IMG/VR virus record: IMGVR_UViG_3300050821_004459 | Span: 1 to 64,000 of that record | Reading direction: 5' to 3' (one strand) | Source: a virus | Length of the DNA: 64,000 nt | Part shown: piece after piece, positions 1-64,000 of the stretch | Position numbering within the stretch: the stretch's first letter is position 1 | Layout: every line of letters starts with the position of its first letter | The notes under the pieces: generated by a model | Databases searched by the model: none | Told to the model about the DNA's origin: nothing | Seen by the model: only the letters and a program-made list of their open reading frames with translations | Translations under genes and position numbers: made by a program

Positions 1-399
1 AAGAGTGCGCGCCGGCATGACGTCCTGAGGGTAATCGCAGAGACTGGCCCGGAAGTTGCAGCCATGATCTACTCGAACGAGACCAGGCGCTGCAACAAGT
101 GTGACATCGAACTGACCAAATACGCGAGCCGGCAGCTAGGCAAGGGCCGGACCTGTGCCGGTAAGTGCGGCCAAGGCGCGGAATGGGACGCAATCCAGCG
201 CAAATGGGAGGCCGATGAAAGGGCCGGGCTCCATGCGATCTCCGATGACCCATTCGAAGCAACTCTGGACCATGACGAGTATGCCAGGTTCGAGCGGGTA
301 TCCAATCGCGCCCCTGATCACAAATATGATCTAGAGCCAAAGGACGCCGTAACCGATTATCTGGCGGACAATGACCCGGAAAGTGCGACATGGAAGTAG
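1..399 (+). CDS. Zinc-finger protein resembling DUF6011, 5' end outside window
   Basis: The frame is open from base 1, so the gene probably starts upstream. The first internal ATG is at 64 and has no clear ribosome binding site. Just after that ATG there is a CNKC pair, then LTKYAS, GKG and a further C-x3-C. The pattern C-x2-C-x4-LT-x3-S-x4-G-x3-C resembles the small DUF6011 zinc-binding domain, a family name I assign by pattern only. The rest is acidic and hydrophilic. It overlaps the next gene by about 10 bases, as in an operon. The precise function is unknown. Confidence 0.65.
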   Translation, partial: KSARRHDVLRVIAETGPEVAAMIYSNETRRCNKCDIELTKYASRQLGKGRTCAGKCGQGAEWDAIQRKWEADERAGLHAISDDPFEATLDHDEYARFERVSNRAPDHKYDLEPKDAVTDYLADNDPESATWK

Positions 400-728
400 C
401 GATGACACCAGAAGAGGCAGGACAAGCTTTGCCTGAAATGGTAGGTGAGGAAGTAGCCCCGCAGAAGTTCGTGTTTGAGGTTGGCCATGACTACGAGATC
501 ATTTGGATGATAGACAACGGCACACATCGTGCTCCGCGCCGATCTCGTGTGGGATATATCGGCAGCAACAGAAATGGGAACAGGATTCTGCTATTTGATG
601 CACGCGGGCCGAACCGCAGGTGTGATGGAAACTTTGGCCATACGCAGGCTATTGATCGTCGCTGGCTAATTAGCGTCAAAGAGGTGCCAAGGCACCTCGG
701 ACTCCGCTACGTAGCACGAGAGACATAA
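390..728 (+). CDS. Hypothetical protein (112 aa)
   Basis: Soluble protein of mixed charge with no family I recognise. The ATG at 390 has a GGAAAG element six bases upstream; a second in-frame ATG lies at 402. The core (FEVGHDYEIIWMIDNGTHRAPRRSRVG) reads like a small beta-rich domain. It overlaps the preceding zinc-finger gene and is followed by a structured untranslated stretch, so it is probably the last gene of the leftmost transcription unit. Confidence 0.6.
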   Translation: MEVAMTPEEAGQALPEMVGEEVAPQKFVFEVGHDYEIIWMIDNGTHRAPRRSRVGYIGSNRNGNRILLFDARGPNRRCDGNFGHTQAIDRRWLISVKEVPRHLGLRYVARET

Positions 729-730
729 CA

Positions 731-1051
731 TATGAACGTCCCGTTCTGGGCTCGTAGACCCGGCCATGCCAAGCCTCTTCTTGGCCGGATCATCCGGAAC
801 GGGATTCCTGCCCGGGGCCAGAGCAAACTGGCAGATAACAAATCGCGCCGAAAGCGACGGGATGATGGCCTCGTCACCCGGGCAGGCCAAATACGTCCTG
901 CTCGGATAGTCCCCCTCTGGCTGCGATCTGGCTGGGACGCTGGACCAGTTAGAGGCCGAGCAGGCTGGACCACTGCCGGGTCCATAGAGCCATTGATCAC
1001 ATAGGTGAAGTGGACCCGGCAGGATCGATTTAGACTCCAGCAGGAAGAAGG
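731..1051 (+). other. Structured untranslated region with five consecutive inverted repeats
   Basis: No convincing gene occupies this stretch. Instead it carries a series of complementary arms: CCGGCCA/TGGCCGG near 760-788; a short ATCC/GGAT pair near 792-805; CCTGCCCGGG at 807-816 with CCCGGGCAGG at 877-886; CCTGCTCGG at 897-905 with CCGAGCAGG at 956-964; and a perfect 12-bp pair, CTGCCGGGTCCA at 973-984 with its complement at 1011-1022. Loops are long (26-60 nt). It may be a terminator array, a structured leader for the SDR-like gene, or a small RNA. No U tract follows any arm. Confidence 0.6.
973..1022 (+). terminator. Perfect 12-bp hairpin upstream of SDR-like gene
   Basis: Arms 973-984 and 1011-1022 are exact reverse complements with a 26-nt loop. 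The second arm ends 30 bases before the first ATG of the next gene. It could end the upstream transcript or be a 5' leader structure. No run of T follows, so a classical intrinsic terminator is not proven. Confidence 0.45.
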
Positions 1052-2419
1052 ATGATATTTGTGATGACTGCATCAGAAGTAATTTCAGAAATGAAGCGGG
1101 CTGTGCCACCGCACAAGGCTGAACTTGGTATCGGCGAAATCAATGATCTGAAATTTCTCACGAAACAGCTAATAGCCGCCAAGCCGGACGCACACGCAGA
1201 ATATAAGCGTTTTCTTGAGATACAGAATAGAAGCATTACATTGCCGGAGCAATTGCTCCAGAACAAGCTAGGCGGTGCGGTTATCCTTGTTACCGGTGGT
1301 ACCGGCTGCGTCGGGTCGATGCTCATGTCGCAGCTGGTTAAGTATCGGCCAGATCGGCTAGTTAGCATCAGCCGGGGTATCACAGTCAACTGGACGGCGC
1401 AGCGTAGCGCGGAATACATGATATGTGACATTAGGGACCGTGGACGTCTAGACGAGATTATAGCAGAAGTCCGTCCGGATATCATATTCCATGTAGCCGC
1501 GCAGCACAGCCCGTCTCTTGCCGAAATCGAGGTGCATCGCACGGTAACAACTAATCTGTTTGGCACTAGGAACGTTCTGGATTCAGCGGCCATGAGTGGC
1601 ATTCCGCAGGTGGTTTGTGCCTCTACTGGCAAAGCGCTTCGCCCCTATTCGCCCGAAATCTACTCTGCATCGAAGCGTGCTGCGGAGTGCTACGCAAGCA
1701 GTTCCTGCGCTGAAATGCTGGTTTCCGCCGCCAGGTTCACCCACGTTATCGACAATTCAATCTTCTATACAAAGCTCAAGAAATGGGCCAATACCGAGGA
1801 TGGCATAGTTAGGCTGCATAGCTCGGATATCGTATTCTACGTGCAGTCAGCTCTTGAGTCATCCCAGCTCCTCCTCGCGGCGTCTCTCGGTGCCAAACTT
1901 GATCAGTTCCTAATTCACGCCATTAATGATCTGGGATGGCCAGTCAGCCTTCTAGACGTTGCAATTGGCACTCTCGAATCAAATCTATCCTGCGCTCCTA
2001 TCTACATAAGCGGCTATGACCCTGGTTACGAGGAGGTGTCGTTTCCGGGGCTTTATGACAATGAGACTGCAGGGGAAGTATCGCCGCTATTCAACGCATT
2101 CGAGACGGCGGCCATGATCGACTCGCCGATCCCCGCAGTAGATGTATTCGATATGGAACTAGGATATCCGTACGAGAGTCTTGGGCTATTCCGCGAACTA
2201 GAAGCCATTTGCCGAAACGGCGATGATTGGCATATCCGATCAGCCCTCAATAAGCTGAGCTGGTCACTTCTTGACGATACACTAGTGGAAGTTCCGCAGC
2301 GAGTTTTGAAGCGCACCGTGGATATCCTGAATAGGCAGCCATTCGAGCTAAACCCGATCCATCAAAGGATCACGGATGCTATCCGTACTTATGCGGGGGA
2401 ATATACGGGAGAATTATGA
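1052..2419 (+). CDS. Extended short-chain dehydrogenase / nucleotide-sugar epimerase-dehydratase-like protein
   Basis: 455 aa. A helical N-terminus (about residues 1-70) precedes a Rossmann domain with the glycine motif VTGGTGCVGS (about 80-90), an acidic CDIRDRGRLD segment, VAAQHSP, and a catalytic-type YSASK (about 205-210). This layout fits extended SDR proteins such as CapD/UDP-GlcNAc dehydratases and epimerases that make activated sugars using NAD(P). The C-terminal 200 residues are not recognised. Start choice is uncertain: GGAAGAAGG lies directly before the ATG at 1052, so the GTG at 1061 or ATG at 1064 may be used. It could feed the polysaccharide cassette at 12465-17278 (inference). 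Confidence 0.8.
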   Translation: MIFVMTASEVISEMKRAVPPHKAELGIGEINDLKFLTKQLIAAKPDAHAEYKRFLEIQNRSITLPEQLLQNKLGGAVILVTGGTGCVGSMLMSQLVKYRPDRLVSISRGITVNWTAQRSAEYMICDIRDRGRLDEIIAEVRPDIIFHVAAQHSPSLAEIEVHRTVTTNLFGTRNVLDSAAMSGIPQVVCASTGKALRPYSPEIYSASKRAAECYASSSCAEMLVSAARFTHVIDNSIFYTKLKKWANTEDGIVRLHSSDIVFYVQSALESSQLLLAASLGAKLDQFLIHAINDLGWPVSLLDVAIGTLESNLSCAPIYISGYDPGYEEVSFPGLYDNETAGEVSPLFNAFETAAMIDSPIPAVDVFDMELGYPYESLGLFRELEAICRNGDDWHIRSALNKLSWSLLDDTLVEVPQRVLKRTVDILNRQPFELNPIHQRITDAIRTYAGEYTGEL

Positions 2420-2742
2420 ACATTAGATTGGTAACACTCACGATACTTCTGGCCACAGGGGTAGCGCTAATATGCTGGGTTACATTCATAAGCGGAGGCA
2501 TTATGTATCCGTTATTCCCGATAGGGTTAGTCGGATATAGTTCAAAACTGCCTCCCGCTAGAATTTCAAAATGGAGAAAAATGGAATCGGAAAACTCGGG
2601 CAACCATGAAACTCGGAGCGTGACTGGCGAGAATGTTCAGCTGTCCGGCGAGACAACAGAGTGGTTGTTCACCGGGGAACCCGATCCAGAAATTCACCCG
2701 AGTGCAATTAGGAAGGCATGGGACAGACTATGGCGACGGTAG
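2416..2742 (+). CDS. Small membrane protein with N-terminal hydrophobic segments
   Basis: 108 aa. Residues 1-40 are strongly hydrophobic (LVTLTILLATGVALICWV and GGIMYPLFPIGLVG), giving one or two membrane passes or a hairpin, followed by a charged cytoplasmic tail. ATGA overlap with the SDR-like gene suggests coupled translation. No known family. Confidence 0.6.
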   Translation: MNIRLVTLTILLATGVALICWVTFISGGIMYPLFPIGLVGYSSKLPPARISKWRKMESENSGNHETRSVTGENVQLSGETTEWLFTGEPDPEIHPSAIRKAWDRLWRR

Positions 2743-3029
2743 ACAAGGTGACTGCCGGCAAGCTCATGCAGGGCAATGGGATTTACCCGGGCGATGAGGA
2801 TATGCCAGTTGTGCGAATCGTCAGGTATCGGAACAAGGCTGGGCAGATTGTATTCGGGGTTGTGTACCAGAATGAGGCGAATATCCCGGGCATGCTGTTC
2901 CGATATGACGAGCCCACACAGTACATCTTCAACCCGGAGGTTATCTGGCGTCACCATGACTGGAATATGGACCCGTCCCGAGTTACGGTAGTACTGGTGC
3001 CAGACGATGATATGGAGCATAAGTCTTGA
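2730..3029 (+). CDS. Hypothetical protein
   Basis: 99 aa from the ATG at 2730; an alternative ATG at 2718 sits too close to the GGAAGG element to be favoured. Sequence such as PVVRIVRYRNKAGQIVFGVVY suggests a compact beta-rich fold. It overlaps the upstream membrane-protein gene and, by four bases, the next gene. Function unknown. Confidence 0.55.
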   Translation: MATVDKVTAGKLMQGNGIYPGDEDMPVVRIVRYRNKAGQIVFGVVYQNEANIPGMLFRYDEPTQYIFNPEVIWRHHDWNMDPSRVTVVLVPDDDMEHKS

Positions 3030-3280
3030 AATGGCATTACAAGAGTTATATCAAGGACTCCGTAGATCACACTGATGAGTGGATGCGTTACTGCCGGTCA
3101 ACTTTGGCAGAAGAAACCGACCAAGTAGCCAGGACGCACTTCGAGGCTGGGTATCAGTGCGGATACCGGGATAGATCTGCCAGGCAATTGCGAAAGATAA
3201 CTGCTGATAGGGTGATGATGTCAGTTATCGTCGCTATTGGCGTAATCATCCTTCTGGTCCTAGTATTCCCAAATCTATAA
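3026..3280 (+). CDS. Small C-tail-anchored membrane protein
   Basis: 84 aa. The first 60 residues are soluble, with repeated Tyr/Cys/Arg positions (HFEAGYQCGYRDRSAR). The last 20 (MMSVIVAIGVIILLVLVFPNL) form one transmembrane helix ending the protein, so the N-terminus should face the cytoplasm. It is last in a run of overlapping small genes and is followed by a strong hairpin. No family recognised. Confidence 0.6.
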   Translation: MKWHYKSYIKDSVDHTDEWMRYCRSTLAEETDQVARTHFEAGYQCGYRDRSARQLRKITADRVMMSVIVAIGVIILLVLVFPNL

Positions 3281-3327
3281 GAGCCGGCCATGTGTGCAGG
3301 TTGGACGCCTAAGCGCGCATATGGCCA

Positions 3328-3372
3328 GTCCTGCCCGGGTGTGTACCGGGGAAGATACCGCCCGGGCAGGGC
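3328..3372 (+). terminator. GC-rich hairpin with CCTGCCCGGG arms
   Basis: CCTGCCCGGG at 3330-3339 pairs perfectly with CCCGGGCAGG at 3361-3370, extendable by a G-U and a G-C pair, with a 21-nt loop. It lies between two hypothetical genes. Its arms are identical to those of the pair at 807-816/877-886, marking a repeated element. Terminator or mRNA-processing structure; no U tract. Confidence 0.5.
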
Positions 3373-3393
3373 ACTTATACGGAACAGAGAGAT

Positions 3394-3618
3394 ATGAGCC
3401 AGACATTCATAATCTCAATCGAAGGCGATGCCAATGCTTCTGCTTTCCTACAGTATGTCCAGGACAATAAGGAGGTATGGCGCAAGGGCGAGAATGGTCG
3501 TAGGGATAAGTCATTCCCGGTGCTATTCATCTATCCTACCAGTGATCTAGAAGATGTAGCTGATAGGCCCGACCACAGGCCAAACCCGAAGTCTGGCAGG
3601 ATGAGGAGCCGTAAGTGA
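3394..3618 (+). CDS. Hypothetical protein (74 aa)
   Basis: Small soluble protein with a hydrophobic beta-strand start (SQTFIISIEGDANASAFLQY) and a basic, Arg-rich C-terminus (KSGRMRSRK). GAGAGAT precedes the ATG. Overlaps the next gene by four bases. Not recognised. Confidence 0.55.
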   Translation: MSQTFIISIEGDANASAFLQYVQDNKEVWRKGENGRRDKSFPVLFIYPTSDLEDVADRPDHRPNPKSGRMRSRK

Positions 3619-3866
3619 ACCGAGATGAACTGACCAAGATGGTCCCGATCCCGCTGCCGTCCGTCGGAAATGTTGCTATCGTGGTCAGCGACGGCACCGG
3701 CTATATATCCTCAGAAGTGCCACGCGACGAGCTAGTCCAGGATGGCGCAGTGCAGGAGGCACTTAACTACCTTGATGCTGAGCTGATCGATGTGGATCGG
3801 CCGAATGCCCGGCTACGCGCATCGATGGAAGATGTCATCAAGTTCAGGGAGGGCCGCGATGGCTAG
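3615..3866 (+). CDS. Hypothetical protein (83 aa), GTG start
   Basis: GTG start overlapping the TGA of the previous gene (GTGA). The sequence predicts a small alpha/beta domain, with an N-terminal VGNVAIVVSDGTGYISSEVP region and an acidic helix EALNYLDAELIDVD. No family recognised. Confidence 0.55.
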   Translation: MNRDELTKMVPIPLPSVGNVAIVVSDGTGYISSEVPRDELVQDGAVQEALNYLDAELIDVDRPNARLRASMEDVIKFREGRDG

Positions 3867-4008
3867 GTACATCATCACCGTGGCCGACAAGGACATCAAG
3901 GAAATGGACATACTCATCAGCACCCTCAATGAGGTGTTCATCAAGGAATGGGGCGATGACGCCGTCATCGTCGAGCACATCGAGAAAATGGAAGATGCCC
4001 AGGAGTAG
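3859..4008 (+). CDS. Micro-protein (49 aa)
   Basis: ATG at 3859 overlaps the stop of the preceding gene. The protein begins MARYIITVADKDIKEMDI and is acidic, with alternating beta and helix character. A longer upstream extension in the same frame is unlikely because it would run through the preceding gene. Unknown function. Confidence 0.5.
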   Translation: MARYIITVADKDIKEMDILISTLNEVFIKEWGDDAVIVEHIEKMEDAQE

Positions 4009-4010
4009 AT

Positions 4011-4868
4011 ATGCCAGGTTTTGAAGTACGTTTCATCCCGGTGGATCACATCCACCCAAACCCGGATAACCCCCGGCATGAGGCCGGCAACGTATCGGCC
4101 CTGTCCAGGTCAATCGACGAGAGGGAGCTGGAGCAGGCTATTGATGTTATCCCCGCGCCACAGTTCGGCGGGGATCACTTCATGATCGTGGACGGGTTCC
4201 GGCGCTGGTCAGCTGGCCGACACATCCGTCGCTCGCTTCCCTGCCACATCCGGTACCCGCGCCCGGAAGAGAACATTCCGATGATGGCTGTCCTTATGGG
4301 CCTGGTTACGGACGCCCACAAGGAGCCGCTCAGCGCCATGGAGCGGGCCGAGGCATACGGCAGGCTCCACAACGAGTTCGGCCTGACGCAGACGCAGATC
4401 GCGAAGCAGACCGGATTCACGACGACCACCATCGGCTACTACATGTCGCTCCTGGAGCTGTCGGAAGACTCCAAGCAAAAGGTGCGCGAGGGCAAGATGT
4501 CGGCCGACAGGGCCGTGTCTGCGGTCCGAGAGCACCGGCAGAAGAACAGGTCCAAGGAGGGCAAGAAGCCGGTCAACCTCGGCTGGGACCCGGACCCGTT
4601 CAACCCGACTCACCCCCAGAACAAAAAGGCAAAGGTGATGTGTGCGGCTCGCGAACACGGTGGCCGTCGCCGGTACGCTGGTGCGTGCCATGCCTGCTGG
4701 GAGATGGCAATCCGTCAGGATCAGACCACGATCGACACGGCCGACTATGGCGATGCGGGCCTGGCCATCCCTTTCGTGTCCCCAGCCCCGCTGATGCCGA
4801 TCTCGCCTGATGGCGACATCCGAACCGACTGGCACCCCACAAACAACGGCAATGGGAGGAGGGCGTAA
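4011..4868 (+). CDS. ParB-like nuclease-fold protein with HTH and C-terminal zinc-binding motif
   Basis: 285 aa. Residues about 5-90 match the ParB/Srx-like domain: IPVDHIHPNPDNPR, a self-directed SALSRSIDERELEQAIDV segment, and the hallmark DGFRRWSAG (ParB box-like G-x-RR). Residues 115-150 form a helix-turn-helix (GLTQTQIAKQTGFTTTTIGYYM). Near 215-235 a C-x3-H-x10-C-x2-C pattern may bind zinc. Phage ParB-like proteins can act as DNA-binding partition or transcription factors; some have NTPase or nuclease activity. No ParA partner is seen nearby, so a regulatory role is as likely as segregation. Confidence 0.85.
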   Translation: MPGFEVRFIPVDHIHPNPDNPRHEAGNVSALSRSIDERELEQAIDVIPAPQFGGDHFMIVDGFRRWSAGRHIRRSLPCHIRYPRPEENIPMMAVLMGLVTDAHKEPLSAMERAEAYGRLHNEFGLTQTQIAKQTGFTTTTIGYYMSLLELSEDSKQKVREGKMSADRAVSAVREHRQKNRSKEGKKPVNLGWDPDPFNPTHPQNKKAKVMCAAREHGGRRRYAGACHACWEMAIRQDQTTIDTADYGDAGLAIPFVSPAPLMPISPDGDIRTDWHPTNNGNGRRA

Positions 4869-5065
4869 TGTCTGCGCTTCACACTTACGATATCACAGCA
4901 ACCATCAAGATGCGCGTGGAATCGTCCGAGGGGATGTCTGGTGCAATCGCACATGTTCATTCCAAGGTGAACAGCGGACTTGACGACGGGAAGCTTCCAC
5001 TGTCTTGCCCAAGTCACATACAGACCTTCGAGATCACAGGCGTGGAAGCGGCTAAGTACGCATAG
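4868..5065 (+). CDS. Hypothetical protein (65 aa)
   Basis: Begins one base from the end of the ParB-like gene with a GGAGGAGGG element just upstream. Beta-rich start (HTYDITATIKMRVESSEG). Last gene before a 266-base untranslated region, so probably the end of this operon. No known family. Confidence 0.5.
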   Translation: MSALHTYDITATIKMRVESSEGMSGAIAHVHSKVNSGLDDGKLPLSCPSHIQTFEITGVEAAKYA

Positions 5066-5092
5066 CCTGCGAAGCGCGTAGCGGCCGATGAA

Positions 5093-5125
5093 GGGGGTAG
5101 GTAGCGCTCCCGGGTACCTACCCCC
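5093..5125 (+). terminator. Perfect 11-bp GC-rich hairpin
   Basis: GGGGGTAGGTA at 5093-5103 pairs with TACCTACCCCC at 5115-5125 around an 11-nt loop, just after the 4868-5065 gene. Likely transcription terminator, actinobacterial style without a U run. Further downstream, CGGGCG/CGCCCG (5171-5185) and GGCCG/CGGCC before the next gene add structure. An AT-richer stretch at about 5236-5288 could hold a promoter, but no clean -35/-10 pair is visible. Confidence 0.6.
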
Positions 5126-5331
5126 GGCGATTCGCCCGGACCCGCCTACGGCTCTTGCAGCGGGGTTTAACGGGCGGTTCGCCCGGCCGCCGTAACCGCG
5201 TCCGGCCGCCGGATTACCCGGCGACCTGGTTTCGGAATAAGCTAACTGAAAGTATTCCCTTGCATCCCGAATCGGAGTTAGAATAAGGCTATGCCCGGCC
5301 GCGCGACCGGCCAATAACCAGAGGAGGAAAA

Positions 5332-5748
5332 GTGCTAAAGAAGATCGACAGCGGTGATCGCAGGCTACTGGTGAGCTGCAACTTGTTGGGGACGATGGCA
5401 AGCTCAGCACACAAGAAGACATTCAAGAGCCCGGACGCTGAGGCAAACGCAGCCGCATACGCGAAGGCAAATGGATTTTCCGACATCGCAGTCATCGAGG
5501 CAGTCATGGTGATGCCGGAAGTGCCGGTCATCTCGTCACCAGCAGGACCGCCAGCTCTCGATGACCGGCCGCTGACCGATGAGGAGCGGGCAATCGAGAT
5601 CATGAGCGAGATGTACGAACTCAGCAGCGAACTCATCGACATCCTCGGCAAGCTTCAGGGCAGCTCGACCCGCCCGCTCCGGTCGAGCATCACCAAGCTG
5701 TCCCGCACGATCAAGACCCTGACCGCCGCCATGCGAGATGCAATATGA
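5332..5748 (+). CDS. Hypothetical protein (138 aa), GTG start
   Basis: GTG at 5332 is preceded by a strong GAGGAGG at 5321-5327, which decides the start. The N-terminal half is an alpha/beta segment; residues 75-135 (LTDEERAIEIMSEMYELSSE and following) are helical and probably coiled-coil. First gene after a terminator and candidate promoter region. No family recognised. Confidence 0.6.
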   Translation: MLKKIDSGDRRLLVSCNLLGTMASSAHKKTFKSPDAEANAAAYAKANGFSDIAVIEAVMVMPEVPVISSPAGPPALDDRPLTDEERAIEIMSEMYELSSELIDILGKLQGSSTRPLRSSITKLSRTIKTLTAAMRDAI

Positions 5749-6065
5749 ACGTAGACGGGCGTGACCGACGCTGGTCCGCAACGATTACCTACGGCGATGA
5801 CCACATTGGCCTGTGCATGAGTCCGCCGCACGGCGAGACCATTCAGGCTGACATGCCGTCGGAAGACTTGCAGAAATCTATGGCTGCGGCGGCCTACCTG
5901 GAGGCCTGCACATTCCTGCTCTCGGGCTGCGCCAAGCACGCCTACATCCAGCTGTACAAGACGACCAAGGCGCATGGCACCGTCAAGGATCACACGAGCT
6001 ATCTGATCGATGTGCAAGACGCCGTGAAGTATGCACGTCGGAAAATCACGAAGGCATTTGCCTGA
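5745..6065 (+). CDS. Hypothetical protein (106 aa)
   Basis: Overlaps the previous stop (ATGA-type) and ends on the start of the next gene. Contains WSATITYGDDHIGLCMSPPH followed by helical segments with KITKAF at the end. No recognised domain. Confidence 0.5.
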   Translation: MNVDGRDRRWSATITYGDDHIGLCMSPPHGETIQADMPSEDLQKSMAAAAYLEACTFLLSGCAKHAYIQLYKTTKAHGTVKDHTSYLIDVQDAVKYARRKITKAFA

Positions 6066-6301
6066 TGGGCAAGATAGACAAGGCAGCGGAGAAGGAGAAG
6101 CTGGCAAGGAACAGGGCCGTCAAGGGATGGGCATTCAAAGGCCTGCCCGAAGAGGAGAATGACGCAATCATTGCATTTATAAATGGCGGCACCTGTCCTG
6201 AAAGCTACAAACGTCTATATGCTCTCAGCTGCAGGCAACTAGGGCTACCGGATCCATTCAAGCCCGACGTACCTATGCGGGGGAGTAGTGATGAACGCTA
6301 G
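6065..6301 (+). CDS. Small paralogous protein A (78 aa)
   Basis: Clearly related to the next gene: both carry a helical AxEKxKLARxRAVKGWAF start, then GLPEEE, a short helix with a GG-x-CPE-x-YK motif, and a C-terminal segment of the form YAL-x3-QL-x-LP. The shared pattern GWAFxGLPxEE is diagnostic. The pair presumably arose by tandem duplication. Function unknown; a DNA-binding or scaffold role would be guesswork. Confidence 0.6.
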   Translation: MGKIDKAAEKEKLARNRAVKGWAFKGLPEEENDAIIAFINGGTCPESYKRLYALSCRQLGLPDPFKPDVPMRGSSDER

Positions 6302-6500
6302 CGAAAGAGCAAAAGCGACCGAACAGCTAGCCCGCGACCGCGCAGTAAGGGGCTGGGCATTTCGCGGACTGCCCGCTGAAGAAGTTGCTGCCATTCGGGC
6401 CTTCCTTGAGGGCGGGCCCTGCCCCGAGCAATACAAGAGTGGATATGCTCTGGCACGAGAGCAGCTAAGGCTACCGGAACTGAAGGAGAAATTATGCTAG
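6291..6500 (+). CDS. Small paralogous protein B (69 aa)
   Basis: Tandem paralogue of the 6065-6301 product, with RAVRGWAFRGLPAEE and GGPCPEQYK. Either the ATG at 6291 or the GTG at 6288 could start it; GGGGGAG lies upstream and ATG is preferred. Overlaps both neighbours slightly. Confidence 0.6.
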   Translation: MNASERAKATEQLARDRAVRGWAFRGLPAEEVAAIRAFLEGGPCPEQYKSGYALAREQLRLPELKEKLC

Positions 6501-6871
6501 ACAACGGAATGGGCCCTGGCGGGCAGGAGCGCACGATGCCGACTGGAGCAGGCGACTACTTCGCGGCGCGTGAGGCGGCAAGCCCGGAGTACAAGTCAGC
6601 CTTGGTGGATGCCCGTGAGGCTGAGACCATGGCATCAAGCATCAGCAGGGCTACCGGTCAGAACCGTTACATCGTGACGGTGAAACTGAAGCGGAACCCG
6701 GCGCACAACCCGCAGAATAAGGTCATCGGGCCATGCCCCCTGTCTAGTAATACCTGCACTGACGTTACCGGCGAGCACCACAGTGAACTGTGCTTTGGTG
6801 ACAACCCGGACGATGTGCGAAGGAACTACGTGGAGGCCGGTTTCCACGTAACCAGGATCGAGCAGATCTGA
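6494..6871 (+). CDS. Hypothetical protein (125 aa)
   Basis: Soluble; GGAGAA precedes the ATG. Contains a helical N-terminal half and a segment NRYIVTVKLKRNPAHNPQNK followed by Cys-containing PCPLSSNTCTDVTGEH and SELCF. The three cysteines with histidines may bind a metal. ATGA overlap with the next gene. No family recognised. Confidence 0.5.
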   Translation: MLDNGMGPGGQERTMPTGAGDYFAAREAASPEYKSALVDAREAETMASSISRATGQNRYIVTVKLKRNPAHNPQNKVIGPCPLSSNTCTDVTGEHHSELCFGDNPDDVRRNYVEAGFHVTRIEQI

Positions 6872-7113
6872 TGCCCCCAATAGACGTGATACAAACCAGT
6901 AGATCTACCAACGATGGGTACAAGTCCGCCACTGGACTTCACTGTTTCATGTTCGTGCTTGGCGCTGTGTTCGCTACGGATGCGGACGAGGCCGAGCGGA
7001 TCGCCACCGCTAATTTCATGCGTGGCGATGATGCCATGCTAGCTATGCATGAGCTAACCCAAGACTACGTAAATGCGATGGATGGTGATAATGGAAACTC
7101 GGTATTGCCGTAA
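6871..7113 (+). CDS. Hypothetical protein (80 aa)
   Basis: Starts one base into the stop of the previous gene. Carries a hydrophobic strand (GLHCFMFVLGAVFATDADEA) and an acidic helical end. No known family. Confidence 0.45.
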   Translation: MPPIDVIQTSRSTNDGYKSATGLHCFMFVLGAVFATDADEAERIATANFMRGDDAMLAMHELTQDYVNAMDGDNGNSVLP

Positions 7114-7279
7114 GTGCAAGGATGACCATCCATTCGAGCAGGATGGTTGCGAGAGCTGGCCGGCCGTATTGCCGAAGGATCGGCCGAATCAGACCATCCT
7201 GAATCTGGGCGTAGGCCGGAAGCCCCGGGCCAGCAAAGCAACTCGGACTGTATACCTCGTGGGGCGCGGCGAGCTATGA
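7091..7279 (+). CDS. Small zinc-ribbon-like protein
   Basis: 62 aa from the ATG at 7091, overlapping the previous gene. N-terminal YCRKCKDDHPFEQDGC gives a C-x2-C-x9-C arrangement suited to a zinc knuckle; the tail is basic. One of several tiny cysteine-paired proteins in this window. The fourth ligand could be the histidine in the loop. Confidence 0.5.
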   Translation: METRYCRKCKDDHPFEQDGCESWPAVLPKDRPNQTILNLGVGRKPRASKATRTVYLVGRGEL

Positions 7280-7488
7280 CCGAGAAGGCAGTCGCAGCCG
7301 CAAACCAGTTGGAAGCACTGGTCATTGACATCAGGCAGGCAATTCCGGAGCTGCGCGAGAATGCCAACAATACGCCTTGGTGTTACTGGCGAATCTATAT
7401 GCTTCGGCGCAGGATGAACCGTATTGTAGCATCATTGGGTGCCGGAGTGCCAAGGCCGGAGCCTATCAATAGGGAATGGGAGCCATGA
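7276..7488 (+). CDS. Hypothetical helical protein (70 aa)
   Basis: ATG at 7276 overlaps the TGA of the zinc-ribbon gene, which argues for this start rather than a longer upstream form. Entirely helical: AVAAANQLEALVIDIRQAIP and IYMLRRRMNRIVASLG. Not recognised. Confidence 0.5.
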   Translation: MTEKAVAAANQLEALVIDIRQAIPELRENANNTPWCYWRIYMLRRRMNRIVASLGAGVPRPEPINREWEP

Positions 7489-7823
7489 TAGATCGCACTA
7501 TGGCGGAAGCCCTGAGCGTCTTGCACGATACTCCAATTACATTCAGAGAAGATAGTGGCGAGTTCGTAGTCAAGGAAACACCAACCCATAATATAGTCGT
7601 GCAAACTAGGCTGATATTCAGCTTCCGGATTAGCCGTCAGCCGAAAGACAGCCCGATGACGTATGATCGTAACTGGTGCTACTACGGCAAGGGGCTGTTC
7701 AACTTCCTTCGCACGATCGAGGCCGCAGCGAAGTGGGACGGCGCAGACGATACAGATCCCGAGGGATGGGACAAGAACGCAAACACGGGCAAGTACGCCC
7801 ATCCAGATATATTTCAGGAGTAA
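7485..7823 (+). CDS. Hypothetical protein (112 aa)
   Basis: ATG at 7485 with GGGAATGGGAG upstream and overlapping the stop of the preceding gene. Mixed alpha/beta with several aromatic residues (NWCYYGKGLFNFLRTIE) and an acidic loop DGADDTDPEGWD. No family recognised. Confidence 0.5.
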   Translation: MIDRTMAEALSVLHDTPITFREDSGEFVVKETPTHNIVVQTRLIFSFRISRQPKDSPMTYDRNWCYYGKGLFNFLRTIEAAAKWDGADDTDPEGWDKNANTGKYAHPDIFQE

Positions 7824-7826
7824 ATC

Positions 7827-7922
7827 ATGGTACCAGGATTCGAGCAGGGAGTAATACTGCTGCTGATCGTAATAGTGGCTGAACTGGCAATAATTATCGG
7901 ACTCATAGCAACGAGGCGATGA
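7827..7922 (+). CDS. Single-helix membrane micro-protein (31 aa)
   Basis: ATG at 7827 follows AGGAG by six bases. After MVPGFEQG the peptide is a 20-residue hydrophobic helix (VILLLIVIVAELAIIIGLIA) ending TRR, so the positive C-terminus should stay in the cytoplasm. It sits between a hypothetical gene and the helicase gene. The clear ribosome binding site and the amphipathic-free helix support a real gene; role unknown. Confidence 0.5.
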   Translation: MVPGFEQGVILLLIVIVAELAIIIGLIATRR

Positions 7923-7925
7923 ACT

Positions 7926-9878
7926 ATGCAGGCTGATATTACCACTGATGGCGAGTATGTACTCGCCAAGATCCCGTATGCGGGCGGCGCTGGCAAGGAC
8001 TGGGCGAAGATGGTGCCGGGCGCGAAGCCAAAGTATGAGAAGCGGGAAGGACAGAAGGATAAGTTTGTCTGCTGGCAGTACCCGCTTACCATGGACACCT
8101 GCCGGTCCTTCCGCCGCGTGTTCGGCGCGCAGCTGACCATCCGGCAGCCTCTTTCTGACTGGGCTCGCGCCGCCATCAAGGCTGGCGAGATGCTAGAAGA
8201 GATGCGATCCGGCGCTACGGTCAAGCTGAGCCGGACACATGAAGAGGCCCCATTCCTGGCGGCCGCCATTGAGGATCGTCCGTACCAGGCTAGCGGTGTT
8301 GGATTCATGACATTGGCGGGCCAGGGCATCCTCGGTGATGAGCCCGGCCTCGGCAAAACCTTGCAGACTATAGCTACATTGATTGAATGTGATGCCAAGA
8401 ACATCCTTGTCGGCTGCCCGCGTACCGCGACCTATGCCACATGGGAGCGTGAGGTCAACCGATGGGCCCCGGGGATAGCCACATTCGTGGCCCAGGGCTC
8501 TCACCAGCAGCGTGAGGATGTCATGAAGGCATTCTATTATCACACTGGTGGTCGTAAGATGCTCATCATTAATAACGAGATGATCAGGGCCAAGCGGATT
8601 GAGATCTGCCCTGATGGCGTGGAGCAGGTTAAGAGTAAGTGGCCCATGGAATGTCTCGAAGACAGCGATCACATGAAGAAGCATAAGACAATAGTCGAAC
8701 ATGAATGGCCATTCCTATTCGAGCAGACATGGGATGCGGTCGTCATCGATGAGGCTCACAATATGCTTGCCTCTACCGCTAACGTGCAGAGCAAGCGAAT
8801 CACACAAGGCCGGTATGGCGCGATTCTGCTCCGAAAGCGAGTTAGTAAGGATGGTGGTCTTGCTATCGCGCTATCTGGAACTCCTGGCAAATCAAATCTG
8901 ACCAGGCTCTGGGGAACACTGAACTGGTGCCGCCCCGACGTGTTCGGGAGCTACTGGAGATTTGCCGAAACCCATTTTGGAGTAACGGAAGGTCGCTACT
9001 CCAAGGTGATACAGCCCGACGCTAAAGGCAAGCCGGCCAAGGTTCCGAAGCCACTCGACGATGCTGCATGGGATGCGGCTATCCGGCCATACTACCTCGC
9101 ACGTACCAAAGAGATGGCAGCGCCCGACCTGCCCCCGATCATATACACAGGGACACCTAGCTTGATATCAGACAATAGCAGCAATTACATCTGGCTAGAT
9201 ATGGAGCCGAAGCAGCACCGAGCATACCGAGAGATGGCCGATCTGGCCGAGGCCCATATTCTTAATGGCAGGCTTATGGCCAATGGCACGCTCGCGGAGA
9301 TATCAAGACTTCGGCAATTTGCGATCACATATGGCAGGATGGATGGCGAGGACTTCAGGCCCGCTCTGCCGTCAAATAAGATCGACTGGTTCATGCAGTT
9401 CATGGAGGAGCGCGAGGGTAGCGACGCCAAGATAATCGTGGCATCCTCATTCACGCAGATAGTGCACCTGATTGAGGGGATACTGAATGATGCCGGCATT
9501 CACACACTGACGCTAACCGGGGCTACCAGCGACCGGAAGCGCCTGGAGCTAGTCCAGCAGTTCAATGACCCGGACAGCGAGGTACAGGTGGCCATCCTCA
9601 ACTCGAAGGCAGGCGGTGAGTCGATCACCCTTGATGCCTGCTGCGATGAAATGGTAATCATGGACCCACTCTGGACGGATGATGCACAGTTCCAGCTCGT
9701 CTCGCGAATCCACAGGGTATCGCGTATGCACCAGGTGACCGTACATCGTCCTATCAGCATAGGCACCGTAGAAGAATGGATCGCAGTCAACACAGACGAG
9801 CAGCGCGCAGTGGTACAGTCGTCTAAGCCGAAGGCACGCGAGGTAGCAGCCTTGGAGGCAGTCCGATGGGGAAAATGA
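7926..9878 (+). CDS. SNF2-family superfamily II DNA helicase/translocase
   Basis: 650 aa. Walker A-type motif I DEPGLGKT (about 140-147), motif Ia-like GCPRTATYATWE, motif II DEAH (about 275), motif III SGTP, and in the C-terminal RecA lobe the SNF2-like motifs ILNSKAGGESITL and RIHRVSRMHQVTVHRP (motifs V and VI). It probably hydrolyses ATP to translocate on double-stranded DNA during phage replication, recombination or repair. Length fits small SNF2/HepA-like phage helicases. A methyltransferase-like gene overlaps its end by 13 bases. Confidence 0.9.
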   Translation: MQADITTDGEYVLAKIPYAGGAGKDWAKMVPGAKPKYEKREGQKDKFVCWQYPLTMDTCRSFRRVFGAQLTIRQPLSDWARAAIKAGEMLEEMRSGATVKLSRTHEEAPFLAAAIEDRPYQASGVGFMTLAGQGILGDEPGLGKTLQTIATLIECDAKNILVGCPRTATYATWEREVNRWAPGIATFVAQGSHQQREDVMKAFYYHTGGRKMLIINNEMIRAKRIEICPDGVEQVKSKWPMECLEDSDHMKKHKTIVEHEWPFLFEQTWDAVVIDEAHNMLASTANVQSKRITQGRYGAILLRKRVSKDGGLAIALSGTPGKSNLTRLWGTLNWCRPDVFGSYWRFAETHFGVTEGRYSKVIQPDAKGKPAKVPKPLDDAAWDAAIRPYYLARTKEMAAPDLPPIIYTGTPSLISDNSSNYIWLDMEPKQHRAYREMADLAEAHILNGRLMANGTLAEISRLRQFAITYGRMDGEDFRPALPSNKIDWFMQFMEEREGSDAKIIVASSFTQIVHLIEGILNDAGIHTLTLTGATSDRKRLELVQQFNDPDSEVQVAILNSKAGGESITLDACCDEMVIMDPLWTDDAQFQLVSRIHRVSRMHQVTVHRPISIGTVEEWIAVNTDEQRAVVQSSKPKAREVAALEAVRWGK

Positions 9879-10627
9879 TAACTGTCAGGGAAGCTATCGA
9901 TCAGCTAGATGCGAATACAGAATGGAAGAAATTCCAGCTGAATTATCCAGAAGCCAAGCTCGGCAGATTCTCCATTGAGAAATTCAGCATCGGCAAGATT
10001 GACAAGCATAGGGCAGAGATCATAGCTAAGGAAGGTATGGATCGTGACCCGGGCTCGGGTACATTCACTAGACTAGTCGAGACTGTGCCTGGTGCTGGTG
10101 AAAATGGTTCTAATCTCCGTAAGATATGGATGAGTGATACTCGGGCCGAGATAATGGAACACACACCATTGTTCAATAGGCTCTGGTGGGCCGAATTGGA
10201 TAGTGGTCCTGGCATTAGGCTGCTCATTAACGGGCTTGGTCTTGGTGTAGCAGTACACGGTGCACTCCAGTACAAGATATCACACATTGACGTTGTGGAA
10301 CATAACGAAGCAATTGTTGATCTTGTTAGGCCACTCATAACAGATGACAGGGTTACCATTCATAGTGGCGATGCATATGATATGCAATGGCCACGTGGGA
10401 CTAAATGGGATTTCGCCTGGCATGATATCTGGCCAGCGATTGATGATGATAATCTACCCGGTATGCGGAAGCTACACGCGAAGTACCGGAAGCGAGTCTA
10501 CTGGCAGGGCTGCTGGCAGTACCAGGGCTGCCTGAAGATGGCTAGCATAACTCGTCGGGCAAGAAACGGAACACTGGGGGTCGAGGAAGCCATGGACGCC
10601 CTCATAGGAAGGGTTATACTGTTATGA
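9866..10627 (+). CDS. Class I SAM-dependent methyltransferase-like / spermidine-synthase-fold protein
   Basis: 253 aa. Residues 105-200 show a Rossmann methyltransferase core: LLINGLGLGVAVHGAL (SAM-binding glycine loop), HIDVVEHNEAIVDLV (acidic end of strand 2), VTIHSGDAYD, and WDFAWHDIWP (motif IV region). This order resembles spermidine synthase-like methyltransferases. Substrate not predictable. Start at 9866 overlaps the helicase gene; an in-frame ATG at 9875 is an alternative. ATGA overlap with the next gene. Confidence 0.7.
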   Translation: MGKMITVREAIDQLDANTEWKKFQLNYPEAKLGRFSIEKFSIGKIDKHRAEIIAKEGMDRDPGSGTFTRLVETVPGAGENGSNLRKIWMSDTRAEIMEHTPLFNRLWWAELDSGPGIRLLINGLGLGVAVHGALQYKISHIDVVEHNEAIVDLVRPLITDDRVTIHSGDAYDMQWPRGTKWDFAWHDIWPAIDDDNLPGMRKLHAKYRKRVYWQGCWQYQGCLKMASITRRARNGTLGVEEAMDALIGRVILL

Positions 10628-10848
10628 GCGAAGTAATCATCGAGCGGTCGGTCATATACCGAGTGATCCGCCCAATGAACAAGCCACTCGATGCCATATC
10701 GTGGGGCAAGATTATTCATGCCACGAGTGCGGCCGAGTTGTCAGCAGAGATAGCTATCGGGGCAGAGGACCGAAACATTAATATCATCCACACAGAGTCC
10801 AGGGTGTTCCAGGAGGTGTCCGAGGCAGATGTCACTGACGAGGATTAA
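10624..10848 (+). CDS. Hypothetical protein (74 aa)
   Basis: ATGA overlap with the methyltransferase gene. Beta strands IIERSVIYRVIRP and NINIIHTESRVF, acidic C-terminus. No family recognised. Confidence 0.5.
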   Translation: MSEVIIERSVIYRVIRPMNKPLDAISWGKIIHATSAAELSAEIAIGAEDRNINIIHTESRVFQEVSEADVTDED

Positions 10849-11923
10849 TGGCTGGAAGATATATGGGGCGCTCACCAGGCCCATGACCGGCCGATCCGCA
10901 GAGCAGTACATCAAGGAGAAATATGAAGAGACACCTGATGCTGCGGGGATGCTTGTGCGATCCGCCTGGAACTATGGGATATCGGCCAGGTCGTCTAGTC
11001 AGGGGTATTTTGCGGTCCATGTCAGAAGCCGAGAGCCCGCCCGATTCCTCATTGAAGAGGGGTCACTCGCGTCGATAATCCTTGAGCATGGCCCCGGAAA
11101 TACCGAAAGTAATCGACCTCATCGCCCCGTTCCGGTAGCGGCGCGTCCGGCGGTACGGTACGATAAGCCTATCGCTCCACTACGTCTCAAAAATGTAAGA
11201 CCCCTGAAGGAGAAGGTTATGGCCACCCGCACTGCCACGTCCAAGTCCAAAGCCAAGTCTGCGCCAGTCGAGGAACCAGAAGAGGTCGACGACGACCTGG
11301 AGCTGGAGGACGAGGAACTGGAAGACGAAGACGACGAGGAACTGGAAGACGAGGACGACGAGCTGGACGATGAAGAGGAGGATGAAGAGGAGGAGGATGA
11401 GGACGAGGATGAAGAGGAGGATGACGACGACGAGGATGACGAAGACGACGACACCCCCGACTACACCCCGTACGCATCCAAGCCCATCACACCCGTCATG
11501 CAGGACTTTGCTGCATGGATGGACTTCGCCATCTTCGAGCCCACTGGTACTTCCATCGCTGAGGTTGGCGCGGATGACCCGGTTCGCCTAGTCGCCATCG
11601 CTGGTACTGCCCGCATGGAGTTCCAGCGATCGGCCTTCAACAAGGAGCGCCGGTCCGAGCGTCAGGCCGAGGCTGCGGCGGCCAAGGCCGCCAAGGCTGC
11701 TGCGCCTAAGGCCAAGCCCGCCGCCAAGGCGTCGGCCAAGCCGGTTGCCAAGGCGTCGGCCAAGCCGGTTGCCAAGGCCAAGGCTGCTGCGCCAGTCGCT
11801 AAGGTCGCCACCAAGGCTAGGCCGGCTGCCGCCAAGGCTGCTACCGCCAAGGCCACAGCTGCGACTGCGAAGCCCGCCGGGGGTCGCCCGGTCACCCGCA
11901 AGAAGGGTGCAGCTCCCTACTAA
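10829..11923 (+). CDS. Protein with globular N-terminus, poly-acidic linker and Ala/Lys/Pro-rich histone-like tail
   Basis: 364 aa if read from 10829. Residues 1-120 look globular (WKIYGALTRPMTGRSAEQYI, SSQGYFAVHVRSREPARFL). Residues about 146-210 are almost only Asp and Glu. Residues 211-270 (PVMQDFAAWMDFAIFEPTG) look globular; the last 85 are Ala/Lys/Pro repeats (KPVAKASAKPVAKA) like histone H1-type tails. A good GGAGAAGG before an in-frame ATG at 11220 suggests a second product, or the true gene, starting there. The basic tail implies nucleic-acid binding. Last gene before a structured region. Confidence 0.6.
   Translation: MSLTRINGWKIYGALTRPMTGRSAEQYIKEKYEETPDAAGMLVRSAWNYGISARSSSQGYFAVHVRSREPARFLIEEGSLASIILEHGPGNTESNRPHRPVPVAARPAVRYDKPIAPLRLKNVRPLKEKVMATRTATSKSKAKSAPVEEPEEVDDDLELEDEELEDEDDEELEDEDDELDDEEEDEEEEDEDEDEEEDDDDEDDEDDDTPDYTPYASKPITPVMQDFAAWMDFAIFEPTGTSIAEVGADDPVRLVAIAGTARMEFQRSAFNKERRSERQAEAAAAKAAKAAAPKAKPAAKASAKPVAKASAKPVAKAKAAAPVAKVATKARPAAAKAATAKATAATAKPAGGRPVTRKKGAAPY
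11726..11773 (+). repeat. Two direct 24-bp repeats in the basic tail
   Basis: The unit beginning AAGGCGTCGGCCAAGCC occurs at 11726-11749 and again at 11750-11773, encoding two copies of an Ala/Lys/Pro/Val octapeptide. Such repeats can expand or contract by slippage. Confidence 0.75.
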
Positions 11924-11940
11924 ACCGCTAGACCGCTTTG

Positions 11941-12260
11941 CCTGCTGCCCCACCTCGGCAGGTAAAGTGACAGGGACTCCTGGATACCCCGTAGTTCAGG
12001 AGTCCCGCCAAAGCTTCCCTGGTGCAACTAGCGTGTCGTGACGCTGGGGTCCAGAGCATCAGGGGAGGTGGAAAGACCAGCCCCGCGAACGGACTGAACG
12101 GAGAGTCTAGCCAATGTCGAATCTCCTCCTCTGGGACGGCAAAGGCATAGCTTCGGGCAGTACCGATTGCGGGGCTGGTTCTGCTCGGCCCGTTGCTCGG
12201 ACGGGCCGAGCGGACAAAAGCCACTCGGCTCGTGACCCCGCCCGGGCACGAGCCGAGTGC
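11941..12260 (+). ncRNA. Highly structured untranslated region, five stable inverted repeats
   Basis: Between 11924 and 12304 no convincing gene is present. The DNA holds CCTGC/GCAGG (11941-11962); perfect GGGACTCCTG/CAGGAGTCCC (11973-11982 and 11997-12006); perfect 11-bp ACCAGCCCCGC/GCGGGGCTGGT spanning 12076-12086 and 12169-12179; perfect 11-bp GCTCGGCCCGT/ACGGGCCGAGC (12183-12193, 12201-12211); and perfect 13-bp CACTCGGCTCGTG/CACGAGCCGAGTG (12222-12234, 12247-12259). So many exact arms in tandem suggest a structured RNA or multi-hairpin terminator. A frame at 12114-12308 exists but its composition is explained by the repeats. Confidence 0.5.
12222..12259 (+). terminator. Perfect 13-bp hairpin
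   Basis: Arms 12222-12234 and 12247-12259 with a 12-nt loop, immediately preceded by another perfect 11-bp hairpin (12183-12211). Tandem hairpins of this kind, lacking a U tract, are common actinobacterial transcription stops. It would insulate the replication genes from the surface cassette. Confidence 0.5.
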
Positions 12261-12304
12261 TATGTCAGGAATGAGCCTGACCCACTCAATCCTAGAGTTT
12301 GGCT

Positions 12305-12442
12305 ATGATTAGTGTCGAATGGCGCTGGTATATAAGCGGCAAGCAAGCGCCGCAGCCGCAGCCGTTTGAGGATATCAATATTTGCGAGATCGAGATAGAA
12401 CCAGAGAAGGTCAAGATCTACTATCTTCGGCTGACTAAATAG
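12305..12442 (+). CDS. Micro-protein (45 aa)
   Basis: ATG at 12305; sequence begins MISVEWRWYISGKQAP and ends with acidic/basic strands (EIEIEPEKVKIYYLRLTK). Its pattern is protein-like and it sits in the otherwise empty leader of the glycosyltransferase gene, 22 bases before its start. The ribosome binding site is weak. It may be a leader peptide or a small structural protein. Confidence 0.4.
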   Translation: MISVEWRWYISGKQAPQPQPFEDINICEIEIEPEKVKIYYLRLTK

Positions 12443-12464
12443 CCGATAACCAAAGGGAAACCAA

Positions 12465-13706
12465 GTGACTCCAAGCAACGATGAGTTTTCCTGGATGAGG
12501 GCAAGGACTACCAACCATGCCAATCCAGCCAGAGCAGTTTCAGCCTGCGACATTACCACCCGCAGCGATCTAGAATCTATGCTGGCAAATACCGTGCCAC
12601 ACAAGCTATCGCCGAGGATTGTAGCTCTCATCCCGGCCCACAATGAGCAAGAGGACATCGGCAATACAATTCAGTCTCTTCTAGATCAGACTAGAAGACT
12701 GGATGACATTATCGTTATCTCGGATAACTCTACGGACTGGACTGTAGTAATCGCCAATCTGTACGGTGTCCGGGTGATCGAAACGGAAGGCAACACCCAC
12801 CGCAAGTCCGGCGCACTAAACATGGCATGGAACAAGTACTGCCAGACCGCCGACATCATCATCTGCGCTGATGGTGATACTACGATGCCTCCGCACGCGG
12901 TAGCCGACTGGGAAGCGGAGTTCGCTAATGATCCCCAACTTGGAGGGTCATCGAGTCAGCCAATCATGACGGGCAAGGGCTACCTGCCTAGGCTGCAAAG
13001 GTACGAGTTCGCAAAGAGCGCAACACAGACCCTAAGCCGTGGCTGGTGCCGGGTGATATCTGGTACTGGATGCGCGTTCCGGAATATCGCTCTACAAGCA
13101 GTGGCCGCCCGTCCGAACCAGGAAGGCCCCTGGACTTACGAAAGCGTAGTCGAGGACTACCACCTCACATACCGACTCCGGCAGAAGGGCTGGAAATGCT
13201 GGATGTCGGAAACGGTCTTCTGCTACACCGGTAGCATGAAGACATGGAAGTCACTCTGGTATCAGCGTATCAAGTGGGAAGCCGGCACATGCGGTGACTT
13301 GCTTCGATTCGGGTGCAATCGCCTGAACTACCGCGAGTGGCTACAGCGCGGATTCCTGTTCATGAACATCAGCTTCTGGATGATATGGACTGCCCTGAAC
13401 GGTACCGAGGCAATCGTCGACCCCGGGCGCTTCAACTGGAAGTGGCAGCTACTGACGGGATTCCTCATGCTAGTGGAATTCATCCATGTCCGACGCATCC
13501 GAGGACACGACTGGGCGCGCGACTGGAAAGATACCCTGCTAGCGGTCCTCCTCGTGCACATGATCATCTATAACCTGATTGCTATCGCCTGGGGCGTAGT
13601 GAGCTGGTACAAGGTGCTAAGTGCATCTATGGGCGATCTATGGGCCCCGCAGTACAAAGCCGAGGGCATGCAGGCCGAAGCGATGAAGGTGGGTATCGAC
13701 TCATGA
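12465..13706 (+). CDS. Processive family 2 glycosyltransferase, membrane-bound (PgaC/NodC/cellulose-synthase-like)
   Basis: 413 aa, GTG start. The GT2 core has VALIPAHNEQEDIGNTIQSL (nucleotide-sugar site, about 45-65), a first Asp region DDIIVISDNSTD, the DGDT metal motif (about 135), the VVEDYHLTYRLRQKG catalytic-base motif (about 228), and WYQRIKWEAG, equivalent to the Q-x-x-RW product-channel motif. C-terminal hydrophobic helices (about 300-320, 330-345 and 365-385) anchor it. These features fit synthases of beta-linked polysaccharides such as poly-GlcNAc or cellulose. The deacetylase-like gene overlaps its stop by four bases, as in pgaC-pgaB-type pairs. Confidence 0.9.
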   Translation: MTPSNDEFSWMRARTTNHANPARAVSACDITTRSDLESMLANTVPHKLSPRIVALIPAHNEQEDIGNTIQSLLDQTRRLDDIIVISDNSTDWTVVIANLYGVRVIETEGNTHRKSGALNMAWNKYCQTADIIICADGDTTMPPHAVADWEAEFANDPQLGGSSSQPIMTGKGYLPRLQRYEFAKSATQTLSRGWCRVISGTGCAFRNIALQAVAARPNQEGPWTYESVVEDYHLTYRLRQKGWKCWMSETVFCYTGSMKTWKSLWYQRIKWEAGTCGDLLRFGCNRLNYREWLQRGFLFMNISFWMIWTALNGTEAIVDPGRFNWKWQLLTGFLMLVEFIHVRRIRGHDWARDWKDTLLAVLLVHMIIYNLIAIAWGVVSWYKVLSASMGDLWAPQYKAEGMQAEAMKVGIDS

Positions 13707-14797
13707 GCTTCCGTCGCCGCCGTTACATGATGATAGGCATCTTCTCCACCATTCTAGTAGTCATAATCGCTGGCTCTATGCTGGTGATACACACCGTGGT
13801 GCTCACGTATGGATCTAGCAATACAGAATCATCATCGGCAACCGCCCCGGCATCAACCCTGGCGAGCGTCAAGCAGGTAGCCGGCCATAAGGTTCCGGTA
13901 GCCACCGCATCGCAGGTCCCGGTCCTAGTATATCACGAGATGGATAATGACTGTGCGGCATCTGCTCCGATCTGCCAATCACATGACTATGAGAGCGTGA
14001 GTACATCCCAGTTCACGGCCGAGATGGCCTGGATGTACGATCAGGGCTACCACACAGTGACAATGAGTCAGTACCTCGCTTGGCTAGCAAACAAGCAGTA
14101 CAAGCTACCCACGAAGCCATTCTTCATCACGGTAGACAATGGCATCGGTGACTTCCTAGAGGGAGCACAGCCGATCCTCTACCACTACCGTTTCACAGCC
14201 GTCGCATTCCTCGTGACCGGGTTCGCGGATGGCGCGAATGGCAAATGCGGCCCAAAGATCAGCGGGGTAAATGTCCAGCCGGAGTGCCCAAAGGGCGACA
14301 TTGGATGGGATCTGACATGGCCACAGCTCAAGGCCCTAAGTCCAAGCGTCTACTCGTTTAGTATCGAGGCTGGGCAGGACGGGCATTACCAGCAAGACTA
14401 TGACAAGAACTGCTTCGCCTTCAATGCCTGTAAGCTACCTGGCGAGAGCGACGCAGCATACACTATCCGGGTCAAGTCGGAGATGTCAGATGGCATTGCC
14501 GAGCTGACCTCGGAGCTGGGCAGTCGTTTCAACGGGGATGCCTGGGTCGTGCCATACTCCGACCTGGGCTATACCTGTCCGAAGACCTGCACAGCATACG
14601 AGAGTTACGACGGGCCAAGCGGATGGCTAGTTTCCTACGCCGCCACCACGTTCCACGCGGCATTCGTCCAAGACCCGACGCGGAATGGCATTCGCAACGA
14701 GCGGTTCCGCTATGAAATTCACGCACTCGATACACTGTCCGACTTCAAGTCTGCCATTAATGGCTACTTGTTGTCACAGTCCTGGGCATGGAGGTGA
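13703..14797 (+). CDS. Polysaccharide-deacetylase-fold (CE4/NodB-like) membrane-anchored protein, active site apparently altered
   Basis: 364 aa from ATG 13703 (ATGA overlap with GT2). An N-terminal RRRRY then a 25-residue hydrophobic helix anchors it outside the membrane. VPVLVYHEMDND matches the CE4 strand 1 region. The usual FDDG metal motif is VDNGIGD, keeping one Asp, and the usual SHSxxH motif appears as FSIEAGQDGH, lacking the normal His pair. Four to six cysteines (CAASAPIC, CPKTC) suggest extracellular disulfides. It may be a degenerate deacetylase that binds rather than cleaves, or a divergent enzyme. Partner of the GT2 by position. Confidence 0.75.
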   Translation: MSFRRRRYMMIGIFSTILVVIIAGSMLVIHTVVLTYGSSNTESSSATAPASTLASVKQVAGHKVPVATASQVPVLVYHEMDNDCAASAPICQSHDYESVSTSQFTAEMAWMYDQGYHTVTMSQYLAWLANKQYKLPTKPFFITVDNGIGDFLEGAQPILYHYRFTAVAFLVTGFADGANGKCGPKISGVNVQPECPKGDIGWDLTWPQLKALSPSVYSFSIEAGQDGHYQQDYDKNCFAFNACKLPGESDAAYTIRVKSEMSDGIAELTSELGSRFNGDAWVVPYSDLGYTCPKTCTAYESYDGPSGWLVSYAATTFHAAFVQDPTRNGIRNERFRYEIHALDTLSDFKSAINGYLLSQSWAWR

Positions 14798-15819
14798 ATC
14801 CAATTGACAGCCCACGACGTAATAAATGGCGCATACATCTTCCTCTACATAAATACCGCGATCGCATTCTGTTCAGCGATCGGGGGCCTACCTCGGCCGA
14901 AGTTTCTGAGGCGCAGCAGGTAAGAATCAGGGACCGCAGGAGGTTCCTGGCAACAATCGGCATATCGGCTGCCGGTCTAATAGTGGCCGGATCAGATGCG
15001 GAGATATCAATGAGGACTCGAAACGCAGTAGGCGAGCACACGGCAACTACGGCCCCGGTTTGTAGTTGGGGGCAGCCAGCTTTCGCACACCAGCCCCCGG
15101 CGACTACCCCGCCGCCCGTGGTGGTTACACCTCCTCCGACGTACACCTTTGCCGATGAGTTCAACGGCCCTGCGGGCACACTGCCCAGCGCGACCAACTG
15201 GCTTTGGGATGTCGGTTCTGGGGCCTCTATCGGCGGAAACAATGAGACCGAGAACTACGTCAAGTCAACTGCCAACTCTTATCTCGACGGCAACGGGCAC
15301 CTCGTTATTGCTGTCACCCCGGCCGACGGCGGCGGGTTCAACAGCGCGAGGATTAAGAGCAACTTCCACCAGCAGTTCGGACACTGGGAGGCATCCATTG
15401 CGGTACCGAATGTGCCGGGATGCTGGCCTGCGTTCTGGCTGCTCGGTGAAGGCTCCTGGCCGGGCTGCGGCGAGATCGACGTCATGGAGAACTACGGTAC
15501 CGGTTTCACCGAGGGCACAATCTGGAACGGCATCGCTACCGCTAGCCAGGGTGGCCGCGCTAGTAACCAGATGGACGGCGGGTTCCATACCTATCGCCTG
15601 GACTGGGCAAAGGGTTCGGTACAACTGTTCATTGACAATACCCTGTATGCATCCGCCACGCCGTCCAATCTTACGCCGTGGCCGTTCGACAACAACGGTG
15701 GCTCGTACTGTCTGCTCAACATCGCGACCAACGGCACCGGTACGAACAGCGTTAACCCGAACCCGTCTCTGCTCCCATCAGCCAAGATGGTCATCGACTA
15801 CGTGCACTGCTGGAGCTAG
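14788..15819 (+). CDS. Secreted family 16 glycoside hydrolase (beta-glucanase-like)
   Basis: 343 aa. An RRRFLATIGISAAGLIVAG segment (about 50-70) resembles a twin-arginine or lipoprotein-type membrane/export signal placed after an unusually long cytoplasmic N-terminus. A Pro/Thr linker follows, then the GH16 fold with FADEFNGP, FGHWEASIAVP, WPAFWLLGE and the catalytic GEIDVMENYG, which keeps both glutamates of the E-x-D-x-x-E motif. The end, MVIDYVHCWS, matches GH16 closing strands. It should cleave beta-1,3/1,4-glucan-like polymers outside the cell. Overlaps the deacetylase-like gene, so same operon. Confidence 0.9.
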   Translation: MEVNPIDSPRRNKWRIHLPLHKYRDRILFSDRGPTSAEVSEAQQVRIRDRRRFLATIGISAAGLIVAGSDAEISMRTRNAVGEHTATTAPVCSWGQPAFAHQPPATTPPPVVVTPPPTYTFADEFNGPAGTLPSATNWLWDVGSGASIGGNNETENYVKSTANSYLDGNGHLVIAVTPADGGGFNSARIKSNFHQQFGHWEASIAVPNVPGCWPAFWLLGEGSWPGCGEIDVMENYGTGFTEGTIWNGIATASQGGRASNQMDGGFHTYRLDWAKGSVQLFIDNTLYASATPSNLTPWPFDNNGGSYCLLNIATNGTGTNSVNPNPSLLPSAKMVIDYVHCWS

Positions 15820-15821
15820 CC

Positions 15822-15992
15822 ATGAGACGAGTTCTGACTGGTTGCTCAAACTGCAAGAGATGCTGTGGAAGTGCAGCAGGCAATGCTACCGTAGGTACAG
15901 CGAGACTTGCTAGTAGCATAATGACCGGGTCATTCCTTATTCCGAAGAGGAAATGCGGCGTTTGCGGACACAAGCCGAAAGACCATAAGTGA
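15822..15992 (+). CDS. Cysteine-rich micro-protein, zinc-ribbon type (56 aa)
   Basis: ATG at 15822, three bases after the GH16 stop. Contains CSNCKRCC near the N-terminus and CGVCGHKPKDHK at the C-terminus: two C-x2-C knuckles separated by about 32 residues, suitable for one zinc. Another frame over the same DNA gives a long but Arg/Ser-rich shadow. The ordered cysteine pairs favour this reading. Confidence 0.6.
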   Translation: MRRVLTGCSNCKRCCGSAAGNATVGTARLASSIMTGSFLIPKRKCGVCGHKPKDHK

Positions 15993-16025
15993 TAATCGGC
16001 ATACAATCCCAGAGGAGGGACTGCT

Positions 16026-16706
16026 GTGACAAGAAATATAGGGCATGATGATACGGTCGGGATTCCGATCGTAAAGCAGAAGAAGAAACTGAGATGGCCG
16101 TACCGGAACGCGACGATTCTCATCCTGTTTATCGTCGGGGTAGGCACAGTTGCGACGGCGGGGTACATCGGGGTGGCCAGGTTCGAGAGCAACCCATCGA
16201 GCACTCCGACGACCCCGACCGTCAGCAGCAAGGGACAGGTATCTAGCCCCGTGGAGGCATTCATAGATCCAACGGCAACTCCATCCAAACGCATCGCAAT
16301 CACACCTGCTGCTAAGCCTGCGCCGAAGAAACTGCCGAGCAACGTCTTCCTGGATACGACAGCGCCCACTTCTACCCCGACGACCACAGCCACCAGTAAA
16401 ATCTCTGCGACGCCTAGCCGGACGGTAAGCGCCGCGCCGTCCGCGTCGGCCGTCCCTACCCGGGCACCGACGACCACGCCGCCTACGCGCCGTCCTACGT
16501 CCCCGCCGCCTACCTCGGCCGCGCCGACGACCGCTCCCCCGACGCACAGTAGCCCAACGTCAGCGCCGCCTACGACAACGCCTCCCACCAGCCCAGTATC
16601 AACCCCTCCTACCAGTCCGACTGACACCCCTACTACAGCTACTCCAACCCCCACTCTGACGACTATCGCCCCCACTTCAACCGCACCATCGGGATCGCCT
16701 TCATGA
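16026..16706 (+). CDS. Membrane-anchored Thr/Pro-rich stalk protein
   Basis: 226 aa, GTG start after GAGGAGGGA. Basic cytoplasmic tip (KQKKKLRWPYRN), one transmembrane helix (about 28-48), then about 170 extracellular residues dominated by Thr, Pro, Ser and Ala, like a mucin-style stalk that could be O-mannosylated in actinobacteria. It likely spans the cell wall. Location in the surface cassette supports an envelope role. Confidence 0.7.
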   Translation: MTRNIGHDDTVGIPIVKQKKKLRWPYRNATILILFIVGVGTVATAGYIGVARFESNPSSTPTTPTVSSKGQVSSPVEAFIDPTATPSKRIAITPAAKPAPKKLPSNVFLDTTAPTSTPTTTATSKISATPSRTVSAAPSASAVPTRAPTTTPPTRRPTSPPPTSAAPTTAPPTHSSPTSAPPTTTPPTSPVSTPPTSPTDTPTTATPTPTLTTIAPTSTAPSGSPS

Positions 16707-17278
16707 CCAGCACTACAACTGCCCTCAAGCTTCCTGACAATACCGTCGGGGTGCAAGCCGGAGATGTACTCTGTGTTCGCACCAGCGGACTAGCAGCCGA
16801 AGTGATCAACTTTGGCTCGACGCTGCTAGGCGAGCCCGGACTTGACAACCACATTGCGGTCCTCGACCACATCGATGCCAAGAGCACCTGGTGGTGCCTG
16901 GAGGGCCGCCCAGGCGGCGTAGGATGGCGGGACGCGACCGGCTACCTCATGAGCCAGTACACCGTCACGAACCGCCATCAGCCGAAGACCGACGAGCAGC
17001 GCACCGAGATCTGCTACTGGATGAATCGCCTGATCAACACCAAGTATGACTGGGATGCGATCGTCGGCGATGATCTCCGCGACTTGCACCTTCCGGCAAT
17101 ACCAGACCCGTGGTCGGTGAAGGATACTAATGGGGAAATATCCGGGCACGTCGTCTGCTCCTCGTCCGCAGTCTTCGCGTATCAGAAAGCTCCGTGCGCA
17201 TACCCGAGGTATGCCATCAATACCAACACTGAGCCATCTGACTGGGTCAAATTCATTCTGGATAACAACTATGCCTGA
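16703..17278 (+). CDS. Permuted NlpC/P60 (YiiX/LRAT-like) cysteine peptidase-fold protein
   Basis: 191 aa. The order of motifs is permuted: VQAGDVLCVRT, then DNHIAVLDHI with the candidate catalytic His (about 49), and later HVVCSSSAVFAY with the candidate catalytic Cys (about 152). This His-then-Cys order is typical of YiiX/YaeF-type NlpC/P60 enzymes, which cleave or transfer amide or ester bonds. No signal peptide is seen. ATGA overlap with the stalk protein. Could act on peptidoglycan or lipid; substrate unknown. Confidence 0.65.
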   Translation: MTSTTTALKLPDNTVGVQAGDVLCVRTSGLAAEVINFGSTLLGEPGLDNHIAVLDHIDAKSTWWCLEGRPGGVGWRDATGYLMSQYTVTNRHQPKTDEQRTEICYWMNRLINTKYDWDAIVGDDLRDLHLPAIPDPWSVKDTNGEISGHVVCSSSAVFAYQKAPCAYPRYAINTNTEPSDWVKFILDNNYA

Positions 17279-17549
17279 TAATGGCTACGCGCAGGTCATG
17301 ATAGCCATTGATGACTTCTCTGCCAAAGTTGAGCTAAATCGAAGGCAGATCACGGAGCTATTCGGCATATCGTATGTTCCTGAGCCAAAGCGTGGCGGAA
17401 CGTTCTACTACTGTCAGTGGAGGACAGAGGAGAGGCACGGCAAAAACGTACAGATCCACAACTGCGAGGTCCCTGGCAGCAATCATGCCCCCTCGCGCTT
17501 TCGAACTAAGTCTGCCTACCGTCGGCACTGGAGGAGAAATCACTCGTGA
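17271..17549 (+). CDS. Hypothetical protein with basic His/Cys C-terminus (92 aa)
   Basis: ATG at 17271 overlaps the previous stop. Residues 15-35 (DDFSAKVELNRRQITELFGI) look like a short helical DNA-contact region, and the C-terminus has CQWRTEERHGKNVQIHNC with a trailing RYRRHWRRNH-like basic end. Possibly a zinc-bearing nucleic-acid-binding protein. Confidence 0.45.
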   Translation: MPDNGYAQVMIAIDDFSAKVELNRRQITELFGISYVPEPKRGGTFYYCQWRTEERHGKNVQIHNCEVPGSNHAPSRFRTKSAYRRHWRRNHS

Positions 17550-18070
17550 GCTACAGGATTAATATCTCTGTTCACGATGGAATCATTGGCATTGATGAGA
17601 CCGGCGGTGAACTGCCGGAGGGTAGCTGGATCGTTGGCGGCCATGAGGACCAGTATGGTGCTGGTGTGCATGTAGTTCGTCGCCTGCCTAACGGCCGGCA
17701 TGTTGCCGAGGCACAGCACCACATAACTCATCGCAACTACGATGACAGCAAATTCGAAGTGATCGAAGAGAAGCCGGCCATCGAAGTTCAGCAGTATACA
17801 GATCACAGCTCTCTGGTACAGCATATTGATGTGGGACCCAAGGAAATATCCGATGGCACCCCGAAGATCTACAAGGGTAGGATAACAGGCTCCGGGGAGT
17901 CCCGACCGCCATACCATGTCGACATCCCGCTCCCGGAAGGCGAGCGGTACCCGGACTCAGATTGGGTCTGTGAAAGCTGTGGACGTTTTCTGGGGTCGGC
18001 AGAAGCTCCATGCGGTAAATGCCCGGATGTCAATTCAGTTCCATCGATAGATGATTTTACAGAAGGATAG
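17546..18070 (+). CDS. Hypothetical protein with C-terminal zinc ribbon (174 aa)
   Basis: GTG start overlapping the previous stop. The N-terminal domain is beta-rich (ISVHDGIIGIDETGGELPEG). The C-terminal residues carry CESCGRF and CGKC separated by about ten residues, a four-cysteine zinc ribbon. Its stop is eight bases before the tRNA-Met gene. No family recognised. Confidence 0.55.
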   Translation: MSYRINISVHDGIIGIDETGGELPEGSWIVGGHEDQYGAGVHVVRRLPNGRHVAEAQHHITHRNYDDSKFEVIEEKPAIEVQQYTDHSSLVQHIDVGPKEISDGTPKIYKGRITGSGESRPPYHVDIPLPEGERYPDSDWVCESCGRFLGSAEAPCGKCPDVNSVPSIDDFTEG

Positions 18071-18077
18071 TACACGG

Positions 18078-18152
18078 GGCGGGGTCGAGCAGTATGGTCG
18101 CTCAGCAGACTCATAATCTGCATACACGCCAGTTCAAATCTGGCCCCCGCTA
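18078..18152 (+). tRNA. tRNA-Met (anticodon CAT)
   Basis: Full cloverleaf: acceptor GGCGGGG/CCCCGCT (one G-U), D stem GAGC/GCTC, anticodon stem GCAGA/TCTGC with loop CTCATAA (anticodon 18112-18114), T stem GCCAG/CTGGC with loop TTCAAAT, discriminator A at 18152. CCA is not encoded. The loop suits elongator Met; a CAT tRNA could also be an isoleucine tRNA if its C is lysidine-modified. Confidence 0.9.
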
Positions 18153-18220
18153 CGATCTCTGGGCTCGGCGCAGGACGCTGCGCGGTCGGGTAGAGATGCT
18201 GTATCCGCGAGGACAGTGTT

Positions 18221-18254
18221 GGCCGGGAGTAGTTCTCCAGGGGTACTCCCGGCC
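18221..18254 (+). terminator. Perfect 11-bp hairpin after tRNA-Met
   Basis: GGCCGGGAGTA at 18221-18231 and TACTCCCGGCC at 18244-18254 with a 12-nt loop. It lies between the tRNA and the MazG-like gene and may stop or process the tRNA transcript. Confidence 0.6.
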
Positions 18255-18281
18255 ATCAGAAAATGTCACAGAGGAGGTAAA

Positions 18282-18644
18282 ATGAGTGAGGTAAGAGATC
18301 CGGCTTCCGACCAGCCCCTGCCGACGCCCGGCAAGGAATACGTTCAGGAATACATGATACGCGAACTGAACGATGATATGGGGATGGACGATGAACTCCG
18401 CGATGCAATCATCCGGAGCATCGAGGCTCGCCGCGAGCTAGGCATCAGCAAGTACGGGGTTCCCCTGCAGACTTACAATGGCAGGGATACCCTAATTGAC
18501 GCGCTCGATGAGGCTCTCGACTGTCTCACTTACCTCACTCAGCTAGAAATGGAGGACGGGGATACTGGTAGTCTACTAGAGGCTGCGCGATCTATCGTCA
18601 TACGTCTTACCAAACGTCGTATGTGGCGTGGCGACAAAATCTAG
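18282..18644 (+). CDS. MazG-like nucleotide pyrophosphohydrolase-type protein
   Basis: 120 aa; ATG at 18282 with GAGGAGG eight bases before. The segment GISKYGVPLQTYNGRDTLID followed by ALDEALDCLTYL resembles small phage all-alpha NTP pyrophosphatases, in which the acidic D-x3-EALD helix coordinates Mg. Such enzymes cleave NTPs or alarmone-like nucleotides. It stands between two tRNA genes. A second, clearer MazG-like gene is at 35765. Confidence 0.55.
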   Translation: MSEVRDPASDQPLPTPGKEYVQEYMIRELNDDMGMDDELRDAIIRSIEARRELGISKYGVPLQTYNGRDTLIDALDEALDCLTYLTQLEMEDGDTGSLLEAARSIVIRLTKRRMWRGDKI

Positions 18645-18665
18645 CAGCAAGAATGATCTCATCAC

Positions 18666-18737
18666 GGGGAGGTAGCTCAATGGATAGAGCTTTGGCTTCC
18701 GAAGCCAAGAGTGTGGGTTCAAATCCTGCTCTCCCCA
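18666..18737 (+). tRNA. tRNA-Arg (anticodon CCG)
   Basis: Cloverleaf with acceptor GGGGAGG/TCTCCCC, D stem GCTC/GAGC, anticodon stem TTGGC/GCCAA with loop TTCCGAA (anticodon 18699-18701), T stem GTGGG/CCTGC with two wobble pairs, loop TTCAAAT, discriminator A. CCA not encoded. It would read CGG codons, common in GC-rich actinobacteria. Confidence 0.9.
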
Positions 18738-18739
18738 CC

Positions 18740-18815
18740 GGAGCGTACGGGTATTGCTCGACGGGCTTTGTCCCTGCTGGAGTATCCGCCGGGCATCTTG
18801 CTGCCCGTACGCTCC
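18740..18815 (+). ncRNA. Long hairpin with perfect 12-bp stem downstream of tRNA-Arg
   Basis: GGAGCGTACGGG at 18740-18751 pairs exactly with CCCGTACGCTCC at 18804-18815. The 52-nt loop contains GC-rich segments. It begins two bases after the tRNA, so it may be co-transcribed and act in processing or termination. Confidence 0.5.
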
Positions 18816-18822
18816 CCGGACC

Positions 18823-18889
18823 GGAGGGTGCTGTGGGCGTAGTGGAGTCCGCCCTGCCACACGGGATAGTGTGGCAAGCAGCATCCTCC
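18823..18889 (+). ncRNA. Three-way-junction RNA candidate
   Basis: Closing stem GGAGGGTGCTG/CAGCATCCTCC (18823-18833 with 18879-18889, one G-U) encloses two hairpins: GGGCG/CGCCC (18835-18839, 18850-18854) and GCCACAC/GTGTGGC (18856-18862, 18869-18875). Three mutually consistent helices in 67 bases are unlikely by chance. Possibly a phage small RNA or a processing signal in the tRNA transcript. Confidence 0.5.
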
Positions 18890-18911
18890 CTAAAGTTGCT
18901 GCGGGCGCCCA

Positions 18912-18967
18912 GGGGTGGGTAGAGAGCAGCATGGGATGACGGTTCAATTCCGTCCCTGCTCACCCCA
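18912..18967 (+). ncRNA. tRNA-like minihelix (acceptor and T-arm only)
   Basis: A 7-bp acceptor-like stem GGGGTGG/TCACCCC (18912-18918, 18960-18966, last pair G-U) with an A at the discriminator position, and a perfect T-arm GACGG-TTCAATT-CCGTC (18938-18954) with the tRNA-like TTCAA loop. Between them GCAG/CTGC (18926-18929, 18956-18959) continues the stack. No D arm or anticodon arm is present. It could be a decayed tRNA or a deliberate tRNA mimic. Confidence 0.45.
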
Positions 18968-18986
18968 CATAAGTCGGGAGATTGAT

Positions 18987-19214
18987 GTGATCATTCAGAT
19001 ACCCGTGGTATCTGCAGAAATAAATGGAGAAAAGTACGCTATCGAATTCGATGCCGATCTGATAACTAGTACTTCCATAGCTAGAGGCATAGAGCATCGA
19101 TTTGACGGCAGTATGGTCATGGACGAATCAGTAGACCTAACATTTCACTTCGATGACCGAGAGAATGGTCCGAAGTGGATTAAACTAACGCAGAACATTG
19201 ATGCCGAGAGCTAA
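18987..19214 (+). CDS. Hypothetical protein (75 aa), GTG start
   Basis: GTG at 18987 with GGGAG upstream. The longer frame from 18915 would cross the tRNA-like element and is not favoured. Beta-strand-rich (IIQIPVVSAEINGEKYAIEF) and acidic. No family recognised. Confidence 0.55.
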   Translation: MIIQIPVVSAEINGEKYAIEFDADLITSTSIARGIEHRFDGSMVMDESVDLTFHFDDRENGPKWIKLTQNIDAES

Positions 19215-19428
19215 CCATGATGAGAGGCATGACTTGACATGCTGGTGTAGATGGGCATATGCCGGGAAATGGCCAACATGGTCGCCCTGTGCTCGTGACG
19301 CTGATACCCCCGCAGAAGAGGAATGGTTATGGCAATTGACAGCAAATACGGGCAAATTGATATCACAGGCATCGACTACTTCGAGCCAGTGTTCCTGTTC
19401 CGTGGCCAGGACGCACTGCTACCAATGA
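19201..19428 (+). CDS. Possible small Cys/His protein overlapping two genes
   Basis: ATG at 19201. The N-terminal half, with HDLTCWCRWAYAGKWPTWSPC, looks like a real metal-binding segment. The last 33 residues lie over the start of the 19329 gene and look less natural. Could be a genuine gene with an unusually long overlap, or a chance frame. Confidence 0.35.
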   Translation: MPRANHDERHDLTCWCRWAYAGKWPTWSPCARDADTPAEEEWLWQLTANTGKLISQASTTSSQCSCSVARTHCYQ

Positions 19429-19589
19429 TACTCGCATACTATCTTGAAGTCTGTAAGGAATCCGGTGCAAGTGAGCATCACCTGGAGGCTATACAGGGGG
19501 CTCGGCAGAAAGTTATAGACTGGCAGAGGGATCACATGTGGGACGTCAAAATTCCGGATACGACTAGGGATCAGATTACCTTTGAATAA
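19329..19589 (+). CDS. Hypothetical protein (86 aa)
   Basis: ATG at 19329 after GAGGAATGGTT. Contains VFLFRGQDALLPMILAYYLE and a helical C-terminal half. It resembles many small phage proteins of unknown function. Downstream TTG-started micro-gene overlaps its stop. Confidence 0.55.
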   Translation: MAIDSKYGQIDITGIDYFEPVFLFRGQDALLPMILAYYLEVCKESGASEHHLEAIQGARQKVIDWQRDHMWDVKIPDTTRDQITFE

Positions 19590-19707
19590 GAAGTGCAATT
19601 CTTGCAAGAGGCAAGCTGTATACTGGAATAGCATAATCAAGGCGGTAAAATGCCACGCATGCGGACGACAGATCAAGAAGAAATCAGATGACATACCATC
19701 TGAATGA
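19582..19707 (+). CDS. Zinc-ribbon micro-protein (41 aa), TTG start
   Basis: TTG at 19582 overlaps the stop of the previous gene. Sequence NKKCNSCKRQAVYWN and then KCHACGRQIKKK gives a textbook C-x2-C ... C-x2-C ribbon spaced by about 15 residues. The basic tail suggests nucleic-acid contact. The regular zinc ribbon supports the call despite the rare start codon. Confidence 0.55.
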   Translation: MNKKCNSCKRQAVYWNSIIKAVKCHACGRQIKKKSDDIPSE

Positions 19708-19858
19708 AGTGACATCTGGGGATAACCCGACGGGATTCCAGGTTATCATTAACCTGCCGAATGAATATATGCGATCACTAGTCGATAAGTGGATCGCTAG
19801 CGGAGACTTCAAGGACAAATTCTGGTCTTGGGCAGGAGCCAACGAACTCAATGAGTAG
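19688..19858 (+). CDS. Micro-protein (56 aa)
   Basis: ATG at 19688 overlaps the end of the zinc-ribbon gene. Begins MTYHLNEVTSGDNPTGFQVI and continues with a helical NEYMRSLVDKWIASGDF. Overlaps the next gene by eight bases. No family. Confidence 0.5.
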   Translation: MTYHLNEVTSGDNPTGFQVIINLPNEYMRSLVDKWIASGDFKDKFWSWAGANELNE

Positions 19859-20048
19859 CCCGGTACCGTGCCATTACTGCAACACCATGGTAAGTGTAGA
19901 TCCAAACGGCACGGTATACGCTACGCATCCGAGGCATCCTTCGCCTTGGTTTTGCTGGGCAAGTGCATCCGGGAAGCATCACGTAGCCAAGGATGAATCA
20001 GATGACAAAGCAGATAATCGACCCAAGTCAACTGATAGTAACGACTAG
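19851..20048 (+). CDS. Small CHYC zinc-finger-like protein (65 aa)
   Basis: Starts within the previous gene. CHYCNTMVSVDPNGTVYATH and a later C and HH give a C-x2-C-x15-H-x10-C-type site. The C-terminal 20 residues are polar and overlap the start of the nuclease gene by 56 bases, which is unusually long. Confidence 0.5.
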   Translation: MSSPVPCHYCNTMVSVDPNGTVYATHPRHPSPWFCWASASGKHHVAKDESDDKADNRPKSTDSND

Positions 20049-21006
20049 CTCGCGCTCTGCTTTCAGACGCTGTCCGCAGCGCTGGTACTGGCAGTACGTC
20101 ATAGGTTACCGCGAGCGGCGCGCTAGTGATGCTCTCTGGTTCGGGATCGGTATTCACGAGGCTCTGGCTGAATGGTACCTGAAAGGTTTTAAACGTGGAC
20201 CGCATCCCGCCGATACCTTCGCGGCCTGGCATGGCGAGGAAGTCCGAGAAATTCGTGCATCTTATGCTGATCGCGATCGGGGAGAGATGGATGAGGCTAA
20301 ATATGAAAACTCACTCGATCTCGGCGTAAGTATGCTTGAGGGATACATTGACGAGTACGGCAGAGACCCAGACTGGGTAGTAATTGCAATCGAACGGCCA
20401 TTCAAGGTCCGCGTAATCAAAGATGGCAAAGTAATTGCCTACTTCATGTCAACGTGGGATGGGGTCTACCGCGACCGCCGCGATGGGCGGATCTACCTCA
20501 TGGAGCACAAGAGCGCGGCCCAGATTCAGCTCGCCTATCTTGAGCTGGATGACCAGGGTGGAATCTACTGGGCGCTAGCCGGTTCTATTCTGCGCTCTGA
20601 GGGTGTCCTGAAAGAGGGCGAGGAGATCGCAGGTATCACATACAACTTCCTGCGGAAGTCCATGGAGGATGAGCGGGCCCGGAATTCTGGCGGAGAGTAT
20701 CTCAATAAGAATGGCACCGTCAGCAAGAAGCAGCCCCCGGACCGTTACGTCCGCGAGCTAGTGGAGCGCTCAGCGCGCGAGCGCAAGACTCAGCTTGATC
20801 GGCTAGCAGATGAAGTGTGGCTCATGAAGGGCATGATAGAGGGCACCGTCCCGGTGACAAAGAGCACCACTAAAGAGTGCTCATTCTGCCAGTTCTTCAT
20901 GGCGTGCAAGATGCACGAGCGAGGTAGCAACGCATGGAAGGAAGTCATGAAGGCAGACTTCGATGTCGTTGATCCATTCGACAGGTACGTCAAGAGCGCA
21001 GCGTGA
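19993..21006 (+). CDS. PD-(D/E)XK nuclease of the Cas4/RecB-like exonuclease family
   Basis: 337 aa. N-terminal SSRSAFRRCPQRWYWQYV supplies the first Fe-S-type cysteine, GIGIHEALAEWY is motif I, STWDGVYRDR and YLMEHKSA are motifs II and III (D...E-x-K), and ECSFCQFFMACKMH gives the C-x2-C-x5-C cluster that completes a 4Fe-4S site. This is the Cas4/AddB/RecB nuclease arrangement. It probably resects DNA ends for the neighbouring Sak4-like recombinase. No cas genes or CRISPR array are nearby, so a stand-alone recombination role is more likely. Confidence 0.85.
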   Translation: MNQMTKQIIDPSQLIVTTSSRSAFRRCPQRWYWQYVIGYRERRASDALWFGIGIHEALAEWYLKGFKRGPHPADTFAAWHGEEVREIRASYADRDRGEMDEAKYENSLDLGVSMLEGYIDEYGRDPDWVVIAIERPFKVRVIKDGKVIAYFMSTWDGVYRDRRDGRIYLMEHKSAAQIQLAYLELDDQGGIYWALAGSILRSEGVLKEGEEIAGITYNFLRKSMEDERARNSGGEYLNKNGTVSKKQPPDRYVRELVERSARERKTQLDRLADEVWLMKGMIEGTVPVTKSTTKECSFCQFFMACKMHERGSNAWKEVMKADFDVVDPFDRYVKSAA

Positions 21007-21206
21007 GCGAGCCAACCGCCGAGCAGATAACTCTGGAAACTATTCGAGTGCTTGTAAAACGCATGCTCGAATTGCCGTCGTATCCACCTGTGGATAATTA
21101 TCGAGTAGGCCATTCCGATGGCTACCGCAAGGCGATGCAAGATGTGAAGGCCATACTGGATATGAACGGTAAGCCGCCAGATACACCGGTATTCTTCGGA
21201 GCGTAA
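21003..21206 (+). CDS. Hypothetical protein (67 aa), GTG start
   Basis: GTGA overlap with the nuclease stop. Helical (ITLETIRVLVKRMLELP and GYRKAMQDVKAILDMNG). Located between nuclease and recombinase genes. No family. Confidence 0.5.
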   Translation: MSEPTAEQITLETIRVLVKRMLELPSYPPVDNYRVGHSDGYRKAMQDVKAILDMNGKPPDTPVFFGA

Positions 21207-21232
21207 CGCAGTCTGAGTTTTCCGATTCGCTA

Positions 21233-21272
21233 GCGCGGTTCCGGCCGCGCGAGTATACTAGACCTACCTCGG
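21233..21272 (+). promoter_or_regulatory. Short hairpin and possible -10 box before the recombinase gene
   Basis: GCGCGG/CCGCGC surrounds about 21234-21251, followed by GTATACT, a good match to a -10 hexamer. No -35 match at normal spacing is visible because that place is taken by the hairpin. If real, transcription would start near 21270 and serve the 21291 gene. Confidence 0.3.
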
Positions 21273-21290
21273 AACCCTTAGGGAGCGCAT

Positions 21291-22139
21291 ATGGCTACTT
21301 CGACTCGGCGCGGTGCACGGAAGCCCAGGGCAAAGTCATCCTTTGATGAGGAGCCGCAGAGTATGGAGGTGGAGGTCGTCGATGTTGCCATCGAAGACCT
21401 TGGAGCATTCACCAAGAGCAAGAACATTATCATCTACGGGCCGTCGGGTGTCGGGAAGACCGTGCTAGCCGGAGGAGCGCCAAACGCCACCTTCCTCAGC
21501 ACCGAAACGGGCGTGGTAGCAGCACAGAGGGCCGGCCATCAGGCTGGCCTTATTTATGCCCCGAGCTGGGAGCATGTTGTGGCCGGACTCAAGCTAGCAG
21601 AGGAGAAGCTTGGGCCTGAGGACTGGCTTGTAGTCGACTCCGTGACGAAGATGCAGCAGCTCCTGATCCGTTGGATTCTAAAGGAGAATAACAAGCGCAA
21701 CGTAAGCCGCGACCTTGACATTCCGGCGGTCAAGGACCACCAGAAGTGGCAGAACATGTTTAGTCGCTTCATCCAGAATATCATCGATGCGCCCTACAAT
21801 TCCATTATGGTCGCCACCTCGATGATAAAGGATGATGAGGAGGGCGATGAAATTGTTCTCCCCAACATTGTCGGCAAGAACTTCACCATGGCACAGAACT
21901 TCTGTGCTGAAGCTGACATGGTACTATACTACGCAGTTAGCAAGACTGCGAGTACCGAGAAGCATACGGTGCGACGGATTCTCGCCCAGCCCTACCCGCC
22001 CTACACCGCCAAGGACCGGTATGACTGCCTGGGCAAGTACTATGACGTCGAAGAGGGTGAGTATAATGCTATGGAAGATATCGTTGCTCTAATCGAGTCC
22101 AGCGGTATCGATATCGAGGATGAGGATGAAGACGAGTAA
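21291..22139 (+). CDS. Sak4-like RecA-fold recombination ATPase
   Basis: 282 aa. Walker A GPSGVGKT (about 50-57), Walker B WLVVDSVTKM (about 108-117), and a sensor-like NSIMVATSMIK (about 160-170). The layout matches phage AAA_24/Sak4 single-strand annealing proteins, RecA-core ATPases without the RecA N-terminal domain. N-terminus is basic and C-terminus is poly-acidic (EDEDEDE). It should act with the ssDNA-binding-like protein at 23061 and the Cas4-like nuclease. Confidence 0.85.
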   Translation: MATSTRRGARKPRAKSSFDEEPQSMEVEVVDVAIEDLGAFTKSKNIIIYGPSGVGKTVLAGGAPNATFLSTETGVVAAQRAGHQAGLIYAPSWEHVVAGLKLAEEKLGPEDWLVVDSVTKMQQLLIRWILKENNKRNVSRDLDIPAVKDHQKWQNMFSRFIQNIIDAPYNSIMVATSMIKDDEEGDEIVLPNIVGKNFTMAQNFCAEADMVLYYAVSKTASTEKHTVRRILAQPYPPYTAKDRYDCLGKYYDVEEGEYNAMEDIVALIESSGIDIEDEDEDE

Positions 22140-22354
22140 TGGTGGTGCAAATGGATACCTACTTGAGGTGCACAAGTCACAACTCAATAGTTACCCGTAG
22201 CGGCACGAGTGACCGTATCATTCACAAGAAGAGCGGCGGCCTCTGTGACAGCGCTCGTATCACGCTAGTCCGTACTACCATACTTAGCCGTGGTGAGGCT
22301 CTAGAATGGTCCGATCGGATCGAGGCTGGAATACAGGCCGAAATTGGACACTAA
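22139..22354 (+). CDS. Hypothetical protein (71 aa)
   Basis: ATG at 22139 overlaps the previous TAA; an in-frame ATG at 22151 is an alternative. Two Cys (LRCTSHNS, GGLCDSA), basic. No family recognised. Confidence 0.45.
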   Translation: MVVQMDTYLRCTSHNSIVTRSGTSDRIIHKKSGGLCDSARITLVRTTILSRGEALEWSDRIEAGIQAEIGH

Positions 22355-22691
22355 TATAGACCTGGAATTTCACGATGATGAGTATGGGTGTCTCGGAGAC
22401 AACGGCATGCCCTGGCCCCGCGAGTTGCGAATCCATAGTGACATCACAAAAGAGCTATGCGAGGATGTCCGGGCATGTGAATGGTACATAGAGAATATCC
22501 CGGATCGCTGGCTAGCGGAACACGGGCTAAAACGTGCTCCCGGTGCAGAGTGGGAATCCACATGGCGTCAGTATGACCAGAAGGATCTCGATCACCACAA
22601 TGCATTCTACTTCGCAATGGACGTGAAACCCTCGTTCGAGGTAGGAGACTGGCACTACCAGGCTATTACATGGGTGGTGAAAGATGAGTGA
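22344..22691 (+). CDS. Hypothetical protein (115 aa), TTG start
   Basis: TTG at 22344 overlaps the previous gene by 11 bases. Acidic, Trp/Tyr-rich (AEWESTWRQYDQKDLDHHNA). No domain recognised. Confidence 0.5.
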   Translation: MDTNIDLEFHDDEYGCLGDNGMPWPRELRIHSDITKELCEDVRACEWYIENIPDRWLAEHGLKRAPGAEWESTWRQYDQKDLDHHNAFYFAMDVKPSFEVGDWHYQAITWVVKDE

Positions 22692-23037
22692 CGGTATCAA
22701 GGTATTCATAAGCAATCGGGATATCGACGCTATAGGGATCTACATCGTCCGGGAGTACGGCAGCAAGCGCCATCTCATGAAAGTGGAAAAAGATGTGGAG
22801 TCATGGACGGAAATTGAAGATTCCGTGCTCCAAAGCCCGACGCTAACTCTACCAAATGATGTAGGCATGGCAATGCTCGATACTCTGATGCGACACTACC
22901 AGGGTGCCAGCGACATGCACACCGTCCGATCCGATTACCTGCACGAGCGCGGACGCGTGGACAGACTTCTTGAGGGACTACTCAGGAATGATAGCTCATT
23001 GGCCGATGTAGCCGATAAGCTCGCGGAAAACTCATAA
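22684..23037 (+). CDS. Hypothetical protein (117 aa)
   Basis: Eight-base overlap with the preceding gene and a GGTGGTGAA element upstream. Beta strands at the N-terminus, helical C-terminus (RVDRLLEGLLRNDSSLADVA). Lies between the Sak4-like and ssDNA-binding-like genes, so it may belong to the recombination operon. Confidence 0.5.
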   Translation: MSDGIKVFISNRDIDAIGIYIVREYGSKRHLMKVEKDVESWTEIEDSVLQSPTLTLPNDVGMAMLDTLMRHYQGASDMHTVRSDYLHERGRVDRLLEGLLRNDSSLADVADKLAENS

Positions 23038-23060
23038 TACAGAACGAAGGGTAGGCCACA

Positions 23061-23936
23061 ATGCCCAGGCTACGCATGGATGATGACGAGTTCGATGTCG
23101 ACGAACTCGAAAATGCAGAATATGACGAGGACAGTCAGTTCCAGCCTTATACCGGACCAATGCCCCCGAACAACACGCTGCTTACTGGGCGGATCAAGAA
23201 GGCATGGTGGACGTTCACCGCGAGTGACGACCGGATGATGAAGGTTGTCTGGGAAGCGGACGAGTACGCCGGCAAGTACAAGACGATGGGCGTCTGGGAC
23301 AACATCACATTCAACGCCAAGAGTAAGTGGCGATGGTACCCGTTCCTCCAGGCATTCGGCTTGACGCTGAACGATGTCAAGAAAAAGATGTTCGTCGTCG
23401 GCGATGAGGATGACCCTAACCTCGGTGCCCCAATCGAGAAGATAGGGAAGTGGGTCCCAGGCGAAGAGTCCGCTGATGTTCGTATCATCACCACTAACAA
23501 ACGCGACAATGGCGGAGAAATGCGCGTCAACGTGGTCAAGTACCTACCCTATGAAGATGAAGATGAGGAGGATGATGACTACGAGGATGATGAGGACGAT
23601 GAGGAAGAGGAGCAGCCCCCTCCTACCAGGCGAGTGCGCGCTCCCGCTGCGAAATCTGCCGCTACTTCGAAGGCTGGTGCTGCAAAGCGAAGGGCCGCAC
23701 CGGAGCCAGTAGAGGACGAGGATGAGGACGAGCCCGAGGAGGATGAAGACCAGGAAGAAGAGGCAGCCCCGGAAAGGCCCGCTAAGCGCCGCGCCGCTAA
23801 GCCGGGCACCGCTACCGCCGCCGCTCGTTCCGGCCGTCCCGTTCCGGCCCGTAGCGCCGCGCGAACCGGTAAGGTAGCGGGTAAGCGACCCCGCCGGGCA
23901 ACCTCGCAGGGTAGCGACGAGGAACCACCCTTCTAG
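23061..23936 (+). CDS. ssDNA-binding-like protein with long acidic/basic disordered tail
   Basis: 291 aa. Residues 25-160 look like an OB-fold phage SSB (DUF669/gp2.5-type): TLLTGRIKKAWWTFTASDDR, MKVVWEADEYAGKYKTMGVW and WRWYPFLQAFGL. The tail alternates poly-Asp/Glu blocks with Arg/Ala/Pro-rich blocks. An acidic C-terminus in phage SSBs recruits replication proteins and competes with ssDNA. Synteny with a Sak4-like ATPase strongly supports an SSB role. Confidence 0.75.
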   Translation: MPRLRMDDDEFDVDELENAEYDEDSQFQPYTGPMPPNNTLLTGRIKKAWWTFTASDDRMMKVVWEADEYAGKYKTMGVWDNITFNAKSKWRWYPFLQAFGLTLNDVKKKMFVVGDEDDPNLGAPIEKIGKWVPGEESADVRIITTNKRDNGGEMRVNVVKYLPYEDEDEEDDDYEDDEDDEEEEQPPPTRRVRAPAAKSAATSKAGAAKRRAAPEPVEDEDEDEPEEDEDQEEEAAPERPAKRRAAKPGTATAAARSGRPVPARSAARTGKVAGKRPRRATSQGSDEEPPF

Positions 23937-24054
23937 ACAATGTCGTCTGTCTCCCACCGAGTGGGGGCGGCAGGGTCTGCGGAGGAATGGGATAGGAGAC
24001 TGATCAACTCTGTCACCTCACTCGCGGCAGACACAAATATTCCAAGGAGAAGAA

Positions 24055-24204
24055 ATGAACCGAAGCTTCGCCAACGGTAATGGCGCATCGAACTCTCAGG
24101 GCCCTGGTGACCCGTACTGGAGCATGCGGCATCAGGGCTGGGATATCCGACCGTACAACTTCTATGAGCTCATTAACCCGCTCGCACCCCAGGGAAGGAT
24201 CTGA
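24055..24204 (+). CDS. Tandem micro-protein 1 of a three-member family (49 aa)
   Basis: ATG at 24055 with AAGGAGAAGAA just before. Variable N-terminus (MNRSFANGNGASNSQ), then the family core GPGDPYW, a short spacer, QGWDIRPYNFYELINPL and the ending PQGRI. Adjacent genes repeat this plan, so it is a real, duplicated coding unit. There is no signal peptide or cysteine. Function unknown; candidates are a structural peptide, a signal or precursor peptide, or an inhibitor of a host protein. Confidence 0.75.
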   Translation: MNRSFANGNGASNSQGPGDPYWSMRHQGWDIRPYNFYELINPLAPQGRI

Positions 24205-24356
24205 TGGGCAACAAAAGTCTAGGCAACGGCAACGGCGCAAACGGGCAGAGCGGCCCTGGCGATCCATACTACAGCTCTTGGCGCCAGGGCTGGAATATCC
24301 GCCCATACAACTTCTATGAACTCATCAACCCGCTCACCCCTCAGGGTAGGCTGTAA
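24204..24356 (+). CDS. Tandem micro-protein 2 (50 aa)
   Basis: ATG overlaps the previous TGA. Same plan: N-terminal NGNGANGQSGPGDPYY, then RQGWNIRPYNFYELINPL and PQGRL. Amino-acid identity to its neighbours is high in the C-terminal 28 residues while codons differ at many third positions, consistent with selection on protein sequence. Confidence 0.75.
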   Translation: MGNKSLGNGNGANGQSGPGDPYYSSWRQGWNIRPYNFYELINPLTPQGRL

Positions 24357-24511
24357 TGAACAGCAGGGGAACCAGTGATAGCGGGAGTGGAGCTAACGGG
24401 CAGAGTGGCCCTGGTGACCCGTACTGGAATTCAAAGCGGCAGGGATGGAACATCCGGCCGACCAACTTCTATGAGCTGATCAACCCGCTCGAACCACAGG
24501 GCAGGCTGTAA
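24356..24511 (+). CDS. Tandem micro-protein 3 (51 aa)
   Basis: TAATG overlap with copy 2. Carries NGQSGPGDPYW, RQGWNIRPTNFYELINPL and PQGRL. One notable change is Tyr to Thr in the RPYN motif. The whole array is translationally coupled. Confidence 0.75.
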   Translation: MNSRGTSDSGSGANGQSGPGDPYWNSKRQGWNIRPTNFYELINPLEPQGRL

Positions 24512-24630
24512 TGCGCAAGCGTAGCGTGGCCGTAGGCGCAGGGCCTAACCCGGGCTGTAGCTATGCGAACGAGCAAGTGGCACCACTTAACCTAGTGCCA
24601 TCACAGTCACACTGGTGGTATATGGTATGA
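24511..24630 (+). CDS. Micro-protein (39 aa) between the triplet and DUF397 gene
   Basis: TAATG overlap with copy 3 and ATGA overlap with the DUF397 gene. Starts MRKRSVAVGAGPNPGCSYAN and ends HWWYMV. It is not clearly a fourth copy, though it shares a GPNPG element and aromatic residues near the end. The continuous chain of overlapping stops and starts supports translation. Confidence 0.5.
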   Translation: MRKRSVAVGAGPNPGCSYANEQVAPLNLVPSQSHWWYMV

Positions 24631-24875
24631 ACGGGAAGTGGCTGAAAAGCTCGCTTAGCAACTTCAGTGGCAGCTGTGTCGAAGTCAAGGCCTTGCCCGA
24701 TGGCGGAGCACAAGTCCGGAATAGCAATGATCCGGACGGTGGCATGCTAACCTTCACCGAGGGTGAATGGGACGCATTCGTCGGCGGATGTAAGAATGGC
24801 GAATTCGACCTGGATGATGATGGGCGTCTAATAGCCCTCTCTGAGAAGCCAAAGCTACATACCGTAGCCGAATGA
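24627..24875 (+). CDS. DUF397-family protein
   Basis: 82 aa from ATG 24627. Matches DUF397: WLKSSLSNFSGSCVEVK, then VRNSNDPDG, and FTEGEWDAFVGGCKNGEFD. In actinobacteria these small proteins are typically paired with XRE-family HTH regulators; here no XRE gene is adjacent, so the phage copy may engage a host regulator (inference). It follows four coupled micro-genes and is followed by two strong hairpins. Confidence 0.85.
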   Translation: MNGKWLKSSLSNFSGSCVEVKALPDGGAQVRNSNDPDGGMLTFTEGEWDAFVGGCKNGEFDLDDDGRLIALSEKPKLHTVAE

Positions 24876-24878
24876 ACG

Positions 24879-24931
24879 TCCCGCTCGCGGGTGTGGTTGA
24901 CCAGCGCTCACGGCCCTCTCTGCGGGCGGGA
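24879..24931 (+). terminator. Hairpin after DUF397 gene
   Basis: TCCCGCTCGC at 24879-24888 pairs with GCGGGCGGGA at 24922-24931 (one G-U) with a 33-nt loop. It is followed at once by a second, longer hairpin. Likely end of the micro-protein operon. Confidence 0.5.
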
Positions 24932-24935
24932 TAAA

Positions 24936-24992
24936 GGCCCTGCTCGGTAGCCAGCGGGCATTGCGTCCTGTGATATTCTACCGGGCAGGGCC
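24936..24992 (+). terminator. 15-bp hairpin with CCTGCTCGG arm
   Basis: GGCCCTGCTCGGTAG at 24936-24950 pairs with CTACCGGGCAGGGCC at 24978-24992, one G-U in 15 pairs, loop 27 nt. It shares its CCTGCTCGG core with the arm at 897-905. Lies 40 bases before the start of the 25032 gene, so it could also be a 5' leader element. Confidence 0.55.
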
Positions 24993-25031
24993 GAACAACC
25001 AGGAGAAGAACAACAACCGGAAGGCAACGCT

Positions 25032-25862
25032 GTGAAGATCGACCGCACCGAACTTACCACCGGTGGCAAGGATCGCACAAAGCGCGAGGAGGACATCGTT
25101 TCTCTGTTCAAGGCCGGTCAGGAGATGGAGCCCGAGCAGTACTGGGACATTTCCGCCTCTACTGGCTGGGCGTGGCTGAAGAACCCGGAACTGTGCACAT
25201 TCACGATCACAGCCGGAGCCATCAAGGGATTCCTGGAGCCGTTCGCCATCCTCGACAGCCAGAAGGGCAAGGAGTCGGAGGGTGGCGGTGTCGCTACTTA
25301 CCCGTTCAACAACCAGTACGTTCCTCTGTCCGACAAGCGGGATGAGGAGGGCGAACTCATCATCGACATGAACCCAAGCAATGCCGATGAACGTATCGCA
25401 TACTTCATGTCACTGTACCCGCAGCTATTCCAGGGCGGGAAGCCCGTGGCTGGCGGTACCGAAGCTATGTCTGCCATCGAGGCTGGCGACGAGCACTTCA
25501 TGGACGAGTTCGGGGATCGCAAGTTCTCTGACCGGCCATTCCGCGGTCGTGTATTCTGGAGCGACGGCATCCTGAATGACATCGCCAAAGTCCGGCGCTA
25601 TCTGTCGCAAGCCAAGCTGGGCGAAGGACCGACCGCCGGTTATGGTGACCATGGGCAGTGGATTGAGGCCTGGGCCGTGGGCATCCTCGGGGAAGGTCCC
25701 GACGAGGATGGTAACGACCCCGGGAAGGACGCATACAACCAGTTCCAGGATCTGGCCAAGGATCACCCGTGGATCCATTCGTACTACTTCCAGGGAGTCA
25801 AGAATGGGGCCGAGATCTCTGAGGACATGGCAATCGCAGTAGTCCCCGGCTCGCAGGGCTAA
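25032..25862 (+). CDS. Conserved-looking hypothetical protein (276 aa), GTG start
   Basis: Preceded by AGGAGAAG and CCGGAAGG. Mixed alpha/beta with well-formed segments: KREEDIVSLFKAGQEMEPEQ, GFLEPFAILDSQKG, RVFWSDGILNDIAKVRRYLS and DLAKDHPWIHSYYFQGVKNG. No nucleotide-binding or metal motif is obvious. Flanked by hairpins on both sides, it forms its own transcription unit and has GC-rich, high-expression-like codon use (choices such as AAC, ATC, CTG). Function unknown. Confidence 0.65.
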   Translation: MKIDRTELTTGGKDRTKREEDIVSLFKAGQEMEPEQYWDISASTGWAWLKNPELCTFTITAGAIKGFLEPFAILDSQKGKESEGGGVATYPFNNQYVPLSDKRDEEGELIIDMNPSNADERIAYFMSLYPQLFQGGKPVAGGTEAMSAIEAGDEHFMDEFGDRKFSDRPFRGRVFWSDGILNDIAKVRRYLSQAKLGEGPTAGYGDHGQWIEAWAVGILGEGPDEDGNDPGKDAYNQFQDLAKDHPWIHSYYFQGVKNGAEISEDMAIAVVPGSQG

Positions 25863-25877
25863 CCCTCCCCTGAGCGC

Positions 25878-25939
25878 CCTGCTCGAATTACTCTGCCGAC
25901 TCGCCGCAAACCCGTCTGGCACAACATGATTCGAGCAGG
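25878..25939 (+). terminator. Perfect 11-bp hairpin with CCTGCTCG arm
   Basis: CCTGCTCGAAT at 25878-25888 and ATTCGAGCAGG at 25929-25939, loop 40 nt. It starts 16 bases after the stop of the 25032 gene and belongs to the same arm family as the hairpins at 897, 3330 and 24936. Confidence 0.5.
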
Positions 25940-25981
25940 ACCCTGAAGTGAGGGCCAACAATCAGAAGAAAGGCATGGCGT

Positions 25982-26317
25982 ATGTCAGATGATCTGAGGT
26001 TCCGTAACATGTCACTGAATGAGCCCGTGACAATTACACTACCGGCACATATCTGGTTGGGATTCATGTTCGCCTATAGCGATTCTGAATGGAGCAATCT
26101 CTGCGCCGGGAAGATTGCCTTCGAGGCTCAGAAGGCAGTTATGGACCCAGTATACGTAAAGGAACAGGAAGCCAAGATACAGGCCCAGGCGGACATGCAG
26201 CATGCAGCATTCCATCATATGTTTACCGGGCAACATCCGGAGAATCCTCCGAATGTAACTGATGTAGGGCCGTTCGGGATTAATTGGCCTAGCACGGAGC
26301 CTGATCAGGATGGATAG
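25982..26317 (+). CDS. Hypothetical protein (111 aa)
   Basis: Begins after AGAAAGG. Contains LNEPVTITLPAHIWLGFMFA, a motif also used by small phage proteins of unknown role, then a helical KEQEAKIQAQADMQHAAFHH and a Pro-rich end. Overlaps the next micro-gene by eight bases. Confidence 0.5.
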   Translation: MSDDLRFRNMSLNEPVTITLPAHIWLGFMFAYSDSEWSNLCAGKIAFEAQKAVMDPVYVKEQEAKIQAQADMQHAAFHHMFTGQHPENPPNVTDVGPFGINWPSTEPDQDG

Positions 26318-26459
26318 GCAACCACTGACCGCCAAGGGCATAGGAAAGTGGATTAGGTCATGGTGGTGGTCTCCGGGAGGCAGGCACAAGAAGGAAGCCA
26401 AGCGAAGGTCGGCACGCCGCGAACGCCCGAAGGGCAAGAGGGACATTGAAAAATTCTGA
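26310..26459 (+). CDS. Very basic micro-protein (49 aa)
   Basis: ATG at 26310. Starts MDRQPLTAKGIGKWIRSWWW and then is dominated by Lys and Arg (HKKEAKRRSARRERPKGKR). Probably binds nucleic acid. Overlaps both neighbours by a few bases. Confidence 0.5.
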   Translation: MDRQPLTAKGIGKWIRSWWWSPGGRHKKEAKRRSARRERPKGKRDIEKF

Positions 26460-26598
26460 CGGAGTGGCGATCCCGCTCTCGGCAAATGAACTGAAAATCC
26501 GGTACATCAAGCAGAATAATAGCGGGAGGCTGAAGCCGGGTCAGAATCGGAGGGTCAAGAAAAAGCAGAACCAAGCTAGGGGGCACAAGGAATCATGA
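26446..26598 (+). CDS. Basic micro-protein (50 aa), TTG start
   Basis: TTG at 26446 behind AGAGGGA; an in-frame GTG at 26464 is an alternative. Contains ANELKIRYIKQNNSGRLKPG and a Lys/Arg/Gln-rich tail. Overlaps the FAD-type gene by four bases, completing the coupled series. Confidence 0.45.
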   Translation: MKNSDGVAIPLSANELKIRYIKQNNSGRLKPGQNRRVKKKQNQARGHKES

Positions 26599-27527
26599 AG
26601 GTCATCGTTATTGGTGCGGGACCGGCCGGGCTAGCAGCAGCGCACGCTGCGACCGGACAGAAAGCCGATGTAACAATTCTAGCACCGGCTCGGATGACTC
26701 CACAGGAGGGCCCACTACTTCTGCAGAGGCCGATACCGGGCATCAATACCGATCACCCCGACGGTACCATTCATCAGGTAGTTATCGGCGGGAGTATCCT
26801 GCAGTATCGCTACAAGCTGTATGGTGATATCAATGTAGGTATCAACGGTGACATACTCAGGCAGCACTATCATGCATGGCGGCACCGCGAGACGTACGAA
26901 CGGCTCTGGCAGCTATACAGCGGTCTGATCACCGATTATGTCCTCACACCTCGTGAGATGCGCAACATTCATCGCGAAGCCGATCTAGTGGTTAGCACGG
27001 CCAGTGCGCAAACCATGTGTACCGTCGGGCACCACTTTCTGTACAAAGAAGTTGGAGTCACACCGGAGTTCTCGTACCCAGACCAGCCTGACAACACCAT
27101 CATATTCAATGCAGCACCGGCTCCAGCATGGGTGCGCAGCTCGCGGGTCTTTGGTGTACCAGTAACGGAATGGGCAGTCGGCTCACAGCACGGGATGCCT
27201 ACGAATGCCAGGATCATTCGAAAGCCGATCTCAACAGACTGTGACTGTTACACGAACATACTTCGCACCGGGCGCTTCGGTGCCTGGAAGAATGAAGTGT
27301 GGATCGATACAGCATACTGGGACACTTACAGCGCAATAGAAAGTATCAATAGCGCACACATCAGGGACATCGGCGATCTGTATCCAAATCAAGTGAATAT
27401 CAGCATACCGAAGGACATGGGCGATGAATTTGACCGGCAGCCAGAACCCGTGCCTGATCTGCACGGTAATCAGCAGCAGGGGTTATATCGAACGTACCGA
27501 GCACGGCATCATATTTCTGCCAGATGA
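26595..27527 (+). CDS. FAD/NAD(P)-binding oxidoreductase-like protein
   Basis: 310 aa. Starts with a classical dinucleotide-binding fold MKVIVIGAGPAGLAAAHAA (G-x-G-x2-G), then a strand ADVTILAP where an acidic residue would normally end strand 2; ADLVVSTASAQTM could be the second nucleotide-contact region. The rest is divergent. The C-terminal 35 residues overlap the HIT-like gene by 104 bases, so its true end may be functionally loose. It lies next to thyX, whose enzyme uses FAD and NADPH. Confidence 0.65.
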   Translation: MKVIVIGAGPAGLAAAHAATGQKADVTILAPARMTPQEGPLLLQRPIPGINTDHPDGTIHQVVIGGSILQYRYKLYGDINVGINGDILRQHYHAWRHRETYERLWQLYSGLITDYVLTPREMRNIHREADLVVSTASAQTMCTVGHHFLYKEVGVTPEFSYPDQPDNTIIFNAAPAPAWVRSSRVFGVPVTEWAVGSQHGMPTNARIIRKPISTDCDCYTNILRTGRFGAWKNEVWIDTAYWDTYSAIESINSAHIRDIGDLYPNQVNISIPKDMGDEFDRQPEPVPDLHGNQQQGLYRTYRARHHISAR

Positions 27528-27768
27528 TCCTATCGTGGCGGGGCATACGGTAGCAGCGTCTCTGATACATGTCGAGGATGCATTGGCCAATCCCACAATT
27601 ACCGCCCAGGTAATTAGGCTAGCCGCAATGAAGTCTAGGGGGCCCTGCTCTATTGTAATTCCAGTCGGCTCCGAAGTAGGGCAAATCTATCCACACATGT
27701 ATGTCGATATTGTACCTGCTGAAGCCGGTCGAATCGCATTCCAGAAAAGCAGCGGAGGTAAGAGGTAA
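27424..27768 (+). CDS. HIT-fold-like protein lacking the histidine triad
   Basis: 114 aa. NPCLICTVISSRGYIERTEH, then FLPDDPIVAGHTVAASLIHV and GQIYPHMYVDIVPAE follow the HIT layout (N-terminal C-x2-C as in many HIT proteins, a central G-H-T-x-V strand, and the C-terminal catalytic strand). The expected H-x-H-x-H is reduced to P-H-M-Y-V. A nucleotide-binding but catalytically weak role is plausible. One-base overlap with thyX. Confidence 0.55.
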   Translation: MNLTGSQNPCLICTVISSRGYIERTEHGIIFLPDDPIVAGHTVAASLIHVEDALANPTITAQVIRLAAMKSRGPCSIVIPVGSEVGQIYPHMYVDIVPAEAGRIAFQKSSGGKR

Positions 27769-28775
27769 TGGCTCCCGGTAATAGCGTCCAGAAGTGGTCC
27801 GACGTAGCAATGTACGAATCAGCCCACAATGCAATGGCTGATGCAGGACAGCAGGTGGAGCCAAGAGTAACCCTCGTCTCAATGACTCATCAGCCGCTCC
27901 GGACGATGGCGGCTGCGTGCGAACTGTACATCGGTCACATGGTAACTGACCCGATGGATATCAATAAGCCGCTAGCCATGCACTGGCTAGAGGAAATGAC
28001 CAGGACAGAGCTGCAATCGGGTCTTGAATTCATCGATTTGCACTTCTTCTTCGAGGGTGTCACAAGGGCCTTCACTCACCAGGCTGTACGACAGAGGACA
28101 GCTGTATTTGTGCAGGAATCACAGCGCTTCGCAGTGAAGGAAAATGCCGAGCTTGAGGTGGCATACCCGCCGAGCATCGCGGGTCTCGACGATGATCACC
28201 CGATGCGTGTCCTGTGGGATCAGGCCAATGAATATGACGCAAGCGTCTACAATGGTCTGATTGGCGGCGGTATCCCGGCTGAGGATGCCAGGGGTCGTCT
28301 GCCACACAATATCACCACTCGCATGCATTACAAGACAAACCTGCGCAATCTCATCCCGCTAGCTGGCAAGCGACTCTGCTCTCAGGCTCAGTGGGAATGG
28401 AAGCAAGTCTGGTATGAAATGATCCGTGCCATCCTCGACTATGGACCGGTGCATGAGCGCTGGCAGCAGCGCGAGATCATCAAGCTATTCAAGCCAATCT
28501 GCTATCAAACTGGCAGGTGCGGGTTCCACGCGGAGTCCGATCGATTCTGCGCCATCCGCAGCCGGGTAGACGTCCACACTGCAAATGGAGATAACCCCAC
28601 GACGTGGGTTGACATCGACCCACTCGAACCACTTCGTGAGGGTGCAGCTCGACTCTCGCCCGCAATGGCCGAGCATCTAAAGCTCCCGGTAAGGTACTGC
28701 GGAGATACAGACACGCACGAGGAACACGAGTACCTATACCATCTTGCCAATTACAGGTGCCTCGGGATTCGCTAG
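27768..28775 (+). CDS. thyX: FAD-dependent thymidylate synthase ThyX
   Basis: 335 aa. The ThyX signature R-x-R-x5-x-E-S-x-R is present as RQRTAVFVQESQRF (about 108-121), preceded by the FAD-contact helix HFFFEGVTRAFTHQAVRQR. GRLPHNITTRMHYKTNLRNL and the following helical region match the dUMP-site half. It converts dUMP to dTMP with methylene-THF and NADPH, supplying thymidine for phage DNA. About 90 residues longer than average, with a C-terminal Cys/His extension (CGFHAESDRFC). Confidence 0.85.
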   Translation: MAPGNSVQKWSDVAMYESAHNAMADAGQQVEPRVTLVSMTHQPLRTMAAACELYIGHMVTDPMDINKPLAMHWLEEMTRTELQSGLEFIDLHFFFEGVTRAFTHQAVRQRTAVFVQESQRFAVKENAELEVAYPPSIAGLDDDHPMRVLWDQANEYDASVYNGLIGGGIPAEDARGRLPHNITTRMHYKTNLRNLIPLAGKRLCSQAQWEWKQVWYEMIRAILDYGPVHERWQQREIIKLFKPICYQTGRCGFHAESDRFCAIRSRVDVHTANGDNPTTWVDIDPLEPLREGAARLSPAMAEHLKLPVRYCGDTDTHEEHEYLYHLANYRCLGIR

Positions 28776-28842
28776 TAAGCTCGCCTTGCAGTCGGTATCC
28801 GACTACCCTAGGGCTAGGGACGGTAGCGGCTAGGGAGGTAAA

Positions 28843-29070
28843 ATGGCTGATCTGATTCTGGGGCTAATAGCCTTCCTGGTCGTGCTCAGCGGTCTAGTGA
28901 TGATAATGATAGTAGCGGTAGGCAAACGCCGCCGTGATGCTATCGCTAGGCGCAATGAGCCACAGGTCATGCAGAAAAGGCTGCGAGATCTGAATGCCCT
29001 CATCGATAGGATCAACCAGGCTACTACCGATGATGAGCTTGACAGCCTGGAACGACGGAAGGGTGAGTAG
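28843..29070 (+). CDS. Small membrane protein with coiled-coil tail (75 aa)
   Basis: GGGAGG precedes the ATG. Residues 4-27 form a transmembrane helix; RRRDAIARR marks the cytoplasmic side; residues 40-70 are a heptad-like helix (LRDLNALIDRINQATTDDEL). It ends on the start of the SPFH gene, suggesting a partner. Confidence 0.6.
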   Translation: MADLILGLIAFLVVLSGLVMIMIVAVGKRRRDAIARRNEPQVMQKRLRDLNALIDRINQATTDDELDSLERRKGE

Positions 29071-30038
29071 TGTTCCTATTCGTGATCGCAATCATCTTCT
29101 GGGTCATTGCGATCGTATTTATCGCCTGGGGTGCTCTGGGTCCGGATCTATCCCCACGTTCAGACTCGATCTGGTCTCGTGGAGCTAGGTATGGTGCTGG
29201 AGCTATATGCGTCGTGCTTGGCATCGCCTTCTACGCGGTCGGCGGAATCAAGAGCGTGCCGCCGAAGACTGTGGGAATCCCGATCGCATTCAATTCCGTG
29301 TCAGGTAGTACACTGAGTCCGGGAACACACTGGACATGGCAACCATGGCTCGGCGTCGTGGACGAAGACGAAACTGTTCAGACCACGACCTTCGAACCGG
29401 GTGGTACCGACGGCGTGATGCAGAATGGTACTGAATCCTGCGATGGCTCCCTGCCAGTACGAATCGGCGGAAACTTCCAGGCCTGCGCCAAGGTTACCAT
29501 TCAGTGGAAGATCCTCCCTGCTGCCGCTGGTGGACTGTTCGAAGACTACGCTAATCAGGGTAGCCTGATGTCAACCATCACGAATGCGGTCGTCATCCGG
29601 GAACTGGAGCAGGTCGTGAATAACGTGGTGGGTGACTACTCGCCTATTACCGATACCACGACCGTAAACACGACGGCCGGAGCCCAGAGCCAGTTCACCG
29701 GGTTCAGTTCACAGATCCTTGCGCAGATGCAGCATGACATCGGCAATCGGATCGACGTGATCAGCGTCTTGTTCCCGAACATGCAATATCCGGCACCAGT
29801 GGAAGCGCAGCTACAGGCAATCCAGCAAGCTGCTGCCAATCTCGTCATCGCTAAGACCAACGTCCTAGTCAACCAGGAGAACTCGCAGGCATTCGCTAAG
29901 CTAGGTGACCCGACTGTGGCCCAGCTCATCGCACAGTGCCTTACGGACGTCAAGAGCGAGAACAACCTTCCGGCTGGGTTTAGCTGCTTCCCTGGTTCAA
30001 CGAGCGGACTCGCACTCAACACAACCCCCGCCAAGTAG
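29070..30038 (+). CDS. SPFH/band-7 (prohibitin-like) membrane protein
   Basis: 322 aa, GTG start. Two N-terminal transmembrane helices (about 2-22 and 40-60), then the SPFH domain: IKSVPPKTVGIPIAFNSVSG, LSPGTHWTWQPWLGV, FQACAKVTIQWKI and an EDYANQGSLMSTITNAVVIR region, followed by Ala/Gln-rich helices (EAQLQAIQQAAANLVIAKTN) that usually drive oligomeric rings. Such proteins build membrane microdomains and inhibit proteases such as FtsH/HflB. In a phage it may protect phage proteins or alter the host membrane. Confidence 0.8.
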   Translation: MFLFVIAIIFWVIAIVFIAWGALGPDLSPRSDSIWSRGARYGAGAICVVLGIAFYAVGGIKSVPPKTVGIPIAFNSVSGSTLSPGTHWTWQPWLGVVDEDETVQTTTFEPGGTDGVMQNGTESCDGSLPVRIGGNFQACAKVTIQWKILPAAAGGLFEDYANQGSLMSTITNAVVIRELEQVVNNVVGDYSPITDTTTVNTTAGAQSQFTGFSSQILAQMQHDIGNRIDVISVLFPNMQYPAPVEAQLQAIQQAAANLVIAKTNVLVNQENSQAFAKLGDPTVAQLIAQCLTDVKSENNLPAGFSCFPGSTSGLALNTTPAK

Positions 30039-30056
30039 CAGAGCAACACACAAGCC

Positions 30057-30100
30057 CCCGGTGTGGCTCGGCCACTGCGGAGTAACCGGGCCACACCGGG
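30057..30100 (+). terminator. Perfect 11-bp hairpin after SPFH gene
   Basis: CCCGGTGTGGC at 30057-30067 pairs with GCCACACCGGG at 30090-30100, loop 22 nt. It sits between the SPFH and RtcB genes; probable terminator. Confidence 0.6.
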
Positions 30101-30121
30101 CCTGAATTTGGACGGACAATA

Positions 30122-31318
30122 ATGGAGAAGATAGACAATCGCTTGTTCAGCTGGGCATCAATCCTCGAAGATGGCGCGAAGCAGCAGGCGCTTAATACTG
30201 CCTCTATGCCATTCATCTTTCCGCATGTTGCAATTATGCCTGATGCTCACTGGGGCAAAGGCGCGACGGTGGGATCAGTCATCCCGACAATTGGCGCAAT
30301 TATGCCGGCAGCTGTGGGAGTCGATATCGGCTGCGGCATGATCGCGCACCGCACAAGCCTATACGCGGAACAGCTAGAAGACCCTGATCTCAGGCGGCGA
30401 ATCCGGGAGCGGATCGAGCGAGCCATACCGCTGTCAGTAGGTAAGTACAATCAGAAACTATGGGACCGGAGGACCGAACACCGGGTCAATATCCTGGCAA
30501 AGATGGATGGGGCCGAGGACGCCACTCAGATAGCCGACTGGGATATGCAGCTTGGATCGCTCGGCTCGGGCAACCACTTCATCGAAGTCTCAGTAGATGA
30601 GGAAGACCGGGTATGGGCATTCCTGCACAGCGGCAGCCGAGGCGTCGGCAATAAGCTAGCAATGAAGTCCATCGCAATTGCCCAAGCATACTGCAAGTAC
30701 AATTGGGTGACGCTACCTGATTCCGACCTCGCATATCTTGTCGAAGGCACGCCAGAGTTCAGGGACTACCTGCGCTGCCTCTTTTGGGCGCAGGAGTTCG
30801 CGCGTATGAACCGCGAAGAGATGATGGACCGTGTCCTTGGGTGCATAACTCAGGAGATAGACGACTGGTACGTATCTGAGCGCATCCAGTGCCATCACAA
30901 TTACACCGAGCCGATGACCGAAGATCTACTGCGGCGCTTCAGGCCATCGGCAGATATAGAGGGACATGTATGGCTTTCGCGGAAGGGCGCGATCGACGCC
31001 AGTGAGGGCCGTATGGGGCTTATCCCTGGATCCATGGGGACGGCATCCTACGTTGTCTCGGGACTCGGCAACACGCTATCCCTGAACTCATCACCGCACG
31101 GCGCAGGCCGTCAGTATGGGCGGAAGGCAGCAGAGCGTGCATTCAGCTTCGCGGACCTAGAAGAGGCAATGCAGGGTATCGAGTGGAGGCACTCAGACAA
31201 GTTCATCGATGAAATCCCCGCCGCCTACAAGGATGTCGATGTCGTCATGCGAGATGCGGCAGACCTAGTCAAGATAGAGCACACCCTGCACCAGATTATT
31301 AATGTAAAGGGTGAGTAA
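30122..31318 (+). CDS. rtcB: RNA-splicing ligase RtcB
   Basis: 398 aa, close to the usual 400-480. Metal and guanylylation motifs are complete: MPDAHWGKGATVG, VGVDIGCGM, GSLGSGNHFIEV, HSGSRGVGN, CHHNYTE, RKGAIDASEGRMGLIPGSMG and SSPHGAGRQ with the guanylate-acceptor His. RtcB joins 2',3'-cyclic phosphate or 3'-phosphate ends to 5'-OH ends using GTP and Mn. In a phage with tRNA genes it can repair tRNAs cut by host anticodon nucleases. The next gene starts on its last base. Confidence 0.95.
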   Translation: MEKIDNRLFSWASILEDGAKQQALNTASMPFIFPHVAIMPDAHWGKGATVGSVIPTIGAIMPAAVGVDIGCGMIAHRTSLYAEQLEDPDLRRRIRERIERAIPLSVGKYNQKLWDRRTEHRVNILAKMDGAEDATQIADWDMQLGSLGSGNHFIEVSVDEEDRVWAFLHSGSRGVGNKLAMKSIAIAQAYCKYNWVTLPDSDLAYLVEGTPEFRDYLRCLFWAQEFARMNREEMMDRVLGCITQEIDDWYVSERIQCHHNYTEPMTEDLLRRFRPSADIEGHVWLSRKGAIDASEGRMGLIPGSMGTASYVVSGLGNTLSLNSSPHGAGRQYGRKAAERAFSFADLEEAMQGIEWRHSDKFIDEIPAAYKDVDVVMRDAADLVKIEHTLHQIINVKGE

Positions 31319-31611
31319 TGCCAAGCTGGGGCGAGGAGGATGTAAGCCAGACAGACACGGGATTTGAACTGAGCGACATAGCGCTAGAAGAGATAATGTC
31401 AGAATCATTCGGAGAGGTAAGTCAGACAATGAGTCAGATCACCTGGGGATATCTGAGGGATTGGGCTAGCCAGAATAATGTACCAGATGATGCAGTAGTC
31501 GGAGATGAGGACACCGGGGAATTGGCAGTAGATTTGTCATTCAACCCAGCAGATCCGTCGGTAGATGAACCGGCCACGCTATCTATTCAGTTCGATGATG
31601 TCAATGAGTAA
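31318..31611 (+). CDS. Acidic hypothetical protein (97 aa)
   Basis: Coupled to rtcB by a one-base overlap. Very acidic, with a helical middle (EEIMSESFGEVSQTMSQITW) and strands at the end (PATLSIQFDDVNE). No family recognised. Confidence 0.5.
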   Translation: MPSWGEEDVSQTDTGFELSDIALEEIMSESFGEVSQTMSQITWGYLRDWASQNNVPDDAVVGDEDTGELAVDLSFNPADPSVDEPATLSIQFDDVNE

Positions 31612-32191
31612 GACCGAGCTTTACGTATCTCTGGACATCGAGACCGATGGGCCTTGCCCGGGTCTAAATAGCATGCTAGCAATAGGCGCGGCCATGTACC
31701 TAAATGGCAAAGAAATCGAAACATTCTATAGCACAATTGAACCTCTGCCGGATGGCATGCAAAATAACGATACCATGATATGGTGGAACACTCAGCCCGC
31801 TGCATGGCTAGAGGTCAATCGAAATCAGAGAGCCCCGCATGAAGTGATGGGTGAATTCGGTCTACTTCTGGACCAAATGCAGAGCACGTGCAACGCAAAG
31901 CTAATTCCGGCAGCTTGGCCAGCCGCCTTCGACTTCGGGCATGTTAACTACTATCTACATCAGTTCTATGGCATAAACCCTCTTGGCTTCGCATGTCTGG
32001 ACATTCGAAGCTACGCGAATGGGCTATTCAATACACCGGGATACTATGAGAAGATTTCAGAGGGTGATCTGTACAAGAAATACAATGTTGATAGATCTGG
32101 GCTACGGCCCCACGTCGCTGTAGACGACGCTATCGGTCAGGGCCGCCTACTTATGGCCCTAATCCACGAGGCTGAAAGTCGGAGGAAGTAG
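31604..32191 (+). CDS. DEDDh-type 3'-5' exonuclease
   Basis: 195 aa from ATG 31604. Exo I is SLDIETDGPCPG (D-x-E), Exo II includes PAAFDFGHV, and Exo III is HVAVDDAIGQG (H-x4-D). This is the RNase T/DnaQ-like fold. It may proofread for the split DnaE at 34782-39120, which has no exonuclease domain of its own, or process RNA ends near RtcB. Confidence 0.8.
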   Translation: MSKTELYVSLDIETDGPCPGLNSMLAIGAAMYLNGKEIETFYSTIEPLPDGMQNNDTMIWWNTQPAAWLEVNRNQRAPHEVMGEFGLLLDQMQSTCNAKLIPAAWPAAFDFGHVNYYLHQFYGINPLGFACLDIRSYANGLFNTPGYYEKISEGDLYKKYNVDRSGLRPHVAVDDAIGQGRLLMALIHEAESRRK

Positions 32192-32385
32192 TGAAGCTGC
32201 GTCGTCCATTCGAGAAACTCATGGAGCTGGTCGATGAAGCCCACAATAAAGAACCGCAGAGTAAAATAAGAGATCTGTCGAAACGCTGGGATGAAACCCC
32301 AGAACGCATAATGGACGCTATCGATGCGCTCCGCGTTAAGAGCGGCGAACGCACTTACATTGACTTGCCGGAGGAGAAGAAGTGA
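32191..32385 (+). CDS. Small helical protein (64 aa), GTG start
   Basis: One-base overlap with the exonuclease gene. Contains LSKRWDETPERIMDAIDALR, a helix-turn-helix-like pattern, and ends in an acidic/basic tail. Possible DNA-binding protein; weak evidence. Confidence 0.5.
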   Translation: MKLRRPFEKLMELVDEAHNKEPQSKIRDLSKRWDETPERIMDAIDALRVKSGERTYIDLPEEKK

Positions 32386-32672
32386 ATATTGTAGCACAAC
32401 TCGCCTTTATAGATGCGAGGCTCAGGCAGCACGCAAGCGTACCCGGTACAGACGATGAAGTTAGTCAGAGAATAATATTCACTGAAACTATGGATGCGAT
32501 TATAAGCAATATAATAGATTATGAATCGGGCATAGACGAAACAAAATGCTACCACAATACAGAGGAGATTCGTAGCGGGGAATGCCATCGAGCAAATCAT
32601 GGAATAGACTCGCTAAACCTCATAGCTGGCCTATGGTCCGACCACAATGACTATATGGAGATTTTCCCGTGA
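32382..32672 (+). CDS. Hypothetical protein (96 aa), GTG start
   Basis: GTGA overlap with the previous gene. Helical N-terminus (NIVAQLAFIDARLRQHASVP) and a later Cys/His-containing CYHNTEEIRSGECHRANH. No firm family. Confidence 0.5.
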   Translation: MNIVAQLAFIDARLRQHASVPGTDDEVSQRIIFTETMDAIISNIIDYESGIDETKCYHNTEEIRSGECHRANHGIDSLNLIAGLWSDHNDYMEIFP

Positions 32673-33217
32673 ATCAAGACATGAATGCAGAAGTTTTCCC
32701 ACACCCGTTCGGGCTAATCGGGCATGTCGCCATAGCCATGGGTAAGGCTATGGATTTCAACTCGACTCCGTATCTGCGAGGCGAGAAGTATGTGCAGCTA
32801 GGGGCCGGCAAAAAGTTGATCCAGTACTGGGATAACCTCGACTACCCGGAATGGGATGCAGAGAAAATGCCTCTGCCTTATGAGAATGACTCGATCGCCG
32901 GTATTGCGTCTTATCACACTCTGGACCACATCAAAAGAGTCATCCCGCTACTGTCAGAGATTCAGCGTGTGCTAAAGACAGGTGGATGGTTTGTAAATAT
33001 AGTTCCACATTACGACTCGGAACTCTGGCACTCTGATCTGACACATGTCAGCCAGTTCGGCACCGAAACCTGGCGCAGCGTATTCAGCACGAGGCACTAT
33101 GATCACGCTGCCGTCGAGGGCCATGTAGAGTGGAAGCTAAAGATCGAATTCAACATGATTATGGGATTCACCGAACGAAATACGGTACTGGTAACAAAGC
33201 TCACAAAGGGGGCTTGA
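32669..33217 (+). CDS. SAM-dependent methyltransferase-like protein (type 11)
   Basis: 182 aa, GTG start. YVQLGAGKKLIQYWDNLDYP holds the glycine loop and acidic strand-2 end; MPLPYENDSIAGIASYHTLDHI is the motif IV region and IQRVLKTGGWFVNIVPH motif V-VI. This order matches methyltransferase-11 enzymes although the core is short. Substrate unknown. Coupled to both neighbours by overlaps. Confidence 0.65.
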   Translation: MNQDMNAEVFPHPFGLIGHVAIAMGKAMDFNSTPYLRGEKYVQLGAGKKLIQYWDNLDYPEWDAEKMPLPYENDSIAGIASYHTLDHIKRVIPLLSEIQRVLKTGGWFVNIVPHYDSELWHSDLTHVSQFGTETWRSVFSTRHYDHAAVEGHVEWKLKIEFNMIMGFTERNTVLVTKLTKGA

Positions 33218-33456
33218 TGCCAGAAACAGGATCATATCGAGCACAAAACAGAGACAAAGTTATGCAGAAGAATTTGAAGAAGCAGTTCAAAGCTAGGGTA
33301 GAGAACCCATGGCCAATGTGCCATGCTATGGAGCTGCACCTTGAGGGCAATAGCATAATGTCGGTAGGGAATGATTTGCTGGAGCACCTCGGCTCGCTCG
33401 GCGTCGATGAGTCTCAGATCACAAAGCTGATCGAAGTAGAAGATAGGGATAGGTGA
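33217..33456 (+). CDS. Hypothetical protein (79 aa)
   Basis: ATG at 33217 overlaps the methyltransferase stop. Basic N-terminus (NLKKQFKARVENPWP) then acidic helix (LEHLGSLGVDESQITKLIEV). Not recognised. Confidence 0.5.
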   Translation: MPETGSYRAQNRDKVMQKNLKKQFKARVENPWPMCHAMELHLEGNSIMSVGNDLLEHLGSLGVDESQITKLIEVEDRDR

Positions 33457-34073
33457 TGGCCGCCTGTGTAGACTGGCCCAACTGCGATGGCAATGGGCGT
33501 TACTGCTGGATAAAGTGTCCACCGGGAGTCATTATGGTGACAGAGCAAAATAGCGAAACGCCGGACGCGGCGGCCGACCCCGCGCTAGGCTACGGGGTAG
33601 CGGGAATCCCCGGCCGGCACCCCATAGGCATCACCGGATATAGCATTCACCTCAAGGGCACACTTACAGATCAAGGAGTACGAATTCTAATGGGCTCGGA
33701 AGATGACGATGTGCAAATGGACAGGGAAACAACGCGTGACCTGGCCGGAAGGTTCCTTGAGGACATGGGAATCACCCCAACCCCCGATGCCCTATCGCAG
33801 CTAGTTGAGGTATTCATACCATGCCTCCGGATTATGTGCAGTCGTCCATGGGAGCCAGATGGTAGTACATGGCGTAGGTCGGGCAGGCTCGGTGTACTAA
33901 CCGACGCCCACAAGAAGTGGGATAGGTTCTGGTTCCGACTCTGGAGGCACGGGAAACTCCATGACGATTCAGGACTAGACCTCATCAACTTCATAGGGTT
34001 CACTCTTAGGTCGGATGACAATGGATGGGGTGAATGGGGAGAGCCTGGACCAACGGACAGGGATAATGTTTAA
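33456..34073 (+). CDS. Hypothetical protein (205 aa) with N-terminal cysteine motif
   Basis: ATG at 33456 or GTG at 33453. N-terminal CVDWPNCDGNGRYCWIKCPP could bind zinc. The C-terminal half (LTDAHKKWDRFWFRLWRHGK) is aromatic and basic. An in-frame ATG at 33534 gives a shorter form without the cysteines. Function unknown. Confidence 0.5.
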   Translation: MAACVDWPNCDGNGRYCWIKCPPGVIMVTEQNSETPDAAADPALGYGVAGIPGRHPIGITGYSIHLKGTLTDQGVRILMGSEDDDVQMDRETTRDLAGRFLEDMGITPTPDALSQLVEVFIPCLRIMCSRPWEPDGSTWRRSGRLGVLTDAHKKWDRFWFRLWRHGKLHDDSGLDLINFIGFTLRSDDNGWGEWGEPGPTDRDNV

Positions 34074-34452
34074 CATAGTGTCCGGAGTAATAGTTAGCTG
34101 GGTGCTAGTTGTATCAGCACTAGTACTCGTGCCAATGGACTTCACATGGCGGGCAACCCTAGTTCTGTATCTTATCTGCACCACTGCGCTACCTATCACT
34201 CTCATGATTATCGCCAAGCAACTATCTAAAACAAGGTTGGTGGTTGCAAGGTATGATGATGGAAAGCAGATCAGGGTGAAATGTACAGACTGCACGGGAG
34301 GCGCCCAGCTCCTCGGAAGACCACTTCCAAAACATCTCGGCCTAGATCAAGGGCAGGATAGCAGAGGCCCATTCTTCAACCCGCCACAGGCCAATGTTCA
34401 CGACTGCAGGACTTGCGGTGGTCGAGGAGAGATGCTAAGCATTAGGGAGTAG
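34066..34452 (+). CDS. Membrane protein with DnaJ-like cysteine motif
   Basis: 128 aa from ATG 34066. Two transmembrane helices (about 3-22 and 30-50), then a cytoplasmic domain with CTDCTGG and CRTCGGRGE, the same C-x2-C-x-G-x-G style as one zinc site of DnaJ. It may be a membrane-bound zinc protein. An upstream in-frame ATG at 34015 is possible but has a poorer context. Confidence 0.55.
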   Translation: MFNIVSGVIVSWVLVVSALVLVPMDFTWRATLVLYLICTTALPITLMIIAKQLSKTRLVVARYDDGKQIRVKCTDCTGGAQLLGRPLPKHLGLDQGQDSRGPFFNPPQANVHDCRTCGGRGEMLSIRE

Positions 34453-34498
34453 CCCGCTTTGAAATTCATTAACTGCCACCATCACAGAAGGACATGAA

Positions 34499-34735
34499 AT
34501 GGGATTCAGACTGTCATTTGGTATTGGCCCACTTCGATACTCGAAATCTCTGTCTAGCAAGAAGAAAAGGAGAGGAGCACAAGCAAAGAGCAGCAAGACT
34601 GCAGAGCCAATGCACGGAATAGTTAAAAATGAAAGAGGCAAGGTAGTTTGGACTTGTGAACACAACCACAAAACACAAGCGGCAGCAAAATCATGTGCAG
34701 ACCGTTACATACGAAACGTCACCCAGGGTAAGTAG
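34499..34735 (+). CDS. DUF4236-like small basic protein (78 aa)
   Basis: MGFRLSFGIGPLRYSKSLSSKK at the N-terminus resembles the DUF4236 start (G-F-R-x-K-GP-x-R-x-S-x-S). It is followed by a basic linker and a C-terminal TCEHNHKTQAAAKSCADRYI with C/H/H/C residues. Domain assignment tentative. Confidence 0.5.
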   Translation: MGFRLSFGIGPLRYSKSLSSKKKRRGAQAKSSKTAEPMHGIVKNERGKVVWTCEHNHKTQAAAKSCADRYIRNVTQGK

Positions 34736-34781
34736 TCGAATTGACTGAAGGAGAACTGCAATTAAATGAGATGATGCTTGA

Positions 34782-35774
34782 ATGAAAACGCCGGTAAATT
34801 TCGTTAACCTACACCATCACACTACATTCTCATTTATGGATGGATATGGGAGTCCAGCCTCCCACGTACAGCGTGCAGTGGAGCTGGGATACTCGGCGGT
34901 AGCTGCGACCGAGCACGGGAATGTTAGCTCTCACTTCCAGTTCGAGAAAGCAGCCATCAAAGCGGGCATAAAGCCCATCTTCGGTATGGAGGCATACTGT
35001 GGATCTGTTCTTGAAGAAAATGACGAGGCACGGTTCATCCTGAATGAACAGGGGAATACGATCCTTCGGCCAGCGAGAGGACAATACAAGCACCACCTCA
35101 CAATCCTCGCCGAAAATGCCGCTGGATACCGAAGCCTCAACAGAATCGTCACCCAGTCCTACCTCGATCACCATTACCATCCAACGGTCTCTGGTGACAA
35201 CCTTGCGGATAACTCCGAAGGAATCATTGTTCTTTCGGGATGCAGCGGGAGTCTACTTGCCTGTGCACTGCTTGGAGGTAAGGGAACTCCAGAGCACATC
35301 GATAGGCCAGACTATGGTACAGCAGGAGTAGTCATTGAAAACTTCAGAGCACTCTTCGGAGACAGGTACTTCCTAGAGATCCAGCCATTCTATGAACTAC
35401 CACGTAGCTGCGCCATGAACAAGGCATATGAACGGCTGAGCAGAGAATTTGATGTACCACTAGTAGTTACGCATGATGTGCATTACCCTGAGATGGCCGA
35501 TGCGGAAATGCAAGCCGTACTACATGCCGTAGGTCGCGGTAAGGCTAGCGTGGACGACGCCATGCGCGAATGGAACTACAAGGTGCCGCTGACGCTGCCA
35601 TCATCAGATAAGGCACTAGCTAATCGCCTGAAGCGCACCGGGATATCGCGGGACTCCGCGTGGGCCGCGATCGAGGCAAGCGCCTACGTTGGCAGCCTAT
35701 GTAACGTGACTTTGCCTAAAGCGGAACGTCTCCGCTACAATGCAACGGAAAGGGATATGCAGCCATGGACATGA
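34782..35774 (+). CDS. dnaE: DNA polymerase III alpha, PHP-domain part (split DnaE, N-terminal half)
   Basis: 330 aa. FVNLHHHTTFSFMDGYGSP matches the DnaE start (H-x-H...DG), followed by AVAATEHGNVSSHFQFEKAA (usual T-D-H-G-N is T-E-H-G-N here), IKPIFGMEAY, YKHHLTILAENAAGYRSLNR and VVTHDVHYPE. The reading frame ends exactly at the usual end of the PHP domain and the remaining polymerase is encoded from 36835, after three other genes. Some PHP metal ligands are changed, so intrinsic phosphatase/proofreading activity is doubtful; a structural role is likely. Weak upstream ribosome site; overlaps the MazG-like gene by ten bases. Confidence 0.9.
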   Translation: MKTPVNFVNLHHHTTFSFMDGYGSPASHVQRAVELGYSAVAATEHGNVSSHFQFEKAAIKAGIKPIFGMEAYCGSVLEENDEARFILNEQGNTILRPARGQYKHHLTILAENAAGYRSLNRIVTQSYLDHHYHPTVSGDNLADNSEGIIVLSGCSGSLLACALLGGKGTPEHIDRPDYGTAGVVIENFRALFGDRYFLEIQPFYELPRSCAMNKAYERLSREFDVPLVVTHDVHYPEMADAEMQAVLHAVGRGKASVDDAMREWNYKVPLTLPSSDKALANRLKRTGISRDSAWAAIEASAYVGSLCNVTLPKAERLRYNATERDMQPWT

Positions 35775-36109
35775 ATGACGTACTTTCTGCAATCGAACGA
35801 ATTGATGACTGGTTGGATGATAACACCAGTAATGAATACAAGGTACAGCCACTAGCACAAGATCTAGCAAGAGTAGCAAAGGCAGGGGAGGAAGCAGGAG
35901 AAGCATTCGAGGCATTCCTGGGTTACACGGGACAGAATCCAAGGAAGGGATTCAGCAGTGAAATGGAGGATGTATTCAACGAGCTAGCCGATGTTGCAAT
36001 AACCGGAATCGTGGGGATACAGCATTTCACAAAGGATGTCGAATCCACAAAGAGAATTATGCTGCAAAGACTTTCATACAGGATCAATAAGATCCCGGAG
36101 GATCAGTGA
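35765..36109 (+). CDS. MazG-like nucleoside triphosphate pyrophosphohydrolase
   Basis: 114 aa. The MazG helices are clear: AKAGEEAGEAFEAFLGYTGQ (E-x2-E-x3-E metal-binding helix) and EDVFNELADVAITGIVGIQH (E-x2-D). It should hydrolyse (d)NTPs or related alarmones to monophosphates. It lies inside the split polymerase locus, which suits a dNTP-pool or replication-fidelity role. Overlaps the next gene by four bases. Confidence 0.8.
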   Translation: MDMNDVLSAIERIDDWLDDNTSNEYKVQPLAQDLARVAKAGEEAGEAFEAFLGYTGQNPRKGFSSEMEDVFNELADVAITGIVGIQHFTKDVESTKRIMLQRLSYRINKIPEDQ

Positions 36110-36432
36110 GGTATGTATACCTAGAGATAACAAGAAGAAAATATGACGGAGAGCGAGCTAGGCTAGAGCGAATATTTTGCGGCATAAAAATGCATCAGAT
36201 AGCGCAAACGATAGGGTGCCACAGGCAGTCTATATATGCCTGGGAGAAGACCGGTGTCGATCCAATTACATCAGACAGGATATCATACCAAAGGATAGCG
36301 CATGCTATACACAATCATGCTTCACTCGATTACTGGCCTTGCCCTACGCTAGTTAAGCTCGCACCCGAGAAATGGACCAAGTACAGACTAATGAATATGC
36401 GTACGATTCGGAGATGGTATGAGCAACAATGA
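36106..36432 (+). CDS. Helix-turn-helix protein, paralogue 1 (108 aa)
   Basis: GTG start. ARLERIFCGIKMHQIAQTIG followed by CHRQSIYAWEKTG is a canonical HTH. The C-terminal half has IAHAIHNHASLDYWPCPTLV and KLAPEKW. It shares its whole plan with the next gene (RLERxFC...IAxxIGC...HNH...DYWPCPT...KLAPxKW). Likely DNA-binding regulator; the HNH residues here form part of a longer conserved phrase and are not a typical HNH nuclease. Confidence 0.65.
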   Translation: MRYVYLEITRRKYDGERARLERIFCGIKMHQIAQTIGCHRQSIYAWEKTGVDPITSDRISYQRIAHAIHNHASLDYWPCPTLVKLAPEKWTKYRLMNMRTIRRWYEQQ

Positions 36433-36838
36433 CTTTGATGAGGAACTAACATCAGAGGATCTGAATGAACGTCGCAGACTAGAGCGAACATTCTGCAGGA
36501 TAAGATTGTACCGGATCGCGATGATCATAGGATGCACAAGAGGAACAGTACAGAGATGGGAAAGGGATGGAATAAAAACTGATACAGAAGCCACCGAAGC
36601 ATACCGTAGAATAATGCGAGGCATACATAATCACGTCACCGTAGATTACTGGCCTTGCCCGACAATAATTAAACTTGCACCCGATAAATGGAACAAACGT
36701 CGAATATCAGAGCTGTATGCAATAAATAGAATTTCCGCCAAATGCAGTGATTGTGATAATTTCATAACGGGCACCGGCAAGACCGGATTGTGCCAAACTT
36801 GCTGGGTCACAAAAAAGAACAAGGCGGCCGTAAAATGA
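36419..36838 (+). CDS. Helix-turn-helix protein, paralogue 2 with C-terminal zinc ribbon (139 aa)
   Basis: Tandem duplicate of the previous gene with RRLERTFCRIRLYRIAMIIG and CTRGTVQRWERDG as HTH, then GIHNHVTVDYWPCPTIIKLA. It carries an extra ending with CSDCDNF and LCQTCW, a four-cysteine zinc ribbon. The base composition is more AT-rich than neighbours, hinting at different origin. Confidence 0.65.
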   Translation: MSNNDFDEELTSEDLNERRRLERTFCRIRLYRIAMIIGCTRGTVQRWERDGIKTDTEATEAYRRIMRGIHNHVTVDYWPCPTIIKLAPDKWNKRRISELYAINRISAKCSDCDNFITGTGKTGLCQTCWVTKKNKAAVK

Positions 36839-39120
36839 CATCAGAAGATCTATATTGGCAGTGGCTCCGATTCGGCTGGAATTACCGGCAGCTTGGCAAG
36901 CGACCAGTAGCCGAAAGGAACTGGTACGGTGAGCGAACAAAGTATGAATCTGGCCTAATTCTCGGGAAAGACTTTGCAGACTTCTTCCTTGCTACGAGCG
37001 ACATGGTACGCTGGGCCAAGGACTACCGAGGGCCAGAAGCTCCACATGGCATACCTATGGGACCGGGGCGCGGCTCGGTAGCCGCGAGTAATGTGGCCTG
37101 GATGCTGAGGATTACCGAAGTTGATCCGATCCGGTACCCCAATCTACTGTTCGAAAGGTTCATTGATGTCACGCGATCTGACCCGCCGGATATTGACCTG
37201 GACATTTCAGACGAGCACCGGTATTTGGTGCGTGACTATATGTCTCGGCGTTACGGTGCTGACTGCGTGGGAACTGTCGCTAACTTTGTTCGCTATCGTG
37301 GCAAGAATAGCCTGGCTGACGTGGCTCGTGTCTATAATGTTCCGTCTTACGCCAAGGAAGTAGTTAGCAATCTAGTTATTGAACGATCAGGCGGCGACTC
37401 GCGATTTGACGCGAGTCTTGTGGACACCGTGGAACTCTTCCCGGCTGCCAAAGAGGTATTCGATACCTACCCTGATCTATGGAATGCGGTCCGTCTCGAA
37501 GGCAACATGCGCGGGATGAGCGTACATGCCGCCGGTCTGATCGTTACCCCGACCCCGATTACCGATATCTGCGCGATCTACGACCGCGATGGCCGCTCCA
37601 TCCTCAGCATCGATAAGTATGACGTCGACTCGGCCGGCATGCTGAAGATGGACCTACTCGGGCTAAGCACCATGGGCGTCATTGCGAAATGCCTTGAGAT
37701 GATCGGGCTTACCTTGGAGGATCTCTATGCCATCCCGGATGATGATCCATCAGCTCTCGCAGTCTTCAAGCAGGGAGATGTGGTTGGTCTCTTTCAGTAT
37801 GAGGGAAGAGCAACCCGGCTCATCAATAGAGATGTCAGTCCTGATAACTTTGGAGAGGTCATTGATATCAACGCGCTCTCGCGCCCAGGTCCGCTCTTTT
37901 CTGGAACAACTGCTGAATATGTTGACGTCAAACACGGACGACGAAAGCCAGAACGATACCACGACGTAGTAACAAATATCACAAAGCACACCAAGGGTCA
38001 GATTATCTATCAGGAGCAGATCCTGCAAACTGTACGGGATGTCGGGGACTTCGACTGGACACATGCCGTCGAGATCCGTCGCATCATCTCGAAGAAGATG
38101 GGTGAAGCGGCATTCGACGTCAACAAGGAACGATTCATGGAGGGGGCCGCGAGGCTCCATGGTATTAGCCCAGAGACAGCAGACAGAATATGGAAGAGAC
38201 TAGTCACCAGCGGAACCTACGCCTTTGTCTATGCACACTCCGTGAGCTATGCAATACTAGCCCTGTGGTGCGCGTGGCTCAAAGCGCACCACCCGCTGGA
38301 ATTCTATGCCTCGCACCTTGCGAAGACCGACGACAAGGAAGCCCGGTTCCGCCTAATGCGGGATGCGATGCAACACGATATCCGAATCAGCCCGCCAAGA
38401 CTTAAGTACAGCCGTAGATCATGGACTCCATGGCTCAAGGCCGATGGAACGGGCGAACTAATTGCAGGATGGCGCGAGATACCGGGCATCGGCCCTATCG
38501 TCTCAGTGAACATCGAGCAGGACGTGAAGGACAATGGTCCATTCAAACATTGGTCTGATATGGAGCGCATCCACGGAATTGGCCCGAAGACAGTAGAGAA
38601 GATCCAGGCATTTGCAACATCAGATGACCCATTTGAGCTGAAGCTAACCGAGCGACGACTAGGCAGGGTCAATTCCTGGATCAAGAGCCAGGCGCGCGTA
38701 CCGCGCCTAACACACGACGGGGCAATGCTAGCCGCGATCAGAATGGATGATGATAGGGGAAGCGGCAAAAAGCACAAGTTCACGAAAGGGCCGCACATAG
38801 TATACGCCGGTATCGTTCGCGAGCGCGCCTATCAGGATGCGGCTGAGAACCAGAGGTCAAGGTCTGGCGAGGAGATGGAGGATATCCTAGCTAGTATGTA
38901 TCGGCCCGACCTTCTCAAGTACTGCTCGCTCCGCTGTTATGATAATAGCGATGAGGAAATATACATCAGGATTAACCGATTCGTGTTTCCGAAACTTCGC
39001 AGGTTCGTTGACTCGATTAATGTCGACCATGATGTGGTAGTTTGCTCCGGCAACCGTATTGCTGGATTCGGCACCCCGATTCTAGCCGAACAGATATGGG
39101 TAGTAGACCCGGATGATTAA
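36835..39120 (+). CDS. dnaE: DNA polymerase III alpha, catalytic core (split DnaE, C-terminal part)
   Basis: 761 aa from ATG 36835 (ATGA overlap). Begins at the palm region: YESGLILGKDFADFFLATSD, PMGPGRGSVAASNVAWML, LLFERFIDVTRSDPPDIDLD (catalytic D-x-D), and KYDVDSAGMLKMDLLGLSTM with the third catalytic Asp. Finger motifs GLFQYEGRATRLI and NALSRPGPL follow, then KGQIIYQEQILQ and a helix-hairpin-helix (GIGPKTVEKIQAF). The extreme C-terminus is OB-fold-like but short; no tau-binding domain is evident. With the 34782 protein it reconstitutes a whole DnaE. A DEDDh exonuclease at 31604 may proofread. Confidence 0.92.
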   Translation: MTSEDLYWQWLRFGWNYRQLGKRPVAERNWYGERTKYESGLILGKDFADFFLATSDMVRWAKDYRGPEAPHGIPMGPGRGSVAASNVAWMLRITEVDPIRYPNLLFERFIDVTRSDPPDIDLDISDEHRYLVRDYMSRRYGADCVGTVANFVRYRGKNSLADVARVYNVPSYAKEVVSNLVIERSGGDSRFDASLVDTVELFPAAKEVFDTYPDLWNAVRLEGNMRGMSVHAAGLIVTPTPITDICAIYDRDGRSILSIDKYDVDSAGMLKMDLLGLSTMGVIAKCLEMIGLTLEDLYAIPDDDPSALAVFKQGDVVGLFQYEGRATRLINRDVSPDNFGEVIDINALSRPGPLFSGTTAEYVDVKHGRRKPERYHDVVTNITKHTKGQIIYQEQILQTVRDVGDFDWTHAVEIRRIISKKMGEAAFDVNKERFMEGAARLHGISPETADRIWKRLVTSGTYAFVYAHSVSYAILALWCAWLKAHHPLEFYASHLAKTDDKEARFRLMRDAMQHDIRISPPRLKYSRRSWTPWLKADGTGELIAGWREIPGIGPIVSVNIEQDVKDNGPFKHWSDMERIHGIGPKTVEKIQAFATSDDPFELKLTERRLGRVNSWIKSQARVPRLTHDGAMLAAIRMDDDRGSGKKHKFTKGPHIVYAGIVRERAYQDAAENQRSRSGEEMEDILASMYRPDLLKYCSLRCYDNSDEEIYIRINRFVFPKLRRFVDSINVDHDVVVCSGNRIAGFGTPILAEQIWVVDPDD

Positions 39121-39238
39121 AGTTTACTTTGACTTCAATGACTGGTGGATCGGATATTACCGTGGCAGGAAGTACCACTATGTATGCATAATACCTACAA
39201 TCGTAATCAGGTGGAGAAGATGGGATTATATGATATGA
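39113..39238 (+). CDS. Micro-protein (41 aa), aromatic and basic
   Basis: ATG at 39113 overlaps the dnaE stop. Begins MIKVYFDFNDWWIGYYRGRK and ends with an aliphatic/aromatic stretch (VCIIPTIVIRWRRWDYM). The strong aromatic pattern resembles small proteins I associate with large actinophages, but the role is not known to me. Next gene overlaps its stop. Confidence 0.55.
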   Translation: MIKVYFDFNDWWIGYYRGRKYHYVCIIPTIVIRWRRWDYMI

Positions 39239-39486
39239 ATAGGCCGCCGCGTGAAATGGTAATATATGAAGTCGAAACTCGAAGCTCCAGGTTTGGAGAA
39301 TGGATCATCACTGACTTTGAAAGGGAAGAGGGTGCAGCCATAAAGGCATACGAGAAAAGACTGGTGGACAATACAAATCACAGAAATAAGCGAGTGTCTA
39401 GGCTTGTCAAAAGGATCATGATAATCCAGGATGAGGTGCTACTTTCAAATGAGTCGGATATACGAGTTGATATGCACAAGCCATAA
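39235..39486 (+). CDS. Hypothetical protein (83 aa)
   Basis: ATG at 39235 overlaps the micro-gene stop (ATGA); an in-frame ATG at 39220 directly after GGAGAAG is too close. Mostly helical and basic (RNKRVSRLVKRIMIIQDEV). No family. Confidence 0.5.
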   Translation: MNRPPREMVIYEVETRSSRFGEWIITDFEREEGAAIKAYEKRLVDNTNHRNKRVSRLVKRIMIIQDEVLLSNESDIRVDMHKP

Positions 39487-39937
39487 TCCAGCACTAGTGA
39501 TATCCAATTATGAACGTCACGAGCCATACGTACCGGAACGCTCTATGCCAGCCCTCAGCAATCACCCTGACTGCGATATTATGATGGGAGTATACTCAAA
39601 CAAACTTGTCGGCGTTGGCTGCTTCGGTATGTCTCTAGAAGGTCCGACCGGTTGCAGCCTAGAACACTCGCAAATGGTTTGGGTAGACGTAGAGTGGCTG
39701 CGACTCCTCCATGCCGCGAGTGGCAAGGTAGACATCGCAATAACGAATCCGCTTCACCGTGCATGCTGGTCAGCCAAACGCATACATGCAATAGCCCGGG
39801 AGATGGGAGCAAGTGTCTTATGGATATCGATAAATCATATATTAGAGATGCATGGATTAGGAAACTTTGCCCGTGCTGCGGAAACCCTATGTTCGGCTGG
39901 ACCGATAACAACGGCGATGAATATGAACCGGAGCTGA
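39449..39937 (+). CDS. Hypothetical protein (162 aa)
   Basis: ATG at 39449. Folded-looking middle: MMGVYSNKLVGVGCFGMSLE, EHSQMVWVDVEWLRLLHAAS and IAREMGASVLWISINHILEM. The last 40 residues overlap the next gene by 118 bases and may be extension beyond the functional domain. No family recognised. Confidence 0.5.
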   Translation: MSRIYELICTSHNPALVISNYERHEPYVPERSMPALSNHPDCDIMMGVYSNKLVGVGCFGMSLEGPTGCSLEHSQMVWVDVEWLRLLHAASGKVDIAITNPLHRACWSAKRIHAIAREMGASVLWISINHILEMHGLGNFARAAETLCSAGPITTAMNMNRS

Positions 39938-40050
39938 TAGCCGAGGGAGTTGTGATATGCGGGAGATGCGTGGGCAATAAGCACTGCGATGATAGCATAT
40001 CCGGCAAGTTGACGAGGGAATACATTCTGGATGCGATAGTCAATGGATAA
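39820..40050 (+). CDS. Zinc-ribbon protein (76 aa)
   Basis: ATG at 39820. CPCCGNPMFG and CGRCVGNKHC provide two paired cysteine knuckles spaced by about 30 residues, a zinc ribbon. N-terminal MDIDKSYIRDAWIRK is helical. Overlaps both neighbours. Probable nucleic-acid or protein adaptor. Confidence 0.6.
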   Translation: MDIDKSYIRDAWIRKLCPCCGNPMFGWTDNNGDEYEPELIAEGVVICGRCVGNKHCDDSISGKLTREYILDAIVNG

Positions 40051-40372
40051 GCGAGCAATGTTTGGATGGTTCGGTGAACCGTGGCCTAGTGTTATATGCT
40101 ATAACGACAATGGGCAGCTTGATGAGGAAATGCGCAAGCCATTTCCGATCGGCGAGTCATGCCTGTACTGTAAGCATATCTTCGATGAGGAGGCGGGGGA
40201 CTCTGGGAAGGCAATCCCGGATGTCAATGGTAATATTTCGCATGCCCACAAGGAATGCCTTCTGTACGAAATACTCGGATCAATGAATGTGGAAATGGGG
40301 ATCTCTGAATCGACCACAAGAGAAAAAGCCATTGAAACTTGGAGGCTACTGTCGAGCAAATATGGCGTCTAA
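40043..40372 (+). CDS. Small zinc-binding protein, MFGWFGEPWP type (109 aa)
   Basis: Starts MDKRAMFGWFGEPWPSVICY, then PIGESCLYCKHIFDEEAGD, SHAHKECLLYEILG. C-x2-C with a later H-x2-C forms a likely zinc site. The layout resembles small proteins I associate with large actinophages. Function unknown. Confidence 0.6.
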   Translation: MDKRAMFGWFGEPWPSVICYNDNGQLDEEMRKPFPIGESCLYCKHIFDEEAGDSGKAIPDVNGNISHAHKECLLYEILGSMNVEMGISESTTREKAIETWRLLSSKYGV

Positions 40373-40388
40373 ACGCAGGAGAAATGGA

Positions 40389-40610
40389 ATGGATATATCA
40401 GAGGAGGATATGGAGATACTGGGGCCAATACTGCGCGCGGCTCGTGATGGCATTATCCGTTCTGGATGGAAGCTTGGCGACCCAATTGAGAACCTATCCG
40501 GGTTCATCGCCCTAGTTGTAATTGCCCAGATTACGAAGCAGTTGAGGGAAATTGGAATCATCAAGGAGGAGCCAAAAGATGGGCCAGATGACTGTGGATT
40601 CTACCAGTAA
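40389..40610 (+). CDS. Hypothetical helical protein (73 aa)
   Basis: ATG at 40389 with AGGAG seven bases before; an in-frame ATG at 40362 is also possible. Contains DMEILGPILRAARDGIIRSG and FIALVVIAQITKQLREIG, all helical. Not recognised. Confidence 0.5.
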   Translation: MDISEEDMEILGPILRAARDGIIRSGWKLGDPIENLSGFIALVVIAQITKQLREIGIIKEEPKDGPDDCGFYQ

Positions 40611-40836
40611 ACTTCTGGTCGTAAGTATTGATGATATGGATAGCGGCACTTTTCGTGTTCATATGAATCACAGGCACCAAGAGAGTCTTGGGTACGCAGG
40701 GAAGCTCCCAAGATTTTTCTTTGCAGACAATACTGAGTATATCGAGCGCTGCTATCGAGCCTTTCATAGAACCCTGCACAGACTGCGCTTTGATCTTGGC
40801 CACGAGCACCAGGAATTAGTATACCTACCGGTCTAA
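40579..40836 (+). CDS. Hypothetical protein (85 aa)
   Basis: ATG at 40579 after AAGGAGGAG. Strand-rich start (KLLVVSIDDMDSGTFRVHMN) and a helical HRTLHRLRFDLGHEHQELVY. Last gene before the large untranslated region upstream of the Rpf-like gene. Confidence 0.5.
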   Translation: MGQMTVDSTSKLLVVSIDDMDSGTFRVHMNHRHQESLGYAGKLPRFFFADNTEYIERCYRAFHRTLHRLRFDLGHEHQELVYLPV

Positions 40837-41140
40837 TAGGGAAGGGCCTAGGACGGCTTAGACCCCCTCCCGGCCGGTACCCCCGACGATTCCCCTAGAC
40901 CCCCGCGAGCGGCCGGATTTACCGCCCTCACGGGGGTGTTCTATTCCCGGCCCGGACCGCCCCCGCGCCGAGGAAAGGATGCCATGCGGAACCGGGATTA
41001 CTGGTGCATATGATTATAACGGTTATATAACGCCCCGATACGTTCTCGTTATATGCATTCCGATTTAGGAGTAGGTTTCTCTCGACGGACGCGCTGCAAC
41101 TGCATTATACCTGGCGCGTAACATCTATGTCTGGAGTACA
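40837..41140 (+). promoter_or_regulatory. Untranslated regulatory region with AT-rich inverted repeat
   Basis: No gene seen. The first 150 bases are very GC-rich (CCCGGCC-type runs, GCGAGCGG/CCGC elements, likely terminator activity for the upstream operon). From about 41001 composition switches to AT-rich, with TGCATATGATTATAACGG and ATATAACG at 41025-41032 facing CGTTATAT at 41047-41054. A TTATAC element near 41105 could be a -10 for the Rpf-like gene. This could be a promoter/operator or part of a replication origin. Confidence 0.4.
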
Positions 41141-41926
41141 ATGCATCGACTGCGTGGCCTAGCAGGCATTGTCGCAACATCGGCGGCAGCAGTGCTTGTC
41201 ATCGGAGCCCTCGCAACAGGGGCTATGAAGAATCAGTCATTCAATGGACCAGCCAGCGCGACAAACGGAAGTTCATTCTATGTGCCGGCTGCTGTTCAGA
41301 GCCCGAGCGCGAAAATCAATCATCTGAAGATTGGAGGCACGACCGCGCCAAAGGAGATCTCGCGCCCGACCCTGGCTCATATGCCAAACCAGTACTACCG
41401 CGTCGAGTCCGGTGATACCCTATCTAGCATTGCTATTGACAAATACGGCAACGCTTCTGATTGGCCCGCTATCTACTGGGCGAACAAGAAGTCCATCGAA
41501 TACGCCAATGACATCGAAGTCGGGCAGAATCTGCTCATCCCTGCTTCGCACCGGTATGCACCGGTGCCACAAAGTGATATTGCTCCGGCCGCTCCGGCAC
41601 CAGTGGTGACCGTAGACGCAGCCGTACAGAGCACACATCACAGCGTAGCCGCAGCTGCTACGCCCCAATCTTCCCAGCAGGGGTACGCAGTAACAAGCTC
41701 ATTCCAGTCTTGCGTGATTCGAGCCGAGTCCGGCGGCAACAGCCAGGTCATGAACTCCAGCGGGCATTACGGCCTATACCAGTTCAGTGAGTCGACCTGG
41801 GAAGAGTATGGCGGTAGCGCCGCCGAATTCGGTGATGCCACGCCTGCCGAGCAGACACAAGTATTCGATAACGCGATGGCAAGCCCAGGTGGTGCTGACA
41901 ACTGGGCACCCTATGATGGATGCTAG
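41141..41926 (+). CDS. Secreted LysM-Rpf-like peptidoglycan hydrolase
   Basis: 261 aa. Signal-type hydrophobic N-terminus (LAGIVATSAAAVLVIGALAT). LysM at about 85-130 (YYRVESGDTLSSIAIDKYGN ... WANKKSIEYAN ... VGQNLLIP). A Pro/Ala linker, then a resuscitation-promoting-factor-like lysozyme fold: CVIRAESGGNSQVMNSSGHY with the catalytic-type Glu, GLYQFSESTWEEYGG, EQTQVF and the final WAPYDGC with paired cysteines. It would bind and cut cell-wall glycan outside the cell. Isolated by a terminator downstream and a regulatory region upstream, so separately expressed. Confidence 0.88.
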   Translation: MHRLRGLAGIVATSAAAVLVIGALATGAMKNQSFNGPASATNGSSFYVPAAVQSPSAKINHLKIGGTTAPKEISRPTLAHMPNQYYRVESGDTLSSIAIDKYGNASDWPAIYWANKKSIEYANDIEVGQNLLIPASHRYAPVPQSDIAPAAPAPVVTVDAAVQSTHHSVAAAATPQSSQQGYAVTSSFQSCVIRAESGGNSQVMNSSGHYGLYQFSESTWEEYGGSAAEFGDATPAEQTQVFDNAMASPGGADNWAPYDGC

Positions 41927-41941
41927 CTTGCTCTAGAACAA

Positions 41942-41978
41942 AAAGAGGCCGCGTCCCTAAATGGGACGCGGCCTCTTT
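41942..41978. terminator. Bidirectional intrinsic terminator between convergent arms
   Basis: AAAGAGGCCGCGTCCC at 41942-41957 and its exact complement at 41963-41978 form a 16-bp hairpin with a 5-nt TAAAT loop. T-rich sequence follows on the + strand and A-rich sequence precedes it, so it can act for both directions. It separates the + strand arm from the - strand late arm. The rest of the gap to 42111 shows no gene. Confidence 0.9.
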
Positions 41979-42111
41979 GTCTTCTCTTTCTTGCTGTAGG
42001 TTCCTGCTTGCTGCTGGCAGCGTTAGCCGACCATCGGACCCACCACCCTTCAGCCGCCCGCTAGGACGAGTAGCCTCTAGCGTAGCGCGCTATCCGGGGC
42101 AGCGCTAAGGA

Positions 42112-42318
42112 TTAAACGATCGGGTCGAATTCTCCGGCCTTGGCGCCAGCGATGAACGCCGACCATTCCTCGTTATTGTATTCATGGGGAGCCTTGCTAC
42201 GGTCCTTCGTGTCACGGACTGCCATGCCACCGTTAGGCAAGTGCGCGACCTCGACGCAGCCACCGTTGTGAGCCGAGAATGTAGACTTGTACCAGTTCAG
42301 CAGACCAAGATCTTTCAT
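42112..42318 (-). CDS. DUF397-family protein, second copy
   Basis: 68 aa; the ATG at 42318 follows AGGAG, which decides the start. WYKSTFSAHNGGCVEVAHLP, then VRDTKDRS, and NNEEWSAFIAGAKAGEFD match DUF397 fully. In actinobacteria these proteins work with XRE regulators. It is the last gene of the late - strand arm, just before the convergent terminator, preceded by its own hairpin. Confidence 0.9.
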   Translation of the reverse strand: MKDLGLLNWYKSTFSAHNGGCVEVAHLPNGGMAVRDTKDRSKAPHEYNNEEWSAFIAGAKAGEFDPIV

Positions 42319-42343
42319 GATTCTCCTTGTCTCGATGAGCATC

Positions 42344-42382
42344 ACGCCCGGCAGATAGCAATCGATGCTACCTGCCGGGCGT
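42344..42382 (-). terminator. Strong hairpin between coiled-coil gene and DUF397 gene
   Basis: ACGCCCGGCAG at 42344-42354 pairs with CTGCCGGGCGT at 42372-42382, and after one mismatch TAGCA pairs with TGCTA (16 pairs in total, loop 5). It may attenuate late transcription before the DUF397 gene. Confidence 0.65.
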
Positions 42383-42430
42383 ACGATACCCTACCGCGCG
42401 CCGCGTCGGCGCGCTACCGGTTCACGGATA

Positions 42431-42769
42431 TCAGCTAGATGGCGTCGGCGTCGGTGTGGTCGGGGTAGTCGTCGGGGTAGTCGTCGAAGTCTCCAGGGCA
42501 TCGATCGCCGCCTGCGCGGTCTGGAGAGCTGTCACCGCAGAGTCAAGCCCCGAGGTATTGACGGTTACTCCAGCAGCGGCAGCAGCAGCCGTCAGCTCCG
42601 TCTGAATCGTGGTAGCGGCCGTAGTCAGGTCTGCAGCAACTGCCTGGAGAGCAGCGGTAGCATTGTCAACATCGTTCTGGGCGGTAGTCATAGCATTCAC
42701 TTTCTTGTTGAGTTCATTGATTTGTGCCTGGAGACTTGATACATCATTCTCCCATGGCCATCCCCACAT
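42431..42769 (-). CDS. Coiled-coil protein with Thr/Pro tail (112 aa)
   Basis: AGGAG precedes the ATG. After MWGWPWEND the protein is a long helix with heptad pattern (VSSLQAQINELNKKVNAMTT) and Ala-rich stretches, ending in TTTPTTTPTTPTPTPSS. Similar small coiled-coil proteins are found with phage lysis/tail genes; probably a virion or lysis-associated protein. Confidence 0.6.
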   Translation of the reverse strand: MWGWPWENDVSSLQAQINELNKKVNAMTTAQNDVDNATAALQAVAADLTTAATTIQTELTAAAAAAGVTVNTSGLDSAVTALQTAQAAIDALETSTTTPTTTPTTPTPTPSS

Positions 42770-42803
42770 GAGGACTCCTATTGCGGTAGGGTTCTAGTAT
42801 ACC

Positions 42804-43751
42804 CTACGGGAAATCGATTGTGACTGGAACCGATCCCACATCCTGGCGTGAAATAGTCACCCTACTTTCACCAGGAGGCACGGTAATTACGGATGGACTA
42901 CTCCATGTTGGTTTTACCTCCACCTCGGACCATGCGGGGCCGAAACCGACTCTAATGATTGGTGATACAGTTGACGCCGCAGAGTCAGCGTATACCACCA
43001 TCTTCGCGCATCCAGTCGGTACCGGCAGAACGCGAGCGAGTTTATCGGGTAGATCAAGGACGTATGCCATTCCGCTCCCTTGTGGTACTGGTCCTGGTTT
43101 CGGAGGAGTAATTGATGGACGAGGCCACTGCCCGTAATCCTCAACGGTAGTGGCATGCCCCCTGATATCGGTATCGCCGCCCGATACCGGTGCAGCAGAG
43201 GTAGTCTGATAGAGAACGGCACGCGGGTCAAGATGTCCCCCGGACCATGCCGTGGCCTGCCAGGCCTTTGTGACTAGGCCCGCATTGAGTAGTCGGTTTA
43301 CCGCGTAGTATCCGCCGTACACTCCGACTTCATACGGTGGCTTCAGATTGACGATAGCCGCGAAGTAGTCGGCTACCGGCCCTAGCTTTGCCCGGGCATT
43401 AGCGGGGATATCGGGTAGGCCGGGGGCGTAGTCGGGAATATCGAAGTCAACCGCGAAGTAGACCGCCATACCCATAGGAGCAGAAAGCGCAATTAGCTGC
43501 GCAATAGCGAGACCGCCGTCAGAGGTGCCTTGCGTAGCACCATTTACTGCCGCATTAGCTGCATATTCAAATGCAAGGAAGATCGATATCCCCACACCAC
43601 GCAGTTCGGCGGCCTCGGCCGTAGTGATATTTTTCCCTATGCTCTTGTAACCGGGCACAGAGTCCCATCCGATGTACCGGCCGACGGCGGTTACCCCTGC
43701 CGATTTCAGTGCAGCCATTGTGGGCCTAGCAGTTGAGTAATCGACAATCAT
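42804..43751 (-). CDS. DUF1906 glycoside-hydrolase-like protein (lysin candidate)
   Basis: 315 aa. Residues 1-210 form a TIM-barrel-like DUF1906 domain as in mycobacterial Rv2525c: IVDYSTARPTMAALKSAGVT, VGRYIGWDS, IFLAFEYAANAAVNG, MAVYFAVDFD, VGVYGGYYAVNRLL and WQATAWSGG. Acidic residues of AVDFD and FEY are catalytic candidates. A C-terminal beta domain (about 240-315) follows a Pro-rich linker and may bind cell wall. Position after tail genes suggests an endolysin or virion-associated wall hydrolase. Confidence 0.75.
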   Translation of the reverse strand: MIVDYSTARPTMAALKSAGVTAVGRYIGWDSVPGYKSIGKNITTAEAAELRGVGISIFLAFEYAANAAVNGATQGTSDGGLAIAQLIALSAPMGMAVYFAVDFDIPDYAPGLPDIPANARAKLGPVADYFAAIVNLKPPYEVGVYGGYYAVNRLLNAGLVTKAWQATAWSGGHLDPRAVLYQTTSAAPVSGGDTDIRGHATTVEDYGQWPRPSITPPKPGPVPQGSGMAYVLDLPDKLARVLPVPTGCAKMVVYADSAASTVSPIIRVGFGPAWSEVEVKPTWSSPSVITVPPGESRVTISRQDVGSVPVTIDFP

Positions 43752-43760
43752 TCCGTGACC

Positions 43761-44489
43761 TCACTTCTTGATAACATACAGGATAATGAATGTCAGAACG
43801 GTAATCAGCAGTGCAGCTATGGAAACAGCAGCACCTACGTTCAGACGAGTTTCCTGTCTTTGCACATTAGCCCCATCTTCGGAGCCCTCGCCTCGATCAA
43901 GGCGACTTGTCAGTCTTAGCTCTAGTGCGCTCACCCGATCAGAGTTGATAGAAACTTTGCTTTCTATCGCACTATTTGATGCATCATATTCCGCACGCGG
44001 AATGAATGTTGATGTCTGATCGGATAGCGTTTTCCGAAATTCATTGACACTTTCGAAACGGCGCTCTGCCGCTAGCTCTGCCTTGCCCACCGCCTTCTCT
44101 GCTGATGCCAGTGCTGCAGCCACAGCCTCATGAGCCGCGTGCTGCCCATTTATCATGAGTTCTCTAAGACTGTTATGCCTATGGGAATTCATCCTTTCAG
44201 ACTCTGACATGCGTCGGTCTAGTTCTTCCTGCAGAAGCCTATCGGAAAGCAAGGAGCTGTCGCGCCTCTCATCCATAAGATTCTGCAATGAACTGAACCG
44301 CCGATCTATTTCCTCCTGTAGCAGTCTAGTTCTCGTCTCAAGGCCATCAAGAAGAATAACTCTTGCCTCAGAAGCCGCATCTATTTTGGAATTCAGTAGC
44401 TGCTCCATAGATGACATTTCGGCATGCATAGCGTCATGAATCATGCTAAGCATTGATGAAATGTCACCATTTGGGACAGTCACGTGCAC
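43761..44489 (-). CDS. Long coiled-coil protein with C-terminal membrane anchor
   Basis: 242 aa, GTG start. Extended helices with repeated E-x2-D/R spacing (LLQEEIDRRFSSLQNLMDER, LLQEELDRRM) and one transmembrane helix at the end (VGAAVSIAALLITVLTFIIL then YVIKK). A phage-encoded membrane-tethered coiled coil, possibly lysis or superinfection related. Confidence 0.65.
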   Translation of the reverse strand: MHVTVPNGDISSMLSMIHDAMHAEMSSMEQLLNSKIDAASEARVILLDGLETRTRLLQEEIDRRFSSLQNLMDERRDSSLLSDRLLQEELDRRMSESERMNSHRHNSLRELMINGQHAAHEAVAAALASAEKAVGKAELAAERRFESVNEFRKTLSDQTSTFIPRAEYDASNSAIESKVSINSDRVSALELRLTSRLDRGEGSEDGANVQRQETRLNVGAAVSIAALLITVLTFIILYVIKK

Positions 44490-44491
44490 CC

Positions 44492-44944
44492 CTAACCGTA
44501 GAGATCCTTGCAGTCCCTTAGTGTATCCTTTTGGGATATTAGAGATCGCAGCTTCTTTATATCATCAGCAGCCGTCTTGGATATCTTTGTCCCTGGCGGA
44601 ACTATATCATTGATGAATGTATCCCAGACTAGCTTGTCTTCCTGCCGGTCAGTATTACTTTGATCACACTGGGTGAGATTTACTTGCTGCACAGATTTTT
44701 GTGTGCCCGCCTCCTGCACACTATTGTATGTAAGTCCGATTGTGAGTGCAACATCGAGGATGATCGATATCACAAGTGATACAACTAGCCTACGACTTGC
44801 CTTGGTTTTCTTGAGATTTGCAAGGCTCTTGGAAATCTTGTCCATAGACTGGGACAGTGACTCGGCAAGCACCATAGCCTTACGTGCAGCCTCATCGGCA
44901 TCTATTTTCCTTTCGGCCTCATGGCCGTTACCTGTACCTGCCAC
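44492..44944 (-). CDS. Coiled-coil membrane protein (150 aa), GTG start
   Basis: N-terminal heptads (AESLSQSMDKISKSLANLKK), one transmembrane helix (LVVSLVISIILDVALTIGL), and an extracellular-side domain with two Cys (NLTQCDQSN, LRDCKDLYG). One of a set of three neighbouring small membrane coiled-coil proteins. Confidence 0.6.
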   Translation of the reverse strand: MAGTGNGHEAERKIDADEAARKAMVLAESLSQSMDKISKSLANLKKTKASRRLVVSLVISIILDVALTIGLTYNSVQEAGTQKSVQQVNLTQCDQSNTDRQEDKLVWDTFINDIVPPGTKISKTAADDIKKLRSLISQKDTLRDCKDLYG

Positions 44945-45096
44945 TATTGCTCCCCGTGTCCCGGGTCCTGTCCGAGTACGCCCGCGAGGATACTTTTCAT
45001 GTCCTCCACGGTCTCGCTGAGGTCCCCCATTATCTTTTCCGCTTGTTCTATTAGCTCGTCAATCTCTTCATCCTTCTTGTGCTCATTTCTTTCCAT
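44944..45096 (-). CDS. Acidic helical micro-protein (50 aa)
   Basis: ATG at 45096; begins MERNEHKKDEEIDELIEQAE and continues KIMGDLSETVEDMKSILAGV, a single amphipathic helix. Overlaps both neighbours by a few bases, consistent with the coupled late operon. Confidence 0.6.
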   Translation of the reverse strand: MERNEHKKDEEIDELIEQAEKIMGDLSETVEDMKSILAGVLGQDPGHGEQ

Positions 45097-45487
45097 TTAG
45101 TTTTCCATCTATGCGAGCTAGGGAGTCTGTAATCTCTTTCAGTGCATCTATGATCATATGTAGGACCGGCACAGTCTGAGATGTTTGCAGTTCAATGAGA
45201 CGGTCCCTTTGCTCAGTAAGCCTCTCAATCTGCGAAGTTAGTTCGGCACGCATTTTCTGTGCCTGATCCCATAGGACTGTAGCCTCACTAGTCCTAGTGG
45301 TTCCGGTTGTCTCGCGCCTCCTCAAAATATATGTTACAACTCCGCCGGTAATTGCAACTACGAATACGAATATGCCTATGAATGTTGATATCTCACCTAT
45401 CGAAATCCCTGAAGCCGAGGAGTAGGTTCCGATGAGATACTGCATTTCATTAACAGATGGAACAGCATTGGTCACTGCCCCGCCCAC
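45083..45487 (-). CDS. Small membrane protein with coiled-coil (134 aa), holin candidate
   Basis: GTG start. One transmembrane helix at about 32-55 (TFIGIFVFVVAITGGVVTYI) then RRRETTG and a coiled coil (RAELTSQIERLTEQRDRLIE). Size, topology and place next to a lysin candidate make it a possible holin-like or tail-associated membrane protein; not proven. Confidence 0.55.
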   Translation of the reverse strand: MGGAVTNAVPSVNEMQYLIGTYSSASGISIGEISTFIGIFVFVVAITGGVVTYILRRRETTGTTRTSEATVLWDQAQKMRAELTSQIERLTEQRDRLIELQTSQTVPVLHMIIDALKEITDSLARIDGKLNGKK

Positions 45488-45795
45488 ATTGCAGCAAGAG
45501 CGTTGTTGTAATCAAATGTGGCAGGCTGAGTGGCATCGCCATAGTATATTTCAGCTATAGTATTCAGGTACCCTATGAGCTGTAGTGCGTAAGCTGCATC
45601 ACTGATACTTCCAGGATTTGCATCATTCGCGGTAGAACCAAAACCCATTGCCTCAAGAGTCGCGAGGCCGGTACCCGTACCATTTATCTGCAGTGATAGA
45701 TTTGATGCCGACTGTAGCAGGTTACGTAGCGCGACTGAGAGGTTGGTGATGTTCTGACTTATTGATGCCGAATTAGACTGTGCTCCGACGGTCAT
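45472..45795 (-). CDS. Hypothetical virion-type protein (107 aa)
   Basis: ATG at 45795 overlaps the stop of the minor-tail gene. Ser/Asn-rich helical N-terminus (SQNITNLSVALRNLLQSASN) and a C-terminal helix with an aromatic end (YNNALAAMWAGQ). Likely tail-associated because of position. Confidence 0.55.
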   Translation of the reverse strand: MTVGAQSNSASISQNITNLSVALRNLLQSASNLSLQINGTGTGLATLEAMGFGSTANDANPGSISDAAYALQLIGYLNTIAEIYYGDATQPATFDYNNALAAMWAGQ

Positions 45796-48700
45796 ATGCC
45801 TAGCCTTTCCACTATCGAGTTGGTGCAAACAATGCTTGGGCTACCAGTAGTTGCCACCCAGCCAGCCTGAAATCCAATATTAGTTGTCGAAGTGCAGTCA
45901 AGACCGGATGTGCTCTGCAAGTCAAATGCATAACTTTTGCTGGAACTACCAGCCACTGAAGTCGTCCAGGTGAAGAATCCTGACAGTGTAGCAGCAGCAC
46001 TTGATCCACCACTTCCGAATACTATCTGCGCAATACAATGCCAGTGGAATCCATTACTTGTAGCCAGGTCTGGTCCTGTTTGTGTAAGACCCATTACAGT
46101 GTTAAATGTGAATATCTGAAATTTCAGGGCAACTGAGGTTGACCCCATCGTCCCATGTCCGCCACAGCTTATCCGATATGCCGTAAACTGTATCGTATCA
46201 TTAGCCTCGATCACATAGGCCGGGGTGAGATAATTCATGCTTGAAGTAGCATTGCTACTCCCCGCAGCATTCTGCCCCGTTGAAGCTACCATGCGACCGA
46301 TGGTGCCATTCGGGCTTGTAAAGGCCGGCACCCCTACAGCATCAGACCATATTGTCGTTCCGATTGGACTAGCAGAAGGGCTACTGCCAGATGTGGTACC
46401 CAGTACCAGGCTACCAACAACCTGCAATCCCTGTGGGAACGAATTACTGTAAGCATCGGTTCCGGACACCCCGGAAATAGACACAAGCAGGTTGCCAGTA
46501 GTCGGGGTACCGGAGTATGCCATATAGCTTTCACTAGTGCCAGTTGCTATAAACTGTGCACCGGTAATTGTAGTGGCATTTACAATTCCGGCAACTACAA
46601 TTCCACTAACAAGTTCCCCTGCAGAAATCGTATTGGCGGCAATATTGCTACCGGTAATAGTGTTGGCAGCAATATTGCTCGCAACAATCGTGCCAGCCTG
46701 GATTAGGGATGATATGATTGTACCAGCTTGAATAACATCAGTAGCATTGAAGGTGGTTGGCTGCCACGCCCCGGATTCCCATTGGCTAATTAGTCCGGTG
46801 GTGCTATTAATCCATATGTCTCCGTTGTTAGGGGTGGCCGGAGCAGTAGAGCTAATCGTGACTAGCTGGCTATCCGGAGATAGCGATACGATAGCCTGCC
46901 CTAGCATCTCCGATTGGAGAATAGCATTCTGGATCAGGCCTTCAATATTAGATGTACTAGCCGAAGTATTCCCAGATACGGGCGATCCTATGACCTGATT
47001 CGAAACAACAGTACCAGGCGAGTAACCGCTACTGTACGGAATTTCAGGAACGGTGTTGAATGTTATGGTCCATGTGAGAGCATTTATAGTTTCGGACCAT
47101 CCGAACACCAATTGCTGTATCGTAGTGTTTACAAGGAACGATGGCGGATTCGTGATCTGCAGGTAGTCGCCAATCCGCATCGAGGGAATTGACGAGAAGA
47201 ACGAAGCAACCTGCGATCTTGAAAGATCAAATTGAACAGTGGGGTAACGCTCCTGACTTACCGTGCCCTGCAGCAGTAGCCAGTTCGCTATCCCGGAAAT
47301 CTGCGAGTCTAGTGATGTACTTACATTACGGGAATAATTGTATCCGGGCCCAATGCCATTTGGCGGAGCCTGTACACTCATAACTCCAACGGTCAGGATA
47401 GCATTTACCGTGAATCCGTCATAGTTGGATACAGATACATTATTCCTTGCCATCTGATCATCGTAGGTTGGGGTCATCGAGCCAGCTAGAGTTGCACTAG
47501 TGAAGCTAACTACGAGTGCAGCCGATTGACTTTGCATACTAGCTAGGGAACGATAACCAAGTCCAAACTGATCTCTACTTTCATATAGCAAGCCACAGTC
47601 AGTATTCTCAATCAACTGCAAAACGTTCATGATTGTATCATCGACCTGCGGGCCCATGGTAGCAGTACTAGTGTTAGTCCCTATGGTCTCAGATGCAATT
47701 CCCAATTCAGAGCAAAGCCGAGTGAACCGGTCCATGGCATATTCACCGATGTACCCATTCAGAGGATACTGAGCACTGGTAAGACTTGGCACCTGATAAT
47801 CAACGTATAGGTGCCCGACGGCCGTACTATACAGCACTCCTGCACGATTTATCAGGACCTTAGACACAGCAGCAATAGTGGAGGACGTAGAGTAGGTGCC
47901 AGTTACGCTCTCCGTAATGGATGATGCTCCCGGTTTGATAACACGGAGCGCCCAGGCAATATTAGATCCAGACGGGGTAAGCTCCGCGCTTACCAGTATC
48001 GCAACCCCCTGGTAGTTACCGGTGGTTGTTCCAGTAAACAGAATGGTTCCGCCGGAGTTCCTGCCATCAATAGTCAGCGTGCCATTGAAATTCAGATACA
48101 CTTCAAGTTTTGCAACTGTACCGGAGCTATCGGTCTCTGATATACACCAATCGGAAGTACCCGAGGCACTATCACCACCAGTCGGCACGTACAGAAGATA
48201 TCTGGTTACATTATTTGTTGGGGTCCCACCAGAAGGAACTGTGAATGTAGATATCGATGCATTTAGCTGGCAGATCGCATCACTGCCCTGGAAATTAGAT
48301 ACAGCCCCGAAGCTGGGCGGACCTCCGCTAAATGTACCATTAGACTCGCCCGGTAGAGCCGCGACCCAGGCTGTTGATCCAGAGCCATCCTCCATGGCCC
48401 AGTAAGCATGCGGGGCGCTAGAACCGGTCAGGCTAATCATATTGTACCGGTAATAGGGGCTGCCTATTGTTACTGTATTCTGTGACAGACGCCGTACGAT
48501 ACCGCTAACCGTAATGTTGGCATATACATCAGTGCCGGTAGAGTCAAAGGCTGGCGGCCATTCAGATACCTCGCCCCAGAATCGATATCCACTATAAGTA
48601 ACAAAAGTGGAGGACTCGGAGTTCACCGAAATCCGGAGCTGAGTATTTCGAGTGATGTACGGGTAGTAAGCCCCGGATGTATTAATCGGGCTGAAACGCC

Positions 48701-48887
48701 CATCTCGGTTATTCAGAGTGAGTGTTGCCTGAGCAGCCTGTATCGTAGACTGCTCATCGGCTCGACCAATGCCGGTTATCTGTATTGGATTACGCTGATA
48801 AACATACGTAGATATATCAGTCCACGTAGCATTGACCAATAGCTCGACTTTGACGCCGAGGATATTAGCCGGGAACGGAGCTACCAT
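45792..48887 (-). CDS. Minor tail protein / distal tail-fibre-type protein (1031 aa)
   Basis: The N-terminal region (VKVELLVNATWTDISTYVYQ, RADEQSTIQAAQATLTLNNR, DGRFSPINTSGAYYPYITRN) matches minor tail proteins that follow tape measure genes in actinophages. Residues about 120-300 look like a laminin/lectin-type beta-sandwich (PHAYWAMEDGSGSTAW). Residues about 680-800 contain ITGSNIAANTISAGEL-type triple-stranded fibre repeats. The C-terminus is a Ser/Gly/Thr-rich beta domain that could contact the host. Overlaps the tape measure gene end by one base. Confidence 0.85.
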   Translation of the reverse strand: MVAPFPANILGVKVELLVNATWTDISTYVYQRNPIQITGIGRADEQSTIQAAQATLTLNNRDGRFSPINTSGAYYPYITRNTQLRISVNSESSTFVTYSGYRFWGEVSEWPPAFDSTGTDVYANITVSGIVRRLSQNTVTIGSPYYRYNMISLTGSSAPHAYWAMEDGSGSTAWVAALPGESNGTFSGGPPSFGAVSNFQGSDAICQLNASISTFTVPSGGTPTNNVTRYLLYVPTGGDSASGTSDWCISETDSSGTVAKLEVYLNFNGTLTIDGRNSGGTILFTGTTTGNYQGVAILVSAELTPSGSNIAWALRVIKPGASSITESVTGTYSTSSTIAAVSKVLINRAGVLYSTAVGHLYVDYQVPSLTSAQYPLNGYIGEYAMDRFTRLCSELGIASETIGTNTSTATMGPQVDDTIMNVLQLIENTDCGLLYESRDQFGLGYRSLASMQSQSAALVVSFTSATLAGSMTPTYDDQMARNNVSVSNYDGFTVNAILTVGVMSVQAPPNGIGPGYNYSRNVSTSLDSQISGIANWLLLQGTVSQERYPTVQFDLSRSQVASFFSSIPSMRIGDYLQITNPPSFLVNTTIQQLVFGWSETINALTWTITFNTVPEIPYSSGYSPGTVVSNQVIGSPVSGNTSASTSNIEGLIQNAILQSEMLGQAIVSLSPDSQLVTISSTAPATPNNGDIWINSTTGLISQWESGAWQPTTFNATDVIQAGTIISSLIQAGTIVASNIAANTITGSNIAANTISAGELVSGIVVAGIVNATTITGAQFIATGTSESYMAYSGTPTTGNLLVSISGVSGTDAYSNSFPQGLQVVGSLVLGTTSGSSPSASPIGTTIWSDAVGVPAFTSPNGTIGRMVASTGQNAAGSSNATSSMNYLTPAYVIEANDTIQFTAYRISCGGHGTMGSTSVALKFQIFTFNTVMGLTQTGPDLATSNGFHWHCIAQIVFGSGGSSAAATLSGFFTWTTSVAGSSSKSYAFDLQSTSGLDCTSTTNIGFQAGWVATTGSPSIVCTNSIVERLGI

Positions 48888-51800
48888 CAGTTATTCTTCC
48901 CGAACGCACTCTGCACGTTACCTCCGCCACGAACACGGACCCACTTCTTTAGCATCTTTACCATGAACTGTTCAAAATCAGAATTGCCGCCAGTCACTTC
49001 GAGGCAAGTCGATCCACTACCACCCCCGGTATCATTAGACAGATGCTCCGGTCTTCCGGTCCCATTGTAGGCCAGGTTCATACCGGGCTTGAGCCAGCCC
49101 CCATTGTCATACCAGTTATACTGCAACTCGTGCGCCCAGGCATTCTGCGGATTGCCATAACGCCCAGAGATATATCCGATCCCCCACTGCTCCTGGGCGT
49201 ATACGTTCGAGCTACCGCCCGCGCTGGCCGGCCATGCGGCCTGCGGCATCTTTGTGAATGGCAGGGCCTGGGGAATTCCATATGCACCGGAAGACGGGTT
49301 ATTCGCAAACTGGTTCCATCCTGATTCCTGGTTCCAAAGCGCGACCCAGTCTGTCCAGTTAAATACGTCCGTCCATGATGGCATGAGAGCCCTGGCGATA
49401 GCCTGGTTTGTAGAAGCACTCCCGCCGCCGGAAGGGTACGGGCCACCGCCCGTTGGCTTTATTTTCCCAAGAGCAGATTTTAGGTCGTTAGCCGCAGACT
49501 GTCCGAATGCCCCCTCCCAGTCCTTCGTGAATGTGACCCCGTAGCCACCGGCGGTATCGACCAGGCCGCCAGCGGACATCCCGGGCACACCCATCATCGC
49601 GAGTAGCCCTGCATACTTCCTTGTCCTGTATTTATCGACGACAGCCTCGCCAGGCTCCAGGAGTCGCAGTAGTTTGTCTCCGCCACCGAAACCGGGCAGT
49701 AGACCACCAGTACTGAGACCACCGAGCACCATATGTGCAGTAGTCTGGCTCATACCGGGCAGAGTAGAAGTTTCAGATATCCCGCCGCTACCACTCATGT
49801 GTAGACCGACCGAAACCGTCTTGCCCTTCAGCGCATTGATCTGGCCCTGCAAGTTCTGCACATAGCTCTTAGCATCCTGTGCGGAAATTCCGGTCTTCTC
49901 AAGGTCATTGATGAGGTTCTGCCTTGCATTATGATATGCGCTAGTCTCATCACCGCCGTGCGTCAGGGCATCGGTGAACTGCTGCATGGCTTGGGTCGCA
50001 CCACTAGACTTCAGCAAGTCGGCCTGGAACTGACTGGTAAGCTGTGTCTGCAATACATTGGCGAGCTGCCCGGCCTTAATCGTAGACTGGGCTATGATCC
50101 CATTCAGGCCCTGCAGAGATGTGCTATTATTATTGACCCATGTATTCAGGTTCTTCAGGCTAACCGTGCCAGGGCCAAGCGCATCATTGATCATTGCAAC
50201 AATCGTAGCGCGGGCTGCGTCATTGTTGCCAGCGAATGGGATCATCTGCGCGGCTATCGTAGCTGTCGCCGTCGTTAGATTCTTGGTGCTAGCTTCCTGC
50301 TGTTCAAGTGCATCGATTACCTGCTGGCCGCTAGTCACCTGCGAGTAGAATGATTGCTGCATAGTATAGTCAGCCTGGGTAGTCCCGCCCATAGCAGCAC
50401 CGACTAGGCTCACCGAGTTCTTGATATCACCTAGAGTGTGACTAGCAGTAGATGCAGCGTTGCTCGTTGCACCGAAGTTGCTAGTCATGGTAGCGAGTCC
50501 AAGAGCGAACGTGTCTAGACTCGACTCGCCTTCGGTCACAACAGTCATCAGATTATCCTGCGCCTGTGTGATGCTCTGGATACTATGCAGCATGTCGCCC
50601 AAGAACTGCTCCGGACCACTCAGAGCATTCATTGCAGCAGCGTACCGTCCGGTGCCGGTAGCTAGCGACTTGATAGCATCATTGTATCCCTCAGCCTCAA
50701 TAATACTTTCTGCAAATTGCTGCTTACTTGTGGTCAGGAATTGGCTGCTACTTATTCCCGCATTATTAAATGCAGCGAGAGCATTGCTAGCACTCCCAAA
50801 TACACCAGCAGCAATTTTCATATTGCTATTGTATATTGATTGGTCCTGCTGTGCCGTCTGAATAACCGCAGAATAATCTTCAACATTTTGTTTGGCTTGG
50901 TAATAAGCCTGTGAGTATTCTATTACTTCATGTGTTACACCATGGAAATCAGGTAGCTTTACTTCGTGCGCAGAACTTGCAAGATCATTTTGCTGCTGCT
51001 TCGCATAATAGAGAGCTGTGCTGTAATTAGTTATATCATCAGTTATAGTAGAGCCTAGTGCAGATAGCTTTACGGCCGTGATAGACTGCTGGACTCCCGA
51101 GGCAAACTGCTGTGCGGCACTTTTCGCATTTACCAGAGAATAGATAAGGACACCTATCGCAGCTGCTGCAATAGTAATCCATCCCCATGGCAGAGTTGCA
51201 GCACTTTCGGCTTGAGCTGCAAAGTCGCCCATAACATTAGCTGCGCCACTAGCCCCGATCTTGCCAAATCCCAATCCAATATTGAGTAGCATAGGAGCCA
51301 GACCCGCTAGGGTCTTGGACACAAGGAGAGCTGCGGCAGTCCCTAGAAGACCTATGTAAAGGAATGCTCCATGTGCTGCGAGACCAATCCCTATCAGTTT
51401 CTCGCCTATACCAGACCCCGTAACGTTCTCCACAAAGTGCGAGAATGCATCCGCAACATTCAGGATGACCTCGGCATAACCCGGCATCACCTTGAAGAAG
51501 TTGCCAAGAATGCCACCAATGTTACCTATCAGGTCACCCCAGCCAGCCAGGTCAGATGCAGAGTTCTTCATGAACCCGCTGAACCCAGCACCCTGCGTCA
51601 TCGCATAAGTGAAGCGAGCCCCTAGCTGATCTAGAACAGATCCGGCGGCTAGCGCTACGCTCTGTAGAAGTCCGGCATTCTTATTGACTACCTGCAGGCC
51701 CTCCCCGAGAAGGACATACACCTCTGGCTGAGCGGCCTGATTCATTTTGGAGAATGCACCAGTTAGTGGATACACAGATTGCCCGGTCATATCAATGACC

Positions 51801-53194
51801 TTGTCCATGTTCACAAAGTGATTGTATATCTCATCCGCACTGTCAACTCCGGCGGCCGCAAACGCCGCGAGGCCAAGTGCAGCAGGTATCAGAGTCGCGC
51901 CAACTTCAATTATGCCATCAATGAGCATGTGAATGCCGGATGCCGTAGCAATAAATGCCGGCAGCATTCCATTAAGTGCTCCACCGAAGAGAGAGAGGTG
52001 TCCTCCAAGCCCGCCCCATAGGATTCCGCCCGACTGCCACATCGGGATACCCCTGGTAAAGTTGTCATTGAATTGCGATAGGACGGCGGAAGCTACTGCG
52101 AATCCACTACTGCTCAGAGCACGGAGGTCGCCAAGAAGAGAACGGGTTCCACTTCCTGCCGATGCCATAGCACTAACTAGACCATCGCCGATAGAGCTTG
52201 CATATAGCCTCGCGCCAGTGATGGCCTGACCGCCCATGTAACTTCCGATATCACGCAGGGCATTGAAAGCATCACCGACAGAAGACGGGAAGGCACGCCA
52301 CGCATTGCCAGCGGAAGTCGCGGCATTAAGCATTTTATCTTGCATGTACTGCCCGAGAAACTGCAGGACTCTATATGTACCCGAAGCACCGTTTGTTACA
52401 TTATCCCACATATTAGCTAGATTAGGTAGCATGTTCGAGAAAAGATCACCGAACATAGCGCCATACCTAGTGCCATCATCAAGGCCAGCAGAATAATCTA
52501 GAACGTCCTTTAGTGCATCGCTGAAGGCATTATCAGAGTCACGAAGGGAACTGCCCATATCCTCGGAAGCTTTAACCGCATCATCCCAGGATATAGCAAG
52601 ATGCCCCATATCCGCATTCGCGAGCTTTACTGCATCATCCCATGCCGTCAGGGAAGATACATCGCCAAACTTCGGAATTTTAGATGCATCATAATTAATG
52701 GGGACACTAAGCCCCGTCATACTAAACTTGGGTAGTTTACCGATATCAAAGTTTACCGGGATTGTTTCGCTAAGCTGCCCAATCCATCCTAGCTGCTTAG
52801 TCAGACTAGACTGGTTAATGTTCATGTCCATGATGTCAGCAATGCCAGCTTGCTGAATAAGTCTCTTCAGGAACTGCAGCTGTGTGATGATCCTGCCCTG
52901 CGGAATGTTAATATCCGCTATGTCTGCGATTCCTAGGGACTGCACCCTAGACTTAATTGACGTCAGTGACGAGTTAATTTCACTCGTGCCAATCTTGACG
53001 ATTGACATATCACTGATATTTTCCTTGAGCTTGTCTATCTTGTCTGATACACTATCGATGTTATCCGACATAGTGCTTGTATCAATGGCACCCTTGGACG
53101 CACTCTTCAGCGCCTCCATCTTGGCGAGGGCAGCAGCAAATGCAGGCCCGGTCAGATCTGTAGCCGTAATCCTAATGTTTACTTCATTAGCCAT
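48887..53194 (-). CDS. Tape measure protein with soluble lytic transglycosylase domain
   Basis: 1435 aa, the longest gene here, in the position after the tail chaperones. Mainly helical with coiled coils in the first 250 residues, several hydrophobic stretches (LPWGWITIAAAAIGVLIYSL), and a C-terminal lysozyme-like domain at about 1270-1370: DWVALWNQESGWNQFANNPS with the catalytic-type Glu, then GAYGIPQ and WGIGYISGRYGNPQNAW. The protein sets tail length and its hydrolase opens peptidoglycan during DNA entry. Length predicts a tail of roughly 200 nm by the usual rule of about 0.15 nm per residue (inference). Confidence 0.93.
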   Translation of the reverse strand: MANEVNIRITATDLTGPAFAAALAKMEALKSASKGAIDTSTMSDNIDSVSDKIDKLKENISDMSIVKIGTSEINSSLTSIKSRVQSLGIADIADINIPQGRIITQLQFLKRLIQQAGIADIMDMNINQSSLTKQLGWIGQLSETIPVNFDIGKLPKFSMTGLSVPINYDASKIPKFGDVSSLTAWDDAVKLANADMGHLAISWDDAVKASEDMGSSLRDSDNAFSDALKDVLDYSAGLDDGTRYGAMFGDLFSNMLPNLANMWDNVTNGASGTYRVLQFLGQYMQDKMLNAATSAGNAWRAFPSSVGDAFNALRDIGSYMGGQAITGARLYASSIGDGLVSAMASAGSGTRSLLGDLRALSSSGFAVASAVLSQFNDNFTRGIPMWQSGGILWGGLGGHLSLFGGALNGMLPAFIATASGIHMLIDGIIEVGATLIPAALGLAAFAAAGVDSADEIYNHFVNMDKVIDMTGQSVYPLTGAFSKMNQAAQPEVYVLLGEGLQVVNKNAGLLQSVALAAGSVLDQLGARFTYAMTQGAGFSGFMKNSASDLAGWGDLIGNIGGILGNFFKVMPGYAEVILNVADAFSHFVENVTGSGIGEKLIGIGLAAHGAFLYIGLLGTAAALLVSKTLAGLAPMLLNIGLGFGKIGASGAANVMGDFAAQAESAATLPWGWITIAAAAIGVLIYSLVNAKSAAQQFASGVQQSITAVKLSALGSTITDDITNYSTALYYAKQQQNDLASSAHEVKLPDFHGVTHEVIEYSQAYYQAKQNVEDYSAVIQTAQQDQSIYNSNMKIAAGVFGSASNALAAFNNAGISSSQFLTTSKQQFAESIIEAEGYNDAIKSLATGTGRYAAAMNALSGPEQFLGDMLHSIQSITQAQDNLMTVVTEGESSLDTFALGLATMTSNFGATSNAASTASHTLGDIKNSVSLVGAAMGGTTQADYTMQQSFYSQVTSGQQVIDALEQQEASTKNLTTATATIAAQMIPFAGNNDAARATIVAMINDALGPGTVSLKNLNTWVNNNSTSLQGLNGIIAQSTIKAGQLANVLQTQLTSQFQADLLKSSGATQAMQQFTDALTHGGDETSAYHNARQNLINDLEKTGISAQDAKSYVQNLQGQINALKGKTVSVGLHMSGSGGISETSTLPGMSQTTAHMVLGGLSTGGLLPGFGGGDKLLRLLEPGEAVVDKYRTRKYAGLLAMMGVPGMSAGGLVDTAGGYGVTFTKDWEGAFGQSAANDLKSALGKIKPTGGGPYPSGGGSASTNQAIARALMPSWTDVFNWTDWVALWNQESGWNQFANNPSSGAYGIPQALPFTKMPQAAWPASAGGSSNVYAQEQWGIGYISGRYGNPQNAWAHELQYNWYDNGGWLKPGMNLAYNGTGRPEHLSNDTGGGSGSTCLEVTGGNSDFEQFMVKMLKKWVRVRGGGNVQSAFGKNN

Positions 53195-53797
53195 AGTAAT
53201 CCTCCTCCCGTGGTGCGCCCTCGTCCTCGATATGCCCCATATGGTATATCTTGAGAAGACTAATGATGCCAGCTTCCTCCTGCTTAACGACGCTAGGGAC
53301 GGTGTGAAATCTGTCGCAGAGCCCGACGATAAACTCTGCTTCGTACAGTTCGTTTGGCTTGGTTATTATCCGCCCATCCCGAGTGATCGCTCCAGCGAAT
53401 CGCTTCCATTCATCGAGCCTTTTCCCAGTTCCTCGGATACGCCCGCAATAGCCTTCTGCCACTGCTGCAGAATTTCCCGGATCACCACCTGCTCGTGAAC
53501 GGAACATCCCTCCAGGGTGTGCGGAGTCGGCTCTCCCTCTCGGATGGAAGGGGTATCCTCACCCTCCTTGATCGGTCCATTCTGAGGGTTTTCCAGGTTC
53601 CAGTCAATCAGGTAGTCAAGGAACCTCTGCGTTGCTTTGTCATTATTGTCAGCCACATCGACGTTTGTTGCGGCCTGCCAGCGAAGCATTTCGTTGAACT
53701 CCGCGACCGTCGGGCATCCCACCTTGATCCTAAGCCCATCAAGGAATGTGCCCTCGAAATGTAGATTGTAGACAGTCTTCTCCGGACGGAATCCCAT
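53187..53797 (-). CDS. Tail assembly chaperone, -1 frameshift product (GT type)
   Basis: The upstream chaperone frame starting at 53797 changes to the -1 frame at the GGGAAAA heptamer (53420-53426) and continues KRLDEWKRFAGAITRDGRII to the stop at 53187. The extension is about 78 residues with NELYEAEFIVGLCDRFHTVP. This matches lambda G/GT logic, in which the long form bridges tape measure and tube subunits. The fused reading is inferred from the heptamer in the correct phase and the overlapping open frames. Confidence 0.85.
53366..53797 (-). CDS. Tail assembly chaperone, short form (G type)
   Basis: 143 aa from ATG 53797, chosen because AAGGGA lies six bases upstream; the frame is open further to 53908 but without a site. 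The N-terminal strand region TVYNLHFEGTFLDGLRIKVG and an acidic middle (KEGEDTPSIREGEP) precede GKGSMNGSDSLERSLGMGG at the end. Between the major tail and tape measure genes, as expected. Confidence 0.85.
   Translation of the reverse strand: MGFRPEKTVYNLHFEGTFLDGLRIKVGCPTVAEFNEMLRWQAATNVDVADNNDKATQRFLDYLIDWNLENPQNGPIKEGEDTPSIREGEPTPHTLEGCSVHEQVVIREILQQWQKAIAGVSEELGKGSMNGSDSLERSLGMGG
53420..53426 (-). promoter_or_regulatory. Programmed -1 ribosomal frameshift slippery site GGGAAAA
   Basis: On the - strand the codons CTG GGA AAA place G-GGA-AAA in the right phase for simultaneous -1 slippage of both tRNAs. The -1 frame is open for 78 further codons. Canonical in tail chaperone genes. Confidence 0.9.
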
Positions 53798-53889
53798 TAT
53801 AATCCCTTGCATTATGTATGTGATTGTATATGCGATGTAGCAGGCGAGTCCCGACAGATGAGATGTAATATCCATCGGGACTCCCCTGG

Positions 53890-54318
53890 TTAAGCGTGCG
53901 TTGTCCATGTAGGGGAATTACCATCCGCGAGTTGCCCTGGAACCTGCCAGGTAAGCTCGCCGGTATTCGCACGAGTGATCTGGTAGTCAGTCAAAACATT
54001 GTTTACCACGAGGCTCGGCTGACCGGTGGTAGCTCCCAGAGGGTCAATCTCGACCGACCGGACTACTGTCGTGGATGGTACTGTCGCGAACACCGCGTGC
54101 GACATATTGGCAGCAGTATTGAAAACCCCGTTGAGGGTCAGCGTGTAGTCCGCGAGGAGCAGGATCGTCTCATTCGCAAACTTGTCAACACCGGTGACAT
54201 CCTGCGTCGCGCGGGGCGTCGTGAACGCATAGTTCGTGCAGTCATTGGTGATCGTGCGAGCCACAGAGCCCGAGTCCTGCACGATAATTGCGCCACCAAG
54301 TCCAGAGGTCTTTGCCAT
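53890..54318 (-). CDS. Tail tube-type protein (142 aa)
   Basis: Begins MAKTSGLGGAIIVQDSGSVA and contains TRATQDVTGVDKFANETILL-like strands and TLTLNGVFNTAANMSHAVFA, features of major tail/tail tube proteins. It shares the MAKxSGLG opening with the larger 54796-55740 protein, implying related N-termini. Overlaps nothing functional; next downstream is the chaperone gene. Confidence 0.65.
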   Translation of the reverse strand: MAKTSGLGGAIIVQDSGSVARTITNDCTNYAFTTPRATQDVTGVDKFANETILLLADYTLTLNGVFNTAANMSHAVFATVPSTTVVRSVEIDPLGATTGQPSLVVNNVLTDYQITRANTGELTWQVPGQLADGNSPTWTTHA

Positions 54319-54322
54319 TGAA

Positions 54323-54796
54323 TTACCCTCTCTTCTGTGTTTCTATAATTTTGTTCTGGTTGATCGAGAAATCCTCGACCCAGTCATCGATGTACTTATG
54401 CTGCACCGGCGGCGCGAAGTACTTACGCCAGTCCCCTGCCCTAACGAACAGAAGCGGTTCCCGGCCGACCGGTAGCCGGTGGTCATGTTTCGTTCCGGCA
54501 AACCCCTCGTTGCCGGGAGGATAAATGAAATGGAATAGATACATTCCCTCTCGATCTATCGTGTATGATCGTGTCTTATCGTGCGTGACATAGTCGAATT
54601 GCTTCTCGCCAAGAGGGGTGCTCTTGTCAATGGTAAGAACGAATCCGTTCAGGAAGTCTTCACAGTTCACCTCCTCACATGTCGCTTTACGCCAGTGTGT
54701 ACTCAAGGGACGCGACCAGGAGTATGTCTTGTAATTTTCCGGTCCGACCTTAGACACCAGTCTGTTTAGAGGCGGCGGAGTGAATCTTGGAGGCAT
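54323..54796 (-). CDS. Tail-module hypothetical protein (157 aa)
   Basis: Starts MPPRFTPPPLNRLVSKVGPE; mixed alpha/beta with several His and aromatic residues (MYLFHFIYPPGNEGFAGTKH). The single CEEVNCED pair is notable. Lies between two tail tube-like genes with one-base overlap. Specific function unknown. Confidence 0.6.
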   Translation of the reverse strand: MPPRFTPPPLNRLVSKVGPENYKTYSWSRPLSTHWRKATCEEVNCEDFLNGFVLTIDKSTPLGEKQFDYVTHDKTRSYTIDREGMYLFHFIYPPGNEGFAGTKHDHRLPVGREPLLFVRAGDWRKYFAPPVQHKYIDDWVEDFSINQNKIIETQKRG

Positions 54797-55740
54797 TAGA
54801 ACACCTGTCCTGCTGTAAGGTTCCTATTCATTGCGACGACGAAAGAACAGTACGTAAATGTACCAGTCGTAACTACCTTTAGGAATTCATCTACAGTGGT
54901 AGTGTTTGATACAGACTGGCGGAATCCCCCGATTGCTGTCTGCGATCCGAAGTCCATCAGCGTCGAGTAAGTACCACCCGAGGTAGTGGCATGTGTGATT
55001 GTAATGTCTACCGATGTTCCGACAAAGTCCAGTATCTCTAGGTAAGCCTGAGCCCCAAAGTTAGTCGCAGCACCCTGGTCGACTGCGCCTCCGACAGTCG
55101 CTGCAGTATCCGTCCGAATACCAGATGTTAGGAGGGTTCCCCACTCATACCCGAATCCGCTTGCGTCCACCTCTACCTGGAATGTCAGGTTGCCGTTGGT
55201 ATCGCGCGTGCCATCGTAGTTCAGCTGAACCCCGGTCATGCAAGCAGCAGGGTTGCCAACAGCAGTGCCACGAGCATACATGCAAACCGTATTCCCCCGG
55301 GGAAGCGGAGCCAATGCATTGTGCATAGCACCAACAGCAATCCAGTTCCATGTGGGAGCTGACGAGTACGTCATGGCGATACTCGCGGAAGCAGGGAGGA
55401 GGTAGGTGCCAGCTGCAGTGCCAGCAGTTACGCCATTAATAGACACATTCGTCACAGTCCCGGTAATAGTTACCAGTACGGCGAAATTGTATGTGCTAAC
55501 ATACGGCACCGTGCTCCCGGGAACAAGCGGATTTGTAACTGTTGTCGCATCCTCGAACAGCGATGTGAACTTCATAGTGCCAGAGCGAAGACCGAATAGC
55601 CGCGCCTCCGCAGACTGCTTGATTGATGTAGCCTCAAGGACGGCAATGGCTCCGCTGATCGAGTCAAGGGAGGCAATGTCTCCAGACAGATCAAAACCGC
55701 CAATGTAGAAGTTGTCGCCTAGGCCTGACTGCTTTGCCAT
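54796..55740 (-). CDS. Major tail protein candidate (314 aa)
   Basis: MAKQSGLGDNFYIGGFDLSG, then IAVLEATSIKQSAEARLFGL and GTMKFTSLFEDA fit actinophage major tail proteins. A beta-rich insert at about 90-180 (VSINGVTAGTAAGTYLLPAS) and a C-terminal lectin-like sandwich (TSVDITITHATTSGGTYSTL) resemble extra surface domains. Upstream is the giant repeat protein with a tail-terminator domain, a normal gene order. Confidence 0.75.
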   Translation of the reverse strand: MAKQSGLGDNFYIGGFDLSGDIASLDSISGAIAVLEATSIKQSAEARLFGLRSGTMKFTSLFEDATTVTNPLVPGSTVPYVSTYNFAVLVTITGTVTNVSINGVTAGTAAGTYLLPASASIAMTYSSAPTWNWIAVGAMHNALAPLPRGNTVCMYARGTAVGNPAACMTGVQLNYDGTRDTNGNLTFQVEVDASGFGYEWGTLLTSGIRTDTAATVGGAVDQGAATNFGAQAYLEILDFVGTSVDITITHATTSGGTYSTLMDFGSQTAIGGFRQSVSNTTTVDEFLKVVTTGTFTYCSFVVAMNRNLTAGQVF

Positions 55741-55752
55741 TGCACCCTCTCC

Positions 55753-58700
55753 TTACGATATCTGCGCATACATGTCGTTTATAATTACGGGAATGGTAAC
55801 AGTCATAACTCGGTACATATGCCTGTCGATTTCTACATAACCGGCCTGGGCCGAAAGAGATGTCCCTGTCATCCCAAGTAGGTCCAGCGCTCTGACATCA
55901 TCATTACCGCCGAGCTGGAAATCATTGGACAGATCATTCATCAGCTCAGCCGTAGCCGCTGTAATATTAGGGTCTATCATGTCAAACGGCTGTGATGTCA
56001 TAGACGCATATATTCTCTCCTGTAGAATCAGCATGCCGCTGGTAGCTGACTGGCCGGAGCTATTAACAGGAGTTATTGCCTGCACCCATATCGAGCAAGT
56101 AATGCCATTGCCAGGAGCACTCTTTGGCTCGTGCCCATTTACGCTGTCAAAACGCCCGCTATTCTGAGCGTGACTCTGCAGTCGATCAATAATGTCATTT
56201 ATTTCTGCATCACTGAATGGCACGATTATGTCTACCGTTTCTCCCACGGGCCTACCCATGCCACCTTGGACAAGGGACATTGCAGCATTCCCGGTGAAAC
56301 TCAGATCAGCACGGAAAGTGCCGGCACCACCAAATATCGATACATTCGGTCCCACTCCTGGCACATTACTTGGACCCGATGGCGTACCGGACCCGCCAAG
56401 GATATTGACCAGAGCCGCCATGCCCTGTACATTTGCGCTGGCAGCAAGCTGTCCTATTCCAGCCTGTACGAATACATGGCCGCCAGTGCCATTAACATTG
56501 GCATTCGGGAAGTACCCTACTCCGCCATCTACACTTACTAGCGCGCCAACTCCGATTACATTGGCGTTGCCCTCGAATGTCCCGATTCCAGCTATGACAT
56601 GCTGCTGGGCCCCGGTACCGGTTACATGCTGGTCCGTCAGGAAGGTGCCGGCGCCACCAGTTACATCTACTAGCGCACCGGTGCCAGTCACCGAACCACT
56701 ACCGGACGGATTACCAATCCCGCCAGTAACCGCGACTAGGGCACCAGTGCCAGCTGTAGACCCAGATCCCGTGGCCACTCCAGCACCACCGGTGACCGAA
56801 ACTAGGCTGCCAGCTCCAGTGACTACCCCAGCACCCGTCGGGATACCGGTACCGGCTGTCGCTACTACTATTGCACCAGTACCTGCAATTATCGCAGAAC
56901 CGGTAGCCGCACCAGACCCTCCAGCAACATCTACCAAAGCGCCGGTAGCCGCGACCGCCCCGGATCCAGAAACTGTACCAGAGCCGCCAGTTACATCTAC
57001 TGTAGCGCCTACCCCGGTGACAATTCCTGAACCAGACGGGCTGCCTATTCCGCCAGTAACATCTACGAGCGCGCCCGAGCCTGCTACATTCGCTGAGCCG
57101 GATGGCACGCCAATGCCACCGAGTATTGAAACGGCAGCCCCGACGCCGGTATTGTTCTGGTCCGATCGAAGTGAGCCTGCCCCGCCAGAAACGTCGACGA
57201 GTGCGCCGACTCCTGTAACGTTGGCGTATCCAGCCGGGGTCCCAATCCCGGCAATTACACCGACTAGCGCCCCGACGCCAGTTATGTTAGCATTGGGAGC
57301 AGTGCCAGTAGCTGTTCCCGCCCCGCCAATTACATTTACCAGTGCGCCCGTGCCGGTGGGATTTGCCGACCCTGATAGGGCGCCCGATCCGCCGGTTACC
57401 GCTACCGTTGCTCCGACGCCAGTGACATTCGATCCGCCACCGGCTGCACCAATACCACCAGTTACATCTACCGTCGCCCCAACACCGGTAACCCCGGCTG
57501 AAGCAGAGAAGGTGCCTGTGCCACCAGTTACATCTACTAGCGCACCGGTGCCCGTTATCTTCTGGTCGGAACGGAGAGATCCTGCTCCGCCAGTTACATC
57601 GACTATTGCGCCGACCCCGGGTACATTGGCCGACCCGGCAAGTACTCCTATGCCGCCAGAAACATCGACTAGCGCGCCGACCCCGGTAACATTACCATAA
57701 CCGGCCGGGGAGCCAGTACCCCCGGTTACGTCGACTAGCGCACCGACACCGACTACATTGGCCGATCCAGATACCGCGCCTGCACCGCCGGTAACATCTA
57801 CTAGCGCCCCGACGCCCGTTACATTTGCGCTAGGTGAAGTACCGGTGGCTGTGCCTATTCCGCCAGTTACATCTACGAGCGCCCCGACGCCCGTGATCTT
57901 CTGGTCGGATGTATTTGTACCTGCACCACCAATAACCGAAACTAGCGCGCCAACGCCTGTTACGTTTGCAGATCCAATTAGAGTGCCAGAGCCACCATTG
58001 ATATGTACCGCAGCTCCGACGCCCGTAACAGAGCCACTGCCGGATGGAGTGCCTATCCCTCCGGTTACATCGACTAGCGCGCCGACTCCGGTAACCGGTG
58101 CAGAACCGCTCGCTGCACCAACGCCCCCGGTAACGTCAATTATTGCGCCAGTACCGGTGATTTTCTGGTCAGAGCGAAGTGAGCCAATGCCCCCGGTGAT
58201 ATCTACTAGCGCGCCAACCCCGGTTACATTAGCAGGACCGGACGGAGTGCCAACTCCACCGATTATATCTACCAGTGCCCCGACGCCCGTAACCGGAGCG
58301 GAACCGGATGGGGAACCGACCCCGCCAGTTACATCGACTAGTGCTCCGACGCCTGTTATTTTCTGATCAGACGTATTTGTGCCGGAACCGCCAGTTACAT
58401 CTATTAGCGCCCCAACGCCCGTTACGTTGGCATCACCCTCGAATACTCCGACTCCGCCAGTAATGTCTACTAGCGCGCCAACGCCGGTAACATTGGCAGG
58501 TGTACTGATAACTACAGGCGGGAGCGGCGGAAGCGAGTAATGCGTCTTCCAGGCTGCCGGGGAATTGCGACCGGGCGGGGCCAATTGCGGGATCGTCGCA
58601 TAGATCGGCACGCCTATGGCCATAATGCAGGAGCCAGGGACGTCATCAGCGGGCGACTGCGTAAATGTAGGCTGCACGAGGCCAGGGCCAACGCTAGTGG

Positions 58701-59295
58701 CATAGGCATCAATCGTGTCGCCGGTGTTGATAATTGTCCAGCCAGAAGTTACCCCTGTGAACTCTCCATTAAGGTCGGAAGTCGATACTACAGCGGTCCC
58801 ATTGCCCTTCATGCCAATGCCGGGCACCGTATAGCTGGACACAACCGATGCAAGAACATTGGTAGCTGCTGCATTTAGAATAACAGCATTCGGCGGTATC
58901 CCGCTGAATTCTATTACGCCAGCCTCAGACCAGCTTGTGGGAGTCGTAGTAAAGGTGACTGTAACAGAAGTGAATGCCTTAGTGGCACCATTATTATTAG
59001 ATGGAAGACAGGTAGCAATAGTAGTGAATGCATATAGTGTATTTGCAGAGTCATATACACCTGCACAAGGCGGATTCTGGTTGAGAGGGGTAGCAGTAGT
59101 ATATGTCCAGTTGTTAGTCCCTCCGGATGCATTATCAGATACAGAGCTAAGGCTGATCGGGTTATTGCCGGTCATCCACGCAGTGATTGCAGCAAAGTAC
59201 GTGTCATTGGCCGTACCCGTTATCGAGATGACTAGTGACGCACTCGAATTGCCGTTGCTAGATTGAAACTGTACGAATGTCGCCACTAATGTCAC
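55753..59295 (-). CDS. Giant repeat protein fused to a tail-terminator-like domain (1180 aa)
   Basis: GTG start with GGAGGGAGG upstream. Residues 1-265 form a Ser/Thr/Asn-rich beta domain (TFVQFQSSNGNSSASLVISI, FSGIPPNAVILNAAATNVL), like virion surface proteins. Residues about 267-1015 are 34 tandem copies of a 22-residue unit with consensus NVTGVGALVDVTGGxGxxxG. The last 165 residues (IVPFSDAEINDIIDRLQSHA, SAPGNGITCSIWVQAITPV, AGYVEIDRHMYRVMTVTIPV) resemble tail terminator/completion proteins. The repeats probably make a beta-solenoid or flexible Gly-rich fibre. A separate internal start for the terminator domain near 56245 is possible. Confidence 0.8.
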   Translation of the reverse strand: MTLVATFVQFQSSNGNSSASLVISITGTANDTYFAAITAWMTGNNPISLSSVSDNASGGTNNWTYTTATPLNQNPPCAGVYDSANTLYAFTTIATCLPSNNNGATKAFTSVTVTFTTTPTSWSEAGVIEFSGIPPNAVILNAAATNVLASVVSSYTVPGIGMKGNGTAVVSTSDLNGEFTGVTSGWTIINTGDTIDAYATSVGPGLVQPTFTQSPADDVPGSCIMAIGVPIYATIPQLAPPGRNSPAAWKTHYSLPPLPPVVISTPANVTGVGALVDITGGVGVFEGDANVTGVGALIDVTGGSGTNTSDQKITGVGALVDVTGGVGSPSGSAPVTGVGALVDIIGGVGTPSGPANVTGVGALVDITGGIGSLRSDQKITGTGAIIDVTGGVGAASGSAPVTGVGALVDVTGGIGTPSGSGSVTGVGAAVHINGGSGTLIGSANVTGVGALVSVIGGAGTNTSDQKITGVGALVDVTGGIGTATGTSPSANVTGVGALVDVTGGAGAVSGSANVVGVGALVDVTGGTGSPAGYGNVTGVGALVDVSGGIGVLAGSANVPGVGAIVDVTGGAGSLRSDQKITGTGALVDVTGGTGTFSASAGVTGVGATVDVTGGIGAAGGGSNVTGVGATVAVTGGSGALSGSANPTGTGALVNVIGGAGTATGTAPNANITGVGALVGVIAGIGTPAGYANVTGVGALVDVSGGAGSLRSDQNNTGVGAAVSILGGIGVPSGSANVAGSGALVDVTGGIGSPSGSGIVTGVGATVDVTGGSGTVSGSGAVAATGALVDVAGGSGAATGSAIIAGTGAIVVATAGTGIPTGAGVVTGAGSLVSVTGGAGVATGSGSTAGTGALVAVTGGIGNPSGSGSVTGTGALVDVTGGAGTFLTDQHVTGTGAQQHVIAGIGTFEGNANVIGVGALVSVDGGVGYFPNANVNGTGGHVFVQAGIGQLAASANVQGMAALVNILGGSGTPSGPSNVPGVGPNVSIFGGAGTFRADLSFTGNAAMSLVQGGMGRPVGETVDIIVPFSDAEINDIIDRLQSHAQNSGRFDSVNGHEPKSAPGNGITCSIWVQAITPVNSSGQSATSGMLILQERIYASMTSQPFDMIDPNITAATAELMNDLSNDFQLGGNDDVRALDLLGMTGTSLSAQAGYVEIDRHMYRVMTVTIPVIINDMYAQIS
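56250..58494 (-). repeat. About 34 tandem 66-bp repeats inside the giant protein gene
   Basis: Each unit encodes about 22 residues around G-V-G-A-L-V-D-V-T-G-G. Nucleotide identity between copies is moderate, with recurring GTAACATCTACTAGCGC-like words on the + strand. Copies 10 and 18 carry three extra residues. Two sub-types alternate, one with S-D-Q-K-I between units and one with G-S-A-N-V, hinting at expansion by block duplication. Confidence 0.9.
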
Positions 59296-59311
59296 CTCCC
59301 TCCGCTATCGA

Positions 59312-59929
59312 TTAGTCGAGAGCTTCGACAATCCACTCTGTACACTGAATGGTAGCATTTGCCCCGGCCAGAGTAGCAGCCAAGCCAATCCCCGTAACCT
59401 GCGTTGTGTCTATGCCTAGCGCAGTTTCGCCGGTGATGTTTGGCATGGGCAAAACCGTGTTCCCTGCGCTTCCAAGCGCGACCGGGTTAGCCGGTACAGA
59501 AGAGGAAATTTCAAGCCATGCCTGCGTCGAAACGCTACCCGAGGTTCCGCTGCCGACTGCTGTGCATCGCAAAGTAGCATCCATATGCCACTGCAGACCA
59601 GTTACAGAACCCGTGCCGGTAGTGAGGCCAACAGTGGTGGCGAACGTTGTATATGTGTTGTTGTTGCCCTTGTTGCAACGTAGGAGCCAGGTTGCTGTTG
59701 TGCTTGTGCCCGTTGTGGTCATGTATCCGCGTGCCATACAGCGGATAACAAGTCCGGGATACCATCCGAGCGGCTGACCATCTGGGTTAACCGATGCCAC
59801 ATCGGATGTTAGAGCCGCAGCCTGACAGGGAGATATCGTAGCGGTAGCAGCGGTGTTGAGAGCAGTGCCGGCCCCGGTTGCCCGCGAGCTGCCGGCATTG
59901 ATCAGAGAGACCCAGCTCTGGTTGGCCAT
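59312..59929 (-). CDS. Virion structural-type protein (205 aa)
   Basis: MANQSWVSLINAGSSRATGA start, Ser/Thr/Ala/Gly-rich beta pattern (GSVTGLQWHMDATLRCTAVG). Reads like a phage surface or decoration protein. Lies just upstream of the giant repeat gene in the late operon. Confidence 0.6.
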   Translation of the reverse strand: MANQSWVSLINAGSSRATGAGTALNTAATATISPCQAAALTSDVASVNPDGQPLGWYPGLVIRCMARGYMTTTGTSTTATWLLRCNKGNNNTYTTFATTVGLTTGTGSVTGLQWHMDATLRCTAVGSGTSGSVSTQAWLEISSSVPANPVALGSAGNTVLPMPNITGETALGIDTTQVTGIGLAATLAGANATIQCTEWIVEALD

Positions 59930-59930
59930 G

Positions 59931-60404
59931 CTAAATCGATTCCCAAGACGCTAGGCCATAAGTTGGGTCGATCGTGTACGTCCAGTTACCGGCGGTAGAT
60001 GTTACCGTCTGCCCGAAGTCGATGATTGCGACCACAGGGTAGGAAGCATCAGCCGATCCAACCAATGTGGTATATATGAACCCGCTGGCAGCCGCGAGGG
60101 TAATCGTCGAGCCGAAGCTGATTGGGCTAGTGCAAGTCCACTTTTCATACTGGGCGGTGGTCCCAGTTCCAACTGCAAGTGACGCAAGGCTGACTCTTGC
60201 ATAGCCACCCGTGCTCACTTCCGTGTATGCACCGGTAATCGATGACACAAACTGGTATGCCCACTGTGTAGCACCCCAGGTGGCCGCCGCAGACGTGCAG
60301 AGGCCCATTTTGAATGCACCAGCGGTGGCAGATGTTAGGTTGATGGAGCCCGCATTTATCAGGCTCTGTGCATACGGGTAAACGTGCGAGGTAACAACGG
60401 CCAT
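59931..60404 (-). CDS. Virion structural-type protein (157 aa)
   Basis: Contains AGAFKMGLCTSAAATWGATQ and GGYARVSLASLAVGTGTTAQ, then VVAIIDFGQTVTSTAGNWTY. This layout (short beta-sandwich with the phrase G-Y-x-R) is common in phage tail/capsid accessory proteins. Two bases separate it from the next gene. Confidence 0.6.
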   Translation of the reverse strand: MAVVTSHVYPYAQSLINAGSINLTSATAGAFKMGLCTSAAATWGATQWAYQFVSSITGAYTEVSTGGYARVSLASLAVGTGTTAQYEKWTCTSPISFGSTITLAAASGFIYTTLVGSADASYPVVAIIDFGQTVTSTAGNWTYTIDPTYGLASWESI

Positions 60405-60419
60405 TACATAATGCTCCTA

Positions 60420-60779
60420 TCAGGATAGATTACCGGGAACCATGAGGCCGCTTCCAGCAGCACGCTCCATAGCCGTCTTCTCACGAACCCCGAGGTGCTG
60501 CATGCATGTTGGTAGTGCAACACAAGCCATTATCATCTGGCCACCTACTACCTGCTGCTGCCAGGCAGCAGCGTTCGTTATGGCAGGTCGAACGGAATCT
60601 GAGTATGATGGCTCTTGCCCATCGGGCTGACCACTCTCTATCCACTTGTTCCTGGCAAGCACATATTCAGAAACGCAAGACAGGCACATCGGGTAAGTCG
60701 CTGCGGAAATTACCTCGCCCTCGATGATCCTCTCATCCATGATCTTGCCATTGTAACTAAACAGATTCCGCTCGGTCAC
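60420..60779 (-). CDS. Hypothetical protein (119 aa), GTG start
   Basis: MCLSCVSEYVLARNKWIESG gives a C-x2-C, and MACVALPTCMQHLGV a second pair, so a zinc site is plausible. Sits between structural genes, so may be a virion or chaperone protein. Confidence 0.55.
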   Translation of the reverse strand: MTERNLFSYNGKIMDERIIEGEVISAATYPMCLSCVSEYVLARNKWIESGQPDGQEPSYSDSVRPAITNAAAWQQQVVGGQMIMACVALPTCMQHLGVREKTAMERAAGSGLMVPGNLS

Positions 60780-60791
60780 TGTATCCTCTTC

Positions 60792-61262
60792 TCAGTAGTC
60801 ATTGATTTCACGTATGTAAGGCTGTATCTCTGTATATGCGATATCCGGTGTTGCTGAATCAACAATCTGAGTCATTTTCCGGAAGGTGTGGTATCCCGGG
60901 AACCGGCCGCCCATGCCACGCTTGACGCGCCCCGGGTAAAAGAATGTATTGCCAACTGCCACACCCTCAATCCATGGGCCATATATCAGGTCATCTCCAA
61001 CAACAAGCTCTGAATCTTGCGTGTCGCGCCTGGTGTGAATAGACGCTACTAGAGCGCCAGCATTCGGCGGAATCGGATTATGTCTGGGATCACCGCCATT
61101 ATTCCCAAGATACATGTACTGCGTCGGCAGGCAAGCTCGAATCAGGTTAACGCTCATGTCTCCGAGTACACCCTCAAGATGCACCTTGTATCTGTGTATT
61201 ATGCCGGGAACGATACCAGCCGGTATTGATCCCCGCAGAGTAACGTCGATGTATATCGTCAT
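60792..61262 (-). CDS. Neck/tail-completion-type protein (156 aa)
   Basis: Starts MTIYIDVTLRGSIPAGIVPG. Internal PPNAGALVASIHTRRDTQDS and VAVGNTFFYPGRVKRGMGGR suggest the minor tail/neck proteins that sit between the connector and tail terminator genes in siphoviruses. Assignment by position and style. Confidence 0.55.
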   Translation of the reverse strand: MTIYIDVTLRGSIPAGIVPGIIHRYKVHLEGVLGDMSVNLIRACLPTQYMYLGNNGGDPRHNPIPPNAGALVASIHTRRDTQDSELVVGDDLIYGPWIEGVAVGNTFFYPGRVKRGMGGRFPGYHTFRKMTQIVDSATPDIAYTEIQPYIREINDY

Positions 61263-61576
61263 GGAGTCGCCTGCTCGCTAATGCTAGCAATAGACTCTTT
61301 GGTTATCTGCCTACGCCCGGGGTGATCAGGGTGATGCTTCCTGCACAAGTTATATGTGAGACCTTTCGATGCATCAAAGAATTCATGGTGACCTACTCTC
61401 CAGCACCACCTGGCGTGACAATTATGTTTCTTGTAAACTGCTACAAGCGCGCCAACAATAGTGACCTCGGCTATGTCACTACCGAAACCAGACCAGAAGT
61501 TATAGTTAGGTGGCGCACCAGAAGTGTTCTCGCTTCCGGTCATATACGATAGCCAGTGCTGTATAATGTGCCACAT
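61259..61576 (-). CDS. Small membrane protein with Cys/His C-terminus (105 aa)
   Basis: A hydrophobic segment FGSDIAEVTIVGALVAVYKK is followed by NCHARWCWRVGHHEFFDASK and LCRKHHPDHPG, giving C-x4-C plus several His residues that may bind zinc. It resembles small membrane proteins in actinophage structural modules. ATGA overlap with the next gene. Confidence 0.55.
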   Translation of the reverse strand: MWHIIQHWLSYMTGSENTSGAPPNYNFWSGFGSDIAEVTIVGALVAVYKKHNCHARWCWRVGHHEFFDASKGLTYNLCRKHHPDHPGRRQITKESIASISEQATP

Positions 61577-62001
61577 TATGTGTAACTACCCGCCCATGCC
61601 AGGAGTCCAGCGCCGATAATTACACCATAGGTGATTAGAACTGCCTTGACACCCTTTTCGGGGCGCAGTCTAGATATCGCTGCGCCTACCAAAATAACTA
61701 GAAGCGCTGCTAGTGCAAATGCTAGTATTCCTCTTGTAAATATAAATGGCACGCACGGCAAAGTACAGGCAACTAGGGTCGCTAGGCCACAGGAGACTGC
61801 AGGCCAGAACCCGGTCTTGTCATCGCTGCTACTAAGGTATAGGGCCGCGAACATACCCACTAGCTCACCGAGACCATCACCAAGTCCTGCGTGCCATATC
61901 GCAGTCTGATTTCCAGTCAGGCTGGCCATGATCGATACGGCTAGCGTGACACCGTCTGCTGACCCCAGGATGATGGCAATACGCTGCTTGGACATCGTCA
62001 T
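61576..62001 (-). CDS. VIT/CCC1-like four-helix membrane protein (141 aa)
   Basis: At least four hydrophobic segments. GSADGVTLAVSIMASLTGNQ followed by a Gly/Ala helix GLGDGLGELVGMFAALYLSS recalls vacuolar iron transporter (VIT/CCC1) transmembrane segments 1 and 2, which use the same D-G-x-T-V opening and Met/Gly-rich second helix. The MTMSKQR start overlaps the connector gene. A metal-transport role is a guess; a membrane-located virion or lysis role is also possible. Confidence 0.5.
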   Translation of the reverse strand: MTMSKQRIAIILGSADGVTLAVSIMASLTGNQTAIWHAGLGDGLGELVGMFAALYLSSSDDKTGFWPAVSCGLATLVACTLPCVPFIFTRGILAFALAALLVILVGAAISRLRPEKGVKAVLITYGVIIGAGLLAWAGSYT

Positions 62002-63128
62002 ATGACTCGGGTCCTTAGCTTGCGGACGTAAATGCTGTCGCCTAGGAGCTGCAGCAGGCCCTGGTATCCGACGCCAGGGGCTGCCTCTGCATTAGACCCA
62101 AGGAAGTTCATTGCCGATCCGGTCTGGGAGTTGTACGTAGGCACCAGGATCGCATAAGCAGACGGTTCGTTCGTGATACCAATCACCGCCGTTGCAATGG
62201 CAACATCCTTTACAAGACCCGGCACCTCACTGATAGAAGCCTGGGTGCCTTGGGTATATGTGGACGGACTTGTGCCCAGAACACCTCTGTTTACCGAAAG
62301 AAGCCTATTAGCCCATATAGTTGGATTATTGTGCGTCGTAAGGACAGAGCCACCCCATCCTCGCTTCACTACAATATTATTGCCATAGATAGTCTGTATC
62401 AGCATCCACTCGGAATCGAGCAGAAGAATCTCGCTCGCCGAGAACTGGGTTCCATCCGGGACAGTGAGTGTGTTATCGTTATTCTGAGCCGAGTTGCCGC
62501 CCGAACCAGTAGTGGCAATACCGGTCGAGATGTAGTTGCAGTCAGTAACGAGCATTCGCTCGCTACCAATTATGAGTACATCCCCAACGCCCGCTCCCGC
62601 GAGCGGCCCAGCGGCCATCTGAACGGTATTCTGGGTTGTGGATGTAATTGCCGCAGCAATCGGCCCACAGGGAGTCGTATTCGTCCAGAACCCAAATGTG
62701 CCGGTGATCCCAATGTCATTCTGCGGCGTAGTGTTATTGCCGAAGGACGAATTGAGATCCCGGCGCAATTGCAGGGAGTTGTACGGCGGACCCTCATTGA
62801 TGGGGTCCATGAAGTAAGTCCCGGTGGGAATGACAACTGGGGTGTCCAGATAAGTCCCGGACACCACGAGCGTCGGCTGCGCAGCCATCTCGTACTGGTC
62901 GAGCCAGAGCCGCCACGGATAGGCATACTGGTAATTTGGCCAGTCAAATACATATGTAGTATCTTCAGGATAGAACTTGCGCTTGCACATGCCATCTACA
63001 GCGCCTGCAGCTGCGACCAGCTTTCGGTCAATCTGCGGCGCTGTGTAAGCGGCAGGCTTGATGTCCAGCGCTCGCATTACCTCTTCGCGAGTGCAGTAGC
63101 ACGGACGAGTTACCGTCGCAATTGCCAT
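61998..63128 (-). CDS. Head-tail connector-type structural protein (376 aa)
   Basis: N-terminal YCTREEVMRALDIKPAAYTA followed by QIDRKLVAAAGAVDGMCKRK is the helical start of gp6-like connector adaptors. The middle is beta-rich with LVVSGTYLDTPVVIPTGTYF, and LLLDSEWMLIQTIYGNNIVV. The C-terminal part has VPGLVKDVAIATAVIGITNE. Place at the head end of the tail module supports this. Confidence 0.7.
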   Translation of the reverse strand: MAIATVTRPCYCTREEVMRALDIKPAAYTAPQIDRKLVAAAGAVDGMCKRKFYPEDTTYVFDWPNYQYAYPWRLWLDQYEMAAQPTLVVSGTYLDTPVVIPTGTYFMDPINEGPPYNSLQLRRDLNSSFGNNTTPQNDIGITGTFGFWTNTTPCGPIAAAITSTTQNTVQMAAGPLAGAGVGDVLIIGSERMLVTDCNYISTGIATTGSGGNSAQNNDNTLTVPDGTQFSASEILLLDSEWMLIQTIYGNNIVVKRGWGGSVLTTHNNPTIWANRLLSVNRGVLGTSPSTYTQGTQASISEVPGLVKDVAIATAVIGITNEPSAYAILVPTYNSQTGSAMNFLGSNAEAAPGVGYQGLLQLLGDSIYVRKLRTRVI

Positions 63129-63204
63129 TCCTGTGCCTTGCTTCCTTGCCGAGAACCCTCTTGGGGTGGGACTGGCTTATATTCAGTTTTGGGCTATCTT
63201 GTGA

Positions 63205-63750
63205 TCACTTGCCTCGCACGGAACGAGCCCTCAGGATCTCTGACCTAGCTTCTGCGATCTGCCCCTTGAGCGCAGGATCTGTGAGGTCGGCTTCATCGAG
63301 TAGCTCATCTGCCATGTCGTAATCCTCGGCATCAAAAGCCTCGCGAGCCAGGTGAAGCATATCAGCAGCAGTCTTCTTTTCCTCAGTAGTCGCCGGTATA
63401 GCCGGAGTCACCGACATTTCGTCCGCCGAAGAGTCCTTGGGGCTCAGCTGGCCTTGTCCAATCTCTTGGGTACTGCCATCCGTCGAAGGAGCAGTAGAGG
63501 ATTGTGCTGGGTCCATTGGAGGGTCCTGTGCGAAGGGGTTCTCCGCATATTGGGCAGGCGATTGGATCAACTGATCCGTTTCCCGGGCTACGGAGCCACT
63601 CCATTCTGGCTTGCTTGCGGATGTCGAGAAGCTGGTACCAGCTGATGGTTCACCACCGCCCTGCCTGAAGAAAAGATCAGGCTCTCGTTTCACGTCTGCG
63701 TTACTAGGTCCGCTTGCATTGCTAACACGAGGCACTATCTTTTTCCCCAA
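63205..63750 (-). CDS. Acidic hypothetical protein (181 aa), start uncertain
   Basis: TTG at 63750 or GTG at 63735 could start the frame. The middle is Ser/Pro/Gln-rich low complexity. The C-terminal 65 residues (ADMLHLAREAFDAEDYDMAD, ELLDEADLTDP) form a convincing helical domain and could be made alone from ATG 63417. A zinc-ribbon gene is nested in another frame. Possible scaffold-like role by position. Confidence 0.5.
   Translation of the reverse strand: MGKKIVPRVSNASGPSNADVKREPDLFFRQGGGEPSAGTSFSTSASKPEWSGSVARETDQLIQSPAQYAENPFAQDPPMDPAQSSTAPSTDGSTQEIGQGQLSPKDSSADEMSVTPAIPATTEEKKTAADMLHLAREAFDAEDYDMADELLDEADLTDPALKGQIAEARSEILRARSVRGK
63383..63604 (-). CDS. Zinc-ribbon protein nested in another frame (73 aa)
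   Basis: ATG at 63604. ACPICGEPLRTGPSNGPSTI followed by LYCSFDGWQYPRDW is a well-formed ribbon (C-x2-C and a following C with W-Q-Y-P-R-D-W) much like small zinc proteins of actinophage structural modules. The overlapping frame is low-complexity here, so this frame may be the principal one. Confidence 0.55.
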   Translation of the reverse strand: MEWLRSPGNGSVDPIACPICGEPLRTGPSNGPSTILYCSFDGWQYPRDWTRPAEPQGLFGGRNVGDSGYTGDY

Positions 63751-64000
63751 TCTGTCAGGAACCCGCCAGCGCTAGGCTCGGCTTCCGAGTAGCCGGACGC
63801 GGGCGAGTCGGCCGATTCGGGCGGGCTAGGATCGCCGCTCACGGCCGGTTCGGCGTCCGGGATAGCGTCGGCGGCCGGAACGTCCCCCGGGGCCTCTCCG
63901 TCGCTCTCCGCCATTTCACCAGCTTCCTTCCCGGGGCGCGGCGTAAAGCATGACGGGCAAAAATACTGGTTGGTGATACCCGTCGTACTACATACTTCGC
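63735..64000 (-). CDS. Partial protein with zinc-knuckle and acidic Pro/Ala-rich tail
   Basis: Open from the window edge to the TAG at 63735-63737. Visible part: VCSTTGITNQYFCPSCFTPR (C...C-x2-C), then an acidic Ala/Pro/Ser-rich tail ending GGFLTDWGKR. The N-terminus lies beyond base 64000. Probably a head-region virion protein from position. Confidence 0.55.
   Translation of the reverse strand, partial: EVCSTTGITNQYFCPSCFTPRPGKEAGEMAESDGEAPGDVPAADAIPDAEPAVSGDPSPPESADSPASGYSEAEPSAGGFLTDWGKR

What the first reader, a model, noticed from the sequence alone, without database searches (positions are those of the whole stretch)
18740..18967. Structured RNA tract after tRNA-Arg ending in a tRNA-like minihelix
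Right behind tRNA-Arg come a 12-bp hairpin, a three-way junction with three consistent helices, and then a 56-nt element with a 7-bp acceptor-like stem, an A discriminator and a perfect T-arm with TTCAATT loop but no D or anticodon arms. The last element could be a tRNA mimic that engages tRNA-processing enzymes, EF-Tu or a nuclease as decoy, or a decayed tRNA.
Basis: partly seen in the sequence, partly recalled or inferred. Interest (0 to 1): 0.72.

Follow-up and report, generated by a model that had tools for sequence, protein, structure and literature searches.

The report
Phage tRNA-linked pseudoknot RNA with palindrome
Next to its tRNA genes this virus carries a compact, tRNA-sized folded RNA found in at least 22 other viral contigs, and the way its bases change together suggests that two copies of the RNA clip to each other, so it looks like a new family of viral RNA rather than a broken tRNA.

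Summary
The structured tract after tRNA-Arg is real. The 12-bp hairpin and three-way junction recur, with compensatory changes, in a close relative. The terminal element is not a 7-bp acceptor minihelix or a decayed tRNA. It is the 3' part of a ~75-nt pseudoknot RNA (18898-18967): strand a (GCTGC), an 8-nt perfect palindrome, an 11-bp helix P, AGA, strand a' (GCAGC) pairing back to a, a T-arm, P's 3' strand, then ACA.

A covariance model built without the window finds the window (63.9 bits, E 5e-11). I collected 23 distinct members in viral contigs. In the 22 aligned, 99.4% of pair cells are standard and 20 of 24 pairs show double changes. The palindrome is perfect in all 23, with 12 different sequences; adjacent self-complementary bases cannot pair within one chain, so two copies probably pair. 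Seven members start 1-3 nt after a tRNA. Rfam 15 has no match.

Best reading: a new phage small-RNA family, made with or beside tRNAs and homodimerising through the palindrome. Its function is inferred, not shown. P varies from 9 to 12 bp and three members lack the T-loop, which argues against strict tRNA mimicry. In three phages the element lies in frame inside recT-like genes, unexplained.

The parts
18666..18739 (+). tRNA-Arg (ccg); replaced by tRNA-Ile (gat) in L002
18740..18815 (+). long hairpin directly behind tRNA-Arg, 12-bp stem 18740-18751/18804-18815
   Evidence: stem kept with changed sequence in L002
18823..18889 (+). three-way junction: P1 18823-18833/18879-18889, P2 18835-18839/18850-18854, P3 18855-18862/18869-18876
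   Evidence: all helices kept in L002
18898..18902 (+). pseudoknot strand a (GCTGC)
   Evidence: pairs with a' in all 22 aligned members, double changes at 3 of 5 pairs
18903..18910 (+). 8-nt perfect palindrome GGGCGCCC, proposed dimer interface
   Evidence: perfect in all 23 members, 12 different sequences
18912..18922 (+). helix P, 5' strand (11 bp)
18923..18925 (+). AGA linker between P and a'; AGA in 20 of 22 aligned members, though GAGA was a search term for many of them
18926..18930 (+). pseudoknot strand a' (GCAGC)
18938..18954 (+). T-arm: GACGG-TTCAATT-CCGTC
   Evidence: replaced by a non-T hairpin in L031, L067, L091
18956..18966 (+). helix P, 3' strand
18967..18969 (+). ACA, in the position of a tRNA discriminator plus CC(A)
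   Evidence: sequence; most members have ACC or ACA here

Best explanation
The 3' end of the tract (18898-18967) is a member of a previously unlisted family of ~75-nt phage noncoding RNAs. SHOWN BY COVARIATION: the RNA folds as a pseudoknot (a:a' around the 5' strand of helix P), with P capped by a short arm that is usually a canonical tRNA T-arm. STRONGLY SUGGESTED: two copies pair through the 8-nt palindrome, because its self-complementarity is kept through 12 sequences, including the central dinucleotide, which cannot pair within one chain. INFERRED: the RNA is co-transcribed with a neighbouring tRNA, its 5' end is set by tRNA 3' processing where the two abut, and its 3' ACC end may be handled by tRNA enzymes. 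INFERRED, WEAKLY: the homodimer acts in trans as a small structured scaffold or decoy that engages a factor recognising the T-arm elbow (T-arm modification enzymes, EF-Tu-type or tRNA-directed nucleases) during infection. The hairpin and three-way junction between tRNA-Arg and this RNA are additional structure specific to the window/L002 lineage.
For: Model R1, built from four relatives without the window, scores the window 63.9 bits, E 5e-11, L002 5e-9, L091 1e-8 and the two non-T-arm members near 1e-6. On 22 members, 99.4% of 521 pair cells are standard against 70.3% in shuffles, 20 of 24 pairs show double changes, covariation score 0.753 against 0.178 shuffled and 0.06-0.10 when slid. Palindrome halves match in 22/22 against a shuffle mean of 2.8, maximum 11 of 20000; L206 adds a 23rd. 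The same logic supported intermolecular palindromes in OLE and GOLLD (PMC12286853). Each of the records searched whole that has a match has exactly one copy. A tRNA on the same strand ends 1-3 nt before the element in L031, L067, L130, L134, L142, L156 and L206, and 98-157 nt before it in window, L002, L022, L023. Genes downstream differ between phages, which argues for a trans role.
Against: No expression, probing or dimerisation data. Search patterns demanded GAGARYRGC and a T-arm for most later members, so the constancy of AGA, a' and the T-arm is partly enforced; the palindrome, strand a and P were not enforced there, but the palindrome was a search term for L025 and L091. Alignment A7 was fitted to the P and arm structure and leans towards it. 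In L131, L137 and L169 the element is in frame inside recT-like genes, odd for a stand-alone RNA. G-U pairs are only about 3% of cells, so a single-stranded DNA structure is not strictly excluded. No promoter or terminator was recognised in the window.
Confidence: 0.6

Rival explanations
1. A DNA-level element: a structured single-stranded or cruciform site used in replication, recombination or packaging, whose symmetry reflects two DNA copies or two protein protomers.
For: It lies in frame within recT-like genes in L131, L137, L169, beside the PD-(D/E)XK exonuclease in the window group and just before the terminase genes in L130 and L170 (terminase called by eye from the translation); one copy per record.
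Against: The canonical RNA T-loop is kept in most members, tRNAs abut it on the same strand, some G-U pairs occur, and the palindrome changes sequence freely, which a sequence-specific DNA-binding protein would not tolerate. Gene neighbours vary.
Confidence: 0.15
2. A true tRNA mimic (acceptor/T-arm minihelix) acting as a decoy or substrate for RNase P, the CCA enzyme, EF-Tu or a tRNA-cutting defence nuclease.
For: Canonical T-arm, A-CC/CA tail and tRNA neighbours.
Against: P is 9-12 bp plus one unpaired C, so the T-loop to 3'-end distance varies and never equals the 12 bp of tRNA; three members lack a T-loop. The pseudoknot and palindrome are not needed for such a mimic.
Confidence: 0.13
3. 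A cis-acting leader element (riboswitch, translational or processing signal) of the gene that follows.
For: In the window, L022, L023, L031 and L067 an open frame with a plausible ribosome site starts 20-40 nt downstream.
Against: Downstream genes are unrelated between phages; in L025, L134 and L156 another tRNA follows; in three members the element is inside a coding frame.
Confidence: 0.09
4. A decayed tRNA or a chance fold.
For: Local resemblance to D-loop and T-arm sequence (GGTAGAG, GGTTCAATTCC) in the window.
Against: Covariation in 22 members and no intact tRNA at this place in relatives; Rfam's tRNA model does not match the element even at E up to 5.
Confidence: 0.01

Closest known systems
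GOLLD and ROOL RNAs (phage/prophage ncRNAs near tRNA islands)
   Same: Phage-encoded, next to tRNA genes, structured with pseudoknots, function unknown; GOLLD has a self-complementary loop that covaries as a palindrome (PMC12286853).
   Different: About 75 nt against 600-800+ nt; no Rfam match at gathering score in the window or the member loci scanned; different secondary structure; T-arm cap.
tRNA (RF00005)
   Same: T-arm with TTCRANY loop, closing helix ending in A-CC/CA, similar length, adjacent to tRNAs.
   Different: No D-arm or anticodon arm; P 9-12 bp; pseudoknot; palindrome; not matched by the tRNA model.
OLE RNA dimer and retroviral dimer initiation sites
   Same: Palindrome-mediated pairing of two identical RNAs; in OLE the palindrome covaries (PMC12286853). 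The retroviral comparison is from general knowledge.
   Different: Unrelated sequence, structure and context.
Phage T4 RNAs C and D (stable RNAs of unknown function in the T4 tRNA cluster, beside tRNA-Arg; from memory, not tested)
   Same: Small stable structured RNAs of unknown function beside phage tRNA genes.
   Different: No sequence comparison made here.

Membership tests
tRNA / tRNA-like minihelix | Match to the tRNA covariance model | tested here: not met
   Rfam matches tRNA-Arg and tRNA-Met but not 18896-18970
tRNA / tRNA-like minihelix | 7-bp acceptor stacked directly on a 5-bp T-stem (12-bp ruler) | tested here: not met
   P is 11 bp here, 9-12 bp in the family, plus one C between
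tRNA / tRNA-like minihelix | Canonical T-loop | tested here: inconclusive
   Present in the window and most members; absent in L031, L067, L091; partly enforced by search patterns
tRNA / tRNA-like minihelix | CCA addition or aminoacylation | not testable with these tools
   -
GOLLD / ROOL | Match to the Rfam covariance model | tested here: not met
   No match at gathering score in the window or in member loci
GOLLD / ROOL | Location near phage tRNA genes | tested here: met
   ARAGORN tRNA within 240 nt in 12 of 23 members
GOLLD / ROOL | Covarying self-complementary loop (homo-oligomer signature) | tested here: met
   23/23 perfect palindromes, 12 sequences
GOLLD / ROOL | Physical homo-oligomerisation | not testable with these tools
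   -
tmRNA | Match to the tmRNA model | tested here: not met
   No match

The most novel reading that the evidence does not exclude
A separate class of phage small RNA: a tRNA-sized pseudoknot that homodimerises through a freely drifting 8-nt palindrome, is released by tRNA processing, can be carried even within the coding frame of recombinase genes, and acts in trans on a host tRNA-handling or defence factor.
Probability: 0.4. Interest if true: 0.88.

Novelty: new variant of a known kind. Interest (0 to 1): 0.74.

Why it matters
RNA-RNA homodimers supported by evolutionary covariation are rare in nature. At ~75 nt this one is small enough to synthesise, probe and crystallise at once, so the open question of what tRNA-island phage RNAs such as GOLLD and ROOL do, and why they self-associate, becomes testable on a minimal system. 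It also shows that 'blank' DNA beside phage tRNAs hides conserved RNAs that tRNA finders and Rfam do not annotate.

Tried and rejected
A first pattern on the window/L002 sequence found only L002. R1 match in G035/L110 (18 bits): no palindrome, no tRNA, rejected as chance. Pattern hits L087, L092, L094, L096-L102 are unrelated sequence; L127, L190, L148, L146 and other hits at 17-26 bits are tRNA-like (several long-variable-arm tRNAs) or lack P, not members. The genome-contig scan gave four stretches, none a member. A pattern search of 396 genomes of one phylum (centred on a Streptomyces genome) found one hit, not a member by model R2. BLAST of member cores against 50,697 annotated phages found only T-arm similarities; eight of these regions were fetched and are not members. 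Considered an intramolecular hairpin for the palindrome: impossible with a 2-nt loop; its right half pairing with the GG after a' fails in L031. Literature searches found no description of this RNA, in a library without bioRxiv and most subscription journals.

Full report
OBSERVATION. The window is part of a 95-kb virus record. ARAGORN and Rfam find tRNA-Met(cat) at 18078-18153 (Rfam below gathering score only in the local scan) and tRNA-Arg(ccg) at 18666-18739, and nothing else structured. The terminal stem is 11 bp, not 7.

CLOSE RELATIVE. The exonuclease at 19993-21006 (PF12705, phrog_1218) led to L002 (86% identical protein). There the same place holds tRNA-Ile(gat), then a hairpin with a different stem sequence, then the three-way junction, then the terminal element. 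All helices are kept through sequence change.

MORE DISTANT RELATIVES. A profile search with four exonucleases gave 66 loci. Reading downstream of their tRNAs showed the terminal element again in L022, L023, L031 and L067 with wholly different helix sequences; a descriptor scan added L025.

INDEPENDENT TEST. A covariance model (R1) of four T-arm members, with the window left out, found the window at 63.9 bits (E 5e-11), L002 (5e-9), L091 (1e-8) and the non-T-arm members L067 and L031 (1e-6 and 2e-6); the next score in 729 kb was 16.8 bits. Patterns without any palindrome term and R1/R2 added L089 and 14 more (L160 carries the same sequence as L141). Total: 23 distinct members.

COVARIATION. 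On 22 aligned members 99.4% of 521 pair cells are standard (70.3% shuffled; 35-52% slid) and 136 cells have changes on both sides (34.5 shuffled). Every aligned member parses as a(5)-palindrome(8)-[A or AN]-P(9-12 bp)-AGA-a'(5)-short link-arm-C-P'; the automatic parse of the arm slipped in a few rows (for example the window and L170), but the T-arm can be read by eye in them and in A7. The palindrome is perfect in 23 of 23, with 12 sequences, among them GGGCGCCC, GGGATCCC, GTGCGCAC, CGGTACCG, GAGCGCTC, GGATATCC and GCCCGGGC; dealing the halves out anew gives 2.8 matches on average, 11 at most. All 12 form self-duplexes of -10.8 to -19.1 kcal/mol by ViennaRNA against -8.7 on average for shuffled 8-mers. 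Adjacent bases at the centre of a palindrome cannot pair within one chain; Kretsch et al. used the same argument for OLE and GOLLD (PMC12286853). I therefore infer a homodimer.

ASCERTAINMENT. GAGARYRGC and the T-arm were search terms for L089 and for the 14 distinct members, and the palindrome was a term for L025 and L091. Of the eight members found without a T-arm term, five have a canonical T-arm and three (L031, L067, L091) another hairpin there. The T-loop is therefore common but not essential, and its frequency in the family is not known.

CONTEXT. A tRNA on the same strand ends 1-3 nt upstream in seven members and 98-157 nt upstream in four; L025 has one 128 nt downstream. Member loci range from 44% to 69% GC, so the hosts are diverse; no host was established here. 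Neighbouring genes vary: exonuclease (window group), terminase and portal (L130), terminase (L170), other tRNAs (L134, L156) (gene names are my reading of translations, not database matches). In L131, L137 and L169 the element lies in frame in the proline/alanine-rich C-terminal region of RecT-like annealing proteins (PF03837 for L169; phrog_4171 for L131 and L137). Each matching record has one copy. None was found in 396 genomes of one phylum or by BLAST in annotated phages, but these tests were limited in sensitivity.

MECHANISM. Shown by covariation: pseudoknot, helix P, cap arm. Strongly suggested: pairing of two copies. Inferred: co-transcription with tRNAs, and a 5' end created by tRNA 3' maturation where the two abut; in L170 a TATAAT lies 8 nt before the element, seen by eye only. 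Weakly inferred: a trans-acting role on a T-arm-recognising factor. Against strict tRNA mimicry: P varies from 9 to 12 bp, and there is always an extra C.

KNOWN OR NEW. No Rfam 15 family matches. The nearest kind is the tRNA-island phage RNAs GOLLD and ROOL, which share context, pseudoknots and self-association but are about ten times longer and unrelated in structure. I call it a new variant of that kind rather than a new category, because its function is unknown and each of its features has a precedent.

Noticed in passing
18154-18262: A second structured tract directly after tRNA-Met, conserved in L002 (180-300) and resembling tracts after tRNAs in L022 (about 4055-4160), L003 (5860-5960) and L028; core like CTGC..TGGATG.CAGTCCGGGGCCGGGAG plus a GC-rich hairpin. 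No Rfam match.
   Followed up: partly
L131 core 3776-3849 (-), L137 814-886, L169 4851-4924: The RNA element lies in frame inside the C-terminal region of recT-like genes in three phages.
   Followed up: partly
L209 1500-1600 (Mycobacterium phage Rey), L211 995-1070 (Microbacterium phage Floof): Apparent circularly permuted tRNA: the T-arm and acceptor 3' half precede the acceptor 5' half and D-arm; in Rey the acceptor, anticodon and T stems all pair by eye.
   Followed up: no
L002 1270-1336: A shortened tRNA-like sequence (GCCGGAG...CTCCGGC-ACCA) directly after the element, without a proper anticodon arm.
   Followed up: no
L003 5701-5779, L028 5366-5472, L089 upstream of the core: Oddly long or four-base-anticodon tRNA-like genes in relatives, possibly tRNAs with insertions.
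   Followed up: no
18282-18644: Small protein with matches only to PHROGs of unknown function (phrog_7609 and others), between the two tRNA tracts.
   Followed up: partly

Follow-up and report, generated by a model that had tools for sequence, protein, structure and literature searches.

The gene described here lies on the minus strand of a 64,000-nucleotide stretch of DNA from an uncultured soil phage (positions 1 to 64,000 of the 95-kb IMG/VR record IMGVR_UViG_3300050821_004459), which we refer to as the window. The gene order at the locus is terminase, portal, protease, major capsid protein, adaptor, fusion gene, major tail proteins, tape measure and tail tip. The features on which the analyses below depend are as follows, with the contigs used for comparison given by L numbers.

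61998..63128, minus strand: head-tail adaptor (phrog_442, E 1.5e-5)
59931..60404, minus strand: companion gene, 157 aa, upstream of the stalk module (homologues in L010, L013, L044 and L183)
59312..59929, minus strand: beta-rich 205-aa protein between the companion and the fusion
55753..59286, minus strand: full fusion ORF including its stop, beginning at the likely GTG start (aa 4 in the longest frame)
58600..59286, minus strand: globular beta-rich N-terminal domain (aa 4-232), a probable appendage tip from its position and sequence pattern
58486..58599, minus strand: linker with the motif PPGRNSPAAWKTHYSLPP (aa 233-270), assigned from its resemblance to the L002 linker
56227..58485, minus strand: array of 34 tandem units, each about 22 residues long (aa 271-1023), the predicted stalk
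55756..56223, minus strand: tail terminator domain (aa 1025-1180), assigned from fold, gene slot and stand-alone relatives
54796..55740, minus strand: major tail protein-like gene, 314 aa, directly downstream of the fusion (in L002 and L003 a homologue likewise comes after the terminator)
48887..53194, minus strand: tape measure protein (phrog_4197, phrog_5448)
45792..48887, minus strand: tail-tip protein, here without the stalk module (phrog_5313; the L013 and L044 homologues carry the module)

The region 55753-59295 (minus strand) was a single open frame of 1180 codons without an internal stop, for which two start codons compete, one at 59295 and a second GTG at 59286. The Shine-Dalgarno pairing was -19.5 kcal/mol at 59286 versus -5.4 kcal/mol at 59295, and the ribosome site at 59286 had the strongest pairing energy among the starts tested in the operon. 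Because this pairing was by far the best of those tested, the fusion protein most likely starts at the second GTG, with the sequence VATFVQFQ. The predicted product is about 110.8 kDa with a pI of about 4.05, and its domains are, in order, a beta-rich N-terminal domain, the 34-unit array and a 156-aa C-terminal domain.

The initial annotation had described 34 tandem repeats of 22 residues that occupied about 2.2 kb and were joined in frame to the C-terminal domain. Our analyses agreed, as there were exactly 34 units at aa 271-1023, the array measured 2.26 kb and the frame was open throughout. Thirty-one of the units had 22 residues, two had 25 and one had 21, with the consensus GVGALVDVTGG-x-G-(7 variable)-N-V-T, whose strict form was matched by 31/34; the most degenerate units were the last four of the array. 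The protein identity at a lag of 22 residues was 0.49, versus a mean of 0.137 in shuffles (maximum 0.168 of 1000). AlphaFold predicted two short beta strands per unit, at low confidence (pLDDT about 60-70). We found no support for a tendency of the array to vary in copy number, as adjacent units were on average only 54% identical at the DNA level (best 70%) and Tandem Repeats Finder reported nothing within the fusion gene; on these two grounds we rejected a DNA-unstable minisatellite. Judged by this divergence, the repeats are old at the DNA level and rapid slippage is without support. The number of units differed between family members, with about 6 in L044, 10 in L013, about 20-23 in L183 and L010, 33 in L002 and 34 in the window. 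Units ending in (S/T)DQ(K/N/H) were numbers 2, 5, 9, 14, 20 and 28, with a spacing that rises through 3, 4, 5, 6 and 8, possibly a trace of array growth.

An ORF of 502 aa, rich in Pro, Thr and Ala, runs antisense across the array at 56192-57700 (plus strand), and a similar Pro/Thr/Ala-rich antisense ORF of 518 aa lies over the array of L183 (6538-8094, plus strand). We rejected 56192-57700 as a gene and regard both ORFs as by-products of the Gly/Val codons of the arrays read backwards; the L183 ORF is probably not a gene either.

Assemblers can be misled by repeats, and the initial annotation had itself raised the concern that an assembly artefact had collapsed or joined two genes. This was ruled out by L002, a contig from another metagenome that independently has the fusion in a single frame, with the same linker (57% identity across 23 residues), 33 units and a terminator of 90% identity, and whose fusion is incomplete at the N terminus where the contig ends. 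In addition, the dN/dS across the junction was 0.11-0.17, far under 1, and therefore the join is translated and under purifying selection; moreover, the DNA units are too diverged for collapse or mis-joining. We consider the chance that an assembly or sequencing artefact produced the join to be negligible, and by sequence comparison the fusion is genuine and has been conserved in a contig of independent origin.

A second possibility is that the one frame gives two products, with the terminator also, or only, made as a separate protein of ~156 aa via an internal GTG at codon 1025 or by cleavage, in which case the rings would be bare or mixed and bear fewer than six fibres. GTG 1025 is kept in L002 and aligns with the starts of the stand-alone genes of L011 and L015, and codon identity was highest at codons 1014-1035. 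However, permutation showed this peak to be weak (p 0.05-0.4, depending on the codon span used), the anti-Shine-Dalgarno pairing of GTG 1025, at -4.1 kcal/mol, was at the level of the background within the ORF (mean -3.2), the ATG/GTG codons 1006, 1013 and 1017 were not conserved, and protein-level selection acts on the junction. Neither codon conservation nor Shine-Dalgarno energy gave positive support to a dedicated internal start, and we hold two products from this frame to be unlikely.

The identity of the C-terminal domain was indicated by its predicted structure. The AlphaFold model, made from a 55-row alignment, had a pLDDT of about 90 across most of the domain, which has the alpha/beta fold of terminators, and its best Foldseek matches in the PDB were either tail terminators or ring proteins of the neck or collar: lambda gpU (3fz2, 3fzb, 8iyd), R4C (8gtf), T5 p142 (8bcp) and Bxb1 (9d94), with further matches to P74-26 and pyocin R2. 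The target-normalised TM of the terminator matches was 0.46-0.74. The gene is also in the slot of a terminator, between the head-tail connector genes and the major tail protein. Searches with the fusion gave no PHROG or Pfam match to any terminator model, the stand-alone relative L003 had no PHROG terminator match either, and the terminator profile, searched against PDB sequences, matched nothing but DARPins over a short stretch, which we regard as spurious. This is a divergent terminator family that is recognised through fold and position, for which a match to a family model is not defining. Among about 150 relatives collected, the domain was mostly a separate gene of about 158 aa, as the initial annotation had supposed in calling it normally a small stand-alone protein with the likeness of a tail terminator. 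By fold, gene order and stand-alone relatives, the C-terminal domain is a tail terminator.

Terminators of the lambda gpU, T5 p142 and SPP1 gp17 type resemble the domain in fold, in the ~158-aa size that it has when alone and in their position before the major tail protein. Unlike these terminators, the fusion has an N-terminal extension of ~1020 aa; the extra domains of known terminators are small folded ones (PMC11784142), that of phage 812 being a beta-sandwich (PMC12886913). The terminator domain was single-copy in the 95-kb record, and a second terminator outside this record, which is itself maybe incomplete, is possible. All genome matches of the terminator (9/9) were to Actinomycetota and the one isolate match was Streptomyces phage Dagobah; because of these matches the host is probably a soil actinobacterium.

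L036 (2-670) encodes a tandem pair of terminator domains within a single open frame, and the contig end cuts the first of them. Four BFVD models (H9YRW0, A0A6J5RH99, A0A6J5L8B8 and A0A6J7WP33; 404-946 aa) were Foldseek matches to the model of repeats plus terminator, and could represent additional cases of terminator fusion among uncultured phages.

Analyses of the relatives showed that the stalk also occurs without a fused terminator. In L010 and L183 the terminator was stand-alone, and an N domain with about 20-23 units was encoded separately, by a gene located between those for the capsid and the adaptor. L013 and L044 had an N domain and units fused to the N-terminal end of the tail-tip protein, whose gene follows that of the tape measure, and these tail-tip homologues were 45-47.5% identical over about 800 aa to the protein at 45792-48887 in the window. 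The BLAST E values of the repeats were 3e-67 (L010), 5e-73 (L183), 2e-20 (L013) and 3e-14 (L044). Wherever sequence upstream of the stalk gene was available, a companion homologue lay there (about 45-58% identical in L010, L013, L044 and L183), and the cassette could be recognised by its 22-residue array of the same type together with this upstream gene. The slot of the 205-aa protein at 59312..59929 is occupied in L183 by a 208-aa protein without sequence similarity to it, and in L010 a methyltransferase-like gene (2237-2812) lies between the companion and stalk genes.

A whole-record search of 48 contigs found repeats in four, three of which (3/4) also had the companion; the remaining one is a fragment, and the companion is present in its duplicate contig. 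One extra partial companion match was at a contig end. The co-occurrence of repeats and companion had a Fisher p of about 0.001 or less, which is indicative only, as the contigs are related. No further viral contig was found by a scan for the exact consensus, a looser repeat pattern returned L002, the L183 group and unrelated chance matches among viral contigs, and the repeat model had no match in 50 more distant records, a weak negative. Repeat carriers were scattered over the terminator tree. The module has three anchorings (terminator, free and tail tip) and on these comparisons looks transferable; we read it as an adhesin or fibre that was grafted onto ring proteins. The free and tail-tip versions go beyond the initial annotation, as does the globular N-terminal domain ahead of the array, which it had not mentioned.

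Equivalent N domains head the appendages of L002, L010, L013, L044 and L183 and are strongly diverged among themselves. That of the window had no family match in PHROG and Pfam searches and, when searched alone, no relatives among viral contigs; for the L010 N domain no relatives were found in phages. A structure model of the N domain with six repeats (23-row alignment) had a pLDDT of 39.6 and no confident fold. Since the domain matches no family, host binding is a role that we infer for it: by analogy it would be the binding part at the tip, and it may be a beta-sandwich.

Other appendages were found on the same kinds of protein. In L035 and two near-identical contigs a 403-aa beta-rich module is on the terminator, and in L107 (724-1944) and L138 (3328-4572) DUF4082 and PKD are at the N terminus of the tail terminator. 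The window lineage, L035 and L107/L138 occupy three places in the tree, each beside stand-alone terminators. The beta-rich modules of L091 (604-2295) and L035 (5677-7419) were 45% identical, and the L091 module is fused to the head-closure protein Hc1 instead (phrog_501, E 3e-14). Based on the three tree places and the L091 head closure, fusion of an N-terminal appendage arose more than once, and in the sequences no fewer than three kinds of ring or tip protein carry one. We lean, if only slightly, to the broader view that in soil actinophages the terminator, head closure and tail tip are interchangeable sockets for fused stalked adhesins, such that a fibre could move from tip to neck, with six terminator-borne neck fibres in the phage studied here. 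Apparent Arg-rich N-terminal extensions in L051, L066, L080, L094 and others were rejected as fusions, as we judged them by composition to be frames over the upstream gene.

Taking ring, stalk, tip and cassette origin together, we consider it likely that the protein is a tail terminator displaying a neck fibre. In this model a hexameric ring of the usual kind, built from the C-terminal domain, would cap the tail tube at the head junction, and the 34-unit array would leave the N-terminal helix of this domain as a stalk of short beta strands, outside the ring, that ends in the globular tip domain. The six arms per virion would form neck whiskers, the most likely function of which would be weak, reversible attachment to the surface of the soil actinobacterium. 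In the AlphaFold model the fused terminator domain opens with its first helix, and in the phage 812 neck the terminator helices are on the exterior, with the channel lined by the sheets (PMC12886913); for this reason we would place the stalk outside the ring. If the units stack like a solenoid at about 0.48 nm each, the stalk would measure about 16 nm, and more in an extended form. As to origin, a cassette of the companion and a tip-and-stalk gene would have landed just upstream of the terminator gene and then fused to it in frame, with related phages having the same cassette unfused or fused to the tail tip.

The array could instead be an internal or structural element of the neck, such as a flexible spacer or a reinforcement wrapped round it, comparable to the Milano collar or the neck decoration proteins of phage 812. 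Proteins that decorate or reinforce the neck have been described at this ring (PMC10491603, PMC12886913). However, L013 and L044 carry the module at the tail tip and it occurs free elsewhere, which suits an exposed adhesin better than a brace specific to the neck, and a unit number of about 6 to 34 suits a stalk. We think a structural element of this kind quite improbable and prefer the terminator-borne fibre.

Known neck whiskers and collars are built from dedicated proteins, and the role of neck whiskers or collars is unclear in many phages. The closest parallel in design is the neck passage structure of lactococcal 936 and TP901-1 phages, which has a neck ring, a stalk and a globular tip, which may be a carbohydrate-binding module (PMC6669499), and which we propose, by analogy, would work like the fusion. 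The 936/TP901-1 neck protein is separate, with a BppU-like ring domain, a coiled-coil stalk and a proposed attachment at the portal or connector, whereas the fusion has the tail terminator as its ring and an array of beta-strand repeats as its stalk. We found no domain match in the fusion to a BppU-like N-terminal beta-sandwich ring domain with a trimeric coiled coil; its stalk is predicted to be beta and its ring-forming domain is C-terminal, with a terminator fold. The neck fibres of T4 (fibritin whiskers), XM1 (collar spikes) and phi29 (appendages) (PMC10491603) are separate coiled-coil proteins with no likeness to the fusion in sequence or anchor. The Gordonia phage isolates GMA1 and Forza each encode a distant homologue of the companion (32% identity), directly upstream of a gene annotated as a 'minor tail protein' (GMA1 gp28, Forza gp107). 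These proteins resemble the fusion in having repeats and a beta-rich end domain, but they are in the tail-fibre region, have the reversed domain order and are not fused to a terminator; the repeat model had no match in either genome.

In the literature outside subscription journals we found no report of a repeat fibre fused to a terminator. The fusion is rare; the proposed neck fibre is of a known kind, and it is the setting, a module with three anchorings, that is unexpected. For a fibre covalent with the terminator, the ring would fix its copy number and place, and the relatives whose stalk is free, tip-borne or neck-borne offer a natural comparison of fibre position and adsorption. Cassette insertion followed by in-frame fusion to a downstream ring protein would be a route to neck fibres. 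There is also a risk for annotation, as long genes of this type may be called tail fibres and the essential terminator inside them overlooked.

Several minor observations were made on the neighbouring genes. Within the major tail protein-like product of 54796-55740 (minus strand), the segment aa 64-135 matched the end of the tail spike profile phrog_11182. Its homologues in L003 and L010 were shorter (255-259 versus 314 aa), and this length excess suggests a domain inserted on the tube. In L003 a glycoside hydrolase-like protein (2141-2992) with a Tat signal (PF10518, weak) is encoded between the terminator and the major tail protein. The two overlapping genes ahead of the tape measure, 53187-53507 and 53366-53908 (minus strand), are likely tail assembly chaperones joined by a frameshift.
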